A stretch of DNA of 50,750 nucleotides from a virus: positions 1-50,750 of the IMG/VR virus record IMGVR_UViG_3300025898_000009, one strand, 5' to 3'. Within the stretch, counting starts at the first letter, position 1. Every line of letters begins with the position of its first letter. The notes under the pieces are model-generated. The model was not told where the DNA came from. It did not search any database and was given only the letters and a program-made list of their open reading frames with translations. Both the position numbers and the translations under genes were made by a program. This document shows positions 1 through 50,750 of the stretch, piece by piece.

Positions 1-8
1 TCCGATCT
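1..8. other. Residual Illumina adapter bases
   Basis: The first eight bases, TCCGATCT, equal the 3' end of the common Illumina adapter (ending CTCTTCCGATCT). The terminal repeat begins at the very next base, so these eight bases are almost certainly not biological. They replace the true sequence, which is found before 50625. Confidence 0.85.
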
Positions 9-134
9 ATCCTCCTTATCGCAGACATTTCTAATTCATCACCTTTGGGATATTTGTAATTTAAAAGCTGCAATGGATCGTTTTGACCTTTTACATAAAA
101 TCCCTCCATTAATTCCAACGGAATGCCGAAATGT
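9..134. repeat. Terminal direct repeat, left copy (assembly overlap of a circular map)
   Basis: This 126-bp stretch is identical to 50625-50750. It lies inside one open reading frame that continues correctly across the junction, so the two copies are one locus seen twice. The unit length is then 50,616 bp. Together with the adapter remnant this points to an assembly overlap rather than physical terminal repeats. Confidence 0.9.
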
Positions 135-211
135 TTTGCAATCTCAATTCGCCACCTCATGAATGCTGAGTAAGCACCGTGCCAAGCTCCATGTGTTGTA
201 TCTAGTCCCAT
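9..211 (-). CDS. Conserved phage protein, N-terminal part (gene split by contig ends)
   Basis: Reading leftward from ATG at 209-211 gives a protein starting MGLDTTHGAWHGAYSAF, which runs without a stop into the terminal repeat and continues at 50750-50369. The joined protein has 152 residues. The opening with its MGLDTTHG...YSAFMRWR pattern resembles a conserved hypothetical protein I associate with phages and prophages; its function is not known to me. The ATG is 2 bp after the stop of the coiled-coil gene, so it belongs to the recT operon. A TTG start at 50734 is only an artefact of the cut. Confidence 0.8.
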
Positions 212-213
212 CT

Positions 214-1437
214 TTACTTTTTCGCTATAGTGATAACATCCTCAGTCTTGATAAGCCCTTCAATATCTGGCGAAGGTTTCACCTTCACCAATAGGTCAAG
301 CCAACATTGCACCGCGTCAATATATTCAGCTTGACCACGTGCATCACGTTTAGGCATTCCTGCTTTGTCGCGCTTAAATATGCCTTTGAATGAGGGGTCG
401 GATAACACGGAAACCATTGAACGCCCCATGATCTCAACAATTTGCATAGGCTTCAAATCCTCTTTTAATCGATAGCTGATTGCGCCACGTGTGCCATGTT
501 GTGTCTCTATTGACTGCGTTGCCACCTGGGCCGAAAACTCAGCGTCAAGGGCTGCATTTGCTTTGGTTTCCTGAGCTTTTTGAGCGGTAGCTAATTCGTT
601 TGCCTTCGCGGCATCCTCGCGTTGCTTGGCGTCAGATTTAGCCCTATCCTCAGCCTGTTTGCGTAGGCGCTCAGCCTCCTCACCGGAAGCCTTGGCGATC
701 TTTTCGAGTTCTATACGACGAGCTGGTAATTTGACCTTCCATGAACCGATTACTTTGAGAACCGCGTCAATATAAGCCTTGTTGCATTTATTGAAATCGA
801 AGTGAATGAAGGCTTTTTCATCGATCTGTTCGAATTCTTGTTCTGAAACCAGATCCTTGTTGTAAGTGACTTTCAGAAGTCCGCGGAAGAAATCTTCCTT
901 CAATGCCGGTTTAAAATCAAACTTTTTAACGGCCTCATCGAAATTCTCCAAAGTCAGCTTGTTGAACATATCCGCAATAGCCTCTTCACCTTTAATGATT
1001 CGTTGAGAAATACCAAGTTCTACAGAAAGCGCCATATCGGCTTTAATCTTGGCAATTTCAATGTCCTTCAATCGTTTCTTTTCGATTTCGGCATTCTTTG
1101 CTCGTGTCTGTTCCGCTAAGCGATTTGCTCGTTCATTGCGAAGTGCCCGCACCCGATCCATTTCTTTTTTAAGATTTGTTTCGAGTTGCATTTCGAACTT
1201 CTTCCAGTCATCAACTATTGAAGTATACTCTTTCCGAAGACCTTCAACGATCGGAAGCGTAGCATTGCATTTAGCTAAGATGTCATTAGCTAATTTATCC
1301 TGCGCCTCATCGTCGTCATCTATCTTCTGAATACGTGACAGAGCCTCAATAGCCTTAGATACTTTTTCGGCTATGATCGGTTTATTCTTTGTAACGATCT
1401 GTCCGATTGATTCGATAGTAATTATTTCTGTTGACAT
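214..1437 (-). CDS. Coiled-coil protein of the recombination operon
   Basis: A 407-residue soluble protein. Two charged, Ala/Glu/Lys/Arg-rich segments (about residues 70-130 and 240-300) have strong coiled-coil character and flank a mixed globular part; the C-terminal 90 residues look globular. It sits 9 bp after recT and immediately before the conserved MGLDTTHG protein, so it is co-expressed with the annealing protein and the exonuclease. I do not recognise a catalytic motif. Proteins of this shape often sit beside RecT in phages, so a role in recombination or in organising the annealing complex is an inference from position only. Confidence 0.8.
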   Translation of the reverse strand: MSTEIITIESIGQIVTKNKPIIAEKVSKAIEALSRIQKIDDDDEAQDKLANDILAKCNATLPIVEGLRKEYTSIVDDWKKFEMQLETNLKKEMDRVRALRNERANRLAEQTRAKNAEIEKKRLKDIEIAKIKADMALSVELGISQRIIKGEEAIADMFNKLTLENFDEAVKKFDFKPALKEDFFRGLLKVTYNKDLVSEQEFEQIDEKAFIHFDFNKCNKAYIDAVLKVIGSWKVKLPARRIELEKIAKASGEEAERLRKQAEDRAKSDAKQREDAAKANELATAQKAQETKANAALDAEFSAQVATQSIETQHGTRGAISYRLKEDLKPMQIVEIMGRSMVSVLSDPSFKGIFKRDKAGMPKRDARGQAEYIDAVQCWLDLLVKVKPSPDIEGLIKTEDVITIAKK

Positions 1438-1446
1438 AGCGCGTGG

Positions 1447-2292
1447 TTAAAATGCTTCGTCAAGATTACCTAAATCCGATTGCTGCTCTTTGGGTGTCTC
1501 TTTAACCTCCCCGGTTTCTTGATCAACAATACCGTAATCAATATCATTAGTTTGTTTAGGATCTGTCGCGTCCTCGGGGTCAAAGTTAGCTGCAACCTTC
1601 TGATCAAGTGCACGCATTCTCGCGGTTTTGTTTGGTTGTGCATTCCAAGCCTGTTTAACAAGTGTTTTCTTCCAAGCCTGTTCCTCAAAAGTAGTCCATA
1701 GATCGGAATCTTTGCGTGCATACTTATCACGGATTGCAAGAACCCTTTCACGATTCATAATATGAAGTTCGTTACCGGATTTTTTCTGAATAACAAGATA
1801 AACGTAAGTCAGCTTTTTATCCTTGTGACTTTCCGCCGGTTTGTGCTTAATGATTCGAGGGTGTTCACCAAGCTCGAACTCAAACTCATCATTTTCGTAA
1901 ACTACTTGGGGAGGCGGAATGTTTACTATCTCAGGTATTTGTGCCATCTGATCTAAACGTCCCTTCCAACCAGGTTGGAACTGAGCTATCTTACCATAAG
2001 GAATGATGTAAGCAGATCCATCGTTCAAAGTAAGGCCAGAAGCGAACAGTTCAATCCAACATGAATAAATAGAAAACCGTTCGCATGTTTCTAATTTGTT
2101 GTTTGCCTGGAGCGCTTTAAAAAAAAGGATTTTTTCGCGCTCGTAGTGCATCGTAGCCTCTTCGAGAGACTTGCCACGCGTCTGCATTAGATTGCGAACC
2201 GCATTGTTCCTCACCGGCTCCAATTCGAACATAGCCTTGAGGTTGGGTGCGTCTGTAAGGGTTTTAACTGTAAGTTGAAGTTTGTTGCTCAT
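1447..2292 (-). CDS. recT: RecT-family single-strand annealing protein
   Basis: 281 residues. The central block GLTLNDGSAYIIPYGK followed by a QPGWKGRLDQMAQ motif is typical of the RecT/Red-beta superfamily (conserved Tyr/Pro/Tyr-Gly, then a Trp/Tyr-Lys-Gly turn). An acidic, low-complexity tail of about 60 residues follows. RecT proteins coat resected single strands and anneal them to homologous DNA. The partner is the PD-(D/E)XK exonuclease at 49728-50366, which is three genes downstream once the circle is closed. It is the second gene of a long leftward operon whose promoter lies near 2547. Confidence 0.9.
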   Translation of the reverse strand: MSNKLQLTVKTLTDAPNLKAMFELEPVRNNAVRNLMQTRGKSLEEATMHYEREKILFFKALQANNKLETCERFSIYSCWIELFASGLTLNDGSAYIIPYGKIAQFQPGWKGRLDQMAQIPEIVNIPPPQVVYENDEFEFELGEHPRIIKHKPAESHKDKKLTYVYLVIQKKSGNELHIMNRERVLAIRDKYARKDSDLWTTFEEQAWKKTLVKQAWNAQPNKTARMRALDQKVAANFDPEDATDPKQTNDIDYGIVDQETGEVKETPKEQQSDLGNLDEAF

Positions 2293-2293
2293 A

Positions 2294-2500
2294 TTAATTT
2301 TTGGTTATATAGCTCGGGTGTAAATTTGTAATTCGTTCAGCGCCTTTAAGCATAAGTAAAGTCTTTTGAAGGCCGTTCCAATCGATGTTCCTTTCAACCT
2401 CAACATCTAATCTATTCTTCTTTTCGGTTTGCTGAAATTGTTCTATTGCTTCGATGGCCATCATTAGCCTGCTTCGCATTTTCGATTTGTATTTACTCAT
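2294..2500 (-). CDS. Small basic/coiled-coil protein, first gene of the recombination operon
   Basis: 68 residues, rich in Lys, Arg, Gln and Glu, probably helical throughout; no domain recognised. It is the first gene after the leftward promoter at 2547-2554 and ends 2 bp before the recT start. Being first under an operator-controlled promoter suggests early expression. Confidence 0.65.
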   Translation of the reverse strand: MSKYKSKMRSRLMMAIEAIEQFQQTEKKNRLDVEVERNIDWNGLQKTLLMLKGAERITNLHPSYITKN

Positions 2501-2546
2501 ATTTATAGTGCCGAGCGGGGTTTATTCATCCGCCTCATCCACACGA

Positions 2547-2573
2547 CAAACATATATCGGAAAAATTTGATAT
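2547..2573 (-). promoter_or_regulatory. Leftward promoter with palindromic operator (recT operon)
   Basis: On the minus strand the box TATGTTTG (2554-2547) fits the Bacteroidetes -7 consensus TAnnTTTG. Directly upstream, 2554-2573 matches 16 of 20 positions of the genome's palindromic operator. Transcription would start near 2540, about 40 nt before the first ATG. The leader has a GC-rich patch around 2507-2517. Confidence 0.7.
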
Positions 2574-2584
2574 GCAAGTTTTTT

Positions 2585-2609
2585 ATATCGAAAATTTCAG
2601 ATATATTTG
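2585..2609 (+). promoter_or_regulatory. Rightward promoter with palindromic operator
   Basis: 2585-2604 matches the operator consensus at 18 of 20 positions and overlaps by 3 bp the -7 box TATATTTG at 2602-2609. The arrangement mirrors the leftward promoter 30 bp away, so the two operators form a back-to-back control region. The start site would fall about 12 nt before the ATG at 2628. Confidence 0.75.
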
Positions 2610-2627
2610 ATTTTAAATTTAAAGCCT

Positions 2628-2762
2628 ATGAAAACCAAAAAGCAACCCAAGAAGAAAGCCCCACTGAGAATAGTTGAGGCGTTAGGCTCTGTGATTACCT
2701 CCAAAGGAACAGAAGTAAAGAGTGCTAGTAAAGAGCCTGAACCGTTCTGTAAGACGTGTTAG
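2628..2762 (+). CDS. Small basic protein with C-terminal Cys pair
   Basis: 44 codons starting ATG AAA ACC AAA AAG. The N-terminus is strongly basic (KTKKQPKKK) and the last residues are CKTC, a possible metal- or redox-active pair. It starts 18 bp after a good promoter and is the first rightward gene. The function is unknown; it could be an early nucleic-acid-binding peptide. Confidence 0.5.
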   Translation: MKTKKQPKKKAPLRIVEALGSVITSKGTEVKSASKEPEPFCKTC

Positions 2763-2814
2763 AGAAGTAATGGAAACACTTTTAATCAGTTATTAACGAA
2801 ATAAAGAAATCAAT

Positions 2815-3393
2815 ATGAAACTCCAATACAAAAACAATCAATGGGTGGACGCTGAAACAGGAATAGAAATAGCGCCTCAAGATCAGGAGAAAGTGACATT
2901 TGCAATGTGGTGGCAATCTTCACCTGACAAAAAAGAAAAGCTTGATGGCAATGGTAGGCTCAAAGAAATAAATTTTGATGATTGGCAACCTGAAGAAGGT
3001 AAGCTCTATGACTCAGGGGACTTGGTGTTTGAGTTGAAAACGATTTGTCCACGAACTAATTGGTTTATCCAAACTAAATGTAAAAGTGTTCCTTCGGGAC
3101 AAGAATGCGATTGTGAGTTAGAACAATTTTGGGTATTGAAGGAGAAAGCAAAGGAAGAATGTAAAAAGTGTGGACTGCATAAAAATGAATGTAGGTGCAG
3201 TCGTGGTGAACTTTCAAAAGAAGATGGTAAAGAATCATTAAGCCCTCTGCAAATAGCTGTCTATGCAGTCAATTGCGAAAACGAAGATCATTACGCGGAT
3301 GAGATTGCTCAAATGATTGTTGATTATTCATCTGGGCAAATCAAACAACTTCAAGATAGAATTAAAGAATTAGAAGCATTGATAAAAAAATAA
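2815..3393 (+). CDS. Cys-rich protein with C-terminal coiled coil, unknown function
   Basis: 192 residues. The middle carries a CDCE pair and then CKKCGLHKNECRC, a spacing that could hold one zinc ion (CxxC...CxC with a His between). The last 20 residues (IKQLQDRIKELEALIKK) form a heptad-like coiled coil. It follows the 44-codon gene in the short rightward operon under the operator at 2585 and abuts the next gene (TAA immediately followed by ATG). No family recognised. Confidence 0.7.
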   Translation: MKLQYKNNQWVDAETGIEIAPQDQEKVTFAMWWQSSPDKKEKLDGNGRLKEINFDDWQPEEGKLYDSGDLVFELKTICPRTNWFIQTKCKSVPSGQECDCELEQFWVLKEKAKEECKKCGLHKNECRCSRGELSKEDGKESLSPLQIAVYAVNCENEDHYADEIAQMIVDYSSGQIKQLQDRIKELEALIKK

Positions 3394-3699
3394 ATGCCGC
3401 GCCCAGCCGCCAATCTTCATAAACCTTTAATCCTCGATGGGATCCGCACTGAAAAGGAGCTCACTTCTATTATTACCAAAATCGTCGACGCATTAATCGA
3501 GGAGGAACAATCGCTTCAAGCTGAGCTAAATCTACACCTTCAACTCCCAGCCGATTTAGAGCGTCTACAATGGATTTCGGAACTTAGAATACGCTTAAAG
3601 GAAATAATTTGGGCAAAAAGAAAAGTTTGCTCAATCCTTAAAAAATCATCAAATCATTTGATTTTAGCTACAATAGAGCTTAGCCGTTCAATTTCTTGA
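3394..3699 (+). CDS. Small helical protein, unknown function
   Basis: 101 residues, mostly helical with Leu/Glu/Ile repeats. It starts directly on the base after the previous stop, which supports coupling. Its last 20 bases overlap the convergent gene at 3680-3895. No recognised domain. Confidence 0.55.
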   Translation: MPRPAANLHKPLILDGIRTEKELTSIITKIVDALIEEEQSLQAELNLHLQLPADLERLQWISELRIRLKEIIWAKRKVCSILKKSSNHLILATIELSRSIS

Positions 3700-3895
3700 A
3701 CACGACTGACCATCCTAGATAAGTGAAAAATTGCTCCACATGGGGGATCATGAACTTAGCAATCCGGTCCTTGTCTTTATGTAAAGAATCGTAATTGCCT
3801 TTCAGATTATTATATAGCTTATCAGATTGGATATTGAGCGCCCTGGCTATTGTATAAACGTGGAAGAATTTGTAAAACTTTGATTCTTGCGGCAT
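3680..3895 (-). CDS. Putative small helix-turn-helix regulator
   Basis: 71 residues. The stretch TIARALNIQSDKLYNNLKG (about residues 15-33) reads like a helix-turn-helix: an Ala-rich first helix, a turn at the Asn-Ile-Gln-Ser, then a recognition-like helix. The family is not certain. The gene is transcribed alone, leftward, from a promoter that carries a degenerate copy of the genome-wide operator, and its -7 box ends four bases before the ATG, so the mRNA may be leaderless. Autoregulation would fit the candidate regulator of all operator sites, but this is inference. Confidence 0.6.
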   Translation of the reverse strand: MPQESKFYKFFHVYTIARALNIQSDKLYNNLKGNYDSLHKDKDRIAKFMIPHVEQFFTYLGWSVVFKKLNG

Positions 3896-3900
3896 GGACT

Positions 3901-3924
3901 CAAATTTACGAAAAAATCCGATAT
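3901..3924 (-). promoter_or_regulatory. Promoter and degenerate operator of the putative regulator gene
   Basis: The minus strand shows TAAATTTG (3908-3901), an exact TAnnTTTG box, with a half-conserved operator upstream (3924-3905, 14 of 20 matches; the ATATCGGA half is intact). Only four bases separate the box from the ATG at 3895. Confidence 0.55.
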
Positions 3925-3985
3925 ATAAAAATTCCTAATGCTTTGGAAAAGCGTGGTATGGTTATTTCTTTTTAGGTTTAAGTTT

Positions 3986-6025
3986 CTACGGGAAAGAAGT
4001 ATCCTTTAAATAAATCAATGCACTAAATGCAGCAATACTCACCGGATTTGAAAATGGGCTTGATTGGCAATCTGAATAACCTGCGGGGACGTTAAACGAT
4101 TCCACAGTCAAAGCAGGATTCATTTCAATATTACATTCATGAATAGCATTAGTTGAATTTGAGTATGATATGTAGTTTGATCTACTTGTACTAGAGGCAT
4201 CCGTACTATATTGTGCTTGCCATTGCGCAAATGTTTTAGAAACAGAACCTACAGTAGCGATTGTTGAGCTATACGGATTTACATACTGATTATTATCAGA
4301 GCTTCCACCAGAAGCAAAAGGGGTGCCAGTACTTACAACAAAAACACAATTTCCATTCGGGGAAACTGCGTTAACAATTCTATTGAATTTCATGATGCAA
4401 CCAACTGTATTAGTTACAAAAAAATGGACTACGCCTTTAAATACAGTGTTTGGGGCGCTAATAAGGTTATTCCCTGTGATCGTGTGATTTTTACCACATA
4501 GAATTAATACAGCAGTGCCAGAGTAATTTGCTATACTGTTATTCAAAACATTTTGGTAAACATCATCTGTTATAGCCGGGCCATCAATATATATCCCAGC
4601 ATTTTTTTTTCCTCCTGCAACACCAGGGGCATTATAAATTACATTATTTGAAAATGTTCCATTAGTGTTCGTTGGCGAGAATACTAAGCCGTTTCCAAAA
4701 TTGTGTATTGCACCATTATCAGTCCAATAGGTTCCATAATCATGTATATAATTACTATCAACGAAAGGCCCAGTGCAACATGATGTTTGTATTCCATCAT
4801 TTGAGGTGTGATGTATTGTATTGTATTGCAATTTTGGTAACCAACAAAAAAACAGTACTATTCCTTGGCCTGTTGTTGCCGCTCCCTGTGTTATAAAATT
4901 GCTAAATCCAATATCAGGCCATCCGGGATAATTAGTATAATCTTTTCTTGCACGACTTAATCCATAATCAACAAAACTCAATGTGTTATTTGTTACCATT
5001 GTATTTATGTTGCCAAAGAAAAACATTCCGTTGCCGTCCATATTGTAAATAGTATTACCATTTACATAAAGATCATGAGCATTGGTGGCAAATACAGCAT
5101 GATTCCTACAATCATGAATAGTACAACTAGTAATCGATGAACTTCTCGATTGCGAAGCATCTAAAGTATTTAATTGATAATTAGAAAGGTCTACATTACT
5201 TATGGTGAGTTTTTTATATGTAGAAAACAACCCGTTATAAATCCCTTGCCTTATATTCATAGTTGTAGGGCTAACAGAAGTTTTTATATAAAGACGTTGT
5301 GCGGAGGCATCATAAAACCAATCATTAGTAGATGTCATCCACTGCTTTTGCTGGTATAAATAAAATTGGTTTGTGATGTTAGCAGCTGCCGATGTAATAG
5401 TTGATCCGACTGTGATTGTCCCAGCAGAGTATCCTGTTACTGTATATTCAACACTGCCAGTCCAATCTTGTTCAGTGCATCTTAATTTTGCACCAATTAA
5501 AGACTGTGTACTATTCCAGCCATCAAGCGTGGCCTGTAATCCAGATATTGTAGATCCACTTGTTCCTGTTACTGTTACTGGAGCACTCTCGGCATTTCTT
5601 GCAGATAAACCGTTTATATAAATCCAAAGAGGTGAAGTAGCCAATGAAGTGTAATAAGTTCCATCACCATTGTTTACCCATGTCGCGGTAGATAAATCAG
5701 AACTCCCAATTAATTTAGGTTGTGATCCTGTTCCATAGGAGCTTACTTGAATTGACCCAATTGAAATGATTATGTCACCTAAAACAAATGAATCTCCTTT
5801 ATTAAAAAGAAAAACGTCATTTTCATTAAGCGTTAATGAACCTATTTTATTAATTGTAATCGGGTGCGATGCATCTAGCCCACTATTAGAATCATTTCCA
5901 CTGGCTGAGAAAAAATAAGTAGTATTATTCATAAAAACACCGCCAAACTTATTTTTTATAACGCCTTGAGAGAAAGAGTTATAAACTAAAAAAATTAATA
6001 GTAGTAATGTTGTCAGGTTTCTCAT
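3986..6025 (-). CDS. Secreted right-handed beta-helix protein, likely tailspike or receptor-binding depolymerase
   Basis: 679 residues. Residues 1-20 are a clear signal peptide (Leu-rich core, then SFSQG). The mature start, FSASGNDSNSGLDASHP, is the typical opening of pectate-lyase-like parallel beta-helix enzymes. Residues about 270-560 contain many Asn-rich coils such as NNTLSF, YNTIHH, SNYIHD and NNVIYN, i.e. NosD/pectate-lyase-type helix turns. Such folds bind or cut polysaccharides in tailspikes. It is the last gene of the tail operon and the third of three signal-peptide-bearing proteins in a row. Whether it is a virion part or a truly secreted enzyme is open. No active site is obvious to me. 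Confidence 0.8.
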   Translation of the reverse strand: MRNLTTLLLLIFLVYNSFSQGVIKNKFGGVFMNNTTYFFSASGNDSNSGLDASHPITINKIGSLTLNENDVFLFNKGDSFVLGDIIISIGSIQVSSYGTGSQPKLIGSSDLSTATWVNNGDGTYYTSLATSPLWIYINGLSARNAESAPVTVTGTSGSTISGLQATLDGWNSTQSLIGAKLRCTEQDWTGSVEYTVTGYSAGTITVGSTITSAAANITNQFYLYQQKQWMTSTNDWFYDASAQRLYIKTSVSPTTMNIRQGIYNGLFSTYKKLTISNVDLSNYQLNTLDASQSRSSSITSCTIHDCRNHAVFATNAHDLYVNGNTIYNMDGNGMFFFGNINTMVTNNTLSFVDYGLSRARKDYTNYPGWPDIGFSNFITQGAATTGQGIVLFFCWLPKLQYNTIHHTSNDGIQTSCCTGPFVDSNYIHDYGTYWTDNGAIHNFGNGLVFSPTNTNGTFSNNVIYNAPGVAGGKKNAGIYIDGPAITDDVYQNVLNNSIANYSGTAVLILCGKNHTITGNNLISAPNTVFKGVVHFFVTNTVGCIMKFNRIVNAVSPNGNCVFVVSTGTPFASGGSSDNNQYVNPYSSTIATVGSVSKTFAQWQAQYSTDASSTSRSNYISYSNSTNAIHECNIEMNPALTVESFNVPAGYSDCQSSPFSNPVSIAAFSALIYLKDTSFP

Positions 6026-6027
6026 AA

Positions 6028-7479
6028 CTAAAATATTTCTCTAATTGTAAACCCAGAATTAACTTTAAAAGTACCATTATTTGAACTTGCAGCATGGGTT
6101 CCATAAAACTCTAGGTAATCACCCGTATTCAAATCAAAATCATAGTTAATCCATGCAGTACTGGAAGCACTAGTGGCCCCATTTGATGATTCTGTAGATT
6201 GATGAGGAATCACAACTACCCCATTTATATATATAGCACAGGCATTTCTTGCTGAAGTACCAGGATTTAAGAACCAGACATTACCAACTACTCTATATCT
6301 ACCCGTCCTAGCAATTGTAATTTTTTGATTAACCGTACTAGCTAATGATCCGTAATTATCATAAATCAATGTATTTGTAGCTACTTTAGTAAGAGTTGAT
6401 GTAGGTATTGAAGTTTGATCAGCATTGGAGTATAATCCAGCAGACATTGGTATTCTTTTTACATAATTAAAATTCCAATTAGATCCATCTGAAATTATAA
6501 CGCATGATTCTTTAGCCCAAAAAAGTTGGGTTAAACTACCATCAATTGTTTCTGAACCATTTGGGTCTAGTGTAATCAATGATGAAACACTATTGGTAAA
6601 CTGAAAATAAATTAACCCTCCAGTATTACCTACCGCTGTCGGAAGGGTGATTGTATAACCGCCACCCGATACAAAAATCATTTGTCCAAAGTTTGAGGTT
6701 GTTAGAGTAGTCGCTCCTGAGACAGTAGTATTTGTAACACTACCCATTGTACTAGCGACGTATGAAGTAACGTATTCAGTAGTAGCTATTTTTTTCGAGT
6801 TATCCGTAACACTTTGTGTTGTTGCAGTCATTCCGTTAGCCAAAGCGCCTGCAACTATTGAAGAAGCTGGCAATCCAGTTGCATTTGTAAGAGTTCCACT
6901 TGATGGTGTTCCCAAAGCGCCACCATTAACAACAGGAGCGCCAGCACTTCCAACGTTTACTCCTAAAGCTGTTTGAACTCCAGTTCCAGGTGTTAAAGTA
7001 GCAAGCGGTCCTAAACCTGATACATCGCTACTTGAAATAGCTAATGTAGTTTTAACTTGAGAAGGCGTTCTGCTTGCCCATGCACTTCCAACACTGACAA
7101 TAAAATTATTTGTAGTAGGCGTAAGTCCAGCAATTGTTGTAAGATTTGGGTTTAATGGCTGCGCATCAGTAATACCATATCCTGATAATGTAGTTGGGAT
7201 TCCGGTTAATGAAGAGAATGCAAGTGAACTAATCGTGGCGAATGACCCAAGCCCTAAATTCGTCCTGGCTGCCGATGCGCTGTTCAGATCCGAAAGATCA
7301 TTCTTAACTCCTAGGAATGACAAATAAGTCGAATCATTCAGTTTACCGAGTTTTAACGATGAAACAGCGCCACAACATTTTATATCTCGGGTATTGATTG
7401 CACCGAGTTGATCTTTTCGAAGTTGTGCAAATGAAGCAATGCTCAAGCACATCAATCCGATTAAAATTATTTTTTTCAT
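6028..7479 (-). CDS. Tail-fibre-like protein with signal peptide and C-terminal C1q-like head
   Basis: 483 residues from the ATG at 7477-7479, chosen because it overlaps the upstream stop as ATGA and begins a perfect signal peptide (MKKIILIGLMCLSIASFAQ). An earlier in-frame ATG at 7503 would add eight residues and bury the signal. The middle has fibre repeats such as LSGYGITDA and a Gly/Thr/Ser/Ala-rich shaft; a KKIATTEYV motif typical of tail fibres follows. The last 140 residues (TGRYRVVGNVWF, NTGDYLEFYG) resemble a C1q/TNF-like jelly roll, a trimeric receptor-binding fold. Likely host recognition; the secretion signal is unexplained. Confidence 0.8.
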   Translation of the reverse strand: MKKIILIGLMCLSIASFAQLRKDQLGAINTRDIKCCGAVSSLKLGKLNDSTYLSFLGVKNDLSDLNSASAARTNLGLGSFATISSLAFSSLTGIPTTLSGYGITDAQPLNPNLTTIAGLTPTTNNFIVSVGSAWASRTPSQVKTTLAISSSDVSGLGPLATLTPGTGVQTALGVNVGSAGAPVVNGGALGTPSSGTLTNATGLPASSIVAGALANGMTATTQSVTDNSKKIATTEYVTSYVASTMGSVTNTTVSGATTLTTSNFGQMIFVSGGGYTITLPTAVGNTGGLIYFQFTNSVSSLITLDPNGSETIDGSLTQLFWAKESCVIISDGSNWNFNYVKRIPMSAGLYSNADQTSIPTSTLTKVATNTLIYDNYGSLASTVNQKITIARTGRYRVVGNVWFLNPGTSARNACAIYINGVVVIPHQSTESSNGATSASSTAWINYDFDLNTGDYLEFYGTHAASSNNGTFKVNSGFTIREIF

Positions 7480-7853
7480 ACAACTGGATAGGTTAAACTC
7501 CATTTATCTTTATCTGTTAATAGTGGGCCAGGATTATCAACCTTGGCGCGAATGTGCGCATAAGGCAGAATTACATTACCGTCTGGCGCAAAAAGTGTAG
7601 TGCTTGAAAAATTACCGTTATCCCAACAATATCCCTTCAAAACAGTAGCATCGCCATTGTTTGGCACTTCATTCGTTGATGCATCCCAAACTCCTTGAGG
7701 TGTTGGGACTCCATCTAAACGTGATACTTTACTATCTGTAAGCTGATCTATGTTGGCAGAAACATTTACGCGTGTCACGCTAGACTCTGTAGAGGGAGTG
7801 CGGATATTGGCATTAGTTGCCGCCTTTATCGTTGCATCGTCTGTTACTGCCAT
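7476..7853 (-). CDS. Small tail-locus protein, unknown function
   Basis: 125 residues with no signal peptide. It lies between two signal-peptide-bearing fibre proteins and overlaps the next start by 4 bp. The C-terminal half (GNFSSTTLFAPDGNVILPYAH) is beta-rich. Position suggests a virion component such as a fibre adaptor; no family recognised. Confidence 0.65.
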   Translation of the reverse strand: MAVTDDATIKAATNANIRTPSTESSVTRVNVSANIDQLTDSKVSRLDGVPTPQGVWDASTNEVPNNGDATVLKGYCWDNGNFSSTTLFAPDGNVILPYAHIRAKVDNPGPLLTDKDKWSLTYPVV

Positions 7854-7868
7854 GATTATTTACAATTT

Positions 7869-8945
7869 TTAATTTGTAGAGTAATTAAAACCTGTTAAGG
7901 CTATGATATCACCATTTGATAAAGCACCGCTAACGCCGCCAATAACTAGTTTACCAGTTGAATCTATTATCACTGTGCACGTATTATTACTACCCGCCGC
8001 AAGAGTATAAAACTTCATAGAACCATTAGCACTAGATGCGTTAGGGAATACACCTGTACTAGTGACCTGTGATAGACCACCTCCATAAGTAACTGTCCCA
8101 GATAAAAACACTTGGCCGTTACCATCTATACGGTATCGAAGTGTGTTACCGCTCCAAGAGTTTACAAAAGAAGAAACTGACTGCCAGTTTTGATTTGCAA
8201 TTGTAATCGTACCATTAGAATTAAATCTAAATTTTTCAACGTTATTAATTTTAACTATTACATCCGTAGGAATATTACCAGTAGATACAGACCCATTTAC
8301 TACCGCAACGATATCCGCCGCATTAAAAAATGTTGTTCCGTCATCACCGAAAAATGAAACATCTCCTAAACCGTCACCATTTTGAACAGCCGTATGTCCT
8401 GTTATTGATGTATTTCTATTAGCACCAAGTACAAGAGCTGGTGCTGTTGTTGTGTTAGCGTACTTTAATATAGATGCTACAGGAGAAGTACCAAAAACCT
8501 CAAATGTTGCGCCCCCAATAAAAGTGCTAGTACCTAAACCTAAATTACCAGAAGATGTATTATATATACCTGTGCCAACAACATTTGTACCGTCCGATTT
8601 CACCATTTCATTGTTTGCTCCAGAATTTGTAATCCCTCCGCCGGCGCCTGCCTTCCATGTCCCATCGCCACACCAAAATGTCGATGAACTTGCTCCTGTT
8701 CCTGAATTAAGGTGACTCACGGATAAATTCCCGCTTACATTTGAACCCAATGGGATTAGATCGCCAGAAGTAAGATTAAAATCACTAAGAATAATTTTTT
8801 TCAAAATTCTATTAAAGTATTTAGCATTGTTTTGGTGTGCGCTATTTGTTAGCAGTGAATCGGCCTGAGTATTCAATACCGTTCGATTCGATTGAGATAA
8901 TCCTATGAAAGGGGTTAGAAGCAAAGCAAAAATTAATTTTTTCAT
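7869..8945 (-). CDS. Tail-fibre-like protein with signal peptide
   Basis: 358 residues from ATG at 8943-8945, which overlaps the upstream stop as ATGA and starts a signal peptide (MKKLIFALLLTPFIGLSQ). The longer reading from 8984 would overlap the previous gene and is less likely. After the signal comes a fibre-type section with a TFWCGDGTW motif (the GDGTW element seen in phage fibres), Gly-rich and Ser/Thr/Asn-rich shaft sequence, and a beta-rich C-terminus. It is co-transcribed with the other receptor-locus genes. Confidence 0.75.
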   Translation of the reverse strand: MKKLIFALLLTPFIGLSQSNRTVLNTQADSLLTNSAHQNNAKYFNRILKKIILSDFNLTSGDLIPLGSNVSGNLSVSHLNSGTGASSSTFWCGDGTWKAGAGGGITNSGANNEMVKSDGTNVVGTGIYNTSSGNLGLGTSTFIGGATFEVFGTSPVASILKYANTTTAPALVLGANRNTSITGHTAVQNGDGLGDVSFFGDDGTTFFNAADIVAVVNGSVSTGNIPTDVIVKINNVEKFRFNSNGTITIANQNWQSVSSFVNSWSGNTLRYRIDGNGQVFLSGTVTYGGGLSQVTSTGVFPNASSANGSMKFYTLAAGSNNTCTVIIDSTGKLVIGGVSGALSNGDIIALTGFNYSTN

Positions 8946-10303
8946 ATAATGTTTCTTAAATTGTTGTCCTTCTGAGTTAACCAAATGTCTGCACTTTGTT
9001 CAGCGAAGCGAATATCACCACTAGGCTGATTTCTGTTAAATGCTTCTTGCTGTGAACTCCATTCAACTCCATCAATTACCAGGGAACCTTTAATTGAGTG
9101 TTTTAATGCCATTTGAATCTTATTCAAGATATACATTGGCAAGTTAGTAAATTGAAGCCATTTTTGAAATTTCTGATAGGTGGCTGTATCTATGGCTTCG
9201 GAGGTTAGATCTATCGAACTTGATAGCTCCGATATTCTTTCTAAAAAAAACTTGCATGGCACCCGCAAAGCGAAATAGTTTTCGTCAGTCGGATAGTTCA
9301 ATCCTGCATAATTCTTTTGACTCTTAAAGTAAAGTAGCTGACTACCGTTATTATTATCGACGGCTACCTCTTTAGCGAATGAGTGAAAATCTGATTTGTA
9401 TTTATTATCAGCGTCACTTATTACGTCCAACGTAATGTCCAGCGTTTCCTCATCAAGCGTACCGCCATTAGACTCGTTTATAAAGAACTGAACTAGTTGG
9501 CCGCATAATGGAGTAGATATATCATTGCCCGTAAAGTTAAAATCATAGGCTGCAAATGTTTCGCTTGATGGCGCTGTTGTCAGTGTCGCGGAATTTATCT
9601 CGATTATTGCAACGTTCCCGGGGGCGCCTATTGAGAATCCGAAACCTAATTCAAGCCAATAATCAGCTAATGTAAAGCTGATAGAGAAATCCATAGCGCC
9701 GAATGCCTGATTTGCGGACGAAACTAATAATGGCGATAGAGTTACGAACCCGTCGTCACTTGCAAACATTGAGCAAAATAATTGATCGCGTTGCGTTCCT
9801 GTAGAGTGATTATTGCCAATGAATCTTATTGTATAATCACCAGGAGGCCACCCGAAAGAATAACCATCAGGACGAAGAACTTTGAGGTAATAACTATCTC
9901 TGAAGTTATCCCCGTGCAAGCTTCCGTCCGATTTGATCACTCCATTTGAAATCCATGCCCATGTTTCTTGAAAGCTGCCGTTTCCGTGTTGTGTCCAAGG
10001 GGCTAATGTTGCTATGAAAGTTGAGTTCGGAAACGATAGTGATACCGCCGAGCCTGAAACGAGTGATTTTGTCGGTTTAATGAAATCGATCATAGATCCG
10101 TTACGATCCTTCATTATCATTACATAATCCTTACTTATATCAGGAATATTGCTGACTTGATGCTTTATCGGATCATCGCATTGCCATTGATGTATATACG
10201 GTTTGGGGTTTACGAAGCCGAATGATTCTTCCGCCATCCGTTCATTATATGTCTTATCGTTGATCGACCAGAATTCAATTGGATTGGCTTTTGATATGGG
10301 CAT
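8942..10303 (-). CDS. Tail/baseplate protein, unknown family
   Basis: 453 residues, beta-rich, without a signal peptide. It is between the large 914-residue baseplate-type protein and the fibre genes, the usual place for distal tail or upper-fibre components. The C-terminal block VIDGVEWSSQQEAFNRNQ and the sequence SADIWLTQKDNNLRNII look conserved-domain-like, but I cannot name them. Confidence 0.7.
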   Translation of the reverse strand: MPISKANPIEFWSINDKTYNERMAEESFGFVNPKPYIHQWQCDDPIKHQVSNIPDISKDYVMIMKDRNGSMIDFIKPTKSLVSGSAVSLSFPNSTFIATLAPWTQHGNGSFQETWAWISNGVIKSDGSLHGDNFRDSYYLKVLRPDGYSFGWPPGDYTIRFIGNNHSTGTQRDQLFCSMFASDDGFVTLSPLLVSSANQAFGAMDFSISFTLADYWLELGFGFSIGAPGNVAIIEINSATLTTAPSSETFAAYDFNFTGNDISTPLCGQLVQFFINESNGGTLDEETLDITLDVISDADNKYKSDFHSFAKEVAVDNNNGSQLLYFKSQKNYAGLNYPTDENYFALRVPCKFFLERISELSSSIDLTSEAIDTATYQKFQKWLQFTNLPMYILNKIQMALKHSIKGSLVIDGVEWSSQQEAFNRNQPSGDIRFAEQSADIWLTQKDNNLRNII

Positions 10304-10318
10304 GAGAACAAAAGTAAT

Positions 10319-13063
10319 TTATTCGAACTCGTCTTCAAAATAAGGCTCTTCGAAGTAATGTCCTGAATGAGGGGGTGTAGGCGAGCCAGACACTTCCGTA
10401 ACATAAGCATAAGTATCAGGAACGATAATATCCATATGTTCTTTTGCCTTGAATGTGGCTTTGAATAGTCCTGTTGAAGCCTGTAATTCGAAAGATTTAA
10501 CAAACATTTTTTTATGCCCTGATTTAGTCATACTGATGCCCACTGAACGATTCTTTAATAGCACCATTGTTTCATATTCCTGCAAGGATATGTAATGCTG
10601 AATGTCATACAGTTCATCCAAATGTAAAAATTCATTTGAAGGAGCGATATCACCTTTCTCGTTGACTACGTTGCCATTATCGTCACCTGGACATGATGTT
10701 GACATTTCGGATTGCATATTAAAGTTGCCTTCCGCAGATCCGAATTGAAATACCGATGAAAGATATTTTTGCATAGGGATTGAATATACATTTAGCCACC
10801 GAATAAAGTTTCTGGCCGGCGTGATGGCTGAATTGTACCGCGTTTCTGGATTTAGTAATCCTGTGATTGAAGAAAAGTTTTCGTTAGTGGCAGGACGGAA
10901 AGTGCCGTCACCATTAGAATGGAGTATGATGACGAACATATCATCATCATACGTGTAATTCGATGATTCTTTATTGCCAGTTCTCACAGTCGTTTCAATG
11001 GTCAGACTAGCTGCAATCCACGAACTTAAATTCTGAAATGTTTTCCCTATTTTTTTAAAGAATGAGTTTCTGGTTTGACTAGTCTGCGCATCATCTATCC
11101 CCGAAGGTATTCCTATGCCAGTAGAGTCTTGCGATTGCCATTTCTGATAACCCTGTTGGATGCTCCTGTATTGTACATTAGGATCGTAATAACGGCGAAT
11201 AGTCCAGACGTTTGAAATCAAAATACTGAATCCGGAATCATCAAAGAAGTGATCCACTTCCTCAACTCTAAATCTCATCACACCATCAACCAATTCATAA
11301 CCCATTCCTAAGTTATCTATGGGATTAATCCCTTTGAACCAATCTTGTAGGCTTGAGAATACTGGTTTATCAGCGAGTAAATAACCGCGCAAATGCAATC
11401 CTTTCATGTTGGCTTTTAGTGACCCACAACCGGCATCACCATAAACTCGCTTGGTCCATTGGTTTCCTAAATAATCTGAATAAAAAAGATCGGATTGCCC
11501 AGCGATGCGATCAAGTATACCATAACCCACATCATGAGTTAAGAATGCGTCAGTATTGGTTAGATCACGCGTTGTATTGAATTCAATATTGAAAGCGTTG
11601 TCTGCCCCGTAAGCCTCCAATCCTTCGAAGGGAGTTAAATCAGTGATATGCCAATCAGTTAAAGTATCGGCAGGATTGTCCACCCTGGCTTGCATTACTT
11701 GGCCCTTTGTAATCGCTATTGTTCCACCTACGACATGCCCGTCTGTACCAGCAACAAACCATTGTCTTTGCTTAATTGCTAATCCTGTACCTCCTTCATC
11801 ATCAATAGTAATAGGGAAACTCCCAACCGGATCAAACAATCCTCCATAAGCAAAATCCCCCTGATTAGAATCGTCATGAATAGAACTAGAACCTCTATAT
11901 TTTTGATAACTACCTTTACACCCGGCCATCTGTTCATATCCAGAATCATGACTCCACCCGTCAGTACCCCATATATAATAACGCCCGTTTCTATCTTTAT
12001 AAGGAAAAGTGAACTCATCATTATAGATTCCGAATAATTTTATCGCATCATATTTATTCACCAACAATTCAGTATCGGCAGGTAGTTCGTAGTCGGTGAC
12101 AAACGGATTGAATGTTCCGACATACAAGTCTTCTAAAAACCCATCATTACTCACATAATTTGCAACTGCTCTATATGATTTGTTTAATTTTATTGGCGTT
12201 CCTACATTTTGCTGAATATAGAAGTCAATGTTTGTCATCTTTGTAAACTTACCATTCTTTGCCCTCATGAAATCAGCACTTGCTGCATAATTAGGATCGT
12301 CTTGCTGCATGCCAGACATTGTGAATTTAAGCTTTTTTATAATGAAATCGCCGTCATCTATAGGGTTGAAGTACGGTACGATCTGATTATAGCTTTTAGG
12401 GTCTGTCGCGTCCGCCCGGCTTCCATCTGCGCCGGTCGTGATCGTGAATGTAATCGCAGATTGCTCAGTGATCTCCTTTAAGGATTCAGTGTCGAATCCT
12501 ATTAAAAAAATATCGTTAGTGATATCAAATACTTGAAATGAGGTGTTATACTTTAAATAGGCTTCATATTTCTTAATCAATTTTTGAGCGGGCAATGGCA
12601 AAGTAAAGCTTGGGGCAGGATCAACTGGATTTCCGTCTATGTCGGTAACGGATTTTAAATCAACTTGAGAATCGTAACGATTAATGATTCGCGTCCAGAA
12701 ATCATTCTGAGTGAACGTGCATTCGACCATGTGGTCTTGATCGAGAGTTTCAATCAATAGACCGATAGCTTGTTGACCGGTGAATATCGTTACGAAATGA
12801 CCGTCGTCATATTCATCGATTTCGACTTTAACATCAACCTCAGCATCAGCACCATAAATCTTTTCGATGTTCAAAATCCAATCACGACCACCATCCTGAT
12901 CGCCATTGCTTCCATAAAAGCCCATTGATCCCTTGAAGTACTCGACTAAGGAATTAAAATCAGGGTGACGCTCTAATCCGATAGTGCATTTATCCCAACC
13001 GGAAGGTTCGGAGGCAATGAAGCTACCTTCGATTGCGTGCGAATATGTGAATCGCCAAGTCAT
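10319..13063 (-). CDS. Large baseplate/distal tail protein
   Basis: 914 residues, the second largest protein, directly after the tape measure gene (4-bp overlap). This is where siphoviruses encode distal-tail and tail-associated (Dit/Tal or hub) proteins. The sequence is beta-rich with many aromatic residues and no recognised enzyme motif. Its last residues, GHYFEEPYFEDEFE, are almost repeated at the C-terminus of the 219-residue protein at 21622-22281, suggesting a shared docking tail. The identity as hub or Tal is from position and size. Confidence 0.7.
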   Translation of the reverse strand: MTWRFTYSHAIEGSFIASEPSGWDKCTIGLERHPDFNSLVEYFKGSMGFYGSNGDQDGGRDWILNIEKIYGADAEVDVKVEIDEYDDGHFVTIFTGQQAIGLLIETLDQDHMVECTFTQNDFWTRIINRYDSQVDLKSVTDIDGNPVDPAPSFTLPLPAQKLIKKYEAYLKYNTSFQVFDITNDIFLIGFDTESLKEITEQSAITFTITTGADGSRADATDPKSYNQIVPYFNPIDDGDFIIKKLKFTMSGMQQDDPNYAASADFMRAKNGKFTKMTNIDFYIQQNVGTPIKLNKSYRAVANYVSNDGFLEDLYVGTFNPFVTDYELPADTELLVNKYDAIKLFGIYNDEFTFPYKDRNGRYYIWGTDGWSHDSGYEQMAGCKGSYQKYRGSSSIHDDSNQGDFAYGGLFDPVGSFPITIDDEGGTGLAIKQRQWFVAGTDGHVVGGTIAITKGQVMQARVDNPADTLTDWHITDLTPFEGLEAYGADNAFNIEFNTTRDLTNTDAFLTHDVGYGILDRIAGQSDLFYSDYLGNQWTKRVYGDAGCGSLKANMKGLHLRGYLLADKPVFSSLQDWFKGINPIDNLGMGYELVDGVMRFRVEEVDHFFDDSGFSILISNVWTIRRYYDPNVQYRSIQQGYQKWQSQDSTGIGIPSGIDDAQTSQTRNSFFKKIGKTFQNLSSWIAASLTIETTVRTGNKESSNYTYDDDMFVIILHSNGDGTFRPATNENFSSITGLLNPETRYNSAITPARNFIRWLNVYSIPMQKYLSSVFQFGSAEGNFNMQSEMSTSCPGDDNGNVVNEKGDIAPSNEFLHLDELYDIQHYISLQEYETMVLLKNRSVGISMTKSGHKKMFVKSFELQASTGLFKATFKAKEHMDIIVPDTYAYVTEVSGSPTPPHSGHYFEEPYFEDEFE

Positions 13064-16000
13064 TTATCGAGCCATGCGCCCATAGAAAGCGCTCTTTGGC
13101 GTTTAGCATAATCCTCACGTTCTTTGATAGTCATGTACACCATTGCGCCAACCTTTGCGTAATTGACCTCTTTAGGTTTATTCTTCTTTACGGAATCATC
13201 AATAGCTGAAAGTCTTTGTACAACTTCCTGATTCATTGCTTTGGTTGACTGAAACTCTCTTATTCCGATGTCTACCAATTGATGACTGATCAAATCCATG
13301 TGTTTCGTGTCCATCTTTTTGAGAATAGGGTCAGAAACTTCATTTGGTAAAATCTTAGTCCCTTCTTTTAGATAGCGCAATTGTGGCTTATCATAAATCT
13401 CCAATTTACCAGAACGCTCAATGCCTATTTCAGCGCCCTTCTCGGCCACAGTTGCCCATCCTTCTTCTGAATAATGAGTACCCTTGAAATAGGCTGGTAT
13501 TTTCTGGGATAATACAACAGCTTCCTCAGCTGCGCCTATTGCGGTAATCAGTTCTATTATAGGTGCCGTTAATGGTAGTCCTGGCAACTGTTCAGCGATA
13601 GCTTGCGCAGTTTTAACAAGAATCTGCCCAGCCGCAACTTCTTTATCGAAAATAGCCTTACGTCTCTGTTCTTTGGCTATTTGATCCTGAGCTTTCTTTT
13701 GCTGAGCTGCATATTGTTTTTCTATTGCCGCTTTCGCCTGCGCATTATCGCCTGCTAGCGCTAATTCAGTGTCGTGACGTTCGGACAGATCAGATAGATA
13801 CTTGTTGTAAGAGTCTATTTGGTACTGAAATCCATTATCGACTATTTGCCCAACCGATGTTACAATTTGTTGCTCTAATTGAATTGTTAGCGTGTGCGTT
13901 TGCGCTGCAATTTGTTTTTGAAAAGCAATTTGATTTTCCGAAATCTGCTTTTTCTTTTCCGAAACCTGCTTGTCGATTTCTATAATATCCTGCGCATGCC
14001 TCTTCTCTAATTCTTCGTCTTGCTTGAACGCAAACTTTTTTTCTTGAAGAATTTCTATTTCATTCTGTAGAGTATCGTTCTTTGCTTCTAGTTCTAGCTT
14101 CGCCTTTTGAATATTGTAATTCTTGAGCGATATTAATCCGAACCTGAACTGATCATTAAGCGCCTCGATCGCTTTATTATTTCCGGTTGATGTCTGGTTA
14201 CCTTGCGCTTGTAATTCTTTAACCTTAGTGTCTATTGTCAATTGAACAAGGTCGCGCGCATTCTTTTTGCGTAGCTCGAGAATAGCAGTATCATTCGCTT
14301 GCTCAATGCGTTGCTCCTGCAAAGCGAACTGATTATCAGAATCTAATATTTTATTCTTAGCGTTAAGGATTAATTCAGCCCGAAGCTTGATGTCGTCACC
14401 AGCTTGCTTGCGTATTTGATCGCTAGTGTCTTTGTCGAGATGTATTTTATCTTGAGCTGAAAGCCGCAAAGCCCTGAGCTCATCAGCTTCCTTTTTCCCA
14501 ATCAATTGCTCTTCTAGTTCGCCATTGTTTTTAAATGCCTCCAATTTTTCTTCAAGAGATGAAGATTGATTCGATATTATTCTGTTATTGGCTTGCTTGT
14601 TCGATTCGATGATAGCAACATTTAATTCGTCTCTTGTGGTTTGCTCTTGCTTGGCAGCTTCGCGAATCACATCAATCTGCTCTTTGATTAACTCAACTTC
14701 GGAAGCCTGAATACGTCTAGTTCCCTCGAATTCACTTTTCTTAGCATCAGTGAGTTTGGCACGGGCCTCAGCTAATTCTTTGACCTGATCATAAGACTTC
14801 TTTTGCAACACAGTCTCATTTTGCAGTAAGTCTTTTATTTTCAGCTCAGCCACATTAGCAATACCGAGCTTTTTGAAGTATGCCTCTTGAATATTTACTT
14901 CTAGTTGCGCATCCTGGATTTTCAGTTGCGCTTCTTCTCTCCTTGCAACATTAGCCTTTACAAGTGCGTCATATCTCTGTTGTAGCGAATTGGATTCTTT
15001 CTCACGCACGGTAAATAACTCCTTTTGTTTTTCAAGTTCTAATTCAGCGCCTTCCTCAATAAGAATCATTTCTTCTTTACGAAGTTCATTTTGCATTTCT
15101 ATAATTTCGGTGTTAGCCTTAAGTCTTTTTTGATAATCTCCCTGCGATTGAATCCATTTCTCAAACACCAAAAGCAAAGGAGAGAATGAAAATAATATTT
15201 TATCCAAATTCTTACTATCGGTTATGTAGTCGAATGTTGCTTTGCCGAGAGATTTCATTTTTGATTGAACTATCTCTAATGCAGTAGTCCACTGAGCACT
15301 GAATTCTTTCGCTCGATCGGCACCTTCAATAGTCCCTTCTGTATATAAATTGACTGATTTACGCAAAAGTTCGAATGCTGCAACTATAGCCGCTATTCCT
15401 AGAACTACAGGATTAGTTATGAGCGTTAATAGTTGTGCCCCCATCTTTTTAAGAGATTCAGTGCTTTCAATTGCGGTCGGTGATATTTTGCTCAATGCTG
15501 GCAATGCCTCCTCAATAGCCTTCTTATATCCTCCAACTTCACGCTGAGCATTGCCCAGAACTAGATCAAACTCTTTCAGTTTATTATTGCCATCAGTCAC
15601 GAACTTTTGTAAATCCTTGAATTGTTGTGAAGTGCTGCCAATGCCTCCTTCCATCGATTTAAGTTGCTTCGTGGCGTTGGCTACTTTCACCGCAAGATCG
15701 TTATAAGATCCAGCCGCTAAATCAGTAGCTTTCTTTGCGTCAGTTACAATCTTTTGCCCGGCTTGGACTTGTGCGTTGAGGTCAGTAATACGTTTTAGCG
15801 CGTCAGCTTTTACCGATGAATCAACAGCCGCACCCATCTTGGTGTATGCATCAGTCGCATCCTTTAACTTATCTTTCAGGTCCTTCAATGATCCTAACTG
15901 AGCATCGCTACCAGGTCCTTTATCTTTTGATGACTGATTGAGCTTGTCAATCTGATCTTGCAGCATTTTAATCTGATCAGTCAATGATGTGAGTGACTTT

Positions 16001-16293
16001 TTATAAGCCTCATTTTGCTGAACCGCTTGCGCTGTCACCTGAGCGCCGTTGTTGATTGTGTCTTGGCCTTTCTTGGTAGCCACATCAGCTTGAGTTATTT
16101 CTTGCTCTAATGCATCTACGGACTTTTGTATTGCCTGCATGGAGGCGGTGTAACCAGCAGCAGTCTTTTGGGCAGATTGCAACATTGCATCCAAAACAGT
16201 ATTAAGTTGTTGGGTTTTGGCTATAACCTGATCTAACGGCGTGGTGTCGTCGAAATCAAATATTTTCTTAATGTCAATCGGATTATCTGCCAT
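13060..16293 (-). CDS. Tail tape measure protein
   Basis: 1077 residues. Most of the length is charged, Gln/Lys/Glu/Ala-rich coiled coil, with one hydrophobic stretch around residue 300 (NPVVLGIAAIVAAFELL) as in tape measures that cross the host membrane. The C-terminal region (GTHYSEEGWATVAEKGAEIGI, then a conserved-looking IYDKPQLRYLKEGTKI) is typical of tape measure ends. Length would set a tail of roughly 150 nm by the usual 0.15 nm per residue rule. It overlaps both neighbours by a few bases. Confidence 0.9.
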   Translation of the reverse strand: MADNPIDIKKIFDFDDTTPLDQVIAKTQQLNTVLDAMLQSAQKTAAGYTASMQAIQKSVDALEQEITQADVATKKGQDTINNGAQVTAQAVQQNEAYKKSLTSLTDQIKMLQDQIDKLNQSSKDKGPGSDAQLGSLKDLKDKLKDATDAYTKMGAAVDSSVKADALKRITDLNAQVQAGQKIVTDAKKATDLAAGSYNDLAVKVANATKQLKSMEGGIGSTSQQFKDLQKFVTDGNNKLKEFDLVLGNAQREVGGYKKAIEEALPALSKISPTAIESTESLKKMGAQLLTLITNPVVLGIAAIVAAFELLRKSVNLYTEGTIEGADRAKEFSAQWTTALEIVQSKMKSLGKATFDYITDSKNLDKILFSFSPLLLVFEKWIQSQGDYQKRLKANTEIIEMQNELRKEEMILIEEGAELELEKQKELFTVREKESNSLQQRYDALVKANVARREEAQLKIQDAQLEVNIQEAYFKKLGIANVAELKIKDLLQNETVLQKKSYDQVKELAEARAKLTDAKKSEFEGTRRIQASEVELIKEQIDVIREAAKQEQTTRDELNVAIIESNKQANNRIISNQSSSLEEKLEAFKNNGELEEQLIGKKEADELRALRLSAQDKIHLDKDTSDQIRKQAGDDIKLRAELILNAKNKILDSDNQFALQEQRIEQANDTAILELRKKNARDLVQLTIDTKVKELQAQGNQTSTGNNKAIEALNDQFRFGLISLKNYNIQKAKLELEAKNDTLQNEIEILQEKKFAFKQDEELEKRHAQDIIEIDKQVSEKKKQISENQIAFQKQIAAQTHTLTIQLEQQIVTSVGQIVDNGFQYQIDSYNKYLSDLSERHDTELALAGDNAQAKAAIEKQYAAQQKKAQDQIAKEQRRKAIFDKEVAAGQILVKTAQAIAEQLPGLPLTAPIIELITAIGAAEEAVVLSQKIPAYFKGTHYSEEGWATVAEKGAEIGIERSGKLEIYDKPQLRYLKEGTKILPNEVSDPILKKMDTKHMDLISHQLVDIGIREFQSTKAMNQEVVQRLSAIDDSVKKNKPKEVNYAKVGAMVYMTIKEREDYAKRQRALSMGAWLDK

Positions 16294-16570
16294 TGCGTTG
16301 CGCTGCGATTAAACTATCTAATCGATCTTTAAGGCGAATGATTATACCGTCCTGATAACGGATTCTTTTATTCAATTGATTTATTCTGGCGTTGTAGTTA
16401 AGATTTGTTGCCTTCGCCAGGCTATCAATAGACCCTTTGGTAATGCTTGAATTTATGCTATCTAGTGAATCTGCAAGGTGAAATGATCTGCGCTCTGTTT
16501 TAATGCGATCAGTAGCATAAAACGCAATAGCAAGCAAAATGACTACGATTCCGATAGATAATGCTTTCAT
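16283..16570 (-). CDS. Small membrane-anchored coiled-coil protein (possible inner spanin)
   Basis: 95 residues: one N-terminal transmembrane helix (SIGIVVILLAIAFYA), then a charged helical part. That is the shape of an i-spanin, and the lysis cassette lies just upstream. No lipoprotein partner was seen. The start lies only about 14 bp after the U-tract of a strong terminator, and the end overlaps the tape measure start by 11 bp. Confidence 0.55.
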   Translation of the reverse strand: MKALSIGIVVILLAIAFYATDRIKTERRSFHLADSLDSINSSITKGSIDSLAKATNLNYNARINQLNKRIRYQDGIIIRLKDRLDSLIAAQRNGR

Positions 16571-16583
16571 GACCTAAAGATAA

Positions 16584-16610
16584 TAAAAAAGCGCACGGCT
16601 CAAGTGCGCT
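16584..16610 (-). terminator. Intrinsic terminator inside the tail operon
   Basis: On the minus strand a perfect 7-bp stem, AGCGCAC with GTGCGCT and a 7-base loop, is followed by six T. It separates the lysis cassette from the tape measure and baseplate genes. Since the next gene begins right after it, it may act as an attenuator with partial read-through. Confidence 0.8.
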
Positions 16611-16666
16611 GATTCTAACTTTCAATTTTGAAGCGTTTAACTAAACTTGATTGAAGAACGTTGAGC

Positions 16667-17311
16667 TTATCTTTTAATAACAAAGACCTGAACTGAATCA
16701 ATCTTTATTAATTTATTTGAGTTTGTGATTTCGCTTACTGGCTCCCAAGTATTACCCCATCCCAAATGTATTAATCCTTTCCAGAACCAATGCTTTATTC
16801 GCTTTAGCTCGATTGAACCATAATATTTATCGTGGATTTCCACAGTTGGAGTATCAAGGACTATTGCGTGGATATAATTGTATTTATCATGGAGCTCGAA
16901 CAATCGCGCCTTAATTGAATCTTTGCACGGAATTTTGACAGCGCGTTCAGGAACTTCGCTTAAATCGAAATCCGCTGACATTGTCCATCCAGAAGATAGG
17001 TTGCTTCCGTTTTTTTTAATTCCTTCAAGTTTAGAAAGCCATTTCAAAGAATTTTGTTTCAATAATTCATCAACTTGGCTTTGAGGGATGCTTATTACTT
17101 TAGTGACTACAACACTGTCGCCTTGTTTATTTTTATATTTGGTTGAGGTCTGCTCATTGCTTAGTTGTATAGCCGCGTCACGACCTTGTTCGGCTTGGTC
17201 AGCTCTATTGGCTTCATGCTTTCCATGAAAAAATAACACAATGATGACAACCGCCATTAATGCGATTAACGACTCACGCCAATTTTTTAGCAAGATCAAG
17301 ATTAAACTCAT
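16667..17311 (-). CDS. Membrane-anchored protein of the lysis region
   Basis: 214 residues. A transmembrane helix (LIALMAVVIIVLFF) occupies residues 14-28, followed by a short coiled coil (NRADQAEQGRDAAIQL) and a globular domain that should lie in the periplasm. The topology resembles spanin-like or accessory lysis proteins of Bacteroidetes phages. It is the last gene before the terminator at 16584. Function not established. Confidence 0.6.
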   Translation of the reverse strand: MSLILILLKNWRESLIALMAVVIIVLFFHGKHEANRADQAEQGRDAAIQLSNEQTSTKYKNKQGDSVVVTKVISIPQSQVDELLKQNSLKWLSKLEGIKKNGSNLSSGWTMSADFDLSEVPERAVKIPCKDSIKARLFELHDKYNYIHAIVLDTPTVEIHDKYYGSIELKRIKHWFWKGLIHLGWGNTWEPVSEITNSNKLIKIDSVQVFVIKR

Positions 17312-17316
17312 CCGAT

Positions 17317-17424
17317 TTAAAGCTTTATTATGGTTATGAAACTGTTATCAGATTGTCGGATATATGATGCGGGGAACACGTCCACTCTCATGTATCCGTG
17401 ATAGATTCTATATTTCTCTTTCAT
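17317..17424 (-). CDS. 35-residue basic/beta peptide, unknown function
   Basis: The reading frame MKEKYRIYHGYMRVDVFPAS... starts as ATGA on the stop of the upstream membrane protein and ends 5 bp before the next ATG. It fills an otherwise empty gap of 109 bp, which together with the coupling supports it as a real gene. No similarity recognised. Confidence 0.5.
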   Translation of the reverse strand: MKEKYRIYHGYMRVDVFPASYIRQSDNSFITIIKL

Positions 17425-17813
17425 CCCATTGGATTTAAGGTCCCGTAATAAAATGCCGACATGGCGCCAGTAGCTAAACAAAACTTAAAAAACATTGTTG
17501 CTATTCTGCTGGGGCAAAGGGCTTCTAGTCTATCTAAAATTGACGCCTCACCCAAATATGTGATAGGGAGTTCCCTGAAAGCATTCAAAGTAATATTGAA
17601 AATAAGCCATCCGGAAAAGAAGCACCCAAGAGCAAAACAAATATTTTGCAAAAGGTTTAATTCGTGGATATGAGCAATTGCCCACAAGCTCAATGACGCG
17701 ATGCTACGATATATAGCCTCGAATCCATGAAAGATATGAATGTTACGCTTGATTTTGATTGCATTCCAATAAGCGTCAGCGATAATGAATAGAATCCAGA
17801 TAACGAAGATCAT
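17421..17813 (-). CDS. Multi-spanning membrane protein, lysis cassette (holin candidate)
   Basis: 130 residues from the ATG at 17811-17813, which overlaps the endolysin stop as ATGA. Three or four hydrophobic segments are visible (MIFVIWILFIIADAYW at the start; SIASLSLWAIAHI; ICFALGCFFSGWLIF; and a segment near the C-terminus). It is directly downstream of the endolysin, so it may be a holin or a membrane accessory. Another candidate holin is at 18486-18848. Confidence 0.6.
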   Translation of the reverse strand: MIFVIWILFIIADAYWNAIKIKRNIHIFHGFEAIYRSIASLSLWAIAHIHELNLLQNICFALGCFFSGWLIFNITLNAFRELPITYLGEASILDRLEALCPSRIATMFFKFCLATGAMSAFYYGTLNPMG

Positions 17814-18289
17814 CCGATGAGATTTATGAAACAATGGACATTAGCCATATTCCTTTGCCTGATTTGTACTTGTCCGCCATTGCTATTATTCGATGTGCTT
17901 GTGTTGCCCTCTATGGTTTGAAATAAGCCAGCTGCTTTATCCATCCATGCAAGAAATAACCCAACATGGTCAGGAGAATTATCTTTATCCCAATCAAAAG
18001 TAACTAGATCGCCTGGTTTAGGATTTTGAGTTCTGTGGTCTGACCAAAGATTAACAGCAAAAGGAACTGATGCAAAGCCTTTATAGAAGTCTGTTTTGAA
18101 TTTCGGGTGGCCAAGTGAGCAATCAGCCTGCGCGTATACCCATGAACAGAATATGCCACACCATTCGGCTGGAGAAAAACCAAACCATTGATTGAATTTT
18201 GTGATATTTGATCCTGCCGGATTCTCGGTTACGCCAATTTCATGTTTGGCTACTTCGATGATGCGTGATCGAATTTCGTCGGTTGTCAT
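17810..18289 (-). CDS. CHAP-domain endolysin
   Basis: 159 residues from the ATG at 18287-18289, coupled by ATGA to the preceding gene (a start at 18301 would add four residues). CHAP hallmarks are in order: catalytic Cys in EWCGIFCSWVY (residue 44), the PGDLVTFDW strand, the catalytic His in DHVGLF (residue 108), and the polar residue in EGNTS (about 127-131). CHAP enzymes cut peptidoglycan amides or peptide bonds. There is no signal peptide, so it needs a holin for export. The neighbours are small membrane proteins, completing a lysis cassette. Confidence 0.88.
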   Translation of the reverse strand: MTTDEIRSRIIEVAKHEIGVTENPAGSNITKFNQWFGFSPAEWCGIFCSWVYAQADCSLGHPKFKTDFYKGFASVPFAVNLWSDHRTQNPKPGDLVTFDWDKDNSPDHVGLFLAWMDKAAGLFQTIEGNTSTSNNSNGGQVQIRQRNMANVHCFINLIG

Positions 18290-18483
18290 TTGTGTATCCA
18301 TAATTCAATGATCGTGACTACGAATCCAATTAATCCAATGGCGCCAAGAAATTTATTTTTAACCGACTCCAATGACGTAACGCGGCCATTTGTTTTGGTT
18401 GTCTGGATAAGGATGAAGTCAATCTTTTCATCCATTGCTTTTTGACGCTCATCTATGCGAGCGAGTAGAAGTTGATCTTCCAT
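18286..18483 (-). CDS. XhlA-like lysis-associated membrane protein
   Basis: 65 residues: an N-terminal charged helix (ARIDERQKAMDEKIDFILIQ), the element TNGRVTSLE, and one C-terminal transmembrane helix (FLGAIGLIGFVVTIIELWI). This architecture matches the haemolysin XhlA family, which works with holins and endolysins. It is 2 bp from the upstream holin-like gene and overlaps the endolysin start. Confidence 0.75.
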   Translation of the reverse strand: MEDQLLLARIDERQKAMDEKIDFILIQTTKTNGRVTSLESVKNKFLGAIGLIGFVVTIIELWIHK

Positions 18484-18485
18484 TA

Positions 18486-18848
18486 TTATTGTAGCTTCTG
18501 ATTAACCTTATTCTCAGCGTAAGTAACGGCCTTACCGAGCGCACCATAAACTATGCGTTGGCCAGCATAACCAAGTATTAGAGCTGCGAAGAAAAAAGCC
18601 AAATCAAAATATTCCCACTTGACAATGTTGTCAGGCCCATAGTCTAGCAAAATAAAATAAGCAAGTTCAACAAAAGGAATAATCAGAAAAACTGAAATAA
18701 GAATTGTAATCTTATCGTCCTTCCAAAGAAGAACAAAGACGTCACTCAGGCTATCGTCTGGCTTGAGTTTATCCAGTTCGAGAACCTTTTGACCTACATG
18801 AAATCCGATTCCAAGTAGTAAGCAAGCCAGTATGACAAGATATTCCAT
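18486..18848 (-). CDS. Holin-like membrane protein
   Basis: 120 residues with three hydrophobic helices (VILACLLLGIGFHVG; ITILISVFLIIPFVELAYFILL; LAFFFAALILGYAG) and an amphipathic C-terminal tail. It opens the lysis cassette: holin-like, XhlA-like, endolysin, membrane protein. The start is preceded by TTAAACC, a motif recurring before starts in this genome. Confidence 0.65.
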   Translation of the reverse strand: MEYLVILACLLLGIGFHVGQKVLELDKLKPDDSLSDVFVLLWKDDKITILISVFLIIPFVELAYFILLDYGPDNIVKWEYFDLAFFFAALILGYAGQRIVYGALGKAVTYAENKVNQKLQ

Positions 18849-18970
18849 TATTGATAAGGTTTAATTGGTAAAGTCACAAACACTTCGAAATAAAAAGGCA
18901 CCGAATTTGTTCCTAGTGATGAACTCATGGTTATCCAGTATCCAATAACTTCCACGCCGGTACTGTTCAT
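18848..18970 (-). CDS. 40-residue peptide, unknown function
   Basis: The frame MNSTGVEVIGYWITMSS... is locked at both ends: its ATG overlaps the upstream stop (ATGA) and its TAA shares a base with the next ATG (TAATG). It fills the whole gap between two genes. It is beta-like and aromatic, ending LPIKPYQ. Too short for a family call. Confidence 0.55.
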   Translation of the reverse strand: MNSTGVEVIGYWITMSSSLGTNSVPFYFEVFVTLPIKPYQ

Positions 18971-19248
18971 TTCTTTTTTTTCGACTTAAAGTAAGCGATT
19001 TTTGAGTAGAATTCAAAGACGGTCAATTGTTTGGGATTGTGCACGCCGAACTCTTCAAGGTTCGTACAAAGTTCTTCGAAAGCTAAATCCATTTTACGAA
19101 TACAATTTTCTGGATGACCTTCTGCGAAAACATTGGGCTTCATCAAGGATATTTGATAGTCAGAAATACTGTTTATTTGAGGGATTAAATCTTGTTTGGC
19201 CGTCTTTAGGTATTCAAGTTGTAAAAGGACTTTGTCTTTCAATTGCAT
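18967..19248 (-). CDS. Small helical protein, unknown function
   Basis: 93 residues, probably helical and soluble, with a Lys-rich tail (FKSKKKK). No domain recognised. It is in the small-protein block upstream of the lysis cassette; a gap of 50 bp before it holds nothing I can identify. Confidence 0.65.
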   Translation of the reverse strand: MQLKDKVLLQLEYLKTAKQDLIPQINSISDYQISLMKPNVFAEGHPENCIRKMDLAFEELCTNLEEFGVHNPKQLTVFEFYSKIAYFKSKKKK

Positions 19249-19298
19249 GAAATAGTAAAGGGTGTCTCCACTTGCCAGTTCTTGCGGGAAGTAGAATT

Positions 19299-19718
19299 CT
19301 AATTGGGAATTAATTTTTTTTTTACTTCCGTCAGGACTTCTTCGAGTTCTCTTTGCGTAAGATCAGACTCTTTGCCTATTCGGCCCGAAAGTGTGATGAG
19401 GTTCGTTTCTGAATGGTCTGTGATCTTAGCGCCATCGAACTCTTCAACGAGAACACCAAAGGCCAAATGCTGAATGTTTATTCCGTTCAAGAGATAGAAG
19501 AAATTGAAGTGCATGTTTGTGCGTTCATTGGCAGCATCTTCCAAACGATTGGAGGCAATGAACAAGTCAAGGTTCTCGTAATGCCTTGCTATGTCGGTGA
19601 TGTCAGAGCCTATTCCTGAATTTTGAATAAGATATTTTTGAAACTCCCTGAATCGCCATGTTGGAAGTTCTTTGATCGATTCTTGTATTTTGATTTTACC
19701 TTCTTTTAGAGAGCGCAT
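19299..19718 (-). CDS. Soluble protein, unknown function
   Basis: 139 residues, helical in the first two thirds, with a TWRFREFQKYLIQNSGIGSD segment that resembles small phage assembly chaperones or tail proteins only loosely. It starts one base into the stop of the next gene upstream (TAATG-type junction). Its position between connectors and tape measure would suit a tail assembly chaperone, but I see no frameshift site and no firm similarity. Confidence 0.6.
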   Translation of the reverse strand: MRSLKEGKIKIQESIKELPTWRFREFQKYLIQNSGIGSDITDIARHYENLDLFIASNRLEDAANERTNMHFNFFYLLNGINIQHLAFGVLVEEFDGAKITDHSETNLITLSGRIGKESDLTQRELEEVLTEVKKKLIPN

Positions 19719-19912
19719 TAGCGAGGTGGTTCTGGTAGTGGCATCCAGTGAGTAATTTCCGTGTGACCTTCTGGCTTAAGGTCATCTTTCCTAACCCAAT
19801 GTCTCATTGTCCAGCATGCAACATGCTGGAATTTACTTTTATTGATAGTCAGATAATCTCCGTAATGATCAGGATTACGTTCCTTGCAGTCTATCCATTC
19901 AGCATTTTCCAT
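19718..19912 (-). CDS. DUF551-like small protein
   Basis: 64 residues with the pattern WIDCKERNP at the start, a central tyrosine/valine strand, and the ending ITHWMPLPEPP. This is the signature of the DUF551 family, common in phages and prophages, of unknown role. It overlaps the upstream membrane gene by 22 bp. Confidence 0.7.
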   Translation of the reverse strand: MENAEWIDCKERNPDHYGDYLTINKSKFQHVACWTMRHWVRKDDLKPEGHTEITHWMPLPEPPR

Positions 19913-20154
19913 ACAATACTTGTCCCGATAAATGGGATAGCAATATAGGAAATTTCAGATGAATAAAAAAAATATAGTAATGCGGCTTGCCCAGCGCATA
20001 GCCAGAACCCTAAACAGAAACCACACACGCTTATTGGCCAACCTTTAGGCCGATGGACTTCGTACCAAAGAAATAATCCCCACTTTTTAAGGGTGAGGAT
20101 TATCGTAGTGGTTATACAGGAAGTAATTAACGAGAGTGCGAGTAATCCAATCAT
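19891..20154 (-). CDS. Small membrane protein with CxxC motif
   Basis: 87 residues, with an N-terminal helix (MIGLLALSLITSCITTTIIL), a CGFCLGFW motif, and further hydrophobic helices. The CGFCLGFW element is reminiscent of DUF1360-type membrane proteins. Its role is unknown; it may be a lysis or superinfection-exclusion component, which is speculation from topology. Confidence 0.6.
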   Translation of the reverse strand: MIGLLALSLITSCITTTIILTLKKWGLFLWYEVHRPKGWPISVCGFCLGFWLCAGQAALLYFFYSSEISYIAIPFIGTSIVWKMLNG

Positions 20155-20250
20155 CTATTCAGAGTAAAGGCATTTAACTGTGATAAATCCTCTCCGATCC
20201 ATTTGACTATGAAGTCCAACGAATCTATAAATTCGCCATCGCCTTTTCAT
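20155..20250 (-). CDS. 31-residue basic peptide
   Basis: The frame MKRRWRIYRFVGLHSQ... begins on the base after the upstream stop (TAG then ATG) and ends on the base before the next ATG, so it fits the gap with no base to spare. It is Arg-rich and cationic. Exact abutment on both sides is the evidence; there is no family information. Confidence 0.45.
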   Translation of the reverse strand: MKRRWRIYRFVGLHSQMDRRGFITVKCLYSE

Positions 20251-20655
20251 CTATGATGCAAACGTGGCCTCATTAGCTTGAATCAACCAACGCTTTGCTG
20301 TTTGGTCGTAAAGCAACTTAACACAACGTTTTGCTTGTAAAACATAAGAAGTTCCACCGCAATCGAAACGGTTCGCGGCTACGCTGCCTGCGTCAGCATC
20401 TGACAAAGTCAAATGGAAAGCAGAGAAATTCACTAAAAGCAATTCTTTCCATTCGCTTGCTGGGGCCACTATACCGGTAAGAATTAGATTTGCCGCAGAT
20501 GGAGCGAACCGCGCAACAGCAGCGCCTTTAGTGTCGTAATCATTCTGATTCGCTGCAATAGCGAAGGGCTTCACGAATCCAGGTTTAAAGGCAATTTCGC
20601 CTACACGAATTCCACGTGTGTCGATGCCTTCGGTGAATTTGATTGCATTTTTCAT
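20251..20655 (-). CDS. Probable virion protein, beta-rich
   Basis: 134 residues, mainly beta-strand pattern, soluble. The C-terminal section (ANRFDCGGTSYVLQAKRCVKLLYDQTAKRWLI) resembles the rim of phage fibre or decoration domains. TTAAACC precedes the start. It lies downstream of a glycosyltransferase, so it might be a decorated virion protein; this is inference only. Confidence 0.55.
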   Translation of the reverse strand: MKNAIKFTEGIDTRGIRVGEIAFKPGFVKPFAIAANQNDYDTKGAAVARFAPSAANLILTGIVAPASEWKELLLVNFSAFHLTLSDADAGSVAANRFDCGGTSYVLQAKRCVKLLYDQTAKRWLIQANEATFAS

Positions 20656-20666
20656 TATTGTTTGGT

Positions 20667-21359
20667 TTAATGTGCCACTAATTTATTCTTTTTCTCCAAT
20701 AGATGCAAAATTTCCTTTTTCGTTTCTGGCAACACTCCATCAAATGCTTTGCTTTGATCGATATACATGCCGTGTTTAGCAACATGGTCGAAAGTCCAAA
20801 TATTAGTCTCTGATTTTAGTCCTAAAATATGCGGGTGAGTATTCATCTCGACCGTTGCAAATCCAGCCCGATTCAAAGCGCCATTTGAATCCATATCAAG
20901 TGAACGATTACGTCCATCGGTCCAAAGTTTATAATTACACTTCTCTATCGCTTTGCGTGAAATCCTTCTACCGGCCCCTATGCGTGCGCGTGTAACAATA
21001 TTAGCCCGTCCATCATTTACATCGATGAAATGAATTTTATCCATGATCATCACATCTTGATCTGAGGTTGCATACCAATCGAAAAGAGATTCTTTAACTA
21101 TGTCGTCTGATCCGAGTGTGACTACATAATCCCAATCCATTTTTTGAGACATGAAAAGACCGTAATTCCACTTCTTGCCAAGCGGCTGATTCTCATGCCA
21201 TAAATAATTTACCCCTAATTCATTGCACAAATTGGCATCTTCATGCGTTGATACAATGCATAAAATGCGTTGCCCTAATCGCTTGAGATTGTGTAAACAA
21301 ATGCGCGTAATTTCAGGGCGTTCCCAAAGAGGGATAAGGAAAAGATTCTCAGAACTCAC
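20667..21359 (-). CDS. Glycosyltransferase (GT-A fold) in the tail operon
   Basis: 230 residues. The N-terminus (IPLWERPEITRICLHNLKRL) and the segment ending VTLGSDDIV (SDD at 84-86) are the nucleotide-sugar-binding elements of GT-A glycosyltransferases; SDD stands in for the usual DxD metal-binding motif. It would transfer a sugar from a nucleotide sugar to an unknown acceptor. It is coupled by ATGA to the 87-residue virion-type gene and ends 11 bp before the next, so it is expressed with tail components. The acceptor could be a virion protein or the host surface. Confidence 0.75.
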   Translation of the reverse strand: MSSENLFLIPLWERPEITRICLHNLKRLGQRILCIVSTHEDANLCNELGVNYLWHENQPLGKKWNYGLFMSQKMDWDYVVTLGSDDIVKESLFDWYATSDQDVMIMDKIHFIDVNDGRANIVTRARIGAGRRISRKAIEKCNYKLWTDGRNRSLDMDSNGALNRAGFATVEMNTHPHILGLKSETNIWTFDHVAKHGMYIDQSKAFDGVLPETKKEILHLLEKKNKLVAH

Positions 21360-21619
21360 GATTCAAGAACTGTAATTAAGTTCTCAATGTAAGTTTGCGT
21401 TAGTGCTGCGCTTGCACCGCCAGGAGTAACTCCGTCAGATTGAAATATTGAATTATATTCAGCCTTTAAAACCCTTTGGCCGTTATAATACATCCAAATT
21501 TGACTACCAACAACCTCAACGCTAATCGGTGTCGTTGTAGTGTGGTTGTAATCTTTTGCAGTTGCGCCATTGTCGATTCTTAAGAATCCATTATGCGCGA
21601 GATAAATTTTGTTTGCCAT
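21356..21619 (-). CDS. Small probable virion protein
   Basis: 87 residues, beta-rich (ISVEVVGSQIWMYYNGQRVLKAEY), with the sequence FQSDGVTPGGAS. Coupled to the glycosyltransferase by a 4-bp overlap and 2 bp after the 219-residue gene. Probably structural; no family recognised. Confidence 0.6.
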   Translation of the reverse strand: MANKIYLAHNGFLRIDNGATAKDYNHTTTTPISVEVVGSQIWMYYNGQRVLKAEYNSIFQSDGVTPGGASAALTQTYIENLITVLES

Positions 21620-21621
21620 AT

Positions 21622-22281
21622 TTATTCAAATTGTGGTTCAAATTCAGGTTCAAAGAAATGTCCAGTTGGTTGCGGATTAAGCGAGACGTCAGGACAATTC
21701 TCAAGGTAATTCAAAGTGCATTCAAAACGAAATCCGGCCCAGGGATGAATTAGTTCTTGGTTTTTAAATTGATCAATCGTGTAGCCCTTAAATACATTCG
21801 CAGCTCCTTCCCATATTCTATTAATAGTAAATGTGCCAGTTTCAATAGCTGCATTAGTAATCACTCTTTGCGCTTGCCCTTTCAGTATTTCAACATAGCG
21901 ATAAGTTAGTGTAGGATTGATAACCTCGAGATTAAACCAAAATATAATCGATATTTGCGCGTTCATCCGAGCGTAGCGCTCGAATTCATAGTCAGCTATC
22001 GTGATCGGATCCTCCACGCGGAAGAATGATTGTGACGGGAGGTTATCATTGGGCATACAATCCAAAAGATCAATCCCTTTGCCTTGCCATACTTCTGGAT
22101 AAATCCAGTTTTTACCTGTTGAGTCTTGGCGAACTGATTCCCATGAACGGCCGAATGACTTCTCTAGCCACGGCAATCCAGCCGCTAATGCAAGTTGCAT
22201 TTCCTGAATCGGTCCATCGATATTAACCGGATCGTCGATAACCGGTACCAAAGGATTTTTAAATGATGCGCCCTGTGACAT
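21622..22281 (-). CDS. Tail/connector-region structural protein with C-terminal GHFFE tail
   Basis: 219 residues, mixed alpha/beta. The C-terminus GHFFEPEFEPQFE closely repeats that of the 914-residue baseplate protein (GHYFEEPYFEDEFE); the rest of the two proteins looks unrelated. It lies among connector genes, so it is likely a virion protein that docks through this tail. The specific role (completion, tube or neck) is not clear. Confidence 0.65.
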   Translation of the reverse strand: MSQGASFKNPLVPVIDDPVNIDGPIQEMQLALAAGLPWLEKSFGRSWESVRQDSTGKNWIYPEVWQGKGIDLLDCMPNDNLPSQSFFRVEDPITIADYEFERYARMNAQISIIFWFNLEVINPTLTYRYVEILKGQAQRVITNAAIETGTFTINRIWEGAANVFKGYTIDQFKNQELIHPWAGFRFECTLNYLENCPDVSLNPQPTGHFFEPEFEPQFE

Positions 22282-22284
22282 AAT

Positions 22285-22587
22285 CTAATCGAAATCTTTT
22301 GAAGCCTCCTGTTCTGTTCTTCCTGGTAACCATTCGCCTTGATCATAGTCTAAAAGATGCAAATGTACATGCCAACCACATCCTTTTTCTGGAACTTCAC
22401 GGTGATAAAATGATGCGGTAACTCTACCGTCCATATGAATGTGATGATTCCCTACGCTCATTAATTGACCGCAATTGCATTGAATGTGTGGGCGTCTTGT
22501 TTCTCCTTTAGTATTGGTAACAGGATACCAACAAGGCATATTTGCCTTTTGTACCATTTCATTATTCCCTTTTGGTATTCTTATCAT
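22285..22587 (-). CDS. Small Cys/His-rich protein, putative zinc binder
   Basis: 100 residues with an unusual density of Cys and His: CNCG, HHIH, YHRE and CGWHVHLHL. The arrangement could hold one or two metal ions. It sits between a connector gene (ATGA overlap) and the 219-residue structural gene, so it may be a virion metal protein. No named family. Confidence 0.65.
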   Translation of the reverse strand: MIRIPKGNNEMVQKANMPCWYPVTNTKGETRRPHIQCNCGQLMSVGNHHIHMDGRVTASFYHREVPEKGCGWHVHLHLLDYDQGEWLPGRTEQEASKDFD

Positions 22588-23009
22588 GCTGAAAGTAATC
22601 TGTTAACTTCGTAAAGTATTCCCGGCAAGAAAACATCTTGCTTTAATTCTTCTAAACGCTGATCTTGTAATGCAAGAATATCAGAGCCATATTTCTCTTG
22701 AAGCATGGGGGTTTTTGAGTCAGTGTCGTCGATTTCTAAATCAGTGCCTTTAACGCTTGCTTTGACACCTTGATAAAAGTCACCGGTATCAAATAATTTA
22801 ATCGGCCCGAAAGGCTTACCGAATTGTTCAACTGATCGTTTGGAGTAATTAGGCAATGAACTCCCATCGCCTTTTTGCCCATCACGTAGCTGGAAAATAA
22901 TTTGATCTTCAATTTGAGGCGCAGCATCTTGAATCACTTTCTCGGCAATATCGGGAAGTGAGTCTTTTAGCGTTTGCAGTTTCGATATGACTTGTTCGAT
23001 GACTTCCAT
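22584..23009 (-). CDS. Head-tail connector / HK97 gp10-like protein
   Basis: 141 residues. An N-terminal helix is followed by LRDGQKGDGSSLPNYSKR and then IKLFDTGDFYQGV. The LFDTGDF element matches the DTG motif of HK97 gp10-like neck or minor tail proteins, which join head and tail. Its location after the first connector-region gene agrees. Confidence 0.65.
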   Translation of the reverse strand: MEVIEQVISKLQTLKDSLPDIAEKVIQDAAPQIEDQIIFQLRDGQKGDGSSLPNYSKRSVEQFGKPFGPIKLFDTGDFYQGVKASVKGTDLEIDDTDSKTPMLQEKYGSDILALQDQRLEELKQDVFLPGILYEVNRLLSA

Positions 23010-23240
23010 TTATTTTGATGAAGGCGGCCAAGGCCCAGAAACACTCCACGCCCTCTTAAATCCACTCAATTCAGGAAGATTCATAATAATATCTTCATCT
23101 TCTTTGTCGACTAAAACATGAATTTCACCATCCGCCAATCTAACAAGCGTTCCAATTATTTTTGGGCTTAATGCAGGGTCGATCTTATTAAATGAATCAA
23201 CTCCAAATCGAATACTTTCTAATTTTTCTTCTAAATCCAT
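23010..23240 (-). CDS. Small connector-region protein, unknown function
   Basis: 76 residues from the ATG at 23238-23240, chosen because an upstream start at 23309 would overlap the preceding gene by 56 bp; the shorter form leaves a 13-bp gap. The C-terminus GFKRAWSVSGPWPPSSK is Trp/Pro-rich. Likely a minor connector; no motif recognised. Confidence 0.55.
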   Translation of the reverse strand: MDLEEKLESIRFGVDSFNKIDPALSPKIIGTLVRLADGEIHVLVDKEDEDIIMNLPELSGFKRAWSVSGPWPPSSK

Positions 23241-23253
23241 AGGGGTATTAATT

Positions 23254-24582
23254 TTAAATTGTTGACCAATCACTTCCGAACTTCTTATCGCAAGGCAAGC
23301 ATGCATCATTCAAATCAGATGTATCGAAAGAAAGCGCTTTAATGCTCTTCTCTAACTGTGATGAAACGCCGGGAGTATAGTTGTCTTTGTTATTGAGTGC
23401 ATACATCGCCAGATCGCGAGTCTGTTTTGAAATTGTGTTGTTACGTACTGAGTTCGAAATCATCAACAAAACATCTTTCGCTACTTGCTTTAAAAGCGGA
23501 TCTGAGAACAGATATCGTTCACGACAGAGGAAATCTGTAACATCGCATTTAACCGTTAAATCCAGGTTAAGTCCAAAATTCTTAGTGTATTGATAACCAT
23601 TCATGCGGATATCCCAAAGCAATCCTTTGCCCCCTGCCGCAACTATATCCGCTTGCTGAACTACGAAAGGTTGCACTTGAATCCATTCGCTCCATGAACT
23701 CCAATATCGATAATCATTGTTGCAAGTGGTGCAATATGGTGCGGTAGCGAAATCATATCCTTTATTAATAGCTTGAGCGCCTGGGATAAGATCGTCCTCA
23801 TAATAACCAATGTAGAATGATCCTCCGGGCGAATAGTCATCAGACAGATATTTTAACTGAATCTCGCTAGTGCCGTCTTTGATGTTGGTCCATTCGAAAG
23901 AGTTGGCTTTAGTCAAAGTCAAGTCAATCGTGAAAATAGGCTCCTGTTGCGATGAATGGAAAATATAAAGCGTCGGCAAGGCATTAGCCATTGAGAATTG
24001 GGTGCCTAATCGCTTAATAACTGTGATTACATCACGATTATATTTTAAGAAAATCTCAAATCCCACAAATCTTGAGGACTTGATTTCTTTGTTTAGCAAA
24101 GAACCTGCCCCATCGAACAACTGAACGTTTTCGAAGATCGATTTTGTGACTTCATTCAATTTTTTTTCGGTGAATACTCTCGATAATAGCTTTGAAGCTC
24201 CTGCATTGGTTATTGCTGCGATCTTTTGAGCGAGTAAGTTTACCTCTGTCCACCAAAGAGGGCTTACATCAGGAGCGTTTCCGGTATTGCCCGCTTGAAT
24301 TGATTCGTAGACCTTATTATCGGTGAATCGGACCCAATCAGCCGGACCGGTTGCGACGCCGTAAGTTATGCCTATTTGGAAAGCATTGAAATTGAACTGA
24401 TCGTAATTGAAATCTGCCTGATCGATGTTTTGAATGGATATCAAAGGGTGTTCATCCTGAAAATAAAGGCCGCTTTCGCTTGCCGTGAGGCTTGGTGGCA
24501 GCGTTGGGTAATCGGGGTTATTGTTTTGCCTCCATCCGACTAGACCGGCTATACAGGCTTGGAAATCCTTTTCTCGGTACAT
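23254..24582 (-). CDS. First gene of the tail operon, large virion-type protein
   Basis: 442 residues, mixed, with a CTTCNNDYRYW pair and other Cys (CDVTDFLCRERY, CLPCDKK) that might form disulfides or bind metal. It is the first gene downstream of the perfect palindromic operator at 24617, with a 35-bp leader. Head-completion or tail protein is likely from position, but I do not recognise the family. Confidence 0.65.
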   Translation of the reverse strand: MYREKDFQACIAGLVGWRQNNNPDYPTLPPSLTASESGLYFQDEHPLISIQNIDQADFNYDQFNFNAFQIGITYGVATGPADWVRFTDNKVYESIQAGNTGNAPDVSPLWWTEVNLLAQKIAAITNAGASKLLSRVFTEKKLNEVTKSIFENVQLFDGAGSLLNKEIKSSRFVGFEIFLKYNRDVITVIKRLGTQFSMANALPTLYIFHSSQQEPIFTIDLTLTKANSFEWTNIKDGTSEIQLKYLSDDYSPGGSFYIGYYEDDLIPGAQAINKGYDFATAPYCTTCNNDYRYWSSWSEWIQVQPFVVQQADIVAAGGKGLLWDIRMNGYQYTKNFGLNLDLTVKCDVTDFLCRERYLFSDPLLKQVAKDVLLMISNSVRNNTISKQTRDLAMYALNNKDNYTPGVSSQLEKSIKALSFDTSDLNDACLPCDKKFGSDWSTI

Positions 24583-24616
24583 TCTGTAAATGTAGAAAAT
24601 ATTTTAGGAAAAACTT

Positions 24617-24640
24617 GTATATCGGAAATTTCCGATATAC
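24617..24640. promoter_or_regulatory. Perfect palindromic operator between tail operon and rightward genes
   Basis: A 24-bp perfect palindrome centred between 24628 and 24629, containing the full 20-bp consensus ATATCGGAAATTTCCGATAT. It separates the leftward tail operon (start 24582) from rightward genes (start 24694). On the plus side TACATTTA (24638-24645) is a one-off match to TAnnTTTG; no clear box is visible leftward. The best operator thus sits at the weakest visible promoter. Confidence 0.75.
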
Positions 24641-24693
24641 ATTTACATCATGGTTGGCGCGGTTGCTGGCCGGAAATTAAAAAACGATCAAAA

Positions 24694-24954
24694 ATGGGAA
24701 TTTTAAATGTGGATTTTTTCAATCAGTTCGAATGCAGAAGAAAGTTGACTCTTTATTCTAGATCGAACATTACAATTACTCAAGCGATTCAGGATTTAAA
24801 TTTAGCAATTGCTAGCTACGCTCTTAGCGATAGGAACAATCCTACAAAACTTAAAAATCTTATTGATTGTCGTGACTGGCTTAAGGTTGTTCAGCCAACG
24901 GAACAAGATGTCGAACAATGGTTAACTACAACTAAAATCTTAGCGGTTTCTTGA
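24694..24954 (+). CDS. Small helical protein, unknown function
   Basis: 86 residues from the ATG at 24694; the open frame extends upstream to 24559 but that part lies over the operator and the opposite gene's start. The sequence is Asn/Asp-rich and helical (AIQDLNLAIASYALSD). First of a rightward run of seven genes inserted between head and tail operons. Confidence 0.6.
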   Translation: MGILNVDFFNQFECRRKLTLYSRSNITITQAIQDLNLAIASYALSDRNNPTKLKNLIDCRDWLKVVQPTEQDVEQWLTTTKILAVS

Positions 24955-24964
24955 TCGTTCCGTC

Positions 24965-24993
24965 AGGCGCGGGGACTGCGATAGTGCCTTTTT
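24965..24993 (+). terminator. Attenuator-like hairpin
   Basis: AGGCGC (24965-24970) can pair with GTGCCT (24984-24989), one G-T wobble, followed by five T. It is in the gap between the first and second rightward genes. The stem is short, so partial termination is more likely than a full stop. Confidence 0.4.
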
Positions 24994-25006
24994 AAACCCA
25001 AATAAT

Positions 25007-25180
25007 ATGCAACGAGTAAGAATTATTCATCCGCACGATATTTATAAAGGAAAAATCGGTTATGTCGTCGAGCGCATAGATCAGCATTCGCTTTGCACTT
25101 ACGTGGTTATGTTCATCGGTAAAAATATCAAGAGAGCCTACCAAAGAAACGAAATTAAATTCCTTAAAACCCCAATCTAA
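25007..25180 (+). CDS. 57-residue SH3/KOW-like small protein
   Basis: The frame MQRVRIIHPHDIYKGKIGYV... has the pattern of a small beta-barrel of the SH3/KOW type (KGKIGYVV then an alternating strand CTYVVMFIGKN). It starts 7 bp after a TTTAAACCC motif and ends one base before the next ATG. It is basic, so nucleic-acid binding is possible, but this is inference. Confidence 0.55.
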   Translation: MQRVRIIHPHDIYKGKIGYVVERIDQHSLCTYVVMFIGKNIKRAYQRNEIKFLKTPI

Positions 25181-25181
25181 T

Positions 25182-25637
25182 ATGACCCCAATCCCCTCAA
25201 CAATCGACTTAACAGGGAAACTTCCTGTTGTCCTTTACACATCAGAAGGCGAAGCATTACCCACTGAATTGCCTTACACGATATTCGAAGCCAACGAGCC
25301 TACGGTTGAAGTGGACTGCTCACAAGTGAAAGATTCATGGGAATCAGGCATGGTTGACGATGTGGTCATGGCTCTCAATAAGTTCCTCGGTACTGATGAT
25401 TATGACATTGAAATAATCGGCACTGAAAAGATTCTACCCTTAATGATTCGTGTTGAGCGTGATTCTGTAGGCTGGTTTGTTCAGCCTTTGAAGACACTTG
25501 CATTGGATGATCCGTTCGGCGTTGGGGACACTATACAACAGGCTATCGATGCTTTCATCCGCGCATGGGAGAATAAAGGCCTACCTTCGATAAGGAATAA
25601 TTATAAGTGGGTTGGTAAAGAATCAATGTGGGGCTAG
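25182..25637 (+). CDS. Soluble protein, unknown function
   Basis: 151 residues, acidic, mixed alpha/beta, rich in Asp and Glu, with a C-terminal helical part (TIQQAIDAFIRAWENKGL). It is closely followed by the 50-residue gene (TAG directly before ATG). No family recognised. Confidence 0.65.
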   Translation: MTPIPSTIDLTGKLPVVLYTSEGEALPTELPYTIFEANEPTVEVDCSQVKDSWESGMVDDVVMALNKFLGTDDYDIEIIGTEKILPLMIRVERDSVGWFVQPLKTLALDDPFGVGDTIQQAIDAFIRAWENKGLPSIRNNYKWVGKESMWG

Positions 25638-25790
25638 ATGATTCACTCCGCTAAAATATTCATCCCTAAACGCAACGGTGTAAAAGTGCTGGATTGCAAG
25701 ACAATGATTTGGTATTTTTATTCTAACAATTGGTTTGAAATGAAAGAAGTGTTTAACAATAAAGTGGTGAGATATGGTACTAAGGGGTGA
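25638..25790 (+). CDS. 50-residue aromatic peptide
   Basis: The frame MIHSAKIFIPKRNGVKVLDC... begins on the base after the upstream stop and overlaps the next start by 17 bp. It is aromatic and basic (MIWYFYSNNWFEMK). The abutment supports it as a gene; function unknown. Confidence 0.5.
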   Translation: MIHSAKIFIPKRNGVKVLDCKTMIWYFYSNNWFEMKEVFNNKVVRYGTKG

Positions 25791-26049
25791 TTTAGTAAGC
25801 CGAGCCTATATTGACCATTGCGAATCTTTTGCTAAAAAGATTTTTGCGCCTGCTGATATTACTATAGTCCAGGTTAATGCAATATTTACAGTCATTGTAT
25901 CTCTTCATAATGGATTTTATAAGTACACATTTCAATCTGAATTGTTTGAGAATTACGCATCTGTTGATACTCTTGAAGCAACTCTAAAGCGTCATAGAAA
26001 AGTATTCATTTCAAATGTCATATCACTACTAAAGCAATCTATCAAATGA
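25774..26049 (+). CDS. Small protein, unknown function
   Basis: 91 residues, mixed alpha/beta, ending in a helix (FISNVISLLKQSIK). Overlaps both neighbours (17 bp upstream; 4 bp ATGA downstream). No motif recognised. Confidence 0.6.
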   Translation: MVLRGDLVSRAYIDHCESFAKKIFAPADITIVQVNAIFTVIVSLHNGFYKYTFQSELFENYASVDTLEATLKRHRKVFISNVISLLKQSIK

Positions 26050-26411
26050 CCCTCAAACTTAACGAACTCCGCATCGGCAACTGGATCCAATTCATGGACG
26101 AGCAGCCGCAACAATTAACGACTTACACGCTTGCATCGCTTTGTCAGAATCCAGTGGCGTTGGAGTTTTATAGGCCGATTCCGATAATGAGAACGGGGCT
26201 TAATTTAATGCTCAATCTTAAATTTGTAGATGAGTCTTGGTTCCAGCACGGATTTAATTTCACGGTTAGAAAAAAGAATCATTGGTTCATAGTGGATAGT
26301 GGTAATATGCTAAGGAGGGTGGACTATCTACACGAAATTCAGAATATTTTTTTCGCTATTTACGCAACAGAAGTCCACGAATACAGTAACGAACCATTCA
26401 ACATATTATGA
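26046..26411 (+). CDS. Conserved Bacteroidetes small protein (ELRIGNW...YLHEIQN type)
   Basis: 121 residues starting LKLNELRIGNWIQF and ending VDYLHEIQNIFFAIYATEV. These two blocks, IGNW near the start and YLHxxQNxxFA at the end, are typical of a small protein family widespread in Bacteroidetes phages and mobile elements, of unknown role. It supports the host assignment. Confidence 0.65.
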   Translation: MTLKLNELRIGNWIQFMDEQPQQLTTYTLASLCQNPVALEFYRPIPIMRTGLNLMLNLKFVDESWFQHGFNFTVRKKNHWFIVDSGNMLRRVDYLHEIQNIFFAIYATEVHEYSNEPFNIL

Positions 26412-27046
26412 AACTCATTCACTACCTCAAATCCAACACCTTCGCAGTCATCATTTCTATTCTTTCGATGATCGTGCAATCCTTTCACAGCTTCACTGCT
26501 TTTCACGATCTGAGCTCACTCAAAGGAACAGGATGGGGCATAGCTCAGGCGGTTTTATTTGCTATTGTTGTGGATTTCGCGATTCTGTTCTACACAGTCC
26601 GCAAGAACATAAAAGTAGCTTGGATGGCAGGCTTTGCGATGTTCCTGATCAACGGCTATTACTACTATTCGCATTGGGGATTAACCTGGCAATTGATCCC
26701 AGGGCTGTTCTTGTCTTTGATTATCCCGGTATCGAATTATTTTTATTCTGAGGAGATTACGGAGGATTCGGACACTGGATTAGACGGTACGATTGCTCAA
26801 ATGAGCAATCAGTTGCGAATTCAGCAAAATGCTTTTAAACGCGTTTCGGATGAACTTGCACTTGCTAGACAAATGCTTGATGAACGTGAAGTTGGTAAAT
26901 ATGAAGAAGCTCTTGATGGCACTAAACTCAAGGTGCAAGAACCTCATCCCAAAGGCTTTGCGCAACTCAAATCCGAATCTCAGAAGTCACCTGAAGATAA
27001 GTCTTTGGTGAATATTATTTCAACCGATAGACCTGTGCGGCCATGA
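26408..27046 (+). CDS. Four-helix membrane protein with cytoplasmic coiled coil
   Basis: 212 residues. Hydrophobic helices cover residues 12-30, 45-64, 69-86 and about 92-112; the rest is a hydrophilic tail with a coiled coil (IAQMSNQLRIQQNAFKRVSDELALARQML) and a disordered C-terminus. It is coupled by ATGA to the previous gene. In phages such proteins are often exclusion or membrane-modifying factors; the true function is unknown. Confidence 0.65.
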   Translation: MKLIHYLKSNTFAVIISILSMIVQSFHSFTAFHDLSSLKGTGWGIAQAVLFAIVVDFAILFYTVRKNIKVAWMAGFAMFLINGYYYYSHWGLTWQLIPGLFLSLIIPVSNYFYSEEITEDSDTGLDGTIAQMSNQLRIQQNAFKRVSDELALARQMLDEREVGKYEEALDGTKLKVQEPHPKGFAQLKSESQKSPEDKSLVNIISTDRPVRP

Positions 27047-27282
27047 AATTCAATTGGATCAAATCGCTTTACGATCGCGCTCATAAATGGTTAACAGAAC
27101 CTTTATGGGAGCCACAAGAACCAATCAAAATCAAGATTTATACACTAGAAGAACAAATTGCTTTTTTGAAACAGGGGCGCGAGATACTTCTAAGCAATCA
27201 GAAGGCTGAAATCACATTAGACCAATCGCATTGCGATATGCTTTTGAATATTGAGGCGAGCTTGCTTACATCGCAGAAATAA
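27043..27282 (+). CDS. Small soluble protein, last of the rightward run
   Basis: 79 residues, Trp/Lys-rich at the start (FNWIKSLYDRAHKWLTEPLWE), helical. Coupled by a 4-bp overlap to the membrane protein and so possibly its partner. It ends on the edge of the terminator stem, converging with the capsid gene. Confidence 0.6.
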   Translation: MKFNWIKSLYDRAHKWLTEPLWEPQEPIKIKIYTLEEQIAFLKQGREILLSNQKAEITLDQSHCDMLLNIEASLLTSQK

Positions 27283-27310
27283 AAAAAAGCGCGAGTCTCA
27301 ACTCTCGCGC
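27282..27310 (-). terminator. Terminator after the major capsid gene
   Basis: A 7-bp perfect stem GCGCGAG/CTCGCGC (27289-27295 and 27304-27310) followed on the minus strand by eight T. It ends the leftward capsid transcript. In the other direction the T-tract is poor, so it serves the rightward genes less well. Confidence 0.85.
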
Positions 27311-27340
27311 CTTGTTCACCTCTAAACTTCTTAAACCCCT

Positions 27341-28396
27341 TTAAGAAAGAATCTCCGCCTTGATGATAGGCGAGTAACGGTTTACAATATCCGAATTGTA
27401 AGCAGCCAAGTAGAACACGTCTACGCTGAACTGCCATGATTCCACCTTGGTATTCGTAGAGTTCGCCATGCCAGACGCCTGGATCGCAGAAGCATCCGCG
27501 CACTGAGCTTGGTAGTAAACTCCCAAATCCATGTTCAAATAAGGTGCGCTAGGGAAAATATCCCAATAGTTGCTTTCGTGGATGCGCGTGCGCTGACGTG
27601 CATCTGGATCTACACGGGAGTAGATTGCTACCGATCCAGGCGCAACCGCATAAAGCGTTGATTCGATTCCTGCACCTCCATTGGTCACGCGGTTGGTAGG
27701 ATACCAGGTGTATCCCAATAACTGGAAGCCTTCGTTCACTGCGTTACCTTGGCCCTGAGCTGCTAACCTACGAACTGGCCCCATTCCAATAGGATTGGTG
27801 TTAACGCTCACTTGGCCAGGGAAGTCCATTGTCTCCATGATGGAGGCAAGGTTGTTATAGAAGTCGTTCTTCTCAGCTTGTGGCACTTGCAATGCGTTAG
27901 CTACCACTGGGTAGAATGCGGTGATGGCGGCAGGGAAATATTGGTTGGTTACAGCTCCTAGTTTGTTAACAACGCCGGTATCAATGGTCGATGCTAATTT
28001 CTGCAAGGCTGCATCCAGGTGCTTATTGAAAGCCTCTTGATAAGAGACATAGTTCTCATAATGTTGTTGTGGGTACATCAAAATACCAACTACATAGGTA
28101 GTGGCTGTCAGCGTCACAAGTGCTGACGTGCTTCCGCCGGTTTGAAGCGTACAGCTTCTAACGTTGGACACGTTCACGTTCTCGTAGTTGATTACAGGAA
28201 CTTGAACGCTCGTATTGAAACGAGAATCAATTCCTTGCTTCACTCTTGAATCAAGGATACTTGAAGGATCTTGCGTTTGAGCTTGGGCCATGTTCAATGC
28301 TCCATAAATGGAAGGGCGCTGTTCTTGTTTGTCAAGACGGCCTTGATACATTGAAATATAATTTTGGAGGACGGTTGCTACTAAATTGCTAGGCAT
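27341..28396 (-). CDS. Major capsid protein (probable)
   Basis: 351 residues, no coiled coil, Gln/Asn/Ala-rich, with mixed strands such as SVQVPVINYENVNVSNVR and a long helix before residue 150. It directly follows the scaffold-like gene in transcription order, stands alone between two strong terminators and has its own leader, the pattern of the most highly made virion protein. HK97-type fold is expected but not proved by motif. Confidence 0.75.
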   Translation of the reverse strand: MPSNLVATVLQNYISMYQGRLDKQEQRPSIYGALNMAQAQTQDPSSILDSRVKQGIDSRFNTSVQVPVINYENVNVSNVRSCTLQTGGSTSALVTLTATTYVVGILMYPQQHYENYVSYQEAFNKHLDAALQKLASTIDTGVVNKLGAVTNQYFPAAITAFYPVVANALQVPQAEKNDFYNNLASIMETMDFPGQVSVNTNPIGMGPVRRLAAQGQGNAVNEGFQLLGYTWYPTNRVTNGGAGIESTLYAVAPGSVAIYSRVDPDARQRTRIHESNYWDIFPSAPYLNMDLGVYYQAQCADASAIQASGMANSTNTKVESWQFSVDVFYLAAYNSDIVNRYSPIIKAEILS

Positions 28397-28528
28397 TGTA
28401 GTGGTGTTTTAGTGGTTAAGAAACTTTTTGCTTTTTGCCCGCGTCCCCTGCATGGCTAACCGCAAGTAACCGTCTCCTGGTAGAATCTTGCGATTGATGA
28501 ATCAAAGTACGGAATAAAAAATGAAATA
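28397..28528 (-). promoter_or_regulatory. Leader region of the capsid gene with a stem-loop
   Basis: 132 bp between terminator and ATG. On the minus strand a TACTTTG box near 28507-28513 is one base short of TAnnTTTG. A long hairpin pairs 28487-28495 (CTTGCGATT in plus sense) with 28458-28466 (AACCGCAAG), 8 of 9 pairs, with an inner ACC/GGT helix. Downstream lies a GC-rich patch (28438-28451). No tRNA features. It looks like a structured 5' UTR. Confidence 0.45.
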
Positions 28529-28556
28529 AAAAAATAGCCCTCATCACGAGGGCTAA
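28529..28556 (-). terminator. Terminator at the end of the packaging/head operon
   Basis: An 8-bp perfect stem (TAGCCCTC with GAGGGCTA, loop of five bases) followed on the minus strand by a run of seven T. It separates the scaffold side from the capsid gene. Between it and the gene at 28619 there is only a 12-codon frame (28577-28615), too short to call. Confidence 0.85.
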
Positions 28557-28618
28557 CCAATCTGTTAAGTATCAGCTTAAAGGAATAATGGAGGCGCTTT
28601 ATTCGCGTTTGACATTAT

Positions 28619-28927
28619 CTATCCAACTGATCTCAGTTTGAATAAATCTCTTTGTAATTCGATCAAAGTATGAATGACTGATGTGATAGATTCGGGCTTA
28701 TCAAAAGTAAAAACCACTTGAGGATTATTTATTTCGTCAGTTGTTTTTCCTCGTAGGTCATTATGTTCGCGACCTATCTCACCGGGTTCTCCTTGAGATA
28801 TTACCAAATGGACTTCGTTTGGTGATTCCGCTGGATATTGAGCTTTATCCATTCGTATGTCTCCAATTCCAAATTGAACTTGTAGAATACTTTCGTGGTT
28901 GCCATACTGGCCTTTTGCGATAGGCAT
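28619..28927 (-). CDS. Small head-operon protein, unknown function
   Basis: 102 residues, beta-rich then a C-terminal helix (SITSVIHTLIELQRDLFKL). Last gene of the operon before the terminator. TTAAACCCC precedes the start by 6 bp. Probably head-related by position; no family recognised. Confidence 0.6.
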   Translation of the reverse strand: MPIAKGQYGNHESILQVQFGIGDIRMDKAQYPAESPNEVHLVISQGEPGEIGREHNDLRGKTTDEINNPQVVFTFDKPESITSVIHTLIELQRDLFKLRSVG

Positions 28928-28955
28928 AATTTAGGGGTTTAAGTTTACAATCTAT

Positions 28956-29927
28956 TTAATACATCGGCAACGCCTTGCCAATTATCTTTGTGACTTTCTT
29001 ATTGTTTTCTATTACAGTCTCCTGACCCAGCGCGAACTTATTCCAAATTTTATTGAACTGTTCGCCACCGCGAGGTATACCTGATTTTAAAAGATGAGAC
29101 ATTAAGTCGTCTTGAGTTTTAACATCCGAAGGCATTTGGAAATTGTCGACGGTCACAGTATTAGGATCAACTCCGCCAGCAGGATTACCGCCACCATTGC
29201 CGGATCCTGAGCCTCCTTGCTTGCGCTGTTCTTCGATCACATCTTTGAACTCAGCTTTTAAATGATCCTCAATGGGGATCTCTTTAAATGAAGCGTCTTT
29301 TTTAATCCCGCCTGAGCCGTCACCAAGATAAAGTTTACCATCTTTCAGAACAGCAATAGCCAATGTTTCATTAAGAATTTGCTGAGATAGCTTTCCGAAC
29401 ATTGGCGGCAAATCTTTTTTGAAGTTTTTGGCTAATTCACCGTAAGATGTTTGCAGGACGATGCTCTTTGTAGCTTTCTCGTTTGAAGACGATAGTTCTT
29501 TAATACGAGTATCGCGCTCCTCAATTGCAAGGCGCGCTTTAGTTTCAGCGTCTTCAATTTTCTTTTGCCAAATGCCTTGAGGATCACCCTTTTCTTTGAT
29601 GGTCTTTTCGTACTCGGAAATCTTTCCATTTAGCCCGTCAACTGTTACTTTCGCGGCACGCTTCAAGAAATCATAAGACTTCTCGTTAGGATCTTTCTTG
29701 ACACCAAGGCTTGACTCAATGTCACGATCGTATTGAGAGTGTACCTTTGCGATCTCACCGGGGATCTCTTTTTCAATTACATCACGTTTGTAATTGTCCA
29801 TAAATGCCGTGTCGGCTGCCTTGTCACGAATTACGAAACCTTTTTTAGTAAGAGCTTCGGTGGCAATCTTTTCGATCTCCGGATCAGTGGCTAATACCGT
29901 TGCAAGTTCTGCTTTATCTATTGGCAT
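28956..29927 (-). CDS. Probable scaffolding protein
   Basis: 323 residues. The middle is coiled coil (about residues 95-175), then a Gly/Ser/Asn-rich linker (KQGGSGSGNGGGNPAGG, about 235-253) and a compact C-terminal domain. It is upstream of the capsid gene in transcription order, which is where scaffolds lie, and its size and helical content fit. It starts after a TTAAACCC motif. No protease domain is visible. Confidence 0.7.
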   Translation of the reverse strand: MPIDKAELATVLATDPEIEKIATEALTKKGFVIRDKAADTAFMDNYKRDVIEKEIPGEIAKVHSQYDRDIESSLGVKKDPNEKSYDFLKRAAKVTVDGLNGKISEYEKTIKEKGDPQGIWQKKIEDAETKARLAIEERDTRIKELSSSNEKATKSIVLQTSYGELAKNFKKDLPPMFGKLSQQILNETLAIAVLKDGKLYLGDGSGGIKKDASFKEIPIEDHLKAEFKDVIEEQRKQGGSGSGNGGGNPAGGVDPNTVTVDNFQMPSDVKTQDDLMSHLLKSGIPRGGEQFNKIWNKFALGQETVIENNKKVTKIIGKALPMY

Positions 29928-29950
29928 AAATTAAAGGGTTTAAGTCTAAA

Positions 29951-30574
29951 TTATTTTTTCTTGCCCGCCTGTGGCGATTGTGGCGCTGGATTTGGATCAA
30001 TTGCATCTGGCGCTACTTCATCTTCATTAGTAGACGCTGCATTCAGCAAGGCTGCCTCACGAGCTTCTAAGTCCTGTTGCCTTTTGAGCAATTCTTTCTC
30101 CTTCGCATCAAGTTCTTTCGAGCGTTCCGCTAATGCTCTTTGAGCGCCTTCGTTCTTAACAACTGGCTTTTCGTCCAATTTAACAACTGATTTTTTGAGC
30201 TGATAGTCAGCTGGCGCATTCTTGCGAGGATCATGGATTACCTCAACGTTCGTGAACAGGTTGAAGAATCCCTCGTCAACCTTACGATCAAACTCATTCG
30301 CGTGCATGATGATGATCCGATCCTCATTGATAAAGTCATTCTGCGCAGGATTCATGTGTTTAACACGCGTGAATATGTGAACGAATCTTTCGGATTCATC
30401 TTCACGCACTGTATCAATAACCAATTTTGTTGGTGGTGATATAGTCACTTTTCTATTTGCGTCAACTCTTGGTAAAGAGTCTAAACCTGGCTCTTGTTGA
30501 GCTCTTTTTTCTGCTATTTGATCTTGCTGTTTCATCATTTTTTCGTCGCGGGATTTGCTCGGTGTATCAGCCAT
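29951..30574 (-). CDS. Head-region protein with C-terminal coiled coil
   Basis: 207 residues: a charged N-terminus, a beta-rich middle (RFVHIFTRVKHMNPAQNDFINEDRIII) and a coiled coil (RALAERSKELDAKEKELLKRQQDLEAREAALL) before a Pro/Ala tail ending GKKK. Located between portal and scaffold. It could be a scaffold partner or minor head protein. Confidence 0.65.
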   Translation of the reverse strand: MADTPSKSRDEKMMKQQDQIAEKRAQQEPGLDSLPRVDANRKVTISPPTKLVIDTVREDESERFVHIFTRVKHMNPAQNDFINEDRIIIMHANEFDRKVDEGFFNLFTNVEVIHDPRKNAPADYQLKKSVVKLDEKPVVKNEGAQRALAERSKELDAKEKELLKRQQDLEAREAALLNAASTNEDEVAPDAIDPNPAPQSPQAGKKK

Positions 30575-30624
30575 AGTGGTAAGGGTTTAATTTAATGTTA
30601 AAGGTATCAAAATTTTACGATAAA

Positions 30625-32517
30625 TCAATAGACGGTAGTTGAGCTGCCCTTCGATCTAATAGTCGGTGGCGCTATTGCTGACGTTGGTGGAGTTAGTGGG
30701 AATTTTTCAGCACTTGTCTTGCGATTGGTTAGATATTCAGTAGCATAACCTTTCAGTATATCGGAAATTACTTGAATCTTCCGATCAAAAGTTAACGCAG
30801 ATCCAAAAACTAAAAGATTAGCTTGTTCGCGTTCAAAACGATTAATGAAATCATTGAAGTGAACTTTCAAGCAAAGGTCGATAGGATCAATCATCTCGGG
30901 CATTTGGGTCAATGAGACTGTCAATGAGATAATGTCATCATCCGGAAATGGGTTTAAATTAGTGAGAATTTTAATCCGCTGAATCATGTCAGGATTATTC
31001 CTATAACGAGATTCATTTATCTTTTCTCTGCGAATAGAAAGATCGTATTCGGGCAATTGTTGAGTTTTGGCCTCAACATATTCTTTCATTTCGTCCTCTT
31101 CGCCACGTTGAAAAAAGACATCACCATAATCGATTGTGCCTCCAATATATTTATCACCATAACGCAAACGATAAATTGTATCCATTGCAAAATTATGGAT
31201 CGTCTCAAAGTTTTTCTTAATTCCAAGTAGAACATCAGTTTTGGAATAGAAAGCAGCGGCTATCTGATCTTGATTTTTAGCTTGATTTTGATCTTGCTCC
31301 AAATCGCCGCCGACACAAGCCCGGAAAATGCTATCCCAAAGAGAAGCAAGTTCTTCATTGACAACTTTAACTGAAATTTCTTCAGCGGGATATACTTTAA
31401 CCGGATTTGTCAATAAATCAGGCTCATCCTTGCCCTGAGGTGCACGCATTTCCAAGATGTTACCAGCACCAACCTTAATCTTGTTACATCTCGGACAACG
31501 CTGATTCGATTTCTCAGCCATCATCAATTGACCTGTAGCATCAAAGGGATAAAGCCATCCGTCAGAGCATTTTATCTTAGCAAGCGGATCTTTGTATGTG
31601 CATATCCCCTTGTATACTGCATAGATAGGGAACGGGGCATACATTTTTAGGTAGTTCCCGAAATAGTAGAATGCTAAATACCAATCGAGTTTCGAAATAC
31701 TTGGGGTAATGGGGGAACTCTTGAGTATGTTAGTCTTGGAATTGAGTGGTGTGGTCCAGAATGAACGAGCTGGGCAATAACCAAGATCGTGCGGAACGGA
31801 AGTGAGCAATACTGGTGTAGCGTCACCATTGGAATATTTGAATGTCCTATAAAACTTGTCGTCGAAAACGCAAACAGTTCCTTTGTCCTCCCAAAAGATT
31901 ACATATTCAGTTTTAAAAAAATAATTTATTTCATTGCTCCCATAGTTTACAGCCTTGACTTTGGTGTTCTCAATATCGATCAGATTATCGATGTCAAGGA
32001 AATAATAGTAAGGTCTTGGGTAAGCATCTTGTTCTTGTGGTTTAGGATTATTTGGATCAATGCCTGGCAAATCGACAATCAAAATATTATCGACCGATGT
32101 TTTAAGCGTCTCGAATCCTTGCGTTTCCCAGAATGTTGCATCGCCAATGGATTTACGATAATCCGCAGCATCTACCTCTAAATCAGAATCGCTGAAATTA
32201 AACTTCTCATATTTATTTTCTGACTCGAATACTTTCTGAAATTGTGAGAAGATTACATTAGCCAATTCATTTGAAGGCAATGGGGGACGATATAGCTGAC
32301 GAAAGCGCTGAAAGTTATCATCGTTCTTTAAAAGTGCCTCGACCCATTTCAGAAACCGATAATGATGAGCGCCGTATAAAAACGTTTCGTCGCACTCCGT
32401 TTCTGTTTCCGTGTGCAGGCGATGTCTTTCTCTCTTAATACGCGCTTTGTAAATCTCTTGGCTGTGACGCGGAGTCTTGATTAATTTGATGCAATCAGCG
32501 TCGGATAATACGGCCAT
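30625..32517 (-). CDS. Portal protein
   Basis: 630 residues, located two genes after the terminase on the transcript and before scaffold and capsid. The long mixed fold, the central aromatic stretch (FYYFGNYLKMYAPFPIYAVY) and the C-terminal helical region ending in a disordered Pro/Ser/Thr tail fit portals. An internal section with C-x10-C and CPRC (about residues 295-340) could be a zinc-ribbon insertion, not usual for portals. The call depends mainly on length and context. Confidence 0.7.
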   Translation of the reverse strand: MAVLSDADCIKLIKTPRHSQEIYKARIKRERHRLHTETETECDETFLYGAHHYRFLKWVEALLKNDDNFQRFRQLYRPPLPSNELANVIFSQFQKVFESENKYEKFNFSDSDLEVDAADYRKSIGDATFWETQGFETLKTSVDNILIVDLPGIDPNNPKPQEQDAYPRPYYYFLDIDNLIDIENTKVKAVNYGSNEINYFFKTEYVIFWEDKGTVCVFDDKFYRTFKYSNGDATPVLLTSVPHDLGYCPARSFWTTPLNSKTNILKSSPITPSISKLDWYLAFYYFGNYLKMYAPFPIYAVYKGICTYKDPLAKIKCSDGWLYPFDATGQLMMAEKSNQRCPRCNKIKVGAGNILEMRAPQGKDEPDLLTNPVKVYPAEEISVKVVNEELASLWDSIFRACVGGDLEQDQNQAKNQDQIAAAFYSKTDVLLGIKKNFETIHNFAMDTIYRLRYGDKYIGGTIDYGDVFFQRGEEDEMKEYVEAKTQQLPEYDLSIRREKINESRYRNNPDMIQRIKILTNLNPFPDDDIISLTVSLTQMPEMIDPIDLCLKVHFNDFINRFEREQANLLVFGSALTFDRKIQVISDILKGYATEYLTNRKTSAEKFPLTPPTSAIAPPTIRSKGSSTTVY

Positions 32518-32704
32518 CTTTGTAAATGAATTCAGAGTTTTCGGGCAAATCCCAGCACTTTATTTTTTTAACCTGTTCAAATTTAAACAGTTTGGCCACA
32601 ACATCAAAACGGAAGGCTTGAAGGCCTCCCGTTTGTAAATTTTTAAGCGTGACAAATGTTACGCTGTTATGTTTCTTGGATTGGCTTGAGGACGCTGAGT
32701 GCAT
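32495..32704 (-). CDS. Small basic protein, unknown function
   Basis: 69 residues, Lys/Ser-rich, overlapping its upstream neighbour by 38 bp and the portal start by 23 bp. Only one plausible start (32704) is in frame. The long overlaps make it less certain than others, but the gap between the flanking genes is otherwise unexplained. Confidence 0.45.
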   Translation of the reverse strand: MHSASSSQSKKHNSVTFVTLKNLQTGGLQAFRFDVVAKLFKFEQVKKIKCWDLPENSEFIYKDGRIIRR

Positions 32705-33350
32705 CGAAGCTTGGTTTCTTTAAGTAAAGTTGATATGCAGATGTCTGCACTCCAGCAGAATCAACCTGCAAATCTGAACGCCAGCCGTAGTCCATGATGA
32801 ATGAGAAGTTGGCCATGTCGTCTTTCGCGAAACCTTCATTGCCTGCATCTCCGAAGAAAGGAGAGAACAAAGGAATGCCGGTAACTTTCTCGCCTGGATG
32901 ACCAGGATAAATGTCGCGGCCAATAATTTGCCCGAATTGGTTAATGCCAAACCAAACCAATTCTTCACCGTATTGCAGCAACTTCAATTGAGCGATAATC
33001 TCAGAAGGCATTGAACGAAACATACCTTTTAGTTCAACGCTAGAGAATCCGGTATTGAGCTTGCGTCCATTTAAAGTAGTATTATCGTTTCCACCAGTTG
33101 TTATGGCTGTCGGCGGGTCTATAGTTACTTGATTGCAGTTTCGTGCGATGACGATTTTCGTGTTGTCAACTGCCGTCATCAGGGGTGTCCACGATGCTGC
33201 TAACTTAACATCTTTTCCAGCGGTGGAGTCAAAGACCCAATTCGCTGATGCGCGTTGGAATATAATTACTTGAATCTGCGCAATATTCTCGGGGCATGCT
33301 GGATTCTGGACTGTCGTGAGGGCTGTAGGTACCGGGCAAATGGTTTCCAT
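32667..33350 (-). CDS. Virion structural protein, possible tail tube
   Basis: 227 residues, beta-rich, no signal peptide. The section GGNDNTTLNGRKLNTGFSSV and the strand-rich remainder (FGINQFGQIIGRDIYPG) look like a tail tube or similar structural protein. It has its own exact TAnnTTTG box and an operator copy, which suits a highly made virion protein. Family unknown to me. Confidence 0.5.
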   Translation of the reverse strand: METICPVPTALTTVQNPACPENIAQIQVIIFQRASANWVFDSTAGKDVKLAASWTPLMTAVDNTKIVIARNCNQVTIDPPTAITTGGNDNTTLNGRKLNTGFSSVELKGMFRSMPSEIIAQLKLLQYGEELVWFGINQFGQIIGRDIYPGHPGEKVTGIPLFSPFFGDAGNEGFAKDDMANFSFIMDYGWRSDLQVDSAGVQTSAYQLYLKKPSFDALSVLKPIQET

Positions 33351-33370
33351 GTGTTGCGGTTTGTTTAGTC

Positions 33371-33420
33371 AAAAGTAAAAAACCGAAACGGAATATAAAA
33401 TATCAATTATTTCCGATATT
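33371..33420 (-). promoter_or_regulatory. Promoter and operator copy before the 227-residue structural gene
   Basis: On the minus strand TACTTTTG (33378-33371) is an exact TAnnTTTG box about 21 bp before the ATG. Upstream at 33401-33420 lies a 16-of-20 operator match overlapping the HNH gene end. Here the operator is 22 bp from the box, farther than at the adjacent promoters, but the same order. Confidence 0.55.
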
Positions 33421-33696
33421 CCTACGATGCTCAATCCTTAATCTATTCTCCAAAAAATATTCCGGTGGTTTAGGTTCTAAATCATGACCTCGAAACGAAT
33501 TGCAAATCATGTGAGCGGCCTGTAATGGCGAATGGATGCCTCCGAATTTTTGCGGTATCAAGTGATCGATTGAGGCTTCTTCACGCATCATTGGCTGTTG
33601 ACATAAGGCACAAATTCCTGATTGATCTTTAAATAGTTGATCTAAAGTTTTTACTTTTTTAGCTAGCCATTTCCTCTTTCGCTTACTCCAGCTCAT
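33403..33696 (-). CDS. HNH endonuclease
   Basis: 97 residues. The HNH core is clear: SGICALCQQPM (CxxC), then ASIDHLIPQKFGG with the catalytic DH, an LQAAHMICNSFRG block, and a basic tail. HNH proteins next to a terminase are frequent in siphoviruses and help packaging or head assembly. It shares a 4-bp overlap with the terminase stop. Confidence 0.85.
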   Translation of the reverse strand: MSWSKRKRKWLAKKVKTLDQLFKDQSGICALCQQPMMREEASIDHLIPQKFGGIHSPLQAAHMICNSFRGHDLEPKPPEYFLENRLRIEHRRNIGNN

Positions 33697-34847
33697 GGAT
33701 AAGGATTAAACTGTCTACTCAAGTGCGTGAACTCGGCATATCTTTGGGCGTCACATGTGTGATCGTTGAGTTTAACAGGTTCTTCCCGAATAACACCATT
33801 TGCATCCTGTTTAAATTTATATTGATTCATCGACTTAATATGATTGCGCGATGATTTACAAATAAATCTTTTGAGTCCTTGGCAATATCGAATTCCTTCC
33901 CATACTGTTTTATCCGCATTAATAATGTTAAACCCGGCATTGCGCAGCTTCTTAATGCCAGCAGCATTCGCTGGATCAGCATAGATCGATGCGTTGTAGT
34001 CAATATTGTTTTCAATCATCCATCTAAGTAGGTCTTCATCAAACTTATGATTTTCGTAATACAGCTCTCGTTCATAAACCTTCTCATTGCACCACTTGAC
34101 TTCCATTAAACAAGTATAGTCTTCATATCCGAAATCAATTCCGTAAAATTTCTCATCTTCAAAAAGCTGATCGTATTCTTCTGGCTCAATCAAAGTGTAG
34201 CGATCATAAATTTTACCTTTCATGATCGCAGCCTCACCAAGAACATAAACTTTGTAATAGAAGTCGTCTATGTTAATTAGGTTCTCAATTTCTGCAATTT
34301 GATCGGGCGTGAGGAAATCGTAATTATCAAGATATGTTGAATGAATAAGTTCGTACCTGGATGAATCTTTTTCTAAAATGTTTTCATCTATCCAGAAATA
34401 TTCGGACGGGTTGTAGTCGTAATAGCATTGCTTCGATGTACGCGCATTCAACTGCACCCAATCCTCCAATGTTAATCCATTGGCTTCGTTTATATGAAGG
34501 ATGGATCTGGCAGGACCGCGCTTCTTTTGCGCTTTATCCATTCCTATGAACCGGAATAGATTGCTATTGATGCGATAATGGAAATGAGTCTTATCATGGC
34601 AGGATCGATCGTATATTTCCATCATATTCAGGATGTCGAAAAAATCCTTCATCACTGAATCATACAATTCAGCCTGCGTTTTACGGACGATATCGATTAC
34701 CTCGCCTTTAGATTGTAATCCCCACTTGATTATGTTGGCTTGCAGGATTGCGTAAGTTTTTCCTGAGCGCGTTCCTCCACGATTGACCGTGTGGCGTTTT
34801 GTGGAGTTATAGTTCTTGACGAATAGCGGTGATACAGGGAGATTCAC
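33693..34847 (-). CDS. terL: Terminase large subunit
   Basis: 384 residues. The ATPase part has Walker A GGTRSGKT (24-31) and a Walker B-like ILHINEAN (about 120). The RNase H-type nuclease part shows the first acidic motif GIDFGYED, YADPAN, and the last motif NDHTCDAQRYAE. This is the PBSX-type terminase large subunit that packs DNA into the head. It lies two genes from the HNH and portal; TerS is distant (40119-40835) in another operon. Confidence 0.92.
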   Translation of the reverse strand: MNLPVSPLFVKNYNSTKRHTVNRGGTRSGKTYAILQANIIKWGLQSKGEVIDIVRKTQAELYDSVMKDFFDILNMMEIYDRSCHDKTHFHYRINSNLFRFIGMDKAQKKRGPARSILHINEANGLTLEDWVQLNARTSKQCYYDYNPSEYFWIDENILEKDSSRYELIHSTYLDNYDFLTPDQIAEIENLINIDDFYYKVYVLGEAAIMKGKIYDRYTLIEPEEYDQLFEDEKFYGIDFGYEDYTCLMEVKWCNEKVYERELYYENHKFDEDLLRWMIENNIDYNASIYADPANAAGIKKLRNAGFNIINADKTVWEGIRYCQGLKRFICKSSRNHIKSMNQYKFKQDANGVIREEPVKLNDHTCDAQRYAEFTHLSRQFNPYP

Positions 34848-35080
34848 GCCCCTAAGATAGGCTCAATTGAATTAATTTGCTCTTGTAATATAAACTCTCC
34901 ATCATGACCGACCCATTTTGCCTCAACTTCACGTTGTGAATCTTCACCATTCACTTTCACATTAATGAAGCCGACTGATTCAAATTTTTGTTTGACTTGG
35001 CTTTGAGTTGCATGTCGATCGGTTGATCCAAGTTGGAATTTGATTGCGTATTTGGTGCCGGTTGTGAGTTGGGTGGTCAT
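34844..35080 (-). CDS. Small protein upstream of terL
   Basis: 78 residues, coupled by ATGA to terL. The sequence TKYAIKFQLGSTDRHATQSQVKQKFESVGFINVKV has a ferredoxin-like beta-alpha-beta pattern. Not a recognised TerS. The 97 bp upstream (35081-35177) hold only two tiny overlapping frames and AT-rich repeats of ATT/AAT. Confidence 0.6.
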   Translation of the reverse strand: MTTQLTTGTKYAIKFQLGSTDRHATQSQVKQKFESVGFINVKVNGEDSQREVEAKWVGHDGEFILQEQINSIEPILGA

Positions 35081-35177
35081 TTTTTATCGTTAGATTTTAG
35101 TATCGTTAATAATAATGATAATGATGTGTAAATGGCCGTTAATCATAGTGCAATTACAATTATGCATTCGATCGTCG

Positions 35178-35807
35178 TCATATCTTCTCCTTTAAAATCA
35201 CAGGCTTCATTCCTGCCGCTTTCTTCCATTGTTTAAGCCCATCGAACCCATCATTCCATCGCGAATAAACAATATACTTCGCCGCGCTTTCATTCGCAAC
35301 TATCTCCATGAACCGAAGCCAAATGTTAGCCATGATTCCTTTATCCAGCCATTCACCATGCCCCATGATTTGCGAGGCGGCAGCAATTTCTCCGCAAAAA
35401 TTAGCTATGATGTACGCGACTAGCTTTTTATCGAAGATGCAAGCGATGAAGCGCGAATGATGTTGGTTGCACTTCTTATGGTTAGTCATTCTGATGGGAT
35501 AGACGCGATATGAGTCGCCGAGCGGCTTACCCTGGCGAATGTCCATTGAAGTGTTTACTTCGTAGATGTCTTGCAGGAATGATGTGCGCGACAGTCCTTC
35601 CGATGAATCCCATGGTAATTCAATACTTCTAAACCCTTCCCGGGTAGACTTATTAACTTCATTGCGCTTAGTTCTTGAAAGATCCAAGTATCCTGCTTCG
35701 TTAACTTCCCAGACGGCAGATTCTTTCCAAACTTTCATGTAGTCACTCCAATATGAGTATTCCTTGCAGTTATCTTTTGATAGATTGACTTCGATTACTT
35801 CGCTCAT
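35178..35807 (-). CDS. Putative GNAT-like acetyltransferase
   Basis: 209 residues. The C-terminal half, CIFDKKLVAYIIANFCGEIAAASQIMG followed by helix LDKGIMANIWLRFMEIVAN, has the strand-helix pattern of GNAT or FemAB-type acyltransferases, but no sure acetyl-CoA P-loop (Q/RxxGxG/A) is visible. It ends a run of sugar- and glycan-acting genes. Treat as a tentative fold call. Confidence 0.45.
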   Translation of the reverse strand: MSEVIEVNLSKDNCKEYSYWSDYMKVWKESAVWEVNEAGYLDLSRTKRNEVNKSTREGFRSIELPWDSSEGLSRTSFLQDIYEVNTSMDIRQGKPLGDSYRVYPIRMTNHKKCNQHHSRFIACIFDKKLVAYIIANFCGEIAAASQIMGHGEWLDKGIMANIWLRFMEIVANESAAKYIVYSRWNDGFDGLKQWKKAAGMKPVILKEKI

Positions 35808-35974
35808 ACCTTGCCACGATTAAACCACATGTATGCCGTTCCTGATATCCAAACCAATCCAACGATAACTGCACCTCCAAGCGCGCAAATTAATCCAATG
35901 GGGATTGCGATTAGTCCGAAGGCGAAAAGGAGTAGGGCTAAGACAATTAAGCCGATTGCGCGAAGGAATTTCAT
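35804..35974 (-). CDS. 56-residue double-helix membrane peptide
   Basis: The frame MKFLRAIGLIVLALLLFAF... contains two transmembrane helices (about 4-26 and 30-48) and a short positive tail. It is coupled by ATGA overlap at both ends, which makes it a convincing gene although short. It sits inside the glycan-enzyme cassette. Confidence 0.65.
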   Translation of the reverse strand: MKFLRAIGLIVLALLLFAFGLIAIPIGLICALGGAVIVGLVWISGTAYMWFNRGKV

Positions 35975-36204
35975 TTAATGCCTTTGCTTTTTAATTTGAT
36001 TTCCAATGCGCTCATGCCTTCATCAAAAGCCACTGAACTGTGCTCATCCTTTTCCCTCTCATTAAACATTGATTCTGCGTATTTATATGATTTAGCCGCT
36101 ATTTCATCAGAAGTATAGTTATATGGATTTCCCGAAGAAATAATTGATTGCATTGCTTTTATAGCTGCATTGTCCTTCCAATTTAATTCTGCATTGTTTC
36201 TCAT
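35971..36204 (-). CDS. Small soluble protein, unknown function
   Basis: 77 residues, helical, charged. ATGA coupling to the membrane peptide downstream and a 4-bp overlap with the glycosyltransferase upstream. No motif recognised. Confidence 0.6.
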   Translation of the reverse strand: MRNNAELNWKDNAAIKAMQSIISSGNPYNYTSDEIAAKSYKYAESMFNEREKDEHSSVAFDEGMSALEIKLKSKGIK

Positions 36205-36905
36205 AAATTCTTATTTATAAACTCCGTTAATTGAGAATCATTGTCTTTATATCGATCAAACATGTTCGGGCTTCCCGCTGGCAGATCAGGCGTTAAATCT
36301 CGAAGCCATCCTTCACCATGCGGAATAACATAGCAACGAACGCCATGTCGATGTGCCCACGCACCAACACAAAGGTCTGAATTAGGGCTGAGCATGTCCT
36401 TAACACTGATAACAACGTTATCCGTGCAATAAACCATGCCGCAAGTGCCAGGTATTTCCACTTGGGCAAACTCTTTTACTTTCTCGAACGTCTTGAAACA
36501 TTGAATTTCGCTCTTAAAATAATTTGGTACCGGTCTAGGCGCAAGATTCTTACCCATCACCGTGAGTATAGCATGGTCTTTGAATGGTTCTTTGCAAATC
36601 TTGACCATCGATTCAGCGAAATTGGCTGGATATTCAATGTCATCGTCACAAACTAAAACGTGATGACCTTTCTCGAGAGGCGCATTGATAAATTTAGCAC
36701 CATCTTGGAGTGAGTTGTCGTGATAGGTGACTTTGATCTTCGGATGCTTTAAAAATCCAGCATCCGCGGCGAAGGCTTTGTCATCATCAATCAAATCGAC
36801 GGCAACCGCCAAACGTATTTCGTCCACTTGGCGAACAAGTGACCTGAGTACTCGTTTGAGAATACATGCACGTTCGGGAATGGTGGCTATTTGGGCGATG
36901 ATCAT
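36201..36905 (-). CDS. Glycosyltransferase family 2-like (GT-A)
   Basis: 234 residues. The start MIIAQIATIPERACILKRVLRSLV, then KHPKIKVTYHDN and VLVCDDDIEYPANF (DxD at 87-89) are the nucleotide-sugar and metal-binding elements of GT2-like transferases. The remainder has an acceptor-like half with HRHGVRCYVIPHGEGW. It lies two genes from the deacetylase-like gene, so both may act on the same glycan, either a virion sugar or host surface polymer. Confidence 0.75.
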   Translation of the reverse strand: MIIAQIATIPERACILKRVLRSLVRQVDEIRLAVAVDLIDDDKAFAADAGFLKHPKIKVTYHDNSLQDGAKFINAPLEKGHHVLVCDDDIEYPANFAESMVKICKEPFKDHAILTVMGKNLAPRPVPNYFKSEIQCFKTFEKVKEFAQVEIPGTCGMVYCTDNVVISVKDMLSPNSDLCVGAWAHRHGVRCYVIPHGEGWLRDLTPDLPAGSPNMFDRYKDNDSQLTEFINKNL

Positions 36906-37111
36906 TCTGATGCAAGTTCGCCGGTATCGATTAAATGCTCACGAAGTTCCGTCATTGCTGATAAAATGCCCATGCATTGATTGGCCATGATAACTTCAAG
37001 TCCATCAGGACGGTTCATCGCAAAATTTCCGTCATTCGCTGCCTTATCGAGTGCTTTTGTGAGCGCGTTAATTATTTCATCGCGCGTTTGATCTTTTTGC
37101 CATTCGTTCAT
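36902..37111 (-). CDS. Small helical protein, unknown function
   Basis: 69 residues from ATG at 37109-37111, which overlaps the upstream stop by ATGA; a longer frame from 37186 lies inside the deacetylase gene. Helical, with MNRPDGLEVIMANQCMG in the middle. No family recognised. Confidence 0.6.
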   Translation of the reverse strand: MNEWQKDQTRDEIINALTKALDKAANDGNFAMNRPDGLEVIMANQCMGILSAMTELREHLIDTGELASE

Positions 37112-37917
37112 AATTCCCAATGTTGAGGATGAATTAAAATTTGTATTGATTTGTAATGGTTGAAGACTGACAATGAGCCATCCCATGAATCAGTCTCGCC
37201 ATAACGCGTATCTCTTATCGTCCACATCTTCCCGCCACTCTCACTAAGATATAAATCATAAGGCACATGGTAAGCCTCCCATTCAAGGCCGAATAATTTC
37301 ATTGAAACTTTCGGAATCTCAAAGTCAGGCTGTTTGAATCCATGCGCTTCTTGAGTCCGCGGACATTCTTCAAAAACTTCGTAATTGATATATCCTCGTA
37401 GGCGACAAAGCGGATCACCATGTGAGGCTGAGCCCTTGATCTTAACCCCGTGTGCATTGAACTTCATCAAGATTGCATCGAGTCTGAATTGCAGCCATTG
37501 TTCCGGGTGTTCACTTGCGTTGATGTTGGTCGGATGAATCACCGGGAATGCTGTTAAGAACTCCGTAAGCAAATTATTATGCCATGCAATCTCATGGCCT
37601 TTATCTTGTATCCATTTGCAAAGCCTCAGTGTGTCCGGCGAAGTGAAGTAGCTGGCAGTATTCAGAATGAAGAATGTTGCTTTAACTCCATACTCATTGC
37701 AAAGACAGGCCATCTGATGAGCTCTGTCAAAATTAGCATCGATATCGAAGCGTAGATAGATTGGTTGATCAACCAAGCGAGCGGGAAGTTCTTTGACTCC
37801 GCCGCTGAACGTTACTGTGCGGTCTGCGATCACCGGAAACAATTCTCTTAGAAAATCTTCTCCGAAATCATTGGCTCCATTACCAGGGCCGTGTGGTGCT
37901 AGTTGTCCTGTTTGCAT
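37108..37917 (-). CDS. Polysaccharide deacetylase-like protein (CE4 fold)
   Basis: 269 residues. The NodB/CE4 signature is present: LRFDIDANF (two Asp, 58 and 60, where TFDDG is usual), the strand KATFFIL (about 79-85), and GHEIAWHNN (His 108 and 113) as the metal-binding motif. A later SASHGDP is reminiscent of another loop of this fold. CE4 enzymes remove acetyl groups from polysaccharides such as peptidoglycan or capsule. The unusual first motif means activity is not certain. It is next to a glycosyltransferase, implying a glycan-remodelling role. Confidence 0.7.
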   Translation of the reverse strand: MQTGQLAPHGPGNGANDFGEDFLRELFPVIADRTVTFSGGVKELPARLVDQPIYLRFDIDANFDRAHQMACLCNEYGVKATFFILNTASYFTSPDTLRLCKWIQDKGHEIAWHNNLLTEFLTAFPVIHPTNINASEHPEQWLQFRLDAILMKFNAHGVKIKGSASHGDPLCRLRGYINYEVFEECPRTQEAHGFKQPDFEIPKVSMKLFGLEWEAYHVPYDLYLSESGGKMWTIRDTRYGETDSWDGSLSVFNHYKSIQILIHPQHWEL

Positions 37918-37918
37918 C

Positions 37919-38317
37919 CTAATTCTCTTTTATTCGTTTCGAATTTGCTCTGTCCGCCATCCCCTGATCTGGGATTAAAAAATCTTGATTGAATATCATT
38001 TCCTTCGGATAAGCTAAGACCATTACAGGACTCATTGAGTGCATTGATAAGAGATAGATTGAAGGGAAGCAACCAACTATTCTTTCGGCCACTTCTTCTT
38101 GAGTAAAGGCATGATCAAGTTGAGCCATTAAATCTTTAATCCGCGCCTTCAACAACTGTCTCTCCTCACTGTTTAGTTCCCAGCGAGTGACGAGAAAGCC
38201 TGCTTCGTAATTCGGCATCTGTGCGTTCTTACAAAGTGCTATGCGTACCGGTGAAGTGTTGGGGTTATCGCCAGCGCCTAGCGTAGTGTTTGATTCGGGA
38301 AAGTCTACTGCGTTCAT
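37919..38317 (-). CDS. Soluble protein, unknown function
   Basis: 132 residues. A beta-rich start (PVRIALCKNAQMPNYEAGFLVTRWEL) is followed by a helical part (RQLLKARIKDLMAQLDHAF). It lies 1 bp from the deacetylase-like gene. No motif recognised. Confidence 0.6.
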   Translation of the reverse strand: MNAVDFPESNTTLGAGDNPNTSPVRIALCKNAQMPNYEAGFLVTRWELNSEERQLLKARIKDLMAQLDHAFTQEEVAERIVGCFPSIYLLSMHSMSPVMVLAYPKEMIFNQDFLIPDQGMADRANSKRIKEN

Positions 38318-38703
38318 TTCGTGATCTTCATTAACGGTTTCTCTTCCTTTGCTGCAATTTCCTTCTGTGAAGCATCTAGGATCAACGTGTCCATGATCGC
38401 ATTAAAGCGATAACCCAAATCTTTGGCGATTAAAGACTGTTCTTTCGCTAACGATTCAAGGTTCTTATTCAGTTCGTTAATCATATCAACAACAGAAGGA
38501 TTCGGCTTGCCGACAATGCCATCAGCTTTGGCTAATAACACCTGAATTTCAGAATCCCAGTGCTCACATGCACCTGACCAGTATTGAACCTGCTGTTGAC
38601 CCTTGGCCTTCTGCAAATTCTTTAAACAACCACGGTGATTCCTCACAAGGAGTTTTAGAGCGCTGAGTTCCATCACAGGGGTTGCGTGTTGTGCTGATTC
38701 CAT
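38314..38703 (-). CDS. Helical protein, unknown function
   Basis: 129 residues, largely helical, with coiled-coil-like stretches (MINELNKNLESLAKEQSL). Overlaps the next gene by 4 bp. Position near the start of the packaging operon. No motif recognised. Confidence 0.6.
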   Translation of the reverse strand: MESAQHATPVMELSALKLLVRNHRGCLKNLQKAKGQQQVQYWSGACEHWDSEIQVLLAKADGIVGKPNPSVVDMINELNKNLESLAKEQSLIAKDLGYRFNAIMDTLILDASQKEIAAKEEKPLMKITK

Positions 38704-38705
38704 GG

Positions 38706-39104
38706 TTATAAGTCGAAATCAGGCTCTTGTTGGATTTCGGGCTTACCTAAGTCCTGGACGTTTTGCTTGATCTGCTTGTCGGATTCTTTGACTTTGGTTG
38801 TAATGCCAGGATGTTTAAGCGTGCCATCGAGAGTCGTTGGTTTCTTGGTTGACTTACGCTTCTCTGGATAGTTGCGTCTTGATTTCTCTGTTACCGTGAG
38901 TCCGGCTTGTAATGTCGATGTAGCAATCTCAGCTAATTGATTCTTAAGGACTGCCAACGCATTCGCGTCCTCAACATTGCGAAATAATCGATCGAACATT
39001 TCAAGATCGACTTCGTTGCCTTTGATGAGATTAGCGAAGCGTTCGGCCAAAGCCAGTTCTGATTTACTTAGACTGTCGAAAAGTGAAGCTAATTTGTCAT
39101 TCAT
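38706..39104 (-). CDS. First gene of the packaging/head operon, helical/basic protein
   Basis: 132 residues: helical N-terminus (LASLFDSLSKSELALAERFAN) and a Lys/Arg-rich middle (RRNYPEKRKSTKKPTTL). First gene after the leftward promoter at 39173; a TAAACCCC motif precedes the start by 5 bp. DNA binding is possible from charge; family unknown. Confidence 0.6.
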   Translation of the reverse strand: MNDKLASLFDSLSKSELALAERFANLIKGNEVDLEMFDRLFRNVEDANALAVLKNQLAEIATSTLQAGLTVTEKSRRNYPEKRKSTKKPTTLDGTLKHPGITTKVKESDKQIKQNVQDLGKPEIQQEPDFDL

Positions 39105-39172
39105 AAAAAGGGGTTTAAAGTTTTACATTTTTAAAAGTGGGCGGGAACTTGGATACCTCTCCGTCACCGAAA

Positions 39173-39220
39173 CAAATATATAGAAAATTTCAGATATGAT
39201 GCAAATTATTTGTAAGTTTG
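39173..39220. promoter_or_regulatory. Divergent promoters sharing one operator
   Basis: The operator copy 39178-39197 matches the consensus at 17 of 20. On the minus strand TATATTTG (39180-39173) adjoins it, serving the packaging/head operon. On the plus strand TAAGTTTG (39213-39220) lies 16 bp beyond the operator, serving the mazG-like gene. One bound regulator could affect both. Confidence 0.75.
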
Positions 39221-39242
39221 GTTTTACTTAAACCCAAAATTT

Positions 39243-39599
39243 ATGAAACTCAATTTGAATATTCTTCGCATTATTTCTATTCAACGTGCCAAGGAAGGAT
39301 TTAAGACTTACGACAATGTTCCATTGACTTTCTTTACCACTGCATTGGCTGGCGAAGTCGGGGAATTATGTAACCTTATCAAGAAACTTGAACGAGCGAA
39401 AGTAGGTGGGCTGGACGCAGGAACAACAACAAAAGCGGGCGACATCACCAAAGAAATGCTCGAAGAAGAAATTGGCGGAATATTGATTTACTTAGACCTC
39501 CTTGCTTCGTTGATGGATATTGATTTGGAAAAAGCTACTATCGAGACATTCAATAATAAGTCGATTAAGTATGGCCTTACCCAATATCCATTAAAATAA
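39243..39599 (+). CDS. mazG: MazG-like nucleotide pyrophosphohydrolase homologue, one altered metal site
   Basis: 118 residues, all-alpha. ExxE at EVGE (38-41) and EEEIGG (74-79) are the two MazG metal motifs. In active MazG the second is EExxD; here the Asp position holds a Gly (residue 79), so catalysis may be weakened or altered. MazG enzymes hydrolyse nucleoside triphosphates or ppGpp and are common phage auxiliary genes. Rightward, own promoter, followed by a bidirectional terminator. Confidence 0.75.
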   Translation: MKLNLNILRIISIQRAKEGFKTYDNVPLTFFTTALAGEVGELCNLIKKLERAKVGGLDAGTTTKAGDITKEMLEEEIGGILIYLDLLASLMDIDLEKATIETFNNKSIKYGLTQYPLK

Positions 39600-39600
39600 A

Positions 39601-39625
39601 AAAGCCTCCGATTAAAGAGGCTTTT
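39601..39625. terminator. Bidirectional intrinsic terminator
   Basis: AAAGCCTC (39601-39608) pairs with GAGGCTTT (39617-39624), loop of eight bases, with A-tract on one side and T-tract on the other. It ends the rightward mazG-like gene and the leftward recT-terS operon, which converge here. Confidence 0.85.
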
Positions 39626-39645
39626 AAGTACGTACGGCCTTCGCA

Positions 39646-39711
39646 TCATCTTAAAGTGTGTGGAGCGACAAGGTCATGAACCTCGTTAGCTGCCGTGAGC
39701 AGACGCCCCAT
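39646..39711 (-). CDS. Possible 21-residue peptide
   Basis: A frame MGRLLTAANEVHDLVAPHT... begins 5 bp after the stop of 39717 and ends before the terminator. It is the only open frame of note in the otherwise empty 91 bp 39626-39716. A short structured RNA is an alternative; a GGT...ACC hairpin (39672-39682) is visible. Confidence 0.3.
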   Translation of the reverse strand: MGRLLTAANEVHDLVAPHTLR

Positions 39712-39716
39712 TAGTC

Positions 39717-40064
39717 CTATGCAGGACAGTATTCCAACCAAACTTCACCTGAGTATGCACTCAAATCGGTTGTGGTTGTGATAACTAAATTCGCGGCTGT
39801 AACACCGAATGACATCTTCGACTTGTCCTGAGCGGTCACCGTTGGTGGTGCAGTCAATCGGCAGTTAACCTTGCGGACATTGATTCCGGCCTCAAGGTTG
39901 ATAGCTGCAATACCATGGGCTGTATTGGCCGTAGCTGCATTCGGGAAAGCTGCAATAGCGATAATCTTGCACCAAATCGAATGATCCACACCAGCCGAAT
40001 CGCGGAAATATCCGTCCGTTTGAAAAACATCTCCGGCTTTTGGTTGCTTGTCAAAGTCTGTCAT
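39717..40064 (-). CDS. Small protein downstream of terS
   Basis: 115 residues, beta-rich, Ala/Thr-rich (NAATANTAHGIAAINLEAGINVRKV). TTTAAAC precedes its start. It resembles small head decoration or fibre-like proteins by composition only. It follows terS in the operon and is the last protein before the terminator. Confidence 0.55.
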   Translation of the reverse strand: MTDFDKQPKAGDVFQTDGYFRDSAGVDHSIWCKIIAIAAFPNAATANTAHGIAAINLEAGINVRKVNCRLTAPPTVTAQDKSKMSFGVTAANLVITTTTDLSAYSGEVWLEYCPA

Positions 40065-40118
40065 GGTTATGCGAGTTTAAATGTTGATTGTACGGTTGAA
40101 GAACGATGATCACCATCG

Positions 40119-40835
40119 TCAAATGTTGATGGTAACGTTAGTGTCTTGAGGGAGTAATTTCGATTTACTTCCCTGAACGATGATGTTGATTTCCTTGTCG
40201 ATGTTTGGCGATTCAGACGGCCCTTCAAACAATCGCTTGATACGACAAAGCTTGTCAAGTGCATCGAGTTTCGAATGCAGTTTGATGCGAATTCCATCTT
40301 TGGTTTCGTGAAGCTCTGCGATGGCTGGAATGAGTTCTTTGGGGATGTCCTCAGCGTAGCGAAGTTTGATGATTCCGCCTGGTCGGTACTCGTCAGGTAA
40401 AGATTCTTTGCTTGCCTGTTCAATAACTTTTTCATCCTCTTCGGTTGCAATGTCCAGCGATTTGCGTTGCTGCGCGTCTCGAAGTTCTGCACTGCGTGCA
40501 TCTGCCTTGGTTGGAAATTCGATGAACTTGTCAATCGAACTGAAACCGATGATAGCGAGTTCACGCAAAATATTTTCTGTGTTGACGTCAAGGATTCGCA
40601 AGCGCTTGTCGAGTGCTTTACGCCAGATGTCCCACAAGTGAGGTTTTTTTGAATCTTCGCGCTCTGCTCGAATCCATGCTGTTGAACCTGCGGAAGTTCC
40701 TTTGCTGAAGCCAGCTTTAAGCCCAGCAGCATTGCAAGACTCGCCAGCAAGAACAAGCTCAAGCCAGTGAAGTTCCCGTTTGGTGAGCTGTTGGAGGATG
40801 TCATCGCGTTGTGCATTTCTTCGTTTGGTTTTCAT
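40119..40835 (-). CDS. terS: Terminase small subunit (probable)
   Basis: 238 residues from the ATG at 40833-40835; a TTG at 40871 would extend it but is less likely. The N-terminus looks like a DNA-binding helical domain (LTKRELHWLELVLAGESCNAAGLKAGFS, a helix-turn-helix), then ILRELAIIGFSSIDKFIEF and a late KLHSKLDALDKLCR block as in Terminase_2 TerS proteins. TerS recognises the packaging site and loads TerL. It is unusual to find it in the DNA-metabolism operon, apart from terL. An alternative overlapping frame is a shadow. Confidence 0.75.
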   Translation of the reverse strand: MKTKRRNAQRDDILQQLTKRELHWLELVLAGESCNAAGLKAGFSKGTSAGSTAWIRAEREDSKKPHLWDIWRKALDKRLRILDVNTENILRELAIIGFSSIDKFIEFPTKADARSAELRDAQQRKSLDIATEEDEKVIEQASKESLPDEYRPGGIIKLRYAEDIPKELIPAIAELHETKDGIRIKLHSKLDALDKLCRIKRLFEGPSESPNIDKEINIIVQGSKSKLLPQDTNVTINI

Positions 40836-40911
40836 CTCGACGGCTCGTCTCCTGAACCGTTGTGCTGGCAAAGTAAAAAAACTTTTTTCGAATTCGCAAA
40901 CATCAAAAAAT

Positions 40912-41352
40912 TTAGAAGTTTGAATTCAAGTGCGAGAGATCGATGCGAGTTGGTTCGTGCGGGTAGCTCACGTTACCGGTTTCATCAACGATCACTTCAG
41001 TTTCGTCCTCATCGTCAGTTGGTCCGTCTTTCAACTCGATCACGTTTCCTTTCGCTGCGAACGTTCCGCTTGGAACAAATTCTAATCCGAGATTCACCAT
41101 GAGCGGAAATGCGCGATCAACAACTCGCGACAAACTTTCAAGTCGATCAGCGTCTTTCAAAAAATTTATTTTCAAATCGCCGAAATGCAACATCATCTTC
41201 AAGCCTTCGATGCACTGTGAATAATTTTTTCCTGTGATGTAGTGAACGCGATTTAAAATTTCTTCGATCGGTAGTGAATCAAAATTTGATTTCACTTGCA
41301 CGGCAATCTCGCTCAAGCGCGCGCGTTGTTTTTCGTTCAATTCAGTTTTCAT
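40912..41352 (-). CDS. Protein downstream of the replication organiser, unknown function
   Basis: 146 residues. Helical N-terminus; the middle RLESLSRVVDRAFPLMVNLGLEFVPSG and an acidic stretch (GPTDDEDETEVIVDE). Overlaps the replication gene by 11 bp and precedes terS. No motif recognised; a role in replication is guessed from position. Confidence 0.6.
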   Translation of the reverse strand: MKTELNEKQRARLSEIAVQVKSNFDSLPIEEILNRVHYITGKNYSQCIEGLKMMLHFGDLKINFLKDADRLESLSRVVDRAFPLMVNLGLEFVPSGTFAAKGNVIELKDGPTDDEDETEVIVDETGNVSYPHEPTRIDLSHLNSNF

Positions 41353-42187
41353 TTTCTTCTTGGGGTTTCGGTGTGAAGTGACTATGGATGGCCGCGATCA
41401 CAAAATTTGGCGTCTCGGAAAATTTTTTTCGAACATCAGCGATTGGCCACCATCCCGGTTTATCGACGGTTTTGTCGAAAAGTTCCTGGTCTGAATTTTT
41501 GATCGCATTCCAGATTTTTACGATTTCTGGATTTTGTAATTTTTTAATTCCAACGAGATGGGCTTCGATGTATACAATTTGTTCATCAGGTTGTTTTTGA
41601 ATTTCAATTCCCATCCATGAGGACAAGCGCCCCCACAAAGGGGCGCTTATGTCCGGATTCAAAGATGCGCTAGTAGTATCACGTACTACCCCCTTTACAG
41701 GGGTAGTACTACTCTTATCTACTCTTGTCTTGTCTTCTCTTATTGCATTGCGGTGGGACTGCGCTGGCAATGCGCTGGCATGTTTCTTTAAATTTGAGCC
41801 ATTTTGGCGGTTTATGCGCTGGCTATCCGGTTGCAATGCGCTGGCTATGCCGCCTTTATCCACTGGCATATCTTCCCACCTTTTTCGAGCTCTATTGGAT
41901 TGCTTTTTTGAGTACTCATCGAGCTCAATTAACTGCCTTAAAAGGAAGGAAATGACTATATTTTTGTCCTCGATTTTGATGATATTTTTGGCGTAGAGAG
42001 TGGTTAAATCGTCATCGGTTATATCCCTGATTCGGGCTTTCGCGCCCTCGACTGAAAGCTCCCCATTTTTATGAAAATAGTAGGCACACAATTGAATGAA
42101 GATGCCTTGTAAGTGTGAAGATTGATACAATATTTCTCCACTCAGCCACTCGCCAGTAGAGAATTTAAAGAAAGGCCACTTTTCCAT
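41342..42187 (-). CDS. Replication organiser/initiator-like protein with internal origin
   Basis: 281 residues from the ATG at 42185-42187. The N-terminal 100 residues (FKFSTGEWLSGEILYQSSHLQGIFIQLCAYY) fit the winged-helix organiser type of phage replication proteins (DnaD/phage replisome organiser-like). A Pro/Ser/Asn/Arg-rich linker (about 105-195) is low in complexity and coincides with the iteron/hairpin DNA at 41625-41867. The C-terminal part (about 195-281) is compact and may recruit the helicase next door. The gene order helicase, organiser, with an internal origin recalls the lambda O-P arrangement. Confidence 0.65.
   Translation of the reverse strand: MEKWPFFKFSTGEWLSGEILYQSSHLQGIFIQLCAYYFHKNGELSVEGAKARIRDITDDDLTTLYAKNIIKIEDKNIVISFLLRQLIELDEYSKKQSNRARKRWEDMPVDKGGIASALQPDSQRINRQNGSNLKKHASALPAQSHRNAIREDKTRVDKSSTTPVKGVVRDTTSASLNPDISAPLWGRLSSWMGIEIQKQPDEQIVYIEAHLVGIKKLQNPEIVKIWNAIKNSDQELFDKTVDKPGWWPIADVRKKFSETPNFVIAAIHSHFTPKPQEENEN
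41625..41867. other. Putative replication origin inside the organiser gene
   Basis: Two strong inverted repeats, 41625-41648 (9-bp stem) and 41672-41713 (10-bp stem with a further nested pair), lie next to copies of TGCGCTGGC. Perfect copies start at 41760, 41771, 41815 and 41837; weaker copies at 41749 and 41859 (7 of 9) and 41826 (6 of 9). All start points differ by multiples of 11 bp, so they face the same side of the helix. An AT-rich stretch lies at 41782-41806. The spacing is not a multiple of three, so protein repeats do not explain it. Confidence 0.65.
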
Positions 42188-42309
42188 AGAAAAAAATACC
42201 GGCACGCCAATAATGGCTCAACCCTCGATTCGAAAGAATCTATAGGACATTAAAGACGGCCGGATTATTTTTGATGTTTTTCATTTAAGAGTTGAGCGTT
42301 GTAAATATA
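42188..42309 (-). other. Leader/spacer between helicase and organiser genes
   Basis: 122 bp without a convincing gene. It holds a 7-bp inverted repeat GCTCAAC (42216-42222) with GTTGAGC (42291-42297) enclosing a small hairpin (42227-42240), and a 14-codon frame (42240-42284). It may be a structured RNA leader; the GTG at 42205 is an alternative start for the organiser. Confidence 0.35.
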
Positions 42310-43887
42310 CTAAAAAGGTTGATCATCATCTTTATCCGGATTCAATAATGAAGTCTGATTCGATGCCTCCGATGGAACGGTATAAGGCCCAAGCATAAAC
42401 ATACCATCCGGGTTTTGAGCGAGTATCATTTTCGATTTCAAGAATTCAATTACCCGGGAAGTATATTTTACTGACAAATCAGCCTTAAGAATTTCTTTTG
42501 ATGAATGTGAGAGGCGCTTTTTGAAAGTCTTTTCATCGCAGGACGCACCAAGACCCAAAATGTGCCGAGCGAATTCAAGGAGATGTGGAAGGGCATATTC
42601 ATTAAGATTAACCTTACCTGGCTCTTTAATGTTGGATTCGTCCATGACTGAGTAATTATTATCCGCATCCGCTGTGATCGAGAAGGATTGGAATGGTTTA
42701 TTACGTGAGAACTGGCAAGAGATGTGCGAAGTCATTTTGTCTTCTTCATCAAGTTCAACTTTGATCACTGTCTCCGACTTTTTTTCCAGGATTGTACCTA
42801 TCGCGCCGGTCATGTAACCTGTTGTTTTGGTTGTATGGATGACGGCCACGATGAGGCACTTGTATTGAGAGCTGAGCTTAAGGAATAGTTCGCCAATCTT
42901 CGTAGACTCTTCCTGAGAGTTGATGTCGTAGACTAAATCTGTAACGCCGTCAACGATAATCACTGACGGATTATAGGTCTCGCAAAGATGTTGCAAGAGT
43001 TCAATGCGCTGAGGGATCGTGGCATCGCGTGTGTGCACTGAAATGAATCGTTCCTGAGGTGTGGTTGATGCTTGGTCGAAGATGCGCTTAACAGAATGAT
43101 AGTAATGTTTATAGCCTTGTTCTGTATCAATATGGATTATTGTGGCATCTTCCGGAAGGTCTGCAGAGAAGCCAAGGAAGGCGCTATCAGTGAAGAATGA
43201 AGTCGCTAGAGCGGAGGCAGCGATAGTCTTACGTGATTTCGATTTGCCCGTTATAGTAATGATGTTCTCGCGTGATCCGATTGGGATGCCCTGAAGGTAT
43301 AAGAGCGTGTCCTCCTCTTGTGGTGGGTTGTCAGCGTTGAAAGAGTGGGTCTTGATGTATTGTTCGATCGAGCGTTTGGGGGAGACTACCCGAATGCCTT
43401 GAATAGACTTATTGACGTTGTCAAGTAGTTCGAATACATCCGTAGTATCTTCATAGGCATCATGATGAATCTGTGAGGCGATTTGAATGATGTCGCGCTT
43501 AATCGACATCTCGATGATGATCCTCGCGTGGTATTCAATGTTGGCGGCTGAACTCACCTTAGAAGTAAGTTCAGCGATGTAATAGGCACCTCCAACGATT
43601 TCGAGTTTGCCTGATTCTCTCAGTTGATGCACAACTGTCCGCATATCTATCGGCTTGCCCTGAATCCATAAGCTGAATATTGCGGAGTATATTTCTTTGT
43701 GTTGGTCCGTATAGAAATGGTTAGGGCGGATAAGATCGACTATTTTAAGGAATTCATTATTACTTAAAAGGATTGCGCCTAAGACTGCCTCCTCAAGTTC
43801 GTTAGCCTGCGGCGGAAGTTTGCCTAAAGATTCGGATATGTCTTTGGCTTGCGGGCGTGAGCGATATGGGGTGCGGGGTTCAGACAA
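42310..43887 (-). CDS. dnaB: Replicative helicase: DnaB N-terminal domain joined to a RepA-type ATPase
   Basis: 525 residues. Residues about 25-130 are a DnaB N-terminal domain (PPQANELEEAVLGAILLS start, then a PNHFYTDQHKEIY block). The rest is a RecA-fold ATPase: atypical Walker A ITGKSKSRKT (Arg replaces Gly before Lys-Thr), Walker B VIIVDGVTDL, and a Thr-rich switch region. This looks closer to RepA/AAA_25 hexameric helicases than to DnaB's own C-domain. It is likely the replicative helicase, loaded by the organiser gene downstream. Confidence 0.8.
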   Translation of the reverse strand: MSEPRTPYRSRPQAKDISESLGKLPPQANELEEAVLGAILLSNNEFLKIVDLIRPNHFYTDQHKEIYSAIFSLWIQGKPIDMRTVVHQLRESGKLEIVGGAYYIAELTSKVSSAANIEYHARIIIEMSIKRDIIQIASQIHHDAYEDTTDVFELLDNVNKSIQGIRVVSPKRSIEQYIKTHSFNADNPPQEEDTLLYLQGIPIGSRENIITITGKSKSRKTIAASALATSFFTDSAFLGFSADLPEDATIIHIDTEQGYKHYYHSVKRIFDQASTTPQERFISVHTRDATIPQRIELLQHLCETYNPSVIIVDGVTDLVYDINSQEESTKIGELFLKLSSQYKCLIVAVIHTTKTTGYMTGAIGTILEKKSETVIKVELDEEDKMTSHISCQFSRNKPFQSFSITADADNNYSVMDESNIKEPGKVNLNEYALPHLLEFARHILGLGASCDEKTFKKRLSHSSKEILKADLSVKYTSRVIEFLKSKMILAQNPDGMFMLGPYTVPSEASNQTSLLNPDKDDDQPF

Positions 43888-44989
43888 TTGGCATAGATTT
43901 AAAGATATGCTTCACGGTGTCGCATTGCCAACCGTTGCCTAGTTGTTTATAGCGTTGTGAGTCGCTCACGCCTTGCGTATAGTTATCTGGCAATCCTTGG
44001 AGGCGTTCGCATTCGATTGGAGTTAGGCGGCGGATTCCGTAATACAAAACATTATTACGCCCGGACAATTGTTCATTTAATGCTGGCATTTTGCCCCTTG
44101 AATCATATACTCTGTTTTGTTGGTACGGCTGAACTCCGCCTGATTCTTTTGAGGGATTTATTTGCATAATCATGGTGCGAGCACCATGATTATCATTCCC
44201 TTTAAAATAGTTGGCATCTAAATTTAACGACTTATTCTCACGACCAATAAATGTGTTTTTATTGATCGTTCCGCTAATGAAAGTTTTTGGTGAATGTGCA
44301 GATATTAACGAATCTGTTTTTTGGTTACTAAAAGATATGATGCCAAGTTCTGATATTCCTGAACTTCTTTTATCTCCACGATGAAATCTTACACCCCGTT
44401 CGGTAACATTAACACCTCTAATTCTACTCAACGCTGACTCACTCAAATAATATCTTTCATCCACATCATCTTCCAAAATATCCCCCAAAACAATTCCCCG
44501 GTCAATTGGCTGTTCAGTCGGAAAATTAGTCCAATAAAATCTTACTCTATTTTGTGCGCTCACCAATGAAGAATTAATCTTAACAGGCTCAACTCCCAAA
44601 TGCTCACTAATAATATCCTGCCATTCTTTTTTCATCCTCACGTTCTCCAAAAGAAATAATATCGAAGGATTAAATCGTTGTAATGCTTTCAGAATCCTCG
44701 CGTATTCAAAAAACAACTTCGAACGCGGATCATCGAAGTTTAATCCCTTCCCAGCGACCGAAAATCCTTGACAAGGTGAACCCCCAATAAGCAAATCAAT
44801 CTTAGTGCGACCAGTGATGTTAATTCTGCGAACATCGCCTATATGGATTGTCTCCGGATAATTCTTTTTCGTTACTTGAATGGCGTATTTATCGACCTCA
44901 CTCGCATAATAATTTTGAACTGGAATACCCAATGATTTAAGACAATATTGTCCACAGCTAATTCCATCAAACAAACTCAATACATTCAT
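43880..44989 (-). CDS. DNA (cytosine-5) methyltransferase
   Basis: 369 residues. Motif I LFDGISCGQ at the start, motif IV GGSPCQGFS with catalytic Cys 73, motif VI ENV (115-117), motif VIII QNRVRFYW, and the late QLGNGWQ (motif X) are all in place. It would methylate cytosine in phage DNA, protecting it from host restriction. No restriction partner gene is present, so it is an orphan enzyme. Overlaps the helicase start by 8 bp. Confidence 0.93.
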   Translation of the reverse strand: MNVLSLFDGISCGQYCLKSLGIPVQNYYASEVDKYAIQVTKKNYPETIHIGDVRRINITGRTKIDLLIGGSPCQGFSVAGKGLNFDDPRSKLFFEYARILKALQRFNPSILFLLENVRMKKEWQDIISEHLGVEPVKINSSLVSAQNRVRFYWTNFPTEQPIDRGIVLGDILEDDVDERYYLSESALSRIRGVNVTERGVRFHRGDKRSSGISELGIISFSNQKTDSLISAHSPKTFISGTINKNTFIGRENKSLNLDANYFKGNDNHGARTMIMQINPSKESGGVQPYQQNRVYDSRGKMPALNEQLSGRNNVLYYGIRRLTPIECERLQGLPDNYTQGVSDSQRYKQLGNGWQCDTVKHIFKSMPIV

Positions 44990-44992
44990 AAT

Positions 44993-45343
44993 TTAAAACG
45001 GCTGATAATCTGGGTCATTAGTTCCTTTCGCAGCGTTGTCACTCAATGACATCGGGAAAATATTGCCCGCAACGTAACCCCTGTCATTCACTCGGCAATC
45101 GATTGTCATTGACTCGGCGGTTATGCCTTTATTTTCGACGTAATCATATTTCTCATCGAAGTTCATGAACTGTTCGAAGGTGAGTTTAAACCGTTTGCCT
45201 CGGCGCTTCGAGTTGGCCTTAAGATTAAGATAAGTTGCACGATGCGGATTGCGCTGCCTCCATCGGCGAGTTACGTGCATGTAGCATCGTTTATGGCCAG
45301 GTTTCCTAGGCTTGCGACATCCGGATTCAATACAACGTTTCAT
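44993..45343 (-). CDS. Zinc-finger / HNH-like protein (possibly degenerate)
   Basis: 116 residues. The start KRCIESGCRKPRKPGHKRCYMH has a CxxxxC...C...H zinc pattern; then YLNLKANSKRRGKRFKLTFEQF, and the block SMTIDCRVNDRGYVAGNI is reminiscent of HNH-associated homing-type proteins, where D and N of such a motif are catalytic. The key His of HNH is not evident. It may be a DNA-binding relic or accessory to the methyltransferase. Confidence 0.5.
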   Translation of the reverse strand: MKRCIESGCRKPRKPGHKRCYMHVTRRWRQRNPHRATYLNLKANSKRRGKRFKLTFEQFMNFDEKYDYVENKGITAESMTIDCRVNDRGYVAGNIFPMSLSDNAAKGTNDPDYQPF

Positions 45344-46989
45344 CGTTCAATGATTTGAAGTTGAAGATATTTTTCTTTCTCTTTTTTAAGGAATGATGAC
45401 GGCACACGGAATCGACCTAGTTCGTCCATTTGAGATCTGAATCGTCCGTTCACCTGAGAAGTCAGGAATAGTTTTTCGTTCTCGTTTTTGTCGTAAACTT
45501 CGATTATACGATTTACTTTCTTTTCAGCGTCCGCGCGTAATCGTTCCTCCATTTCGTGATAATCGGTTGACAGTCGCGCGATGAGATAATCCCAAACCTC
45601 ATCATTAAGCGCGAATGAATTCCGTTCGCAATAATTACGATATTCATAGTACGCTTTAAAACCAGGTTTATTAATCTGCGGCAATCGCTTGAACATTGCG
45701 TAAAGCCTATCGAACTCTTTAACGGTTTGCAGGTTGACAATCTTCTCGCGCTGAACCCGATTAATTTCAATGAGCTTAAGCCCTTCAATTTCTTTTGGAA
45801 CTTTAGTCCTTACCTGTCTCCCTGATTCGTCCTCGGCGACGAACTCGATCATCTCCATCATTTCTTCAATCTTCTTTTTGGGCTTCTTATAGCCCTGGAA
45901 ATAACGCTGCCAGTTAATGACTGAAAAGAATTCAGGGTGATCTTTGCAAAGACCTGCATTGTCGAGAATGATGCAATGAGGTTTTGAGGAACATGAAATC
46001 AAGAACTTGCGATGTTCAGCATCCATCGCATCTTTAATAATTTCATTGTCAACGGTGTTTGCTCTAGATGCCATTTGCATCATTAACGAAAGTGATTTCG
46101 TTGGCCTTGCGAGTTGAATGAAGTCACAGTTGGGTATGTCCGTTCCTTCTGTGGCTATTCCAACATTTATCAAGACTTGTATCTTTTTCTCTTTAAGCGC
46201 ATTGAATATACTTCTACGCTGATCGGCAGGTGTGTTAGCATCGACTATTTCGGCCCTTAATCCTGCTTTGATGTATTGCTCCTGGATTTTAGCAGAATGG
46301 TTTCGGTTAACAGCATAACAAAGGCCAGACATGCCCTGGCAATGGTCCATGTAAGATTCTACGATGGGTGCGAGTTCCATTGCTTTAACTGATTCGTCCT
46401 CTTTATAATCGCCAGCGGATAAGTGAACCTTAGACATATCTGGCATTGATGCCGCGAAATATTTGAATGGCGTTAGCCATCCTTGATCAATACCTTCGAG
46501 CATTTGAAGAGACTCCACTAGCACGTCGAATATTTTTGTGAAGCCGCGTCCGCCTAAGCGATAAGGAGTAGCAGTAATGCCTAAAACTTTCGCATATGGA
46601 TATTGCTCTATTATTTTACCATAGGAGTTGTCTTCTAAAACGTGATGACATTCATCGCAGATAATTAAATCCGCAGGGGGAAGCTTGCGCCTTATCAAAG
46701 TTTGTATTGAAGCCACTTGGCAAGGCAATGAGTAGTTAGGCTCCATCCCAGCTTTAATTATTCCTGAGAATATTTTATTCTTATGAAACGTGTTCCAACT
46801 CTGAGTTATAAGTTCTTCGCGATGGGCTATGAAAAGGACGCGCTTTGATTTTAATAGAAAGCCTTTAATGATATCTGTCGCTATAACCGTTTTACCTAAT
46901 CTTGTGGCCATTGCGAACATCACATGATTATGTGACTCGAATGCCTGCAAAATATTTGCTTCCGCTATCGCTTGGTAATCTCTTTGCAT
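45340..46989 (-). CDS. SF2 (SSL2/DEAD-like) helicase
   Basis: 549 residues. Motif I MATRLGKTV (unusual, lacks the Gly of TGxGKT), Ib FIAHREEL, II DECHH, III ITATPYRLGG, and later TEGTDIP. Motif VI MQMASRANT departs from the usual QxxGRxxR: only one Arg is present. It belongs to the operon of replication/recombination enzymes, overlaps the VRR-NUC gene by 25 bp, and could unwind branched DNA. The C-terminal 180 residues are helical and unrecognised. Confidence 0.85.
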   Translation of the reverse strand: MQRDYQAIAEANILQAFESHNHVMFAMATRLGKTVIATDIIKGFLLKSKRVLFIAHREELITQSWNTFHKNKIFSGIIKAGMEPNYSLPCQVASIQTLIRRKLPPADLIICDECHHVLEDNSYGKIIEQYPYAKVLGITATPYRLGGRGFTKIFDVLVESLQMLEGIDQGWLTPFKYFAASMPDMSKVHLSAGDYKEDESVKAMELAPIVESYMDHCQGMSGLCYAVNRNHSAKIQEQYIKAGLRAEIVDANTPADQRRSIFNALKEKKIQVLINVGIATEGTDIPNCDFIQLARPTKSLSLMMQMASRANTVDNEIIKDAMDAEHRKFLISCSSKPHCIILDNAGLCKDHPEFFSVINWQRYFQGYKKPKKKIEEMMEMIEFVAEDESGRQVRTKVPKEIEGLKLIEINRVQREKIVNLQTVKEFDRLYAMFKRLPQINKPGFKAYYEYRNYCERNSFALNDEVWDYLIARLSTDYHEMEERLRADAEKKVNRIIEVYDKNENEKLFLTSQVNGRFRSQMDELGRFRVPSSFLKKEKEKYLQLQIIER

Positions 46990-47381
46990 TGGTAAACGAA
47001 TGACTTAGTGAGTTCATTGGTTATCTTTCCATAGAGTTCCAAGAAATGAGCGTAAGACTTTACGACCACAACGATACCATTGGCCGCAACTATCTTTGTG
47101 TGAAACGCAATCTGATCTTTTGAAAGTTTATCCTTCGTTGATTCGTTCTTCACTTCAAATCCGACAAATCGCGAAGTCGTGTCTGGCATATTCCAGCAAC
47201 AAAGTATATCAGGGCATCCTTTATCATTCGGCGCTATTCGGCGAAACGAACCCACGATAGGATTGAATGTTCCTTGAGTATTCACGCGAAAAGCGAAATG
47301 ACCTTTTAAGTTAAGGAAGTTTATTATTCCTCTTGTGATATTATTAGTTGTTGCTGGGACTTGGCGAGTGTGAGTTTTCAT
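46965..47381 (-). CDS. VRR-NUC nuclease
   Basis: 138 residues. The PD-(D/E)XK core is GCPDIL (Pro57-Asp58) and FEVKNE (Glu76, Lys78), with LSKDQIAFHTKI after it and a late GIVVVVKS strand, matching VRR-NUC domain proteins. They act as structure-specific nucleases, often with SF2 helicases. Here it is coupled to a helicase on one side and a methyltransferase on the other. Confidence 0.85.
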   Translation of the reverse strand: MKTHTRQVPATTNNITRGIINFLNLKGHFAFRVNTQGTFNPIVGSFRRIAPNDKGCPDILCCWNMPDTTSRFVGFEVKNESTKDKLSKDQIAFHTKIVAANGIVVVVKSYAHFLELYGKITNELTKSFVYQCKEITKR

Positions 47382-48364
47382 AACTCAGCCTTCAATTGAG
47401 AATCAGCGTAGGTCAAATCATTCTTAAGACCATCGACATTTTTTATCATTTGTTTGAAATAAGAGTCTTTCAGCTCTATTCCAATTGCCTTACGATTCAA
47501 TCGGAGTGCACCATAAACTTCACTACCGACTCCCGCGAAAGGAGTGAGCACTATTTCATTCGGATTCGACCATAATTCCACACAACGATCGATAACATCT
47601 AATTGCAAAGGATGGACATGTTTTTCATCATCCTCATCTTTACTTTCTTTATAAGATAGGACATTATCAATTCTGATATCGTCCCAAACACTTGAAGCAT
47701 AACGCTGCCAAATGATGTGACTGAGTTTATTTGTTTTAGGATATTCCCATCCTTTGTATTTCTTTTTTAATTGGTCGAATGTACCATACTTCTCGACCAT
47801 TTCAGGAAGAATAGGAGTTTCACCAGCATAATGAGAAAGTCCGAAGGCATGAGTTACCGGAATAGCGTTTTCTCCACGCTTTTTGAAAACAAGAATATAA
47901 TCAGGCATAGCTGTAAAACATTCAGTCGAATCTTCAACTATAAGTTTGTGCATTAGTGATCGCACCATTGTCCTCATTCTCACTTTCAAGGGCTCTTTCC
48001 AAATAGTAATTTGGTCCTTCCATGCGAACCCATATTTCTGATGAAGTTTAACTACCATAGCGGGAAAATACCACATATCGCCAGTCTTTGAATCTTTAAT
48101 GTTGGTGACATGGACCGCAGTGATTCGCCCAGGTTTAGTGAGCCTCGAAATTTGGGCAATTAGATATTCGTATTGTTGAAGGAACTGATCGCGATTCTCG
48201 CAATTACTGAAATCCAATTCGCTTGAGCTATAATTATACAGTCCTGCAAAAGGTGGCGAATAAACCGATAAGTCGATTGATTCATCTTTCAAAGTTGGAA
48301 GAACCGCCATGCAGTCACCGCAATAGAGAGCATGAGTATCTTTAATAATTTCTTGCTTTATCAT
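47378..48364 (-). CDS. DNA methyltransferase (N4/N6 class)
   Basis: 328 residues. Motif IV YSPPFAG (36-40) is an SPPF form of the catalytic motif, seen in N4-cytosine and related beta-class enzymes; motif I-like TPFAGVGSEVYGAL lies near residue 280. The sequence order (IV before I) is typical of this class. Base specificity is uncertain. It is coupled by ATGA to the VRR-NUC gene and overlaps the SNF2 helicase by 4 bp. Confidence 0.85.
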   Translation of the reverse strand: MIKQEIIKDTHALYCGDCMAVLPTLKDESIDLSVYSPPFAGLYNYSSSELDFSNCENRDQFLQQYEYLIAQISRLTKPGRITAVHVTNIKDSKTGDMWYFPAMVVKLHQKYGFAWKDQITIWKEPLKVRMRTMVRSLMHKLIVEDSTECFTAMPDYILVFKKRGENAIPVTHAFGLSHYAGETPILPEMVEKYGTFDQLKKKYKGWEYPKTNKLSHIIWQRYASSVWDDIRIDNVLSYKESKDEDDEKHVHPLQLDVIDRCVELWSNPNEIVLTPFAGVGSEVYGALRLNRKAIGIELKDSYFKQMIKNVDGLKNDLTYADSQLKAEL

Positions 48365-49725
48365 AAGAAGGAAGGTAAGGTTATAGGCTTATCGAATTCA
48401 CGAGATTTAACTTCGTATTTTTTATTTAGATTGATATTGAGTTTGTCGAACAATTCATTGGCTTTTTTTGATTTAGCAATGAGCGCATCCATTACGCGTT
48501 TTTGACCATCGGAATAAACAAGATCTGCAATTACTTCGCGTTGCTGCCCGAATCTCCAAAAGCGCCGTATTGCCTGATAGTATTGCTCATAAGAGAATGT
48601 TGGAAAATAAATCGTATGGTTACAATGTTGCCAATTCAAACCGAATGCGGTCATTTTTGGCTTGGTGATCAACTTTTTTATTTGACCTTCAGAGAATGCT
48701 AAAAGAATCTCCTCCTTCTTATCAATATCCATTGAGCCGTGAATCTGATAAGCGGACTTATCAAGCTTTTCTAATAAATCACCTTCTGGATTAAGATTGC
48801 ACCAATAGACTGAGGTTTCATAGTTTTCTGAAAGAAGTCGGGCGAACTCACAACGTTTAGTAATTGTCATTTTGTTCTCCTCCCTCACTTCCGTCAATCT
48901 CCTAGCAAGTTGATTGAATAATTGAATTTGCCCATTGACAATTAAATTATGTTCGTCCTTAACTGCATGGTGATGCACTGTTAATTTAGGGAGAACGTGA
49001 GTCGAGTTATCGAATCCTAAATCGCTAGGCTTGCGCATGGAGATAGACCAGGAAGAAACCCATTTAAAAAAATTTTCCTGAGCATGGCCCTTCAAAATCC
49101 ATTCCGTTCCTATATTCATTGGGCTGATTGTATCTTCATTGTTCGTGAAGAATATGGTTAGCATATCGGTATATCCGAGATAACCCAAAGCCTCTGAGCT
49201 CGTACCTAATTCAATGAAGTCGTTGGGCGAAGGCGTTGCTGTGAAAAGAAAACGATACTTGATTAGTTTAAGAAATGATGTGCAATGTTGTTTTATTGCG
49301 CCTTCAAAGTTTTTAAGAATTGAACTCTCATCCAGGATAACGCATTCAAAATCAGAAGCGACAAATTTGTCGAGGCGTTCGTAATTGCAAACGATTATTT
49401 TTTTTGTGAATTGGCCATCCTTGGAGTATTCGATGTCGTCAATTCCGAATTTTTCAGCCTCTTTAATGAATTGGAAAGCAACCGCAAGAGGCGTGATTAT
49501 TAATACTGGTTTGTTAGTTGCTCTAATGTAATTCGATGCGATAGTGAGTTCAATAATTGTTTTGCCGGTCCCAGTATCTAAGAACAAAGCGCAACGACCT
49601 TTTTTGATTGCGTATTCAGTAATGTATTTCTGAAAAGGAAACATTCGTTCCGGCATCCAGATTGTTTCAATGCCGAAGTTCTGAATAGAATGCTTTTTTG
49701 ATTCTATGAAATCGTAGTAGTTCAT
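48361..49725 (-). CDS. SNF2-family helicase-like ATPase
   Basis: 454 residues from the ATG at 49723-49725; the longer reading from 49749 would overlap the exonuclease gene by 22 bp. Motif I FLDTGTGKT, motif II DESS (instead of DEAH), III FTATPSPNDF, and VI QAIRRFWRFGQ are clear. The DESS form is common in phage SNF2-like proteins. It is a translocase or helicase, probably acting in DNA replication or repair. It is next to the exonuclease and the methyltransferase. Confidence 0.88.
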   Translation of the reverse strand: MNYYDFIESKKHSIQNFGIETIWMPERMFPFQKYITEYAIKKGRCALFLDTGTGKTIIELTIASNYIRATNKPVLIITPLAVAFQFIKEAEKFGIDDIEYSKDGQFTKKIIVCNYERLDKFVASDFECVILDESSILKNFEGAIKQHCTSFLKLIKYRFLFTATPSPNDFIELGTSSEALGYLGYTDMLTIFFTNNEDTISPMNIGTEWILKGHAQENFFKWVSSWSISMRKPSDLGFDNSTHVLPKLTVHHHAVKDEHNLIVNGQIQLFNQLARRLTEVREENKMTITKRCEFARLLSENYETSVYWCNLNPEGDLLEKLDKSAYQIHGSMDIDKKEEILLAFSEGQIKKLITKPKMTAFGLNWQHCNHTIYFPTFSYEQYYQAIRRFWRFGQQREVIADLVYSDGQKRVMDALIAKSKKANELFDKLNINLNKKYEVKSREFDKPITLPSFL

Positions 49726-49727
49726 CT

Positions 49728-50366
49728 TTAAAAAATTAATTGTAACCAACGATAAGCCCAGAAAGAATATTTCGACCTGCCTCTTTCGTAAACTGAATCC
49801 CCGCGCTGAATTGCGAACCTGAAAATCTCCTTCGTTTTCTTGCTGATGGCGATAATAATAAATCGATCGATCTCAGCAATGTCCATGTACCATGCCGCTG
49901 CTTGATCATAGTTCAAGAAGTCAATCGATTCAATGAAAGAACGCTGCGTTGCACATGCCGTGGTTTTGTAGTCGCAACCGATGTTGATCTCGCAGCGAAT
50001 AGAGTCGTACTTGCACCGACCCTCAATTGTAAACTCTTGTCCATCGAATTCAAAAGTAAGTTTGCGCTGAAATACTTTTTGTGACTGCCCCTTAAGGAGT
50101 TCGCGGACTATTGGATCCTGGCAGAAGCGATCAGCAAGGATAACCGCGAAAGCCCATTCTTCTGGTGTGAAATGGGTTGGAAGATCACGACCATTATCCA
50201 ATCGATAGTAGAAATGATTGCATCTCCATGCTTCAGTCAACAAAGCATCTACCAAAGAACCAAAATTCAAAATCGATTCTTTTACATCGAAAGGAATGCC
50301 GTAATAAGTCCTCCTAAGTTCTTGAAGGTTGGAGTTTGAGACTGAGCGGAGAGAGAAGTAGGTCAT
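49728..50366 (-). CDS. PD-(D/E)XK exonuclease, RecT partner
   Basis: 212 residues. The nuclease core shows FGSLVDALLTE (about 35-45), EGRCKYD (Asp121), CDYKTT (Asp132 and Lys134) and YDQAAAWY (Gln155), as in the RecE/lambda-exonuclease-like or Cas4/RecB-like families. With RecT at 1447-2292 it forms a two-component recombinase. It lies 2 bp from the SNF2 gene and 2 bp after the conserved MGLDTTHG gene. Confidence 0.85.
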   Translation of the reverse strand: MTYFSLRSVSNSNLQELRRTYYGIPFDVKESILNFGSLVDALLTEAWRCNHFYYRLDNGRDLPTHFTPEEWAFAVILADRFCQDPIVRELLKGQSQKVFQRKLTFEFDGQEFTIEGRCKYDSIRCEINIGCDYKTTACATQRSFIESIDFLNYDQAAAWYMDIAEIDRFIIIAISKKTKEIFRFAIQRGDSVYERGRSKYSFWAYRWLQLIF

Positions 50367-50368
50367 TT

Positions 50369-50750
50369 TTAATGGAATTCAAGATTCTCTTTGCTATTAT
50401 ATGCAAGAATAAGCCCATCAATAAAAGTTTGTGTTTTCTCTTTGAAGTTACCAATGTGGCCTCCAAAATCTTCATCGGGCAATTCAGATAATATTTTTGT
50501 AAGCTCATCGGCTATTGGCTTACATTTTTTCCATTTAATCAAGCCATCGCAATCGGAATGATAAAGAAGTTCATGAATCGGGTTGACCTTAAAAGCATCC
50601 CATAATAATGGAAAATTTGTTTCAATCCTCCTTATCGCAGACATTTCTAATTCATCACCTTTGGGATATTTGTAATTTAAAAGCTGCAATGGATCGTTTT
50701 GACCTTTTACATAAAATCCCTCCATTAATTCCAACGGAATGCCGAAATGT
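50369..50750 (-). CDS. Conserved phage protein, C-terminal part (gene split by contig ends)
   Basis: This is the 3' part of the 152-residue gene whose start is at 211. Read alone it begins at a TTG (50734) inside the gene. The protein ends in a helix-rich, acidic section (LPDEDFGGHIGNFKEKTQTF). No enzyme motif recognised. It precedes the exonuclease by 2 bp, linking recT and the exonuclease in one operon. Confidence 0.8.
   Translation of the reverse strand, partial: HFGIPLELMEGFYVKGQNDPLQLLNYKYPKGDELEMSAIRRIETNFPLLWDAFKVNPIHELLYHSDCDGLIKWKKCKPIADELTKILSELPDEDFGGHIGNFKEKTQTFIDGLILAYNSKENLEFH
50625..50750. repeat. Terminal direct repeat, right copy
   Basis: Identical to 9-134 over 126 bp. See the left copy for interpretation as a closed or permuted genome. 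Confidence 0.9.

Follow-up and report, generated by a model that had tools for sequence, protein, structure and literature searches.

Three of the last genes in the tail module of an uncultured phage, here named P1, P2 and P3, encode proteins that look like tail fibres and spikes but begin with Sec signal peptides. Assembly of tailed-phage virions is generally held to take place entirely in the cytoplasm. The initial annotation of this DNA called the signals unexpected for virion proteins and attributed them to the proteins themselves, and our analysis agrees on both points. The question is whether such proteins can be exported and still end up on the virion. The window analysed was the whole 50,750-base IMG/VR virus record.

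Fibre- and spike-like genes close the tail module

The portal protein encoded in the window had 79 phage matches, essentially all of them to phages of Bacteroidota hosts; judged by these matches, the host group of the window phage is the Bacteroidota. The tail module lies on the minus strand and starts with the tape measure protein (13060..16293; phrog_18891, 3.1e-18), followed by a 914-aa virion structural protein (10319..13063; phrog_15220, 6.6e-52) and a 453-aa signal-less protein (8942..10303) that is ATGA-coupled to P3. The latter had no match among phages and is, by position only, a probable tail-tip protein. Next come P3 (7869..8945), a 125-aa signal-less protein (7476..7853) that is ATGA-coupled to P2 and is by position a candidate tail-side adaptor, P2 (6028..7479) and P1 (3986..6025). 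The starts of P2 and P3 overlap the stop of the preceding gene in an ATGA, while P1 starts 2 nt past the P2 stop. The positions, frames and starts first assigned to the three genes were correct, as was their location at the tail end; the three are not strictly consecutive, however, since the 125-aa gene separates P3 from P2.

P1 to P3 thus lie after the tape measure and tail-tip genes, as expected of tail fibres or spikes, and all three have features of such proteins. In P1 (679 aa), a right-handed beta-helix (Pfam Beta_helix, 9.7e-11) begins almost immediately after the signal, in support of the beta-helix spike proposed initially; P1 can be read as a lyase-like spike. P2 (483 aa) contains phage fibre repeats with a GYGITDAQPL motif; its relatives are encoded in 276 viral stretches, and the GYGITDAQ-type repeat is common to fibres of many phages. 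The C1q head once assigned to P2 found no Pfam match. P3 (358 aa) is a GDGTW-type tail fibre, a reading borne out by its match to phrog_18345 (tail fiber, 2.9e-11). Relatives of P1 were found neither by tblastn against phages nor in a scan of genome contigs, solved structures gave no useful match to P1–P3, and the regions behind their signals showed no conserved docking domain. AlphaFold2 models of P1 (from a single sequence) and P2 (from 5 sequences) had a mean pLDDT of 32 and were unusable. Over P1 and as much of P2 as it contains, the nearest viral contig (L010/L090) shows 100% identity, so the window lineage offers no test of selection. Elsewhere in the window, a plus-strand ORF block (24559–27282) interrupts the minus-strand structural module and could be a moron island; the product of 26408–27046 within it has a predicted hydrophobic N-terminus.

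The N-termini of P1, P2 and P3 fit Sec signal peptides

Signals were sought with a rule-based predictor requiring a charged n-region, a hydrophobic core of 8–15 residues, small residues at -3 and -1, and Gln at +1; the predicted cleavage of P1–P3 rests on it. Only three of the 52 window genes of at least 100 aa passed, and these were exactly P1, P2 and P3. When the same test was applied, as a measure of chance, to 972 internal Met positions from the window and six relatives, a single one passed, and the Sec signals reported initially can therefore be regarded as genuine. The predicted signal peptide of P1 (5969..6025, minus strand) is MRNLTTLLLLIFLVYNSFS, followed by QG; that of P2 (7426..7479, minus strand) is MKKIILIGLMCLSIASFA, followed by QL; and that of P3 (8895..8945, minus strand) is MKKLIFALLLTPFIGLS, followed by QS. 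They end in SFS, SFA and GLS, respectively, each directly before Gln, in line with the Bacteroidetes Q-rule for signal peptidase I substrates (PMC5837995). With n, h and c regions and Gln at +1, the three proteins fit Sec/signal peptidase I substrates of Bacteroidota. The Cys at +1 that would mark a lipoprotein (signal peptidase II) is absent from all three signals, Gln standing there instead, and neither Pfam nor NCBIfam matched a T9SS C-terminal sorting domain in P1–P3. The predicted destination is therefore the periplasm.

Signal-bearing genes recur downstream of tail genes in other Bacteroidota elements

Of the 86 viral fibres with domains in common with P2 or P3, five (L011, L019, L038, L073 and L080) had a plausible N-terminal signal, several of them sitting in runs. 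Because the 86 had been chosen by shared fibre domains, a fibre-independent survey was performed: the 914-aa protein family (phrog_15220), whose members here are signal-less, was searched as an anchor in Bacteroidota genomes, and the DNA downstream was read. At least one Q-rule gene of at least 200 aa was found downstream of the anchor in 10 of 38 elements (L194, L196, L197, L198, L199, L143, L214, L219, L225 and L128). An insertion takes L196 outside the distance rule, so it was counted by eye; L128 stems from the preceding fibre-based search, and the strictly unbiased figure is therefore 9/37. No such gene was found downstream in the other 28 elements, a few of which are truncated at contig ends. 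The initial annotation had proposed asking whether related phages retain the signals; the layout indeed recurs in these 10 elements, and also in Cellulophaga phages (see below).

In L143 and L225, the run of signal genes is followed by small holin- or spanin-like genes, and the same layout is seen in a Cnuella takakiae prophage (L131, with holin and endolysin matched) and in a Bacteroidetes contig (L110). Small signal-less genes resembling that for the 125-aa protein occupy the same position in L019, L080, L110, L113, L128, L129, L197 and phage phi10:1 (gp090). In L196, signal-bearing genes of 1542 and 691 aa flank a 109-aa signal-less gene, which is thus placed like the 125-aa gene of the window. 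One match, in L200, was not counted, as it lacks Gln at +1 and resembles a membrane anchor. In other elements, such as L142, L212, L213 and L215, ordinary signal-less fibres occupy the slot. Fibres of six Bacteroidota phages scanned (P2559Y, P2559S, PDS1, TCUEAP2, Arctus_1 and B124-14) had no signal, and the trait was also absent from phi18:1. It is thus far from universal among phages of Bacteroidota.

Some signals directly precede a fibre domain. An HMM seeded only with signal-less fibre N-termini (P2559Y, P2559S, PDS1, TCUEAP2, L212, L213, L215 and L218) was run against 10,193 ORFs. Besides its seeds, it matched L219 (E = 5e-5) and L216 (1e-3), both matches beginning right behind the signal; no other score was below 0.9. 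The apparent signal of L216 was not counted, since it overlaps the upstream gene by 73 nt and may be a start artefact. The related fibres L216 4536 and L218 4650 have different starts; a signal may have been gained or lost here, or the L216 start may be artefactual. By eye, L214, a seed of a second-round HMM, has the same arrangement of a fibre N-terminus behind a signal; the protein concerned matches a phage EPS depolymerase family (5e-10).

Signal-bearing proteins of Cellulophaga phages are annotated as virion proteins

Like the window, the cultured Cellulophaga phages phi10:1 and phi19:1 (Assiduviridae) encode, after the tail genes, several successive signal-bearing fibre and lyase proteins with Q-rule sites, and in phi10:1 a small signal-less gene also precedes the series. 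Whereas the window is known from sequence alone, for these two phages the notes in the sequence records report virion presence from experimental MS/MS virion proteomics. In phi10:1, five Q-rule genes lie in a row (gp091–gp095), and gp091–gp094 together with the preceding gp090 are so annotated; gp095, with a signal and a match to pectate lyase, carries no MS/MS note. In phi19:1, gp101–gp104 are all annotated from MS/MS; three of the four (gp101–103) have Q-rule signals, and gp104 has a signal-like start followed by Lys. The source of these notes is presumably Holmfeldt et al. 2013. That work is cited, with its virion proteomics, in PMC11946311. Far from the tail genes, both phages also encode a small Q-rule signal protein (phi10:1, L229 23531–23845; phi19:1, L230 22972–23331).

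No sequence similarity was detectable between P1–P3 and the virion proteins of phi10:1 or phi19:1; the link between them is therefore one of layout and signal. From the shared layout, we infer that P1–P3 may likewise be present on the virion of the window phage. The initial annotation had set exported proteins against virion proteins, a contrast that looks false in view of the signal-bearing Cellulophaga proteins annotated by MS/MS.

In Cellulophaga phages, signal-bearing N-modules have been exchanged among different lyase and fibre C-terminal parts. The lyase of phi10:1 gp093 recurs in phi46:3 gp081 (93% identity), there preceded by another signal module; the module that gp093 itself carries (residues 1–102) is attached to a different protein, gp080. 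Homologous lyases of podovirus and crAss-like phages have no signal: those of phi17:2 and phi14:2 (44–49% identity) have another N-terminus, which in phi14:2 (g086) is an Mtd_N domain in place of the signal region. The lyase fold therefore needs no export. Homologues lacking the signal region entirely, named initially as a refuting observation, thus exist in one Cellulophaga lyase family, but there a different N-terminus substitutes.

P1–P3 might instead be exported without ever joining the virion, acting in the periplasm or around the cell in receptor masking, matrix digestion or release, with virion association elsewhere due to incidental sticking. This would accord with signals that are real and host-adapted, with a beta-helix in P1 that starts almost directly past the signal and leaves no obvious docking domain, with the missing MS/MS note for gp095, and with the five Q-rule proteins of unknown function encoded by Porphyromonas gingivalis prophages (PMC10367356). 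It sits poorly with the MS/MS annotation of four adjacent signal-bearing proteins in each of phi10:1 and phi19:1, with the fibre N-terminal domain directly behind the signal of L219, and with signal modules that move between receptor-binding and lyase ends in the manner of docking modules; nor was any T9SS sorting domain found. We consider it unlikely, at about one chance in five, and prefer the reading in which the exported proteins are virion parts.

Predicted cleavage sites appear to follow the rules of the host

In a hand count, Gln occupied +1 in 23 of 24 signal-bearing proteins of Bacteroidota prophages. Verrucomicrobiota prophages have the same layout with mostly non-Gln sites: across loci L098, L113, L115 and L129, whose neighbouring genes are phage-like by inspection, Gln was found at +1 in one of four (Fisher p = 0.005 against Bacteroidota, with small numbers). 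Since the Verrucomicrobiota sites are mostly non-Gln, the signals appear to follow host rules. Such host dependence of the +1 Gln would be expected if signal peptidase I cuts there, and not for a mere docking helix.

This bears on a further possibility, that the hydrophobic N-terminus is never exported and docks uncleaved inside the tail tip. The behaviour of the signal and the residues behind it as a single exchangeable N-terminal module, like a docking module, would suit such a helix. A dock, however, has no need of Gln after a small-X-small site, a residue that is nearly universal in the Bacteroidota proteins, mostly absent from those of Verrucomicrobiota, and relevant only if signal peptidase I cuts at it. 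Moreover, the signals of P1, P2 and P3 are unlike one another in sequence, though a single dock would be common to them. The uncleaved option of the initial annotation is thus disfavoured, and we regard it as improbable.

Capture from the host was also raised initially; that the genes are recently acquired host surface genes whose signals are vestigial is very improbable. Signal-bearing surface proteins that share the repeats do exist in Bacteroidota (L109 Pedobacter, L100 and L114), but the signal recurs in the same genomic slot across several phage families and two phyla. Moreover, codons 1–21 of the pectate-lyase N-module differ among six Cellulophaga phages by at most 6 synonymous and no nonsynonymous changes, by which measure the signal is kept by purifying selection. 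What remains of that proposal is that repeats are shared with host proteins, while the signal is maintained and shuffled in phages. Two Pedobacter genes close to each other (L109, 6967–8025 and 8921–12094) have one signal-bearing N-terminus in common and contain phage-fibre repeats, and no obvious prophage surrounds them; they are host surface proteins sharing fibre repeats. A protein with a signal (AMA before Gln) and the same repeats is also encoded in an Acidobacteria MAG (L097, 9254–12283).

A proposed route to the virion

The reading preferred here, with a probability of roughly 0.55, is that P1–P3 are the phage's own distal fibres and glycan-active spike, which are exported by Sec, cleaved, held in the periplasm and docked at lysis. 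They would be synthesised late as pre-proteins and carried out of the cytoplasm by Sec; signal peptidase I would then cleave before the Gln, which the host could cyclise to pyroglutamate, and the mature proteins would wait in the periplasm. When the lysis proteins break the envelope, the periplasmic proteins would meet finished tails and dock, perhaps via signal-less adaptors, for which the 125-aa and 453-aa proteins are candidates. Late docking is feasible, since some tail fibres and tailspikes, such as the long tail fibres of T4 and the tailspike of P22, attach to finished particles in vitro. Against this route counts the fact that signal-less homologous lyases function on podovirus and crAss-like virions, so that export is dispensable for the lyase fold. 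Periplasmic O-glycosylation was considered as a reason for export and rejected, the D-S/T-(ALVIMT) motif being enriched neither in P1–P3 nor in the phi10:1 proteins.

These results suggest that some tailed phages route their spikes through host secretion before attachment. A wider proposal is advanced tentatively, at slightly less than even odds: in a subset of tailed phages infecting Bacteroidota and Verrucomicrobiota, heads and tails would be made in the cytoplasm, while fibres and spikes pass via Sec to the periplasm and the two are joined only at lysis. If fibres are exported first, virion assembly gains an extracytoplasmic last step; the host envelope functions Sec, signal peptidase I and glutaminyl cyclase would count as host factors of the phage; and fibres not yet attached could, in addition, affect the envelope ahead of release. 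The host cleavage rule could serve as a sequence mark for finding host-recognition genes and guessing the hosts of uncultured phages. The idea is testable in existing laboratory isolates.

Relation to known systems

In the literature searched, mostly non-subscription, we found neither a paper describing signal-bearing tail fibres nor any mention of the signals on the fibres of phi10:1 and phi19:1. Target proteins of phage-encoded diversity-generating retroelements are stated to lack signal peptides (PMC6199706). Like the window, the Nixviridae prophages of P. gingivalis have phage genes with Q-rule signal peptides, noted in genes of unknown function (PMC10367356). As fibres and spikes, P1–P3 are of a known kind; the variant described here would change the understanding of assembly. 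They share genome slot, shaft repeats and lyase folds with ordinary tailed-phage fibres and tailspikes, such as L218, the P2559Y terminal fibre and phi14:2 g086 with its Mtd_N domain, but the latter have no signal peptide, and some have a docking domain at or near residue 1. Filamentous phages do have virion proteins with Sec signals, pIII and pVIII, which are processed at the membrane; their virions, however, assemble in the inner membrane, whereas those of tailed phages assemble in the cytoplasm.
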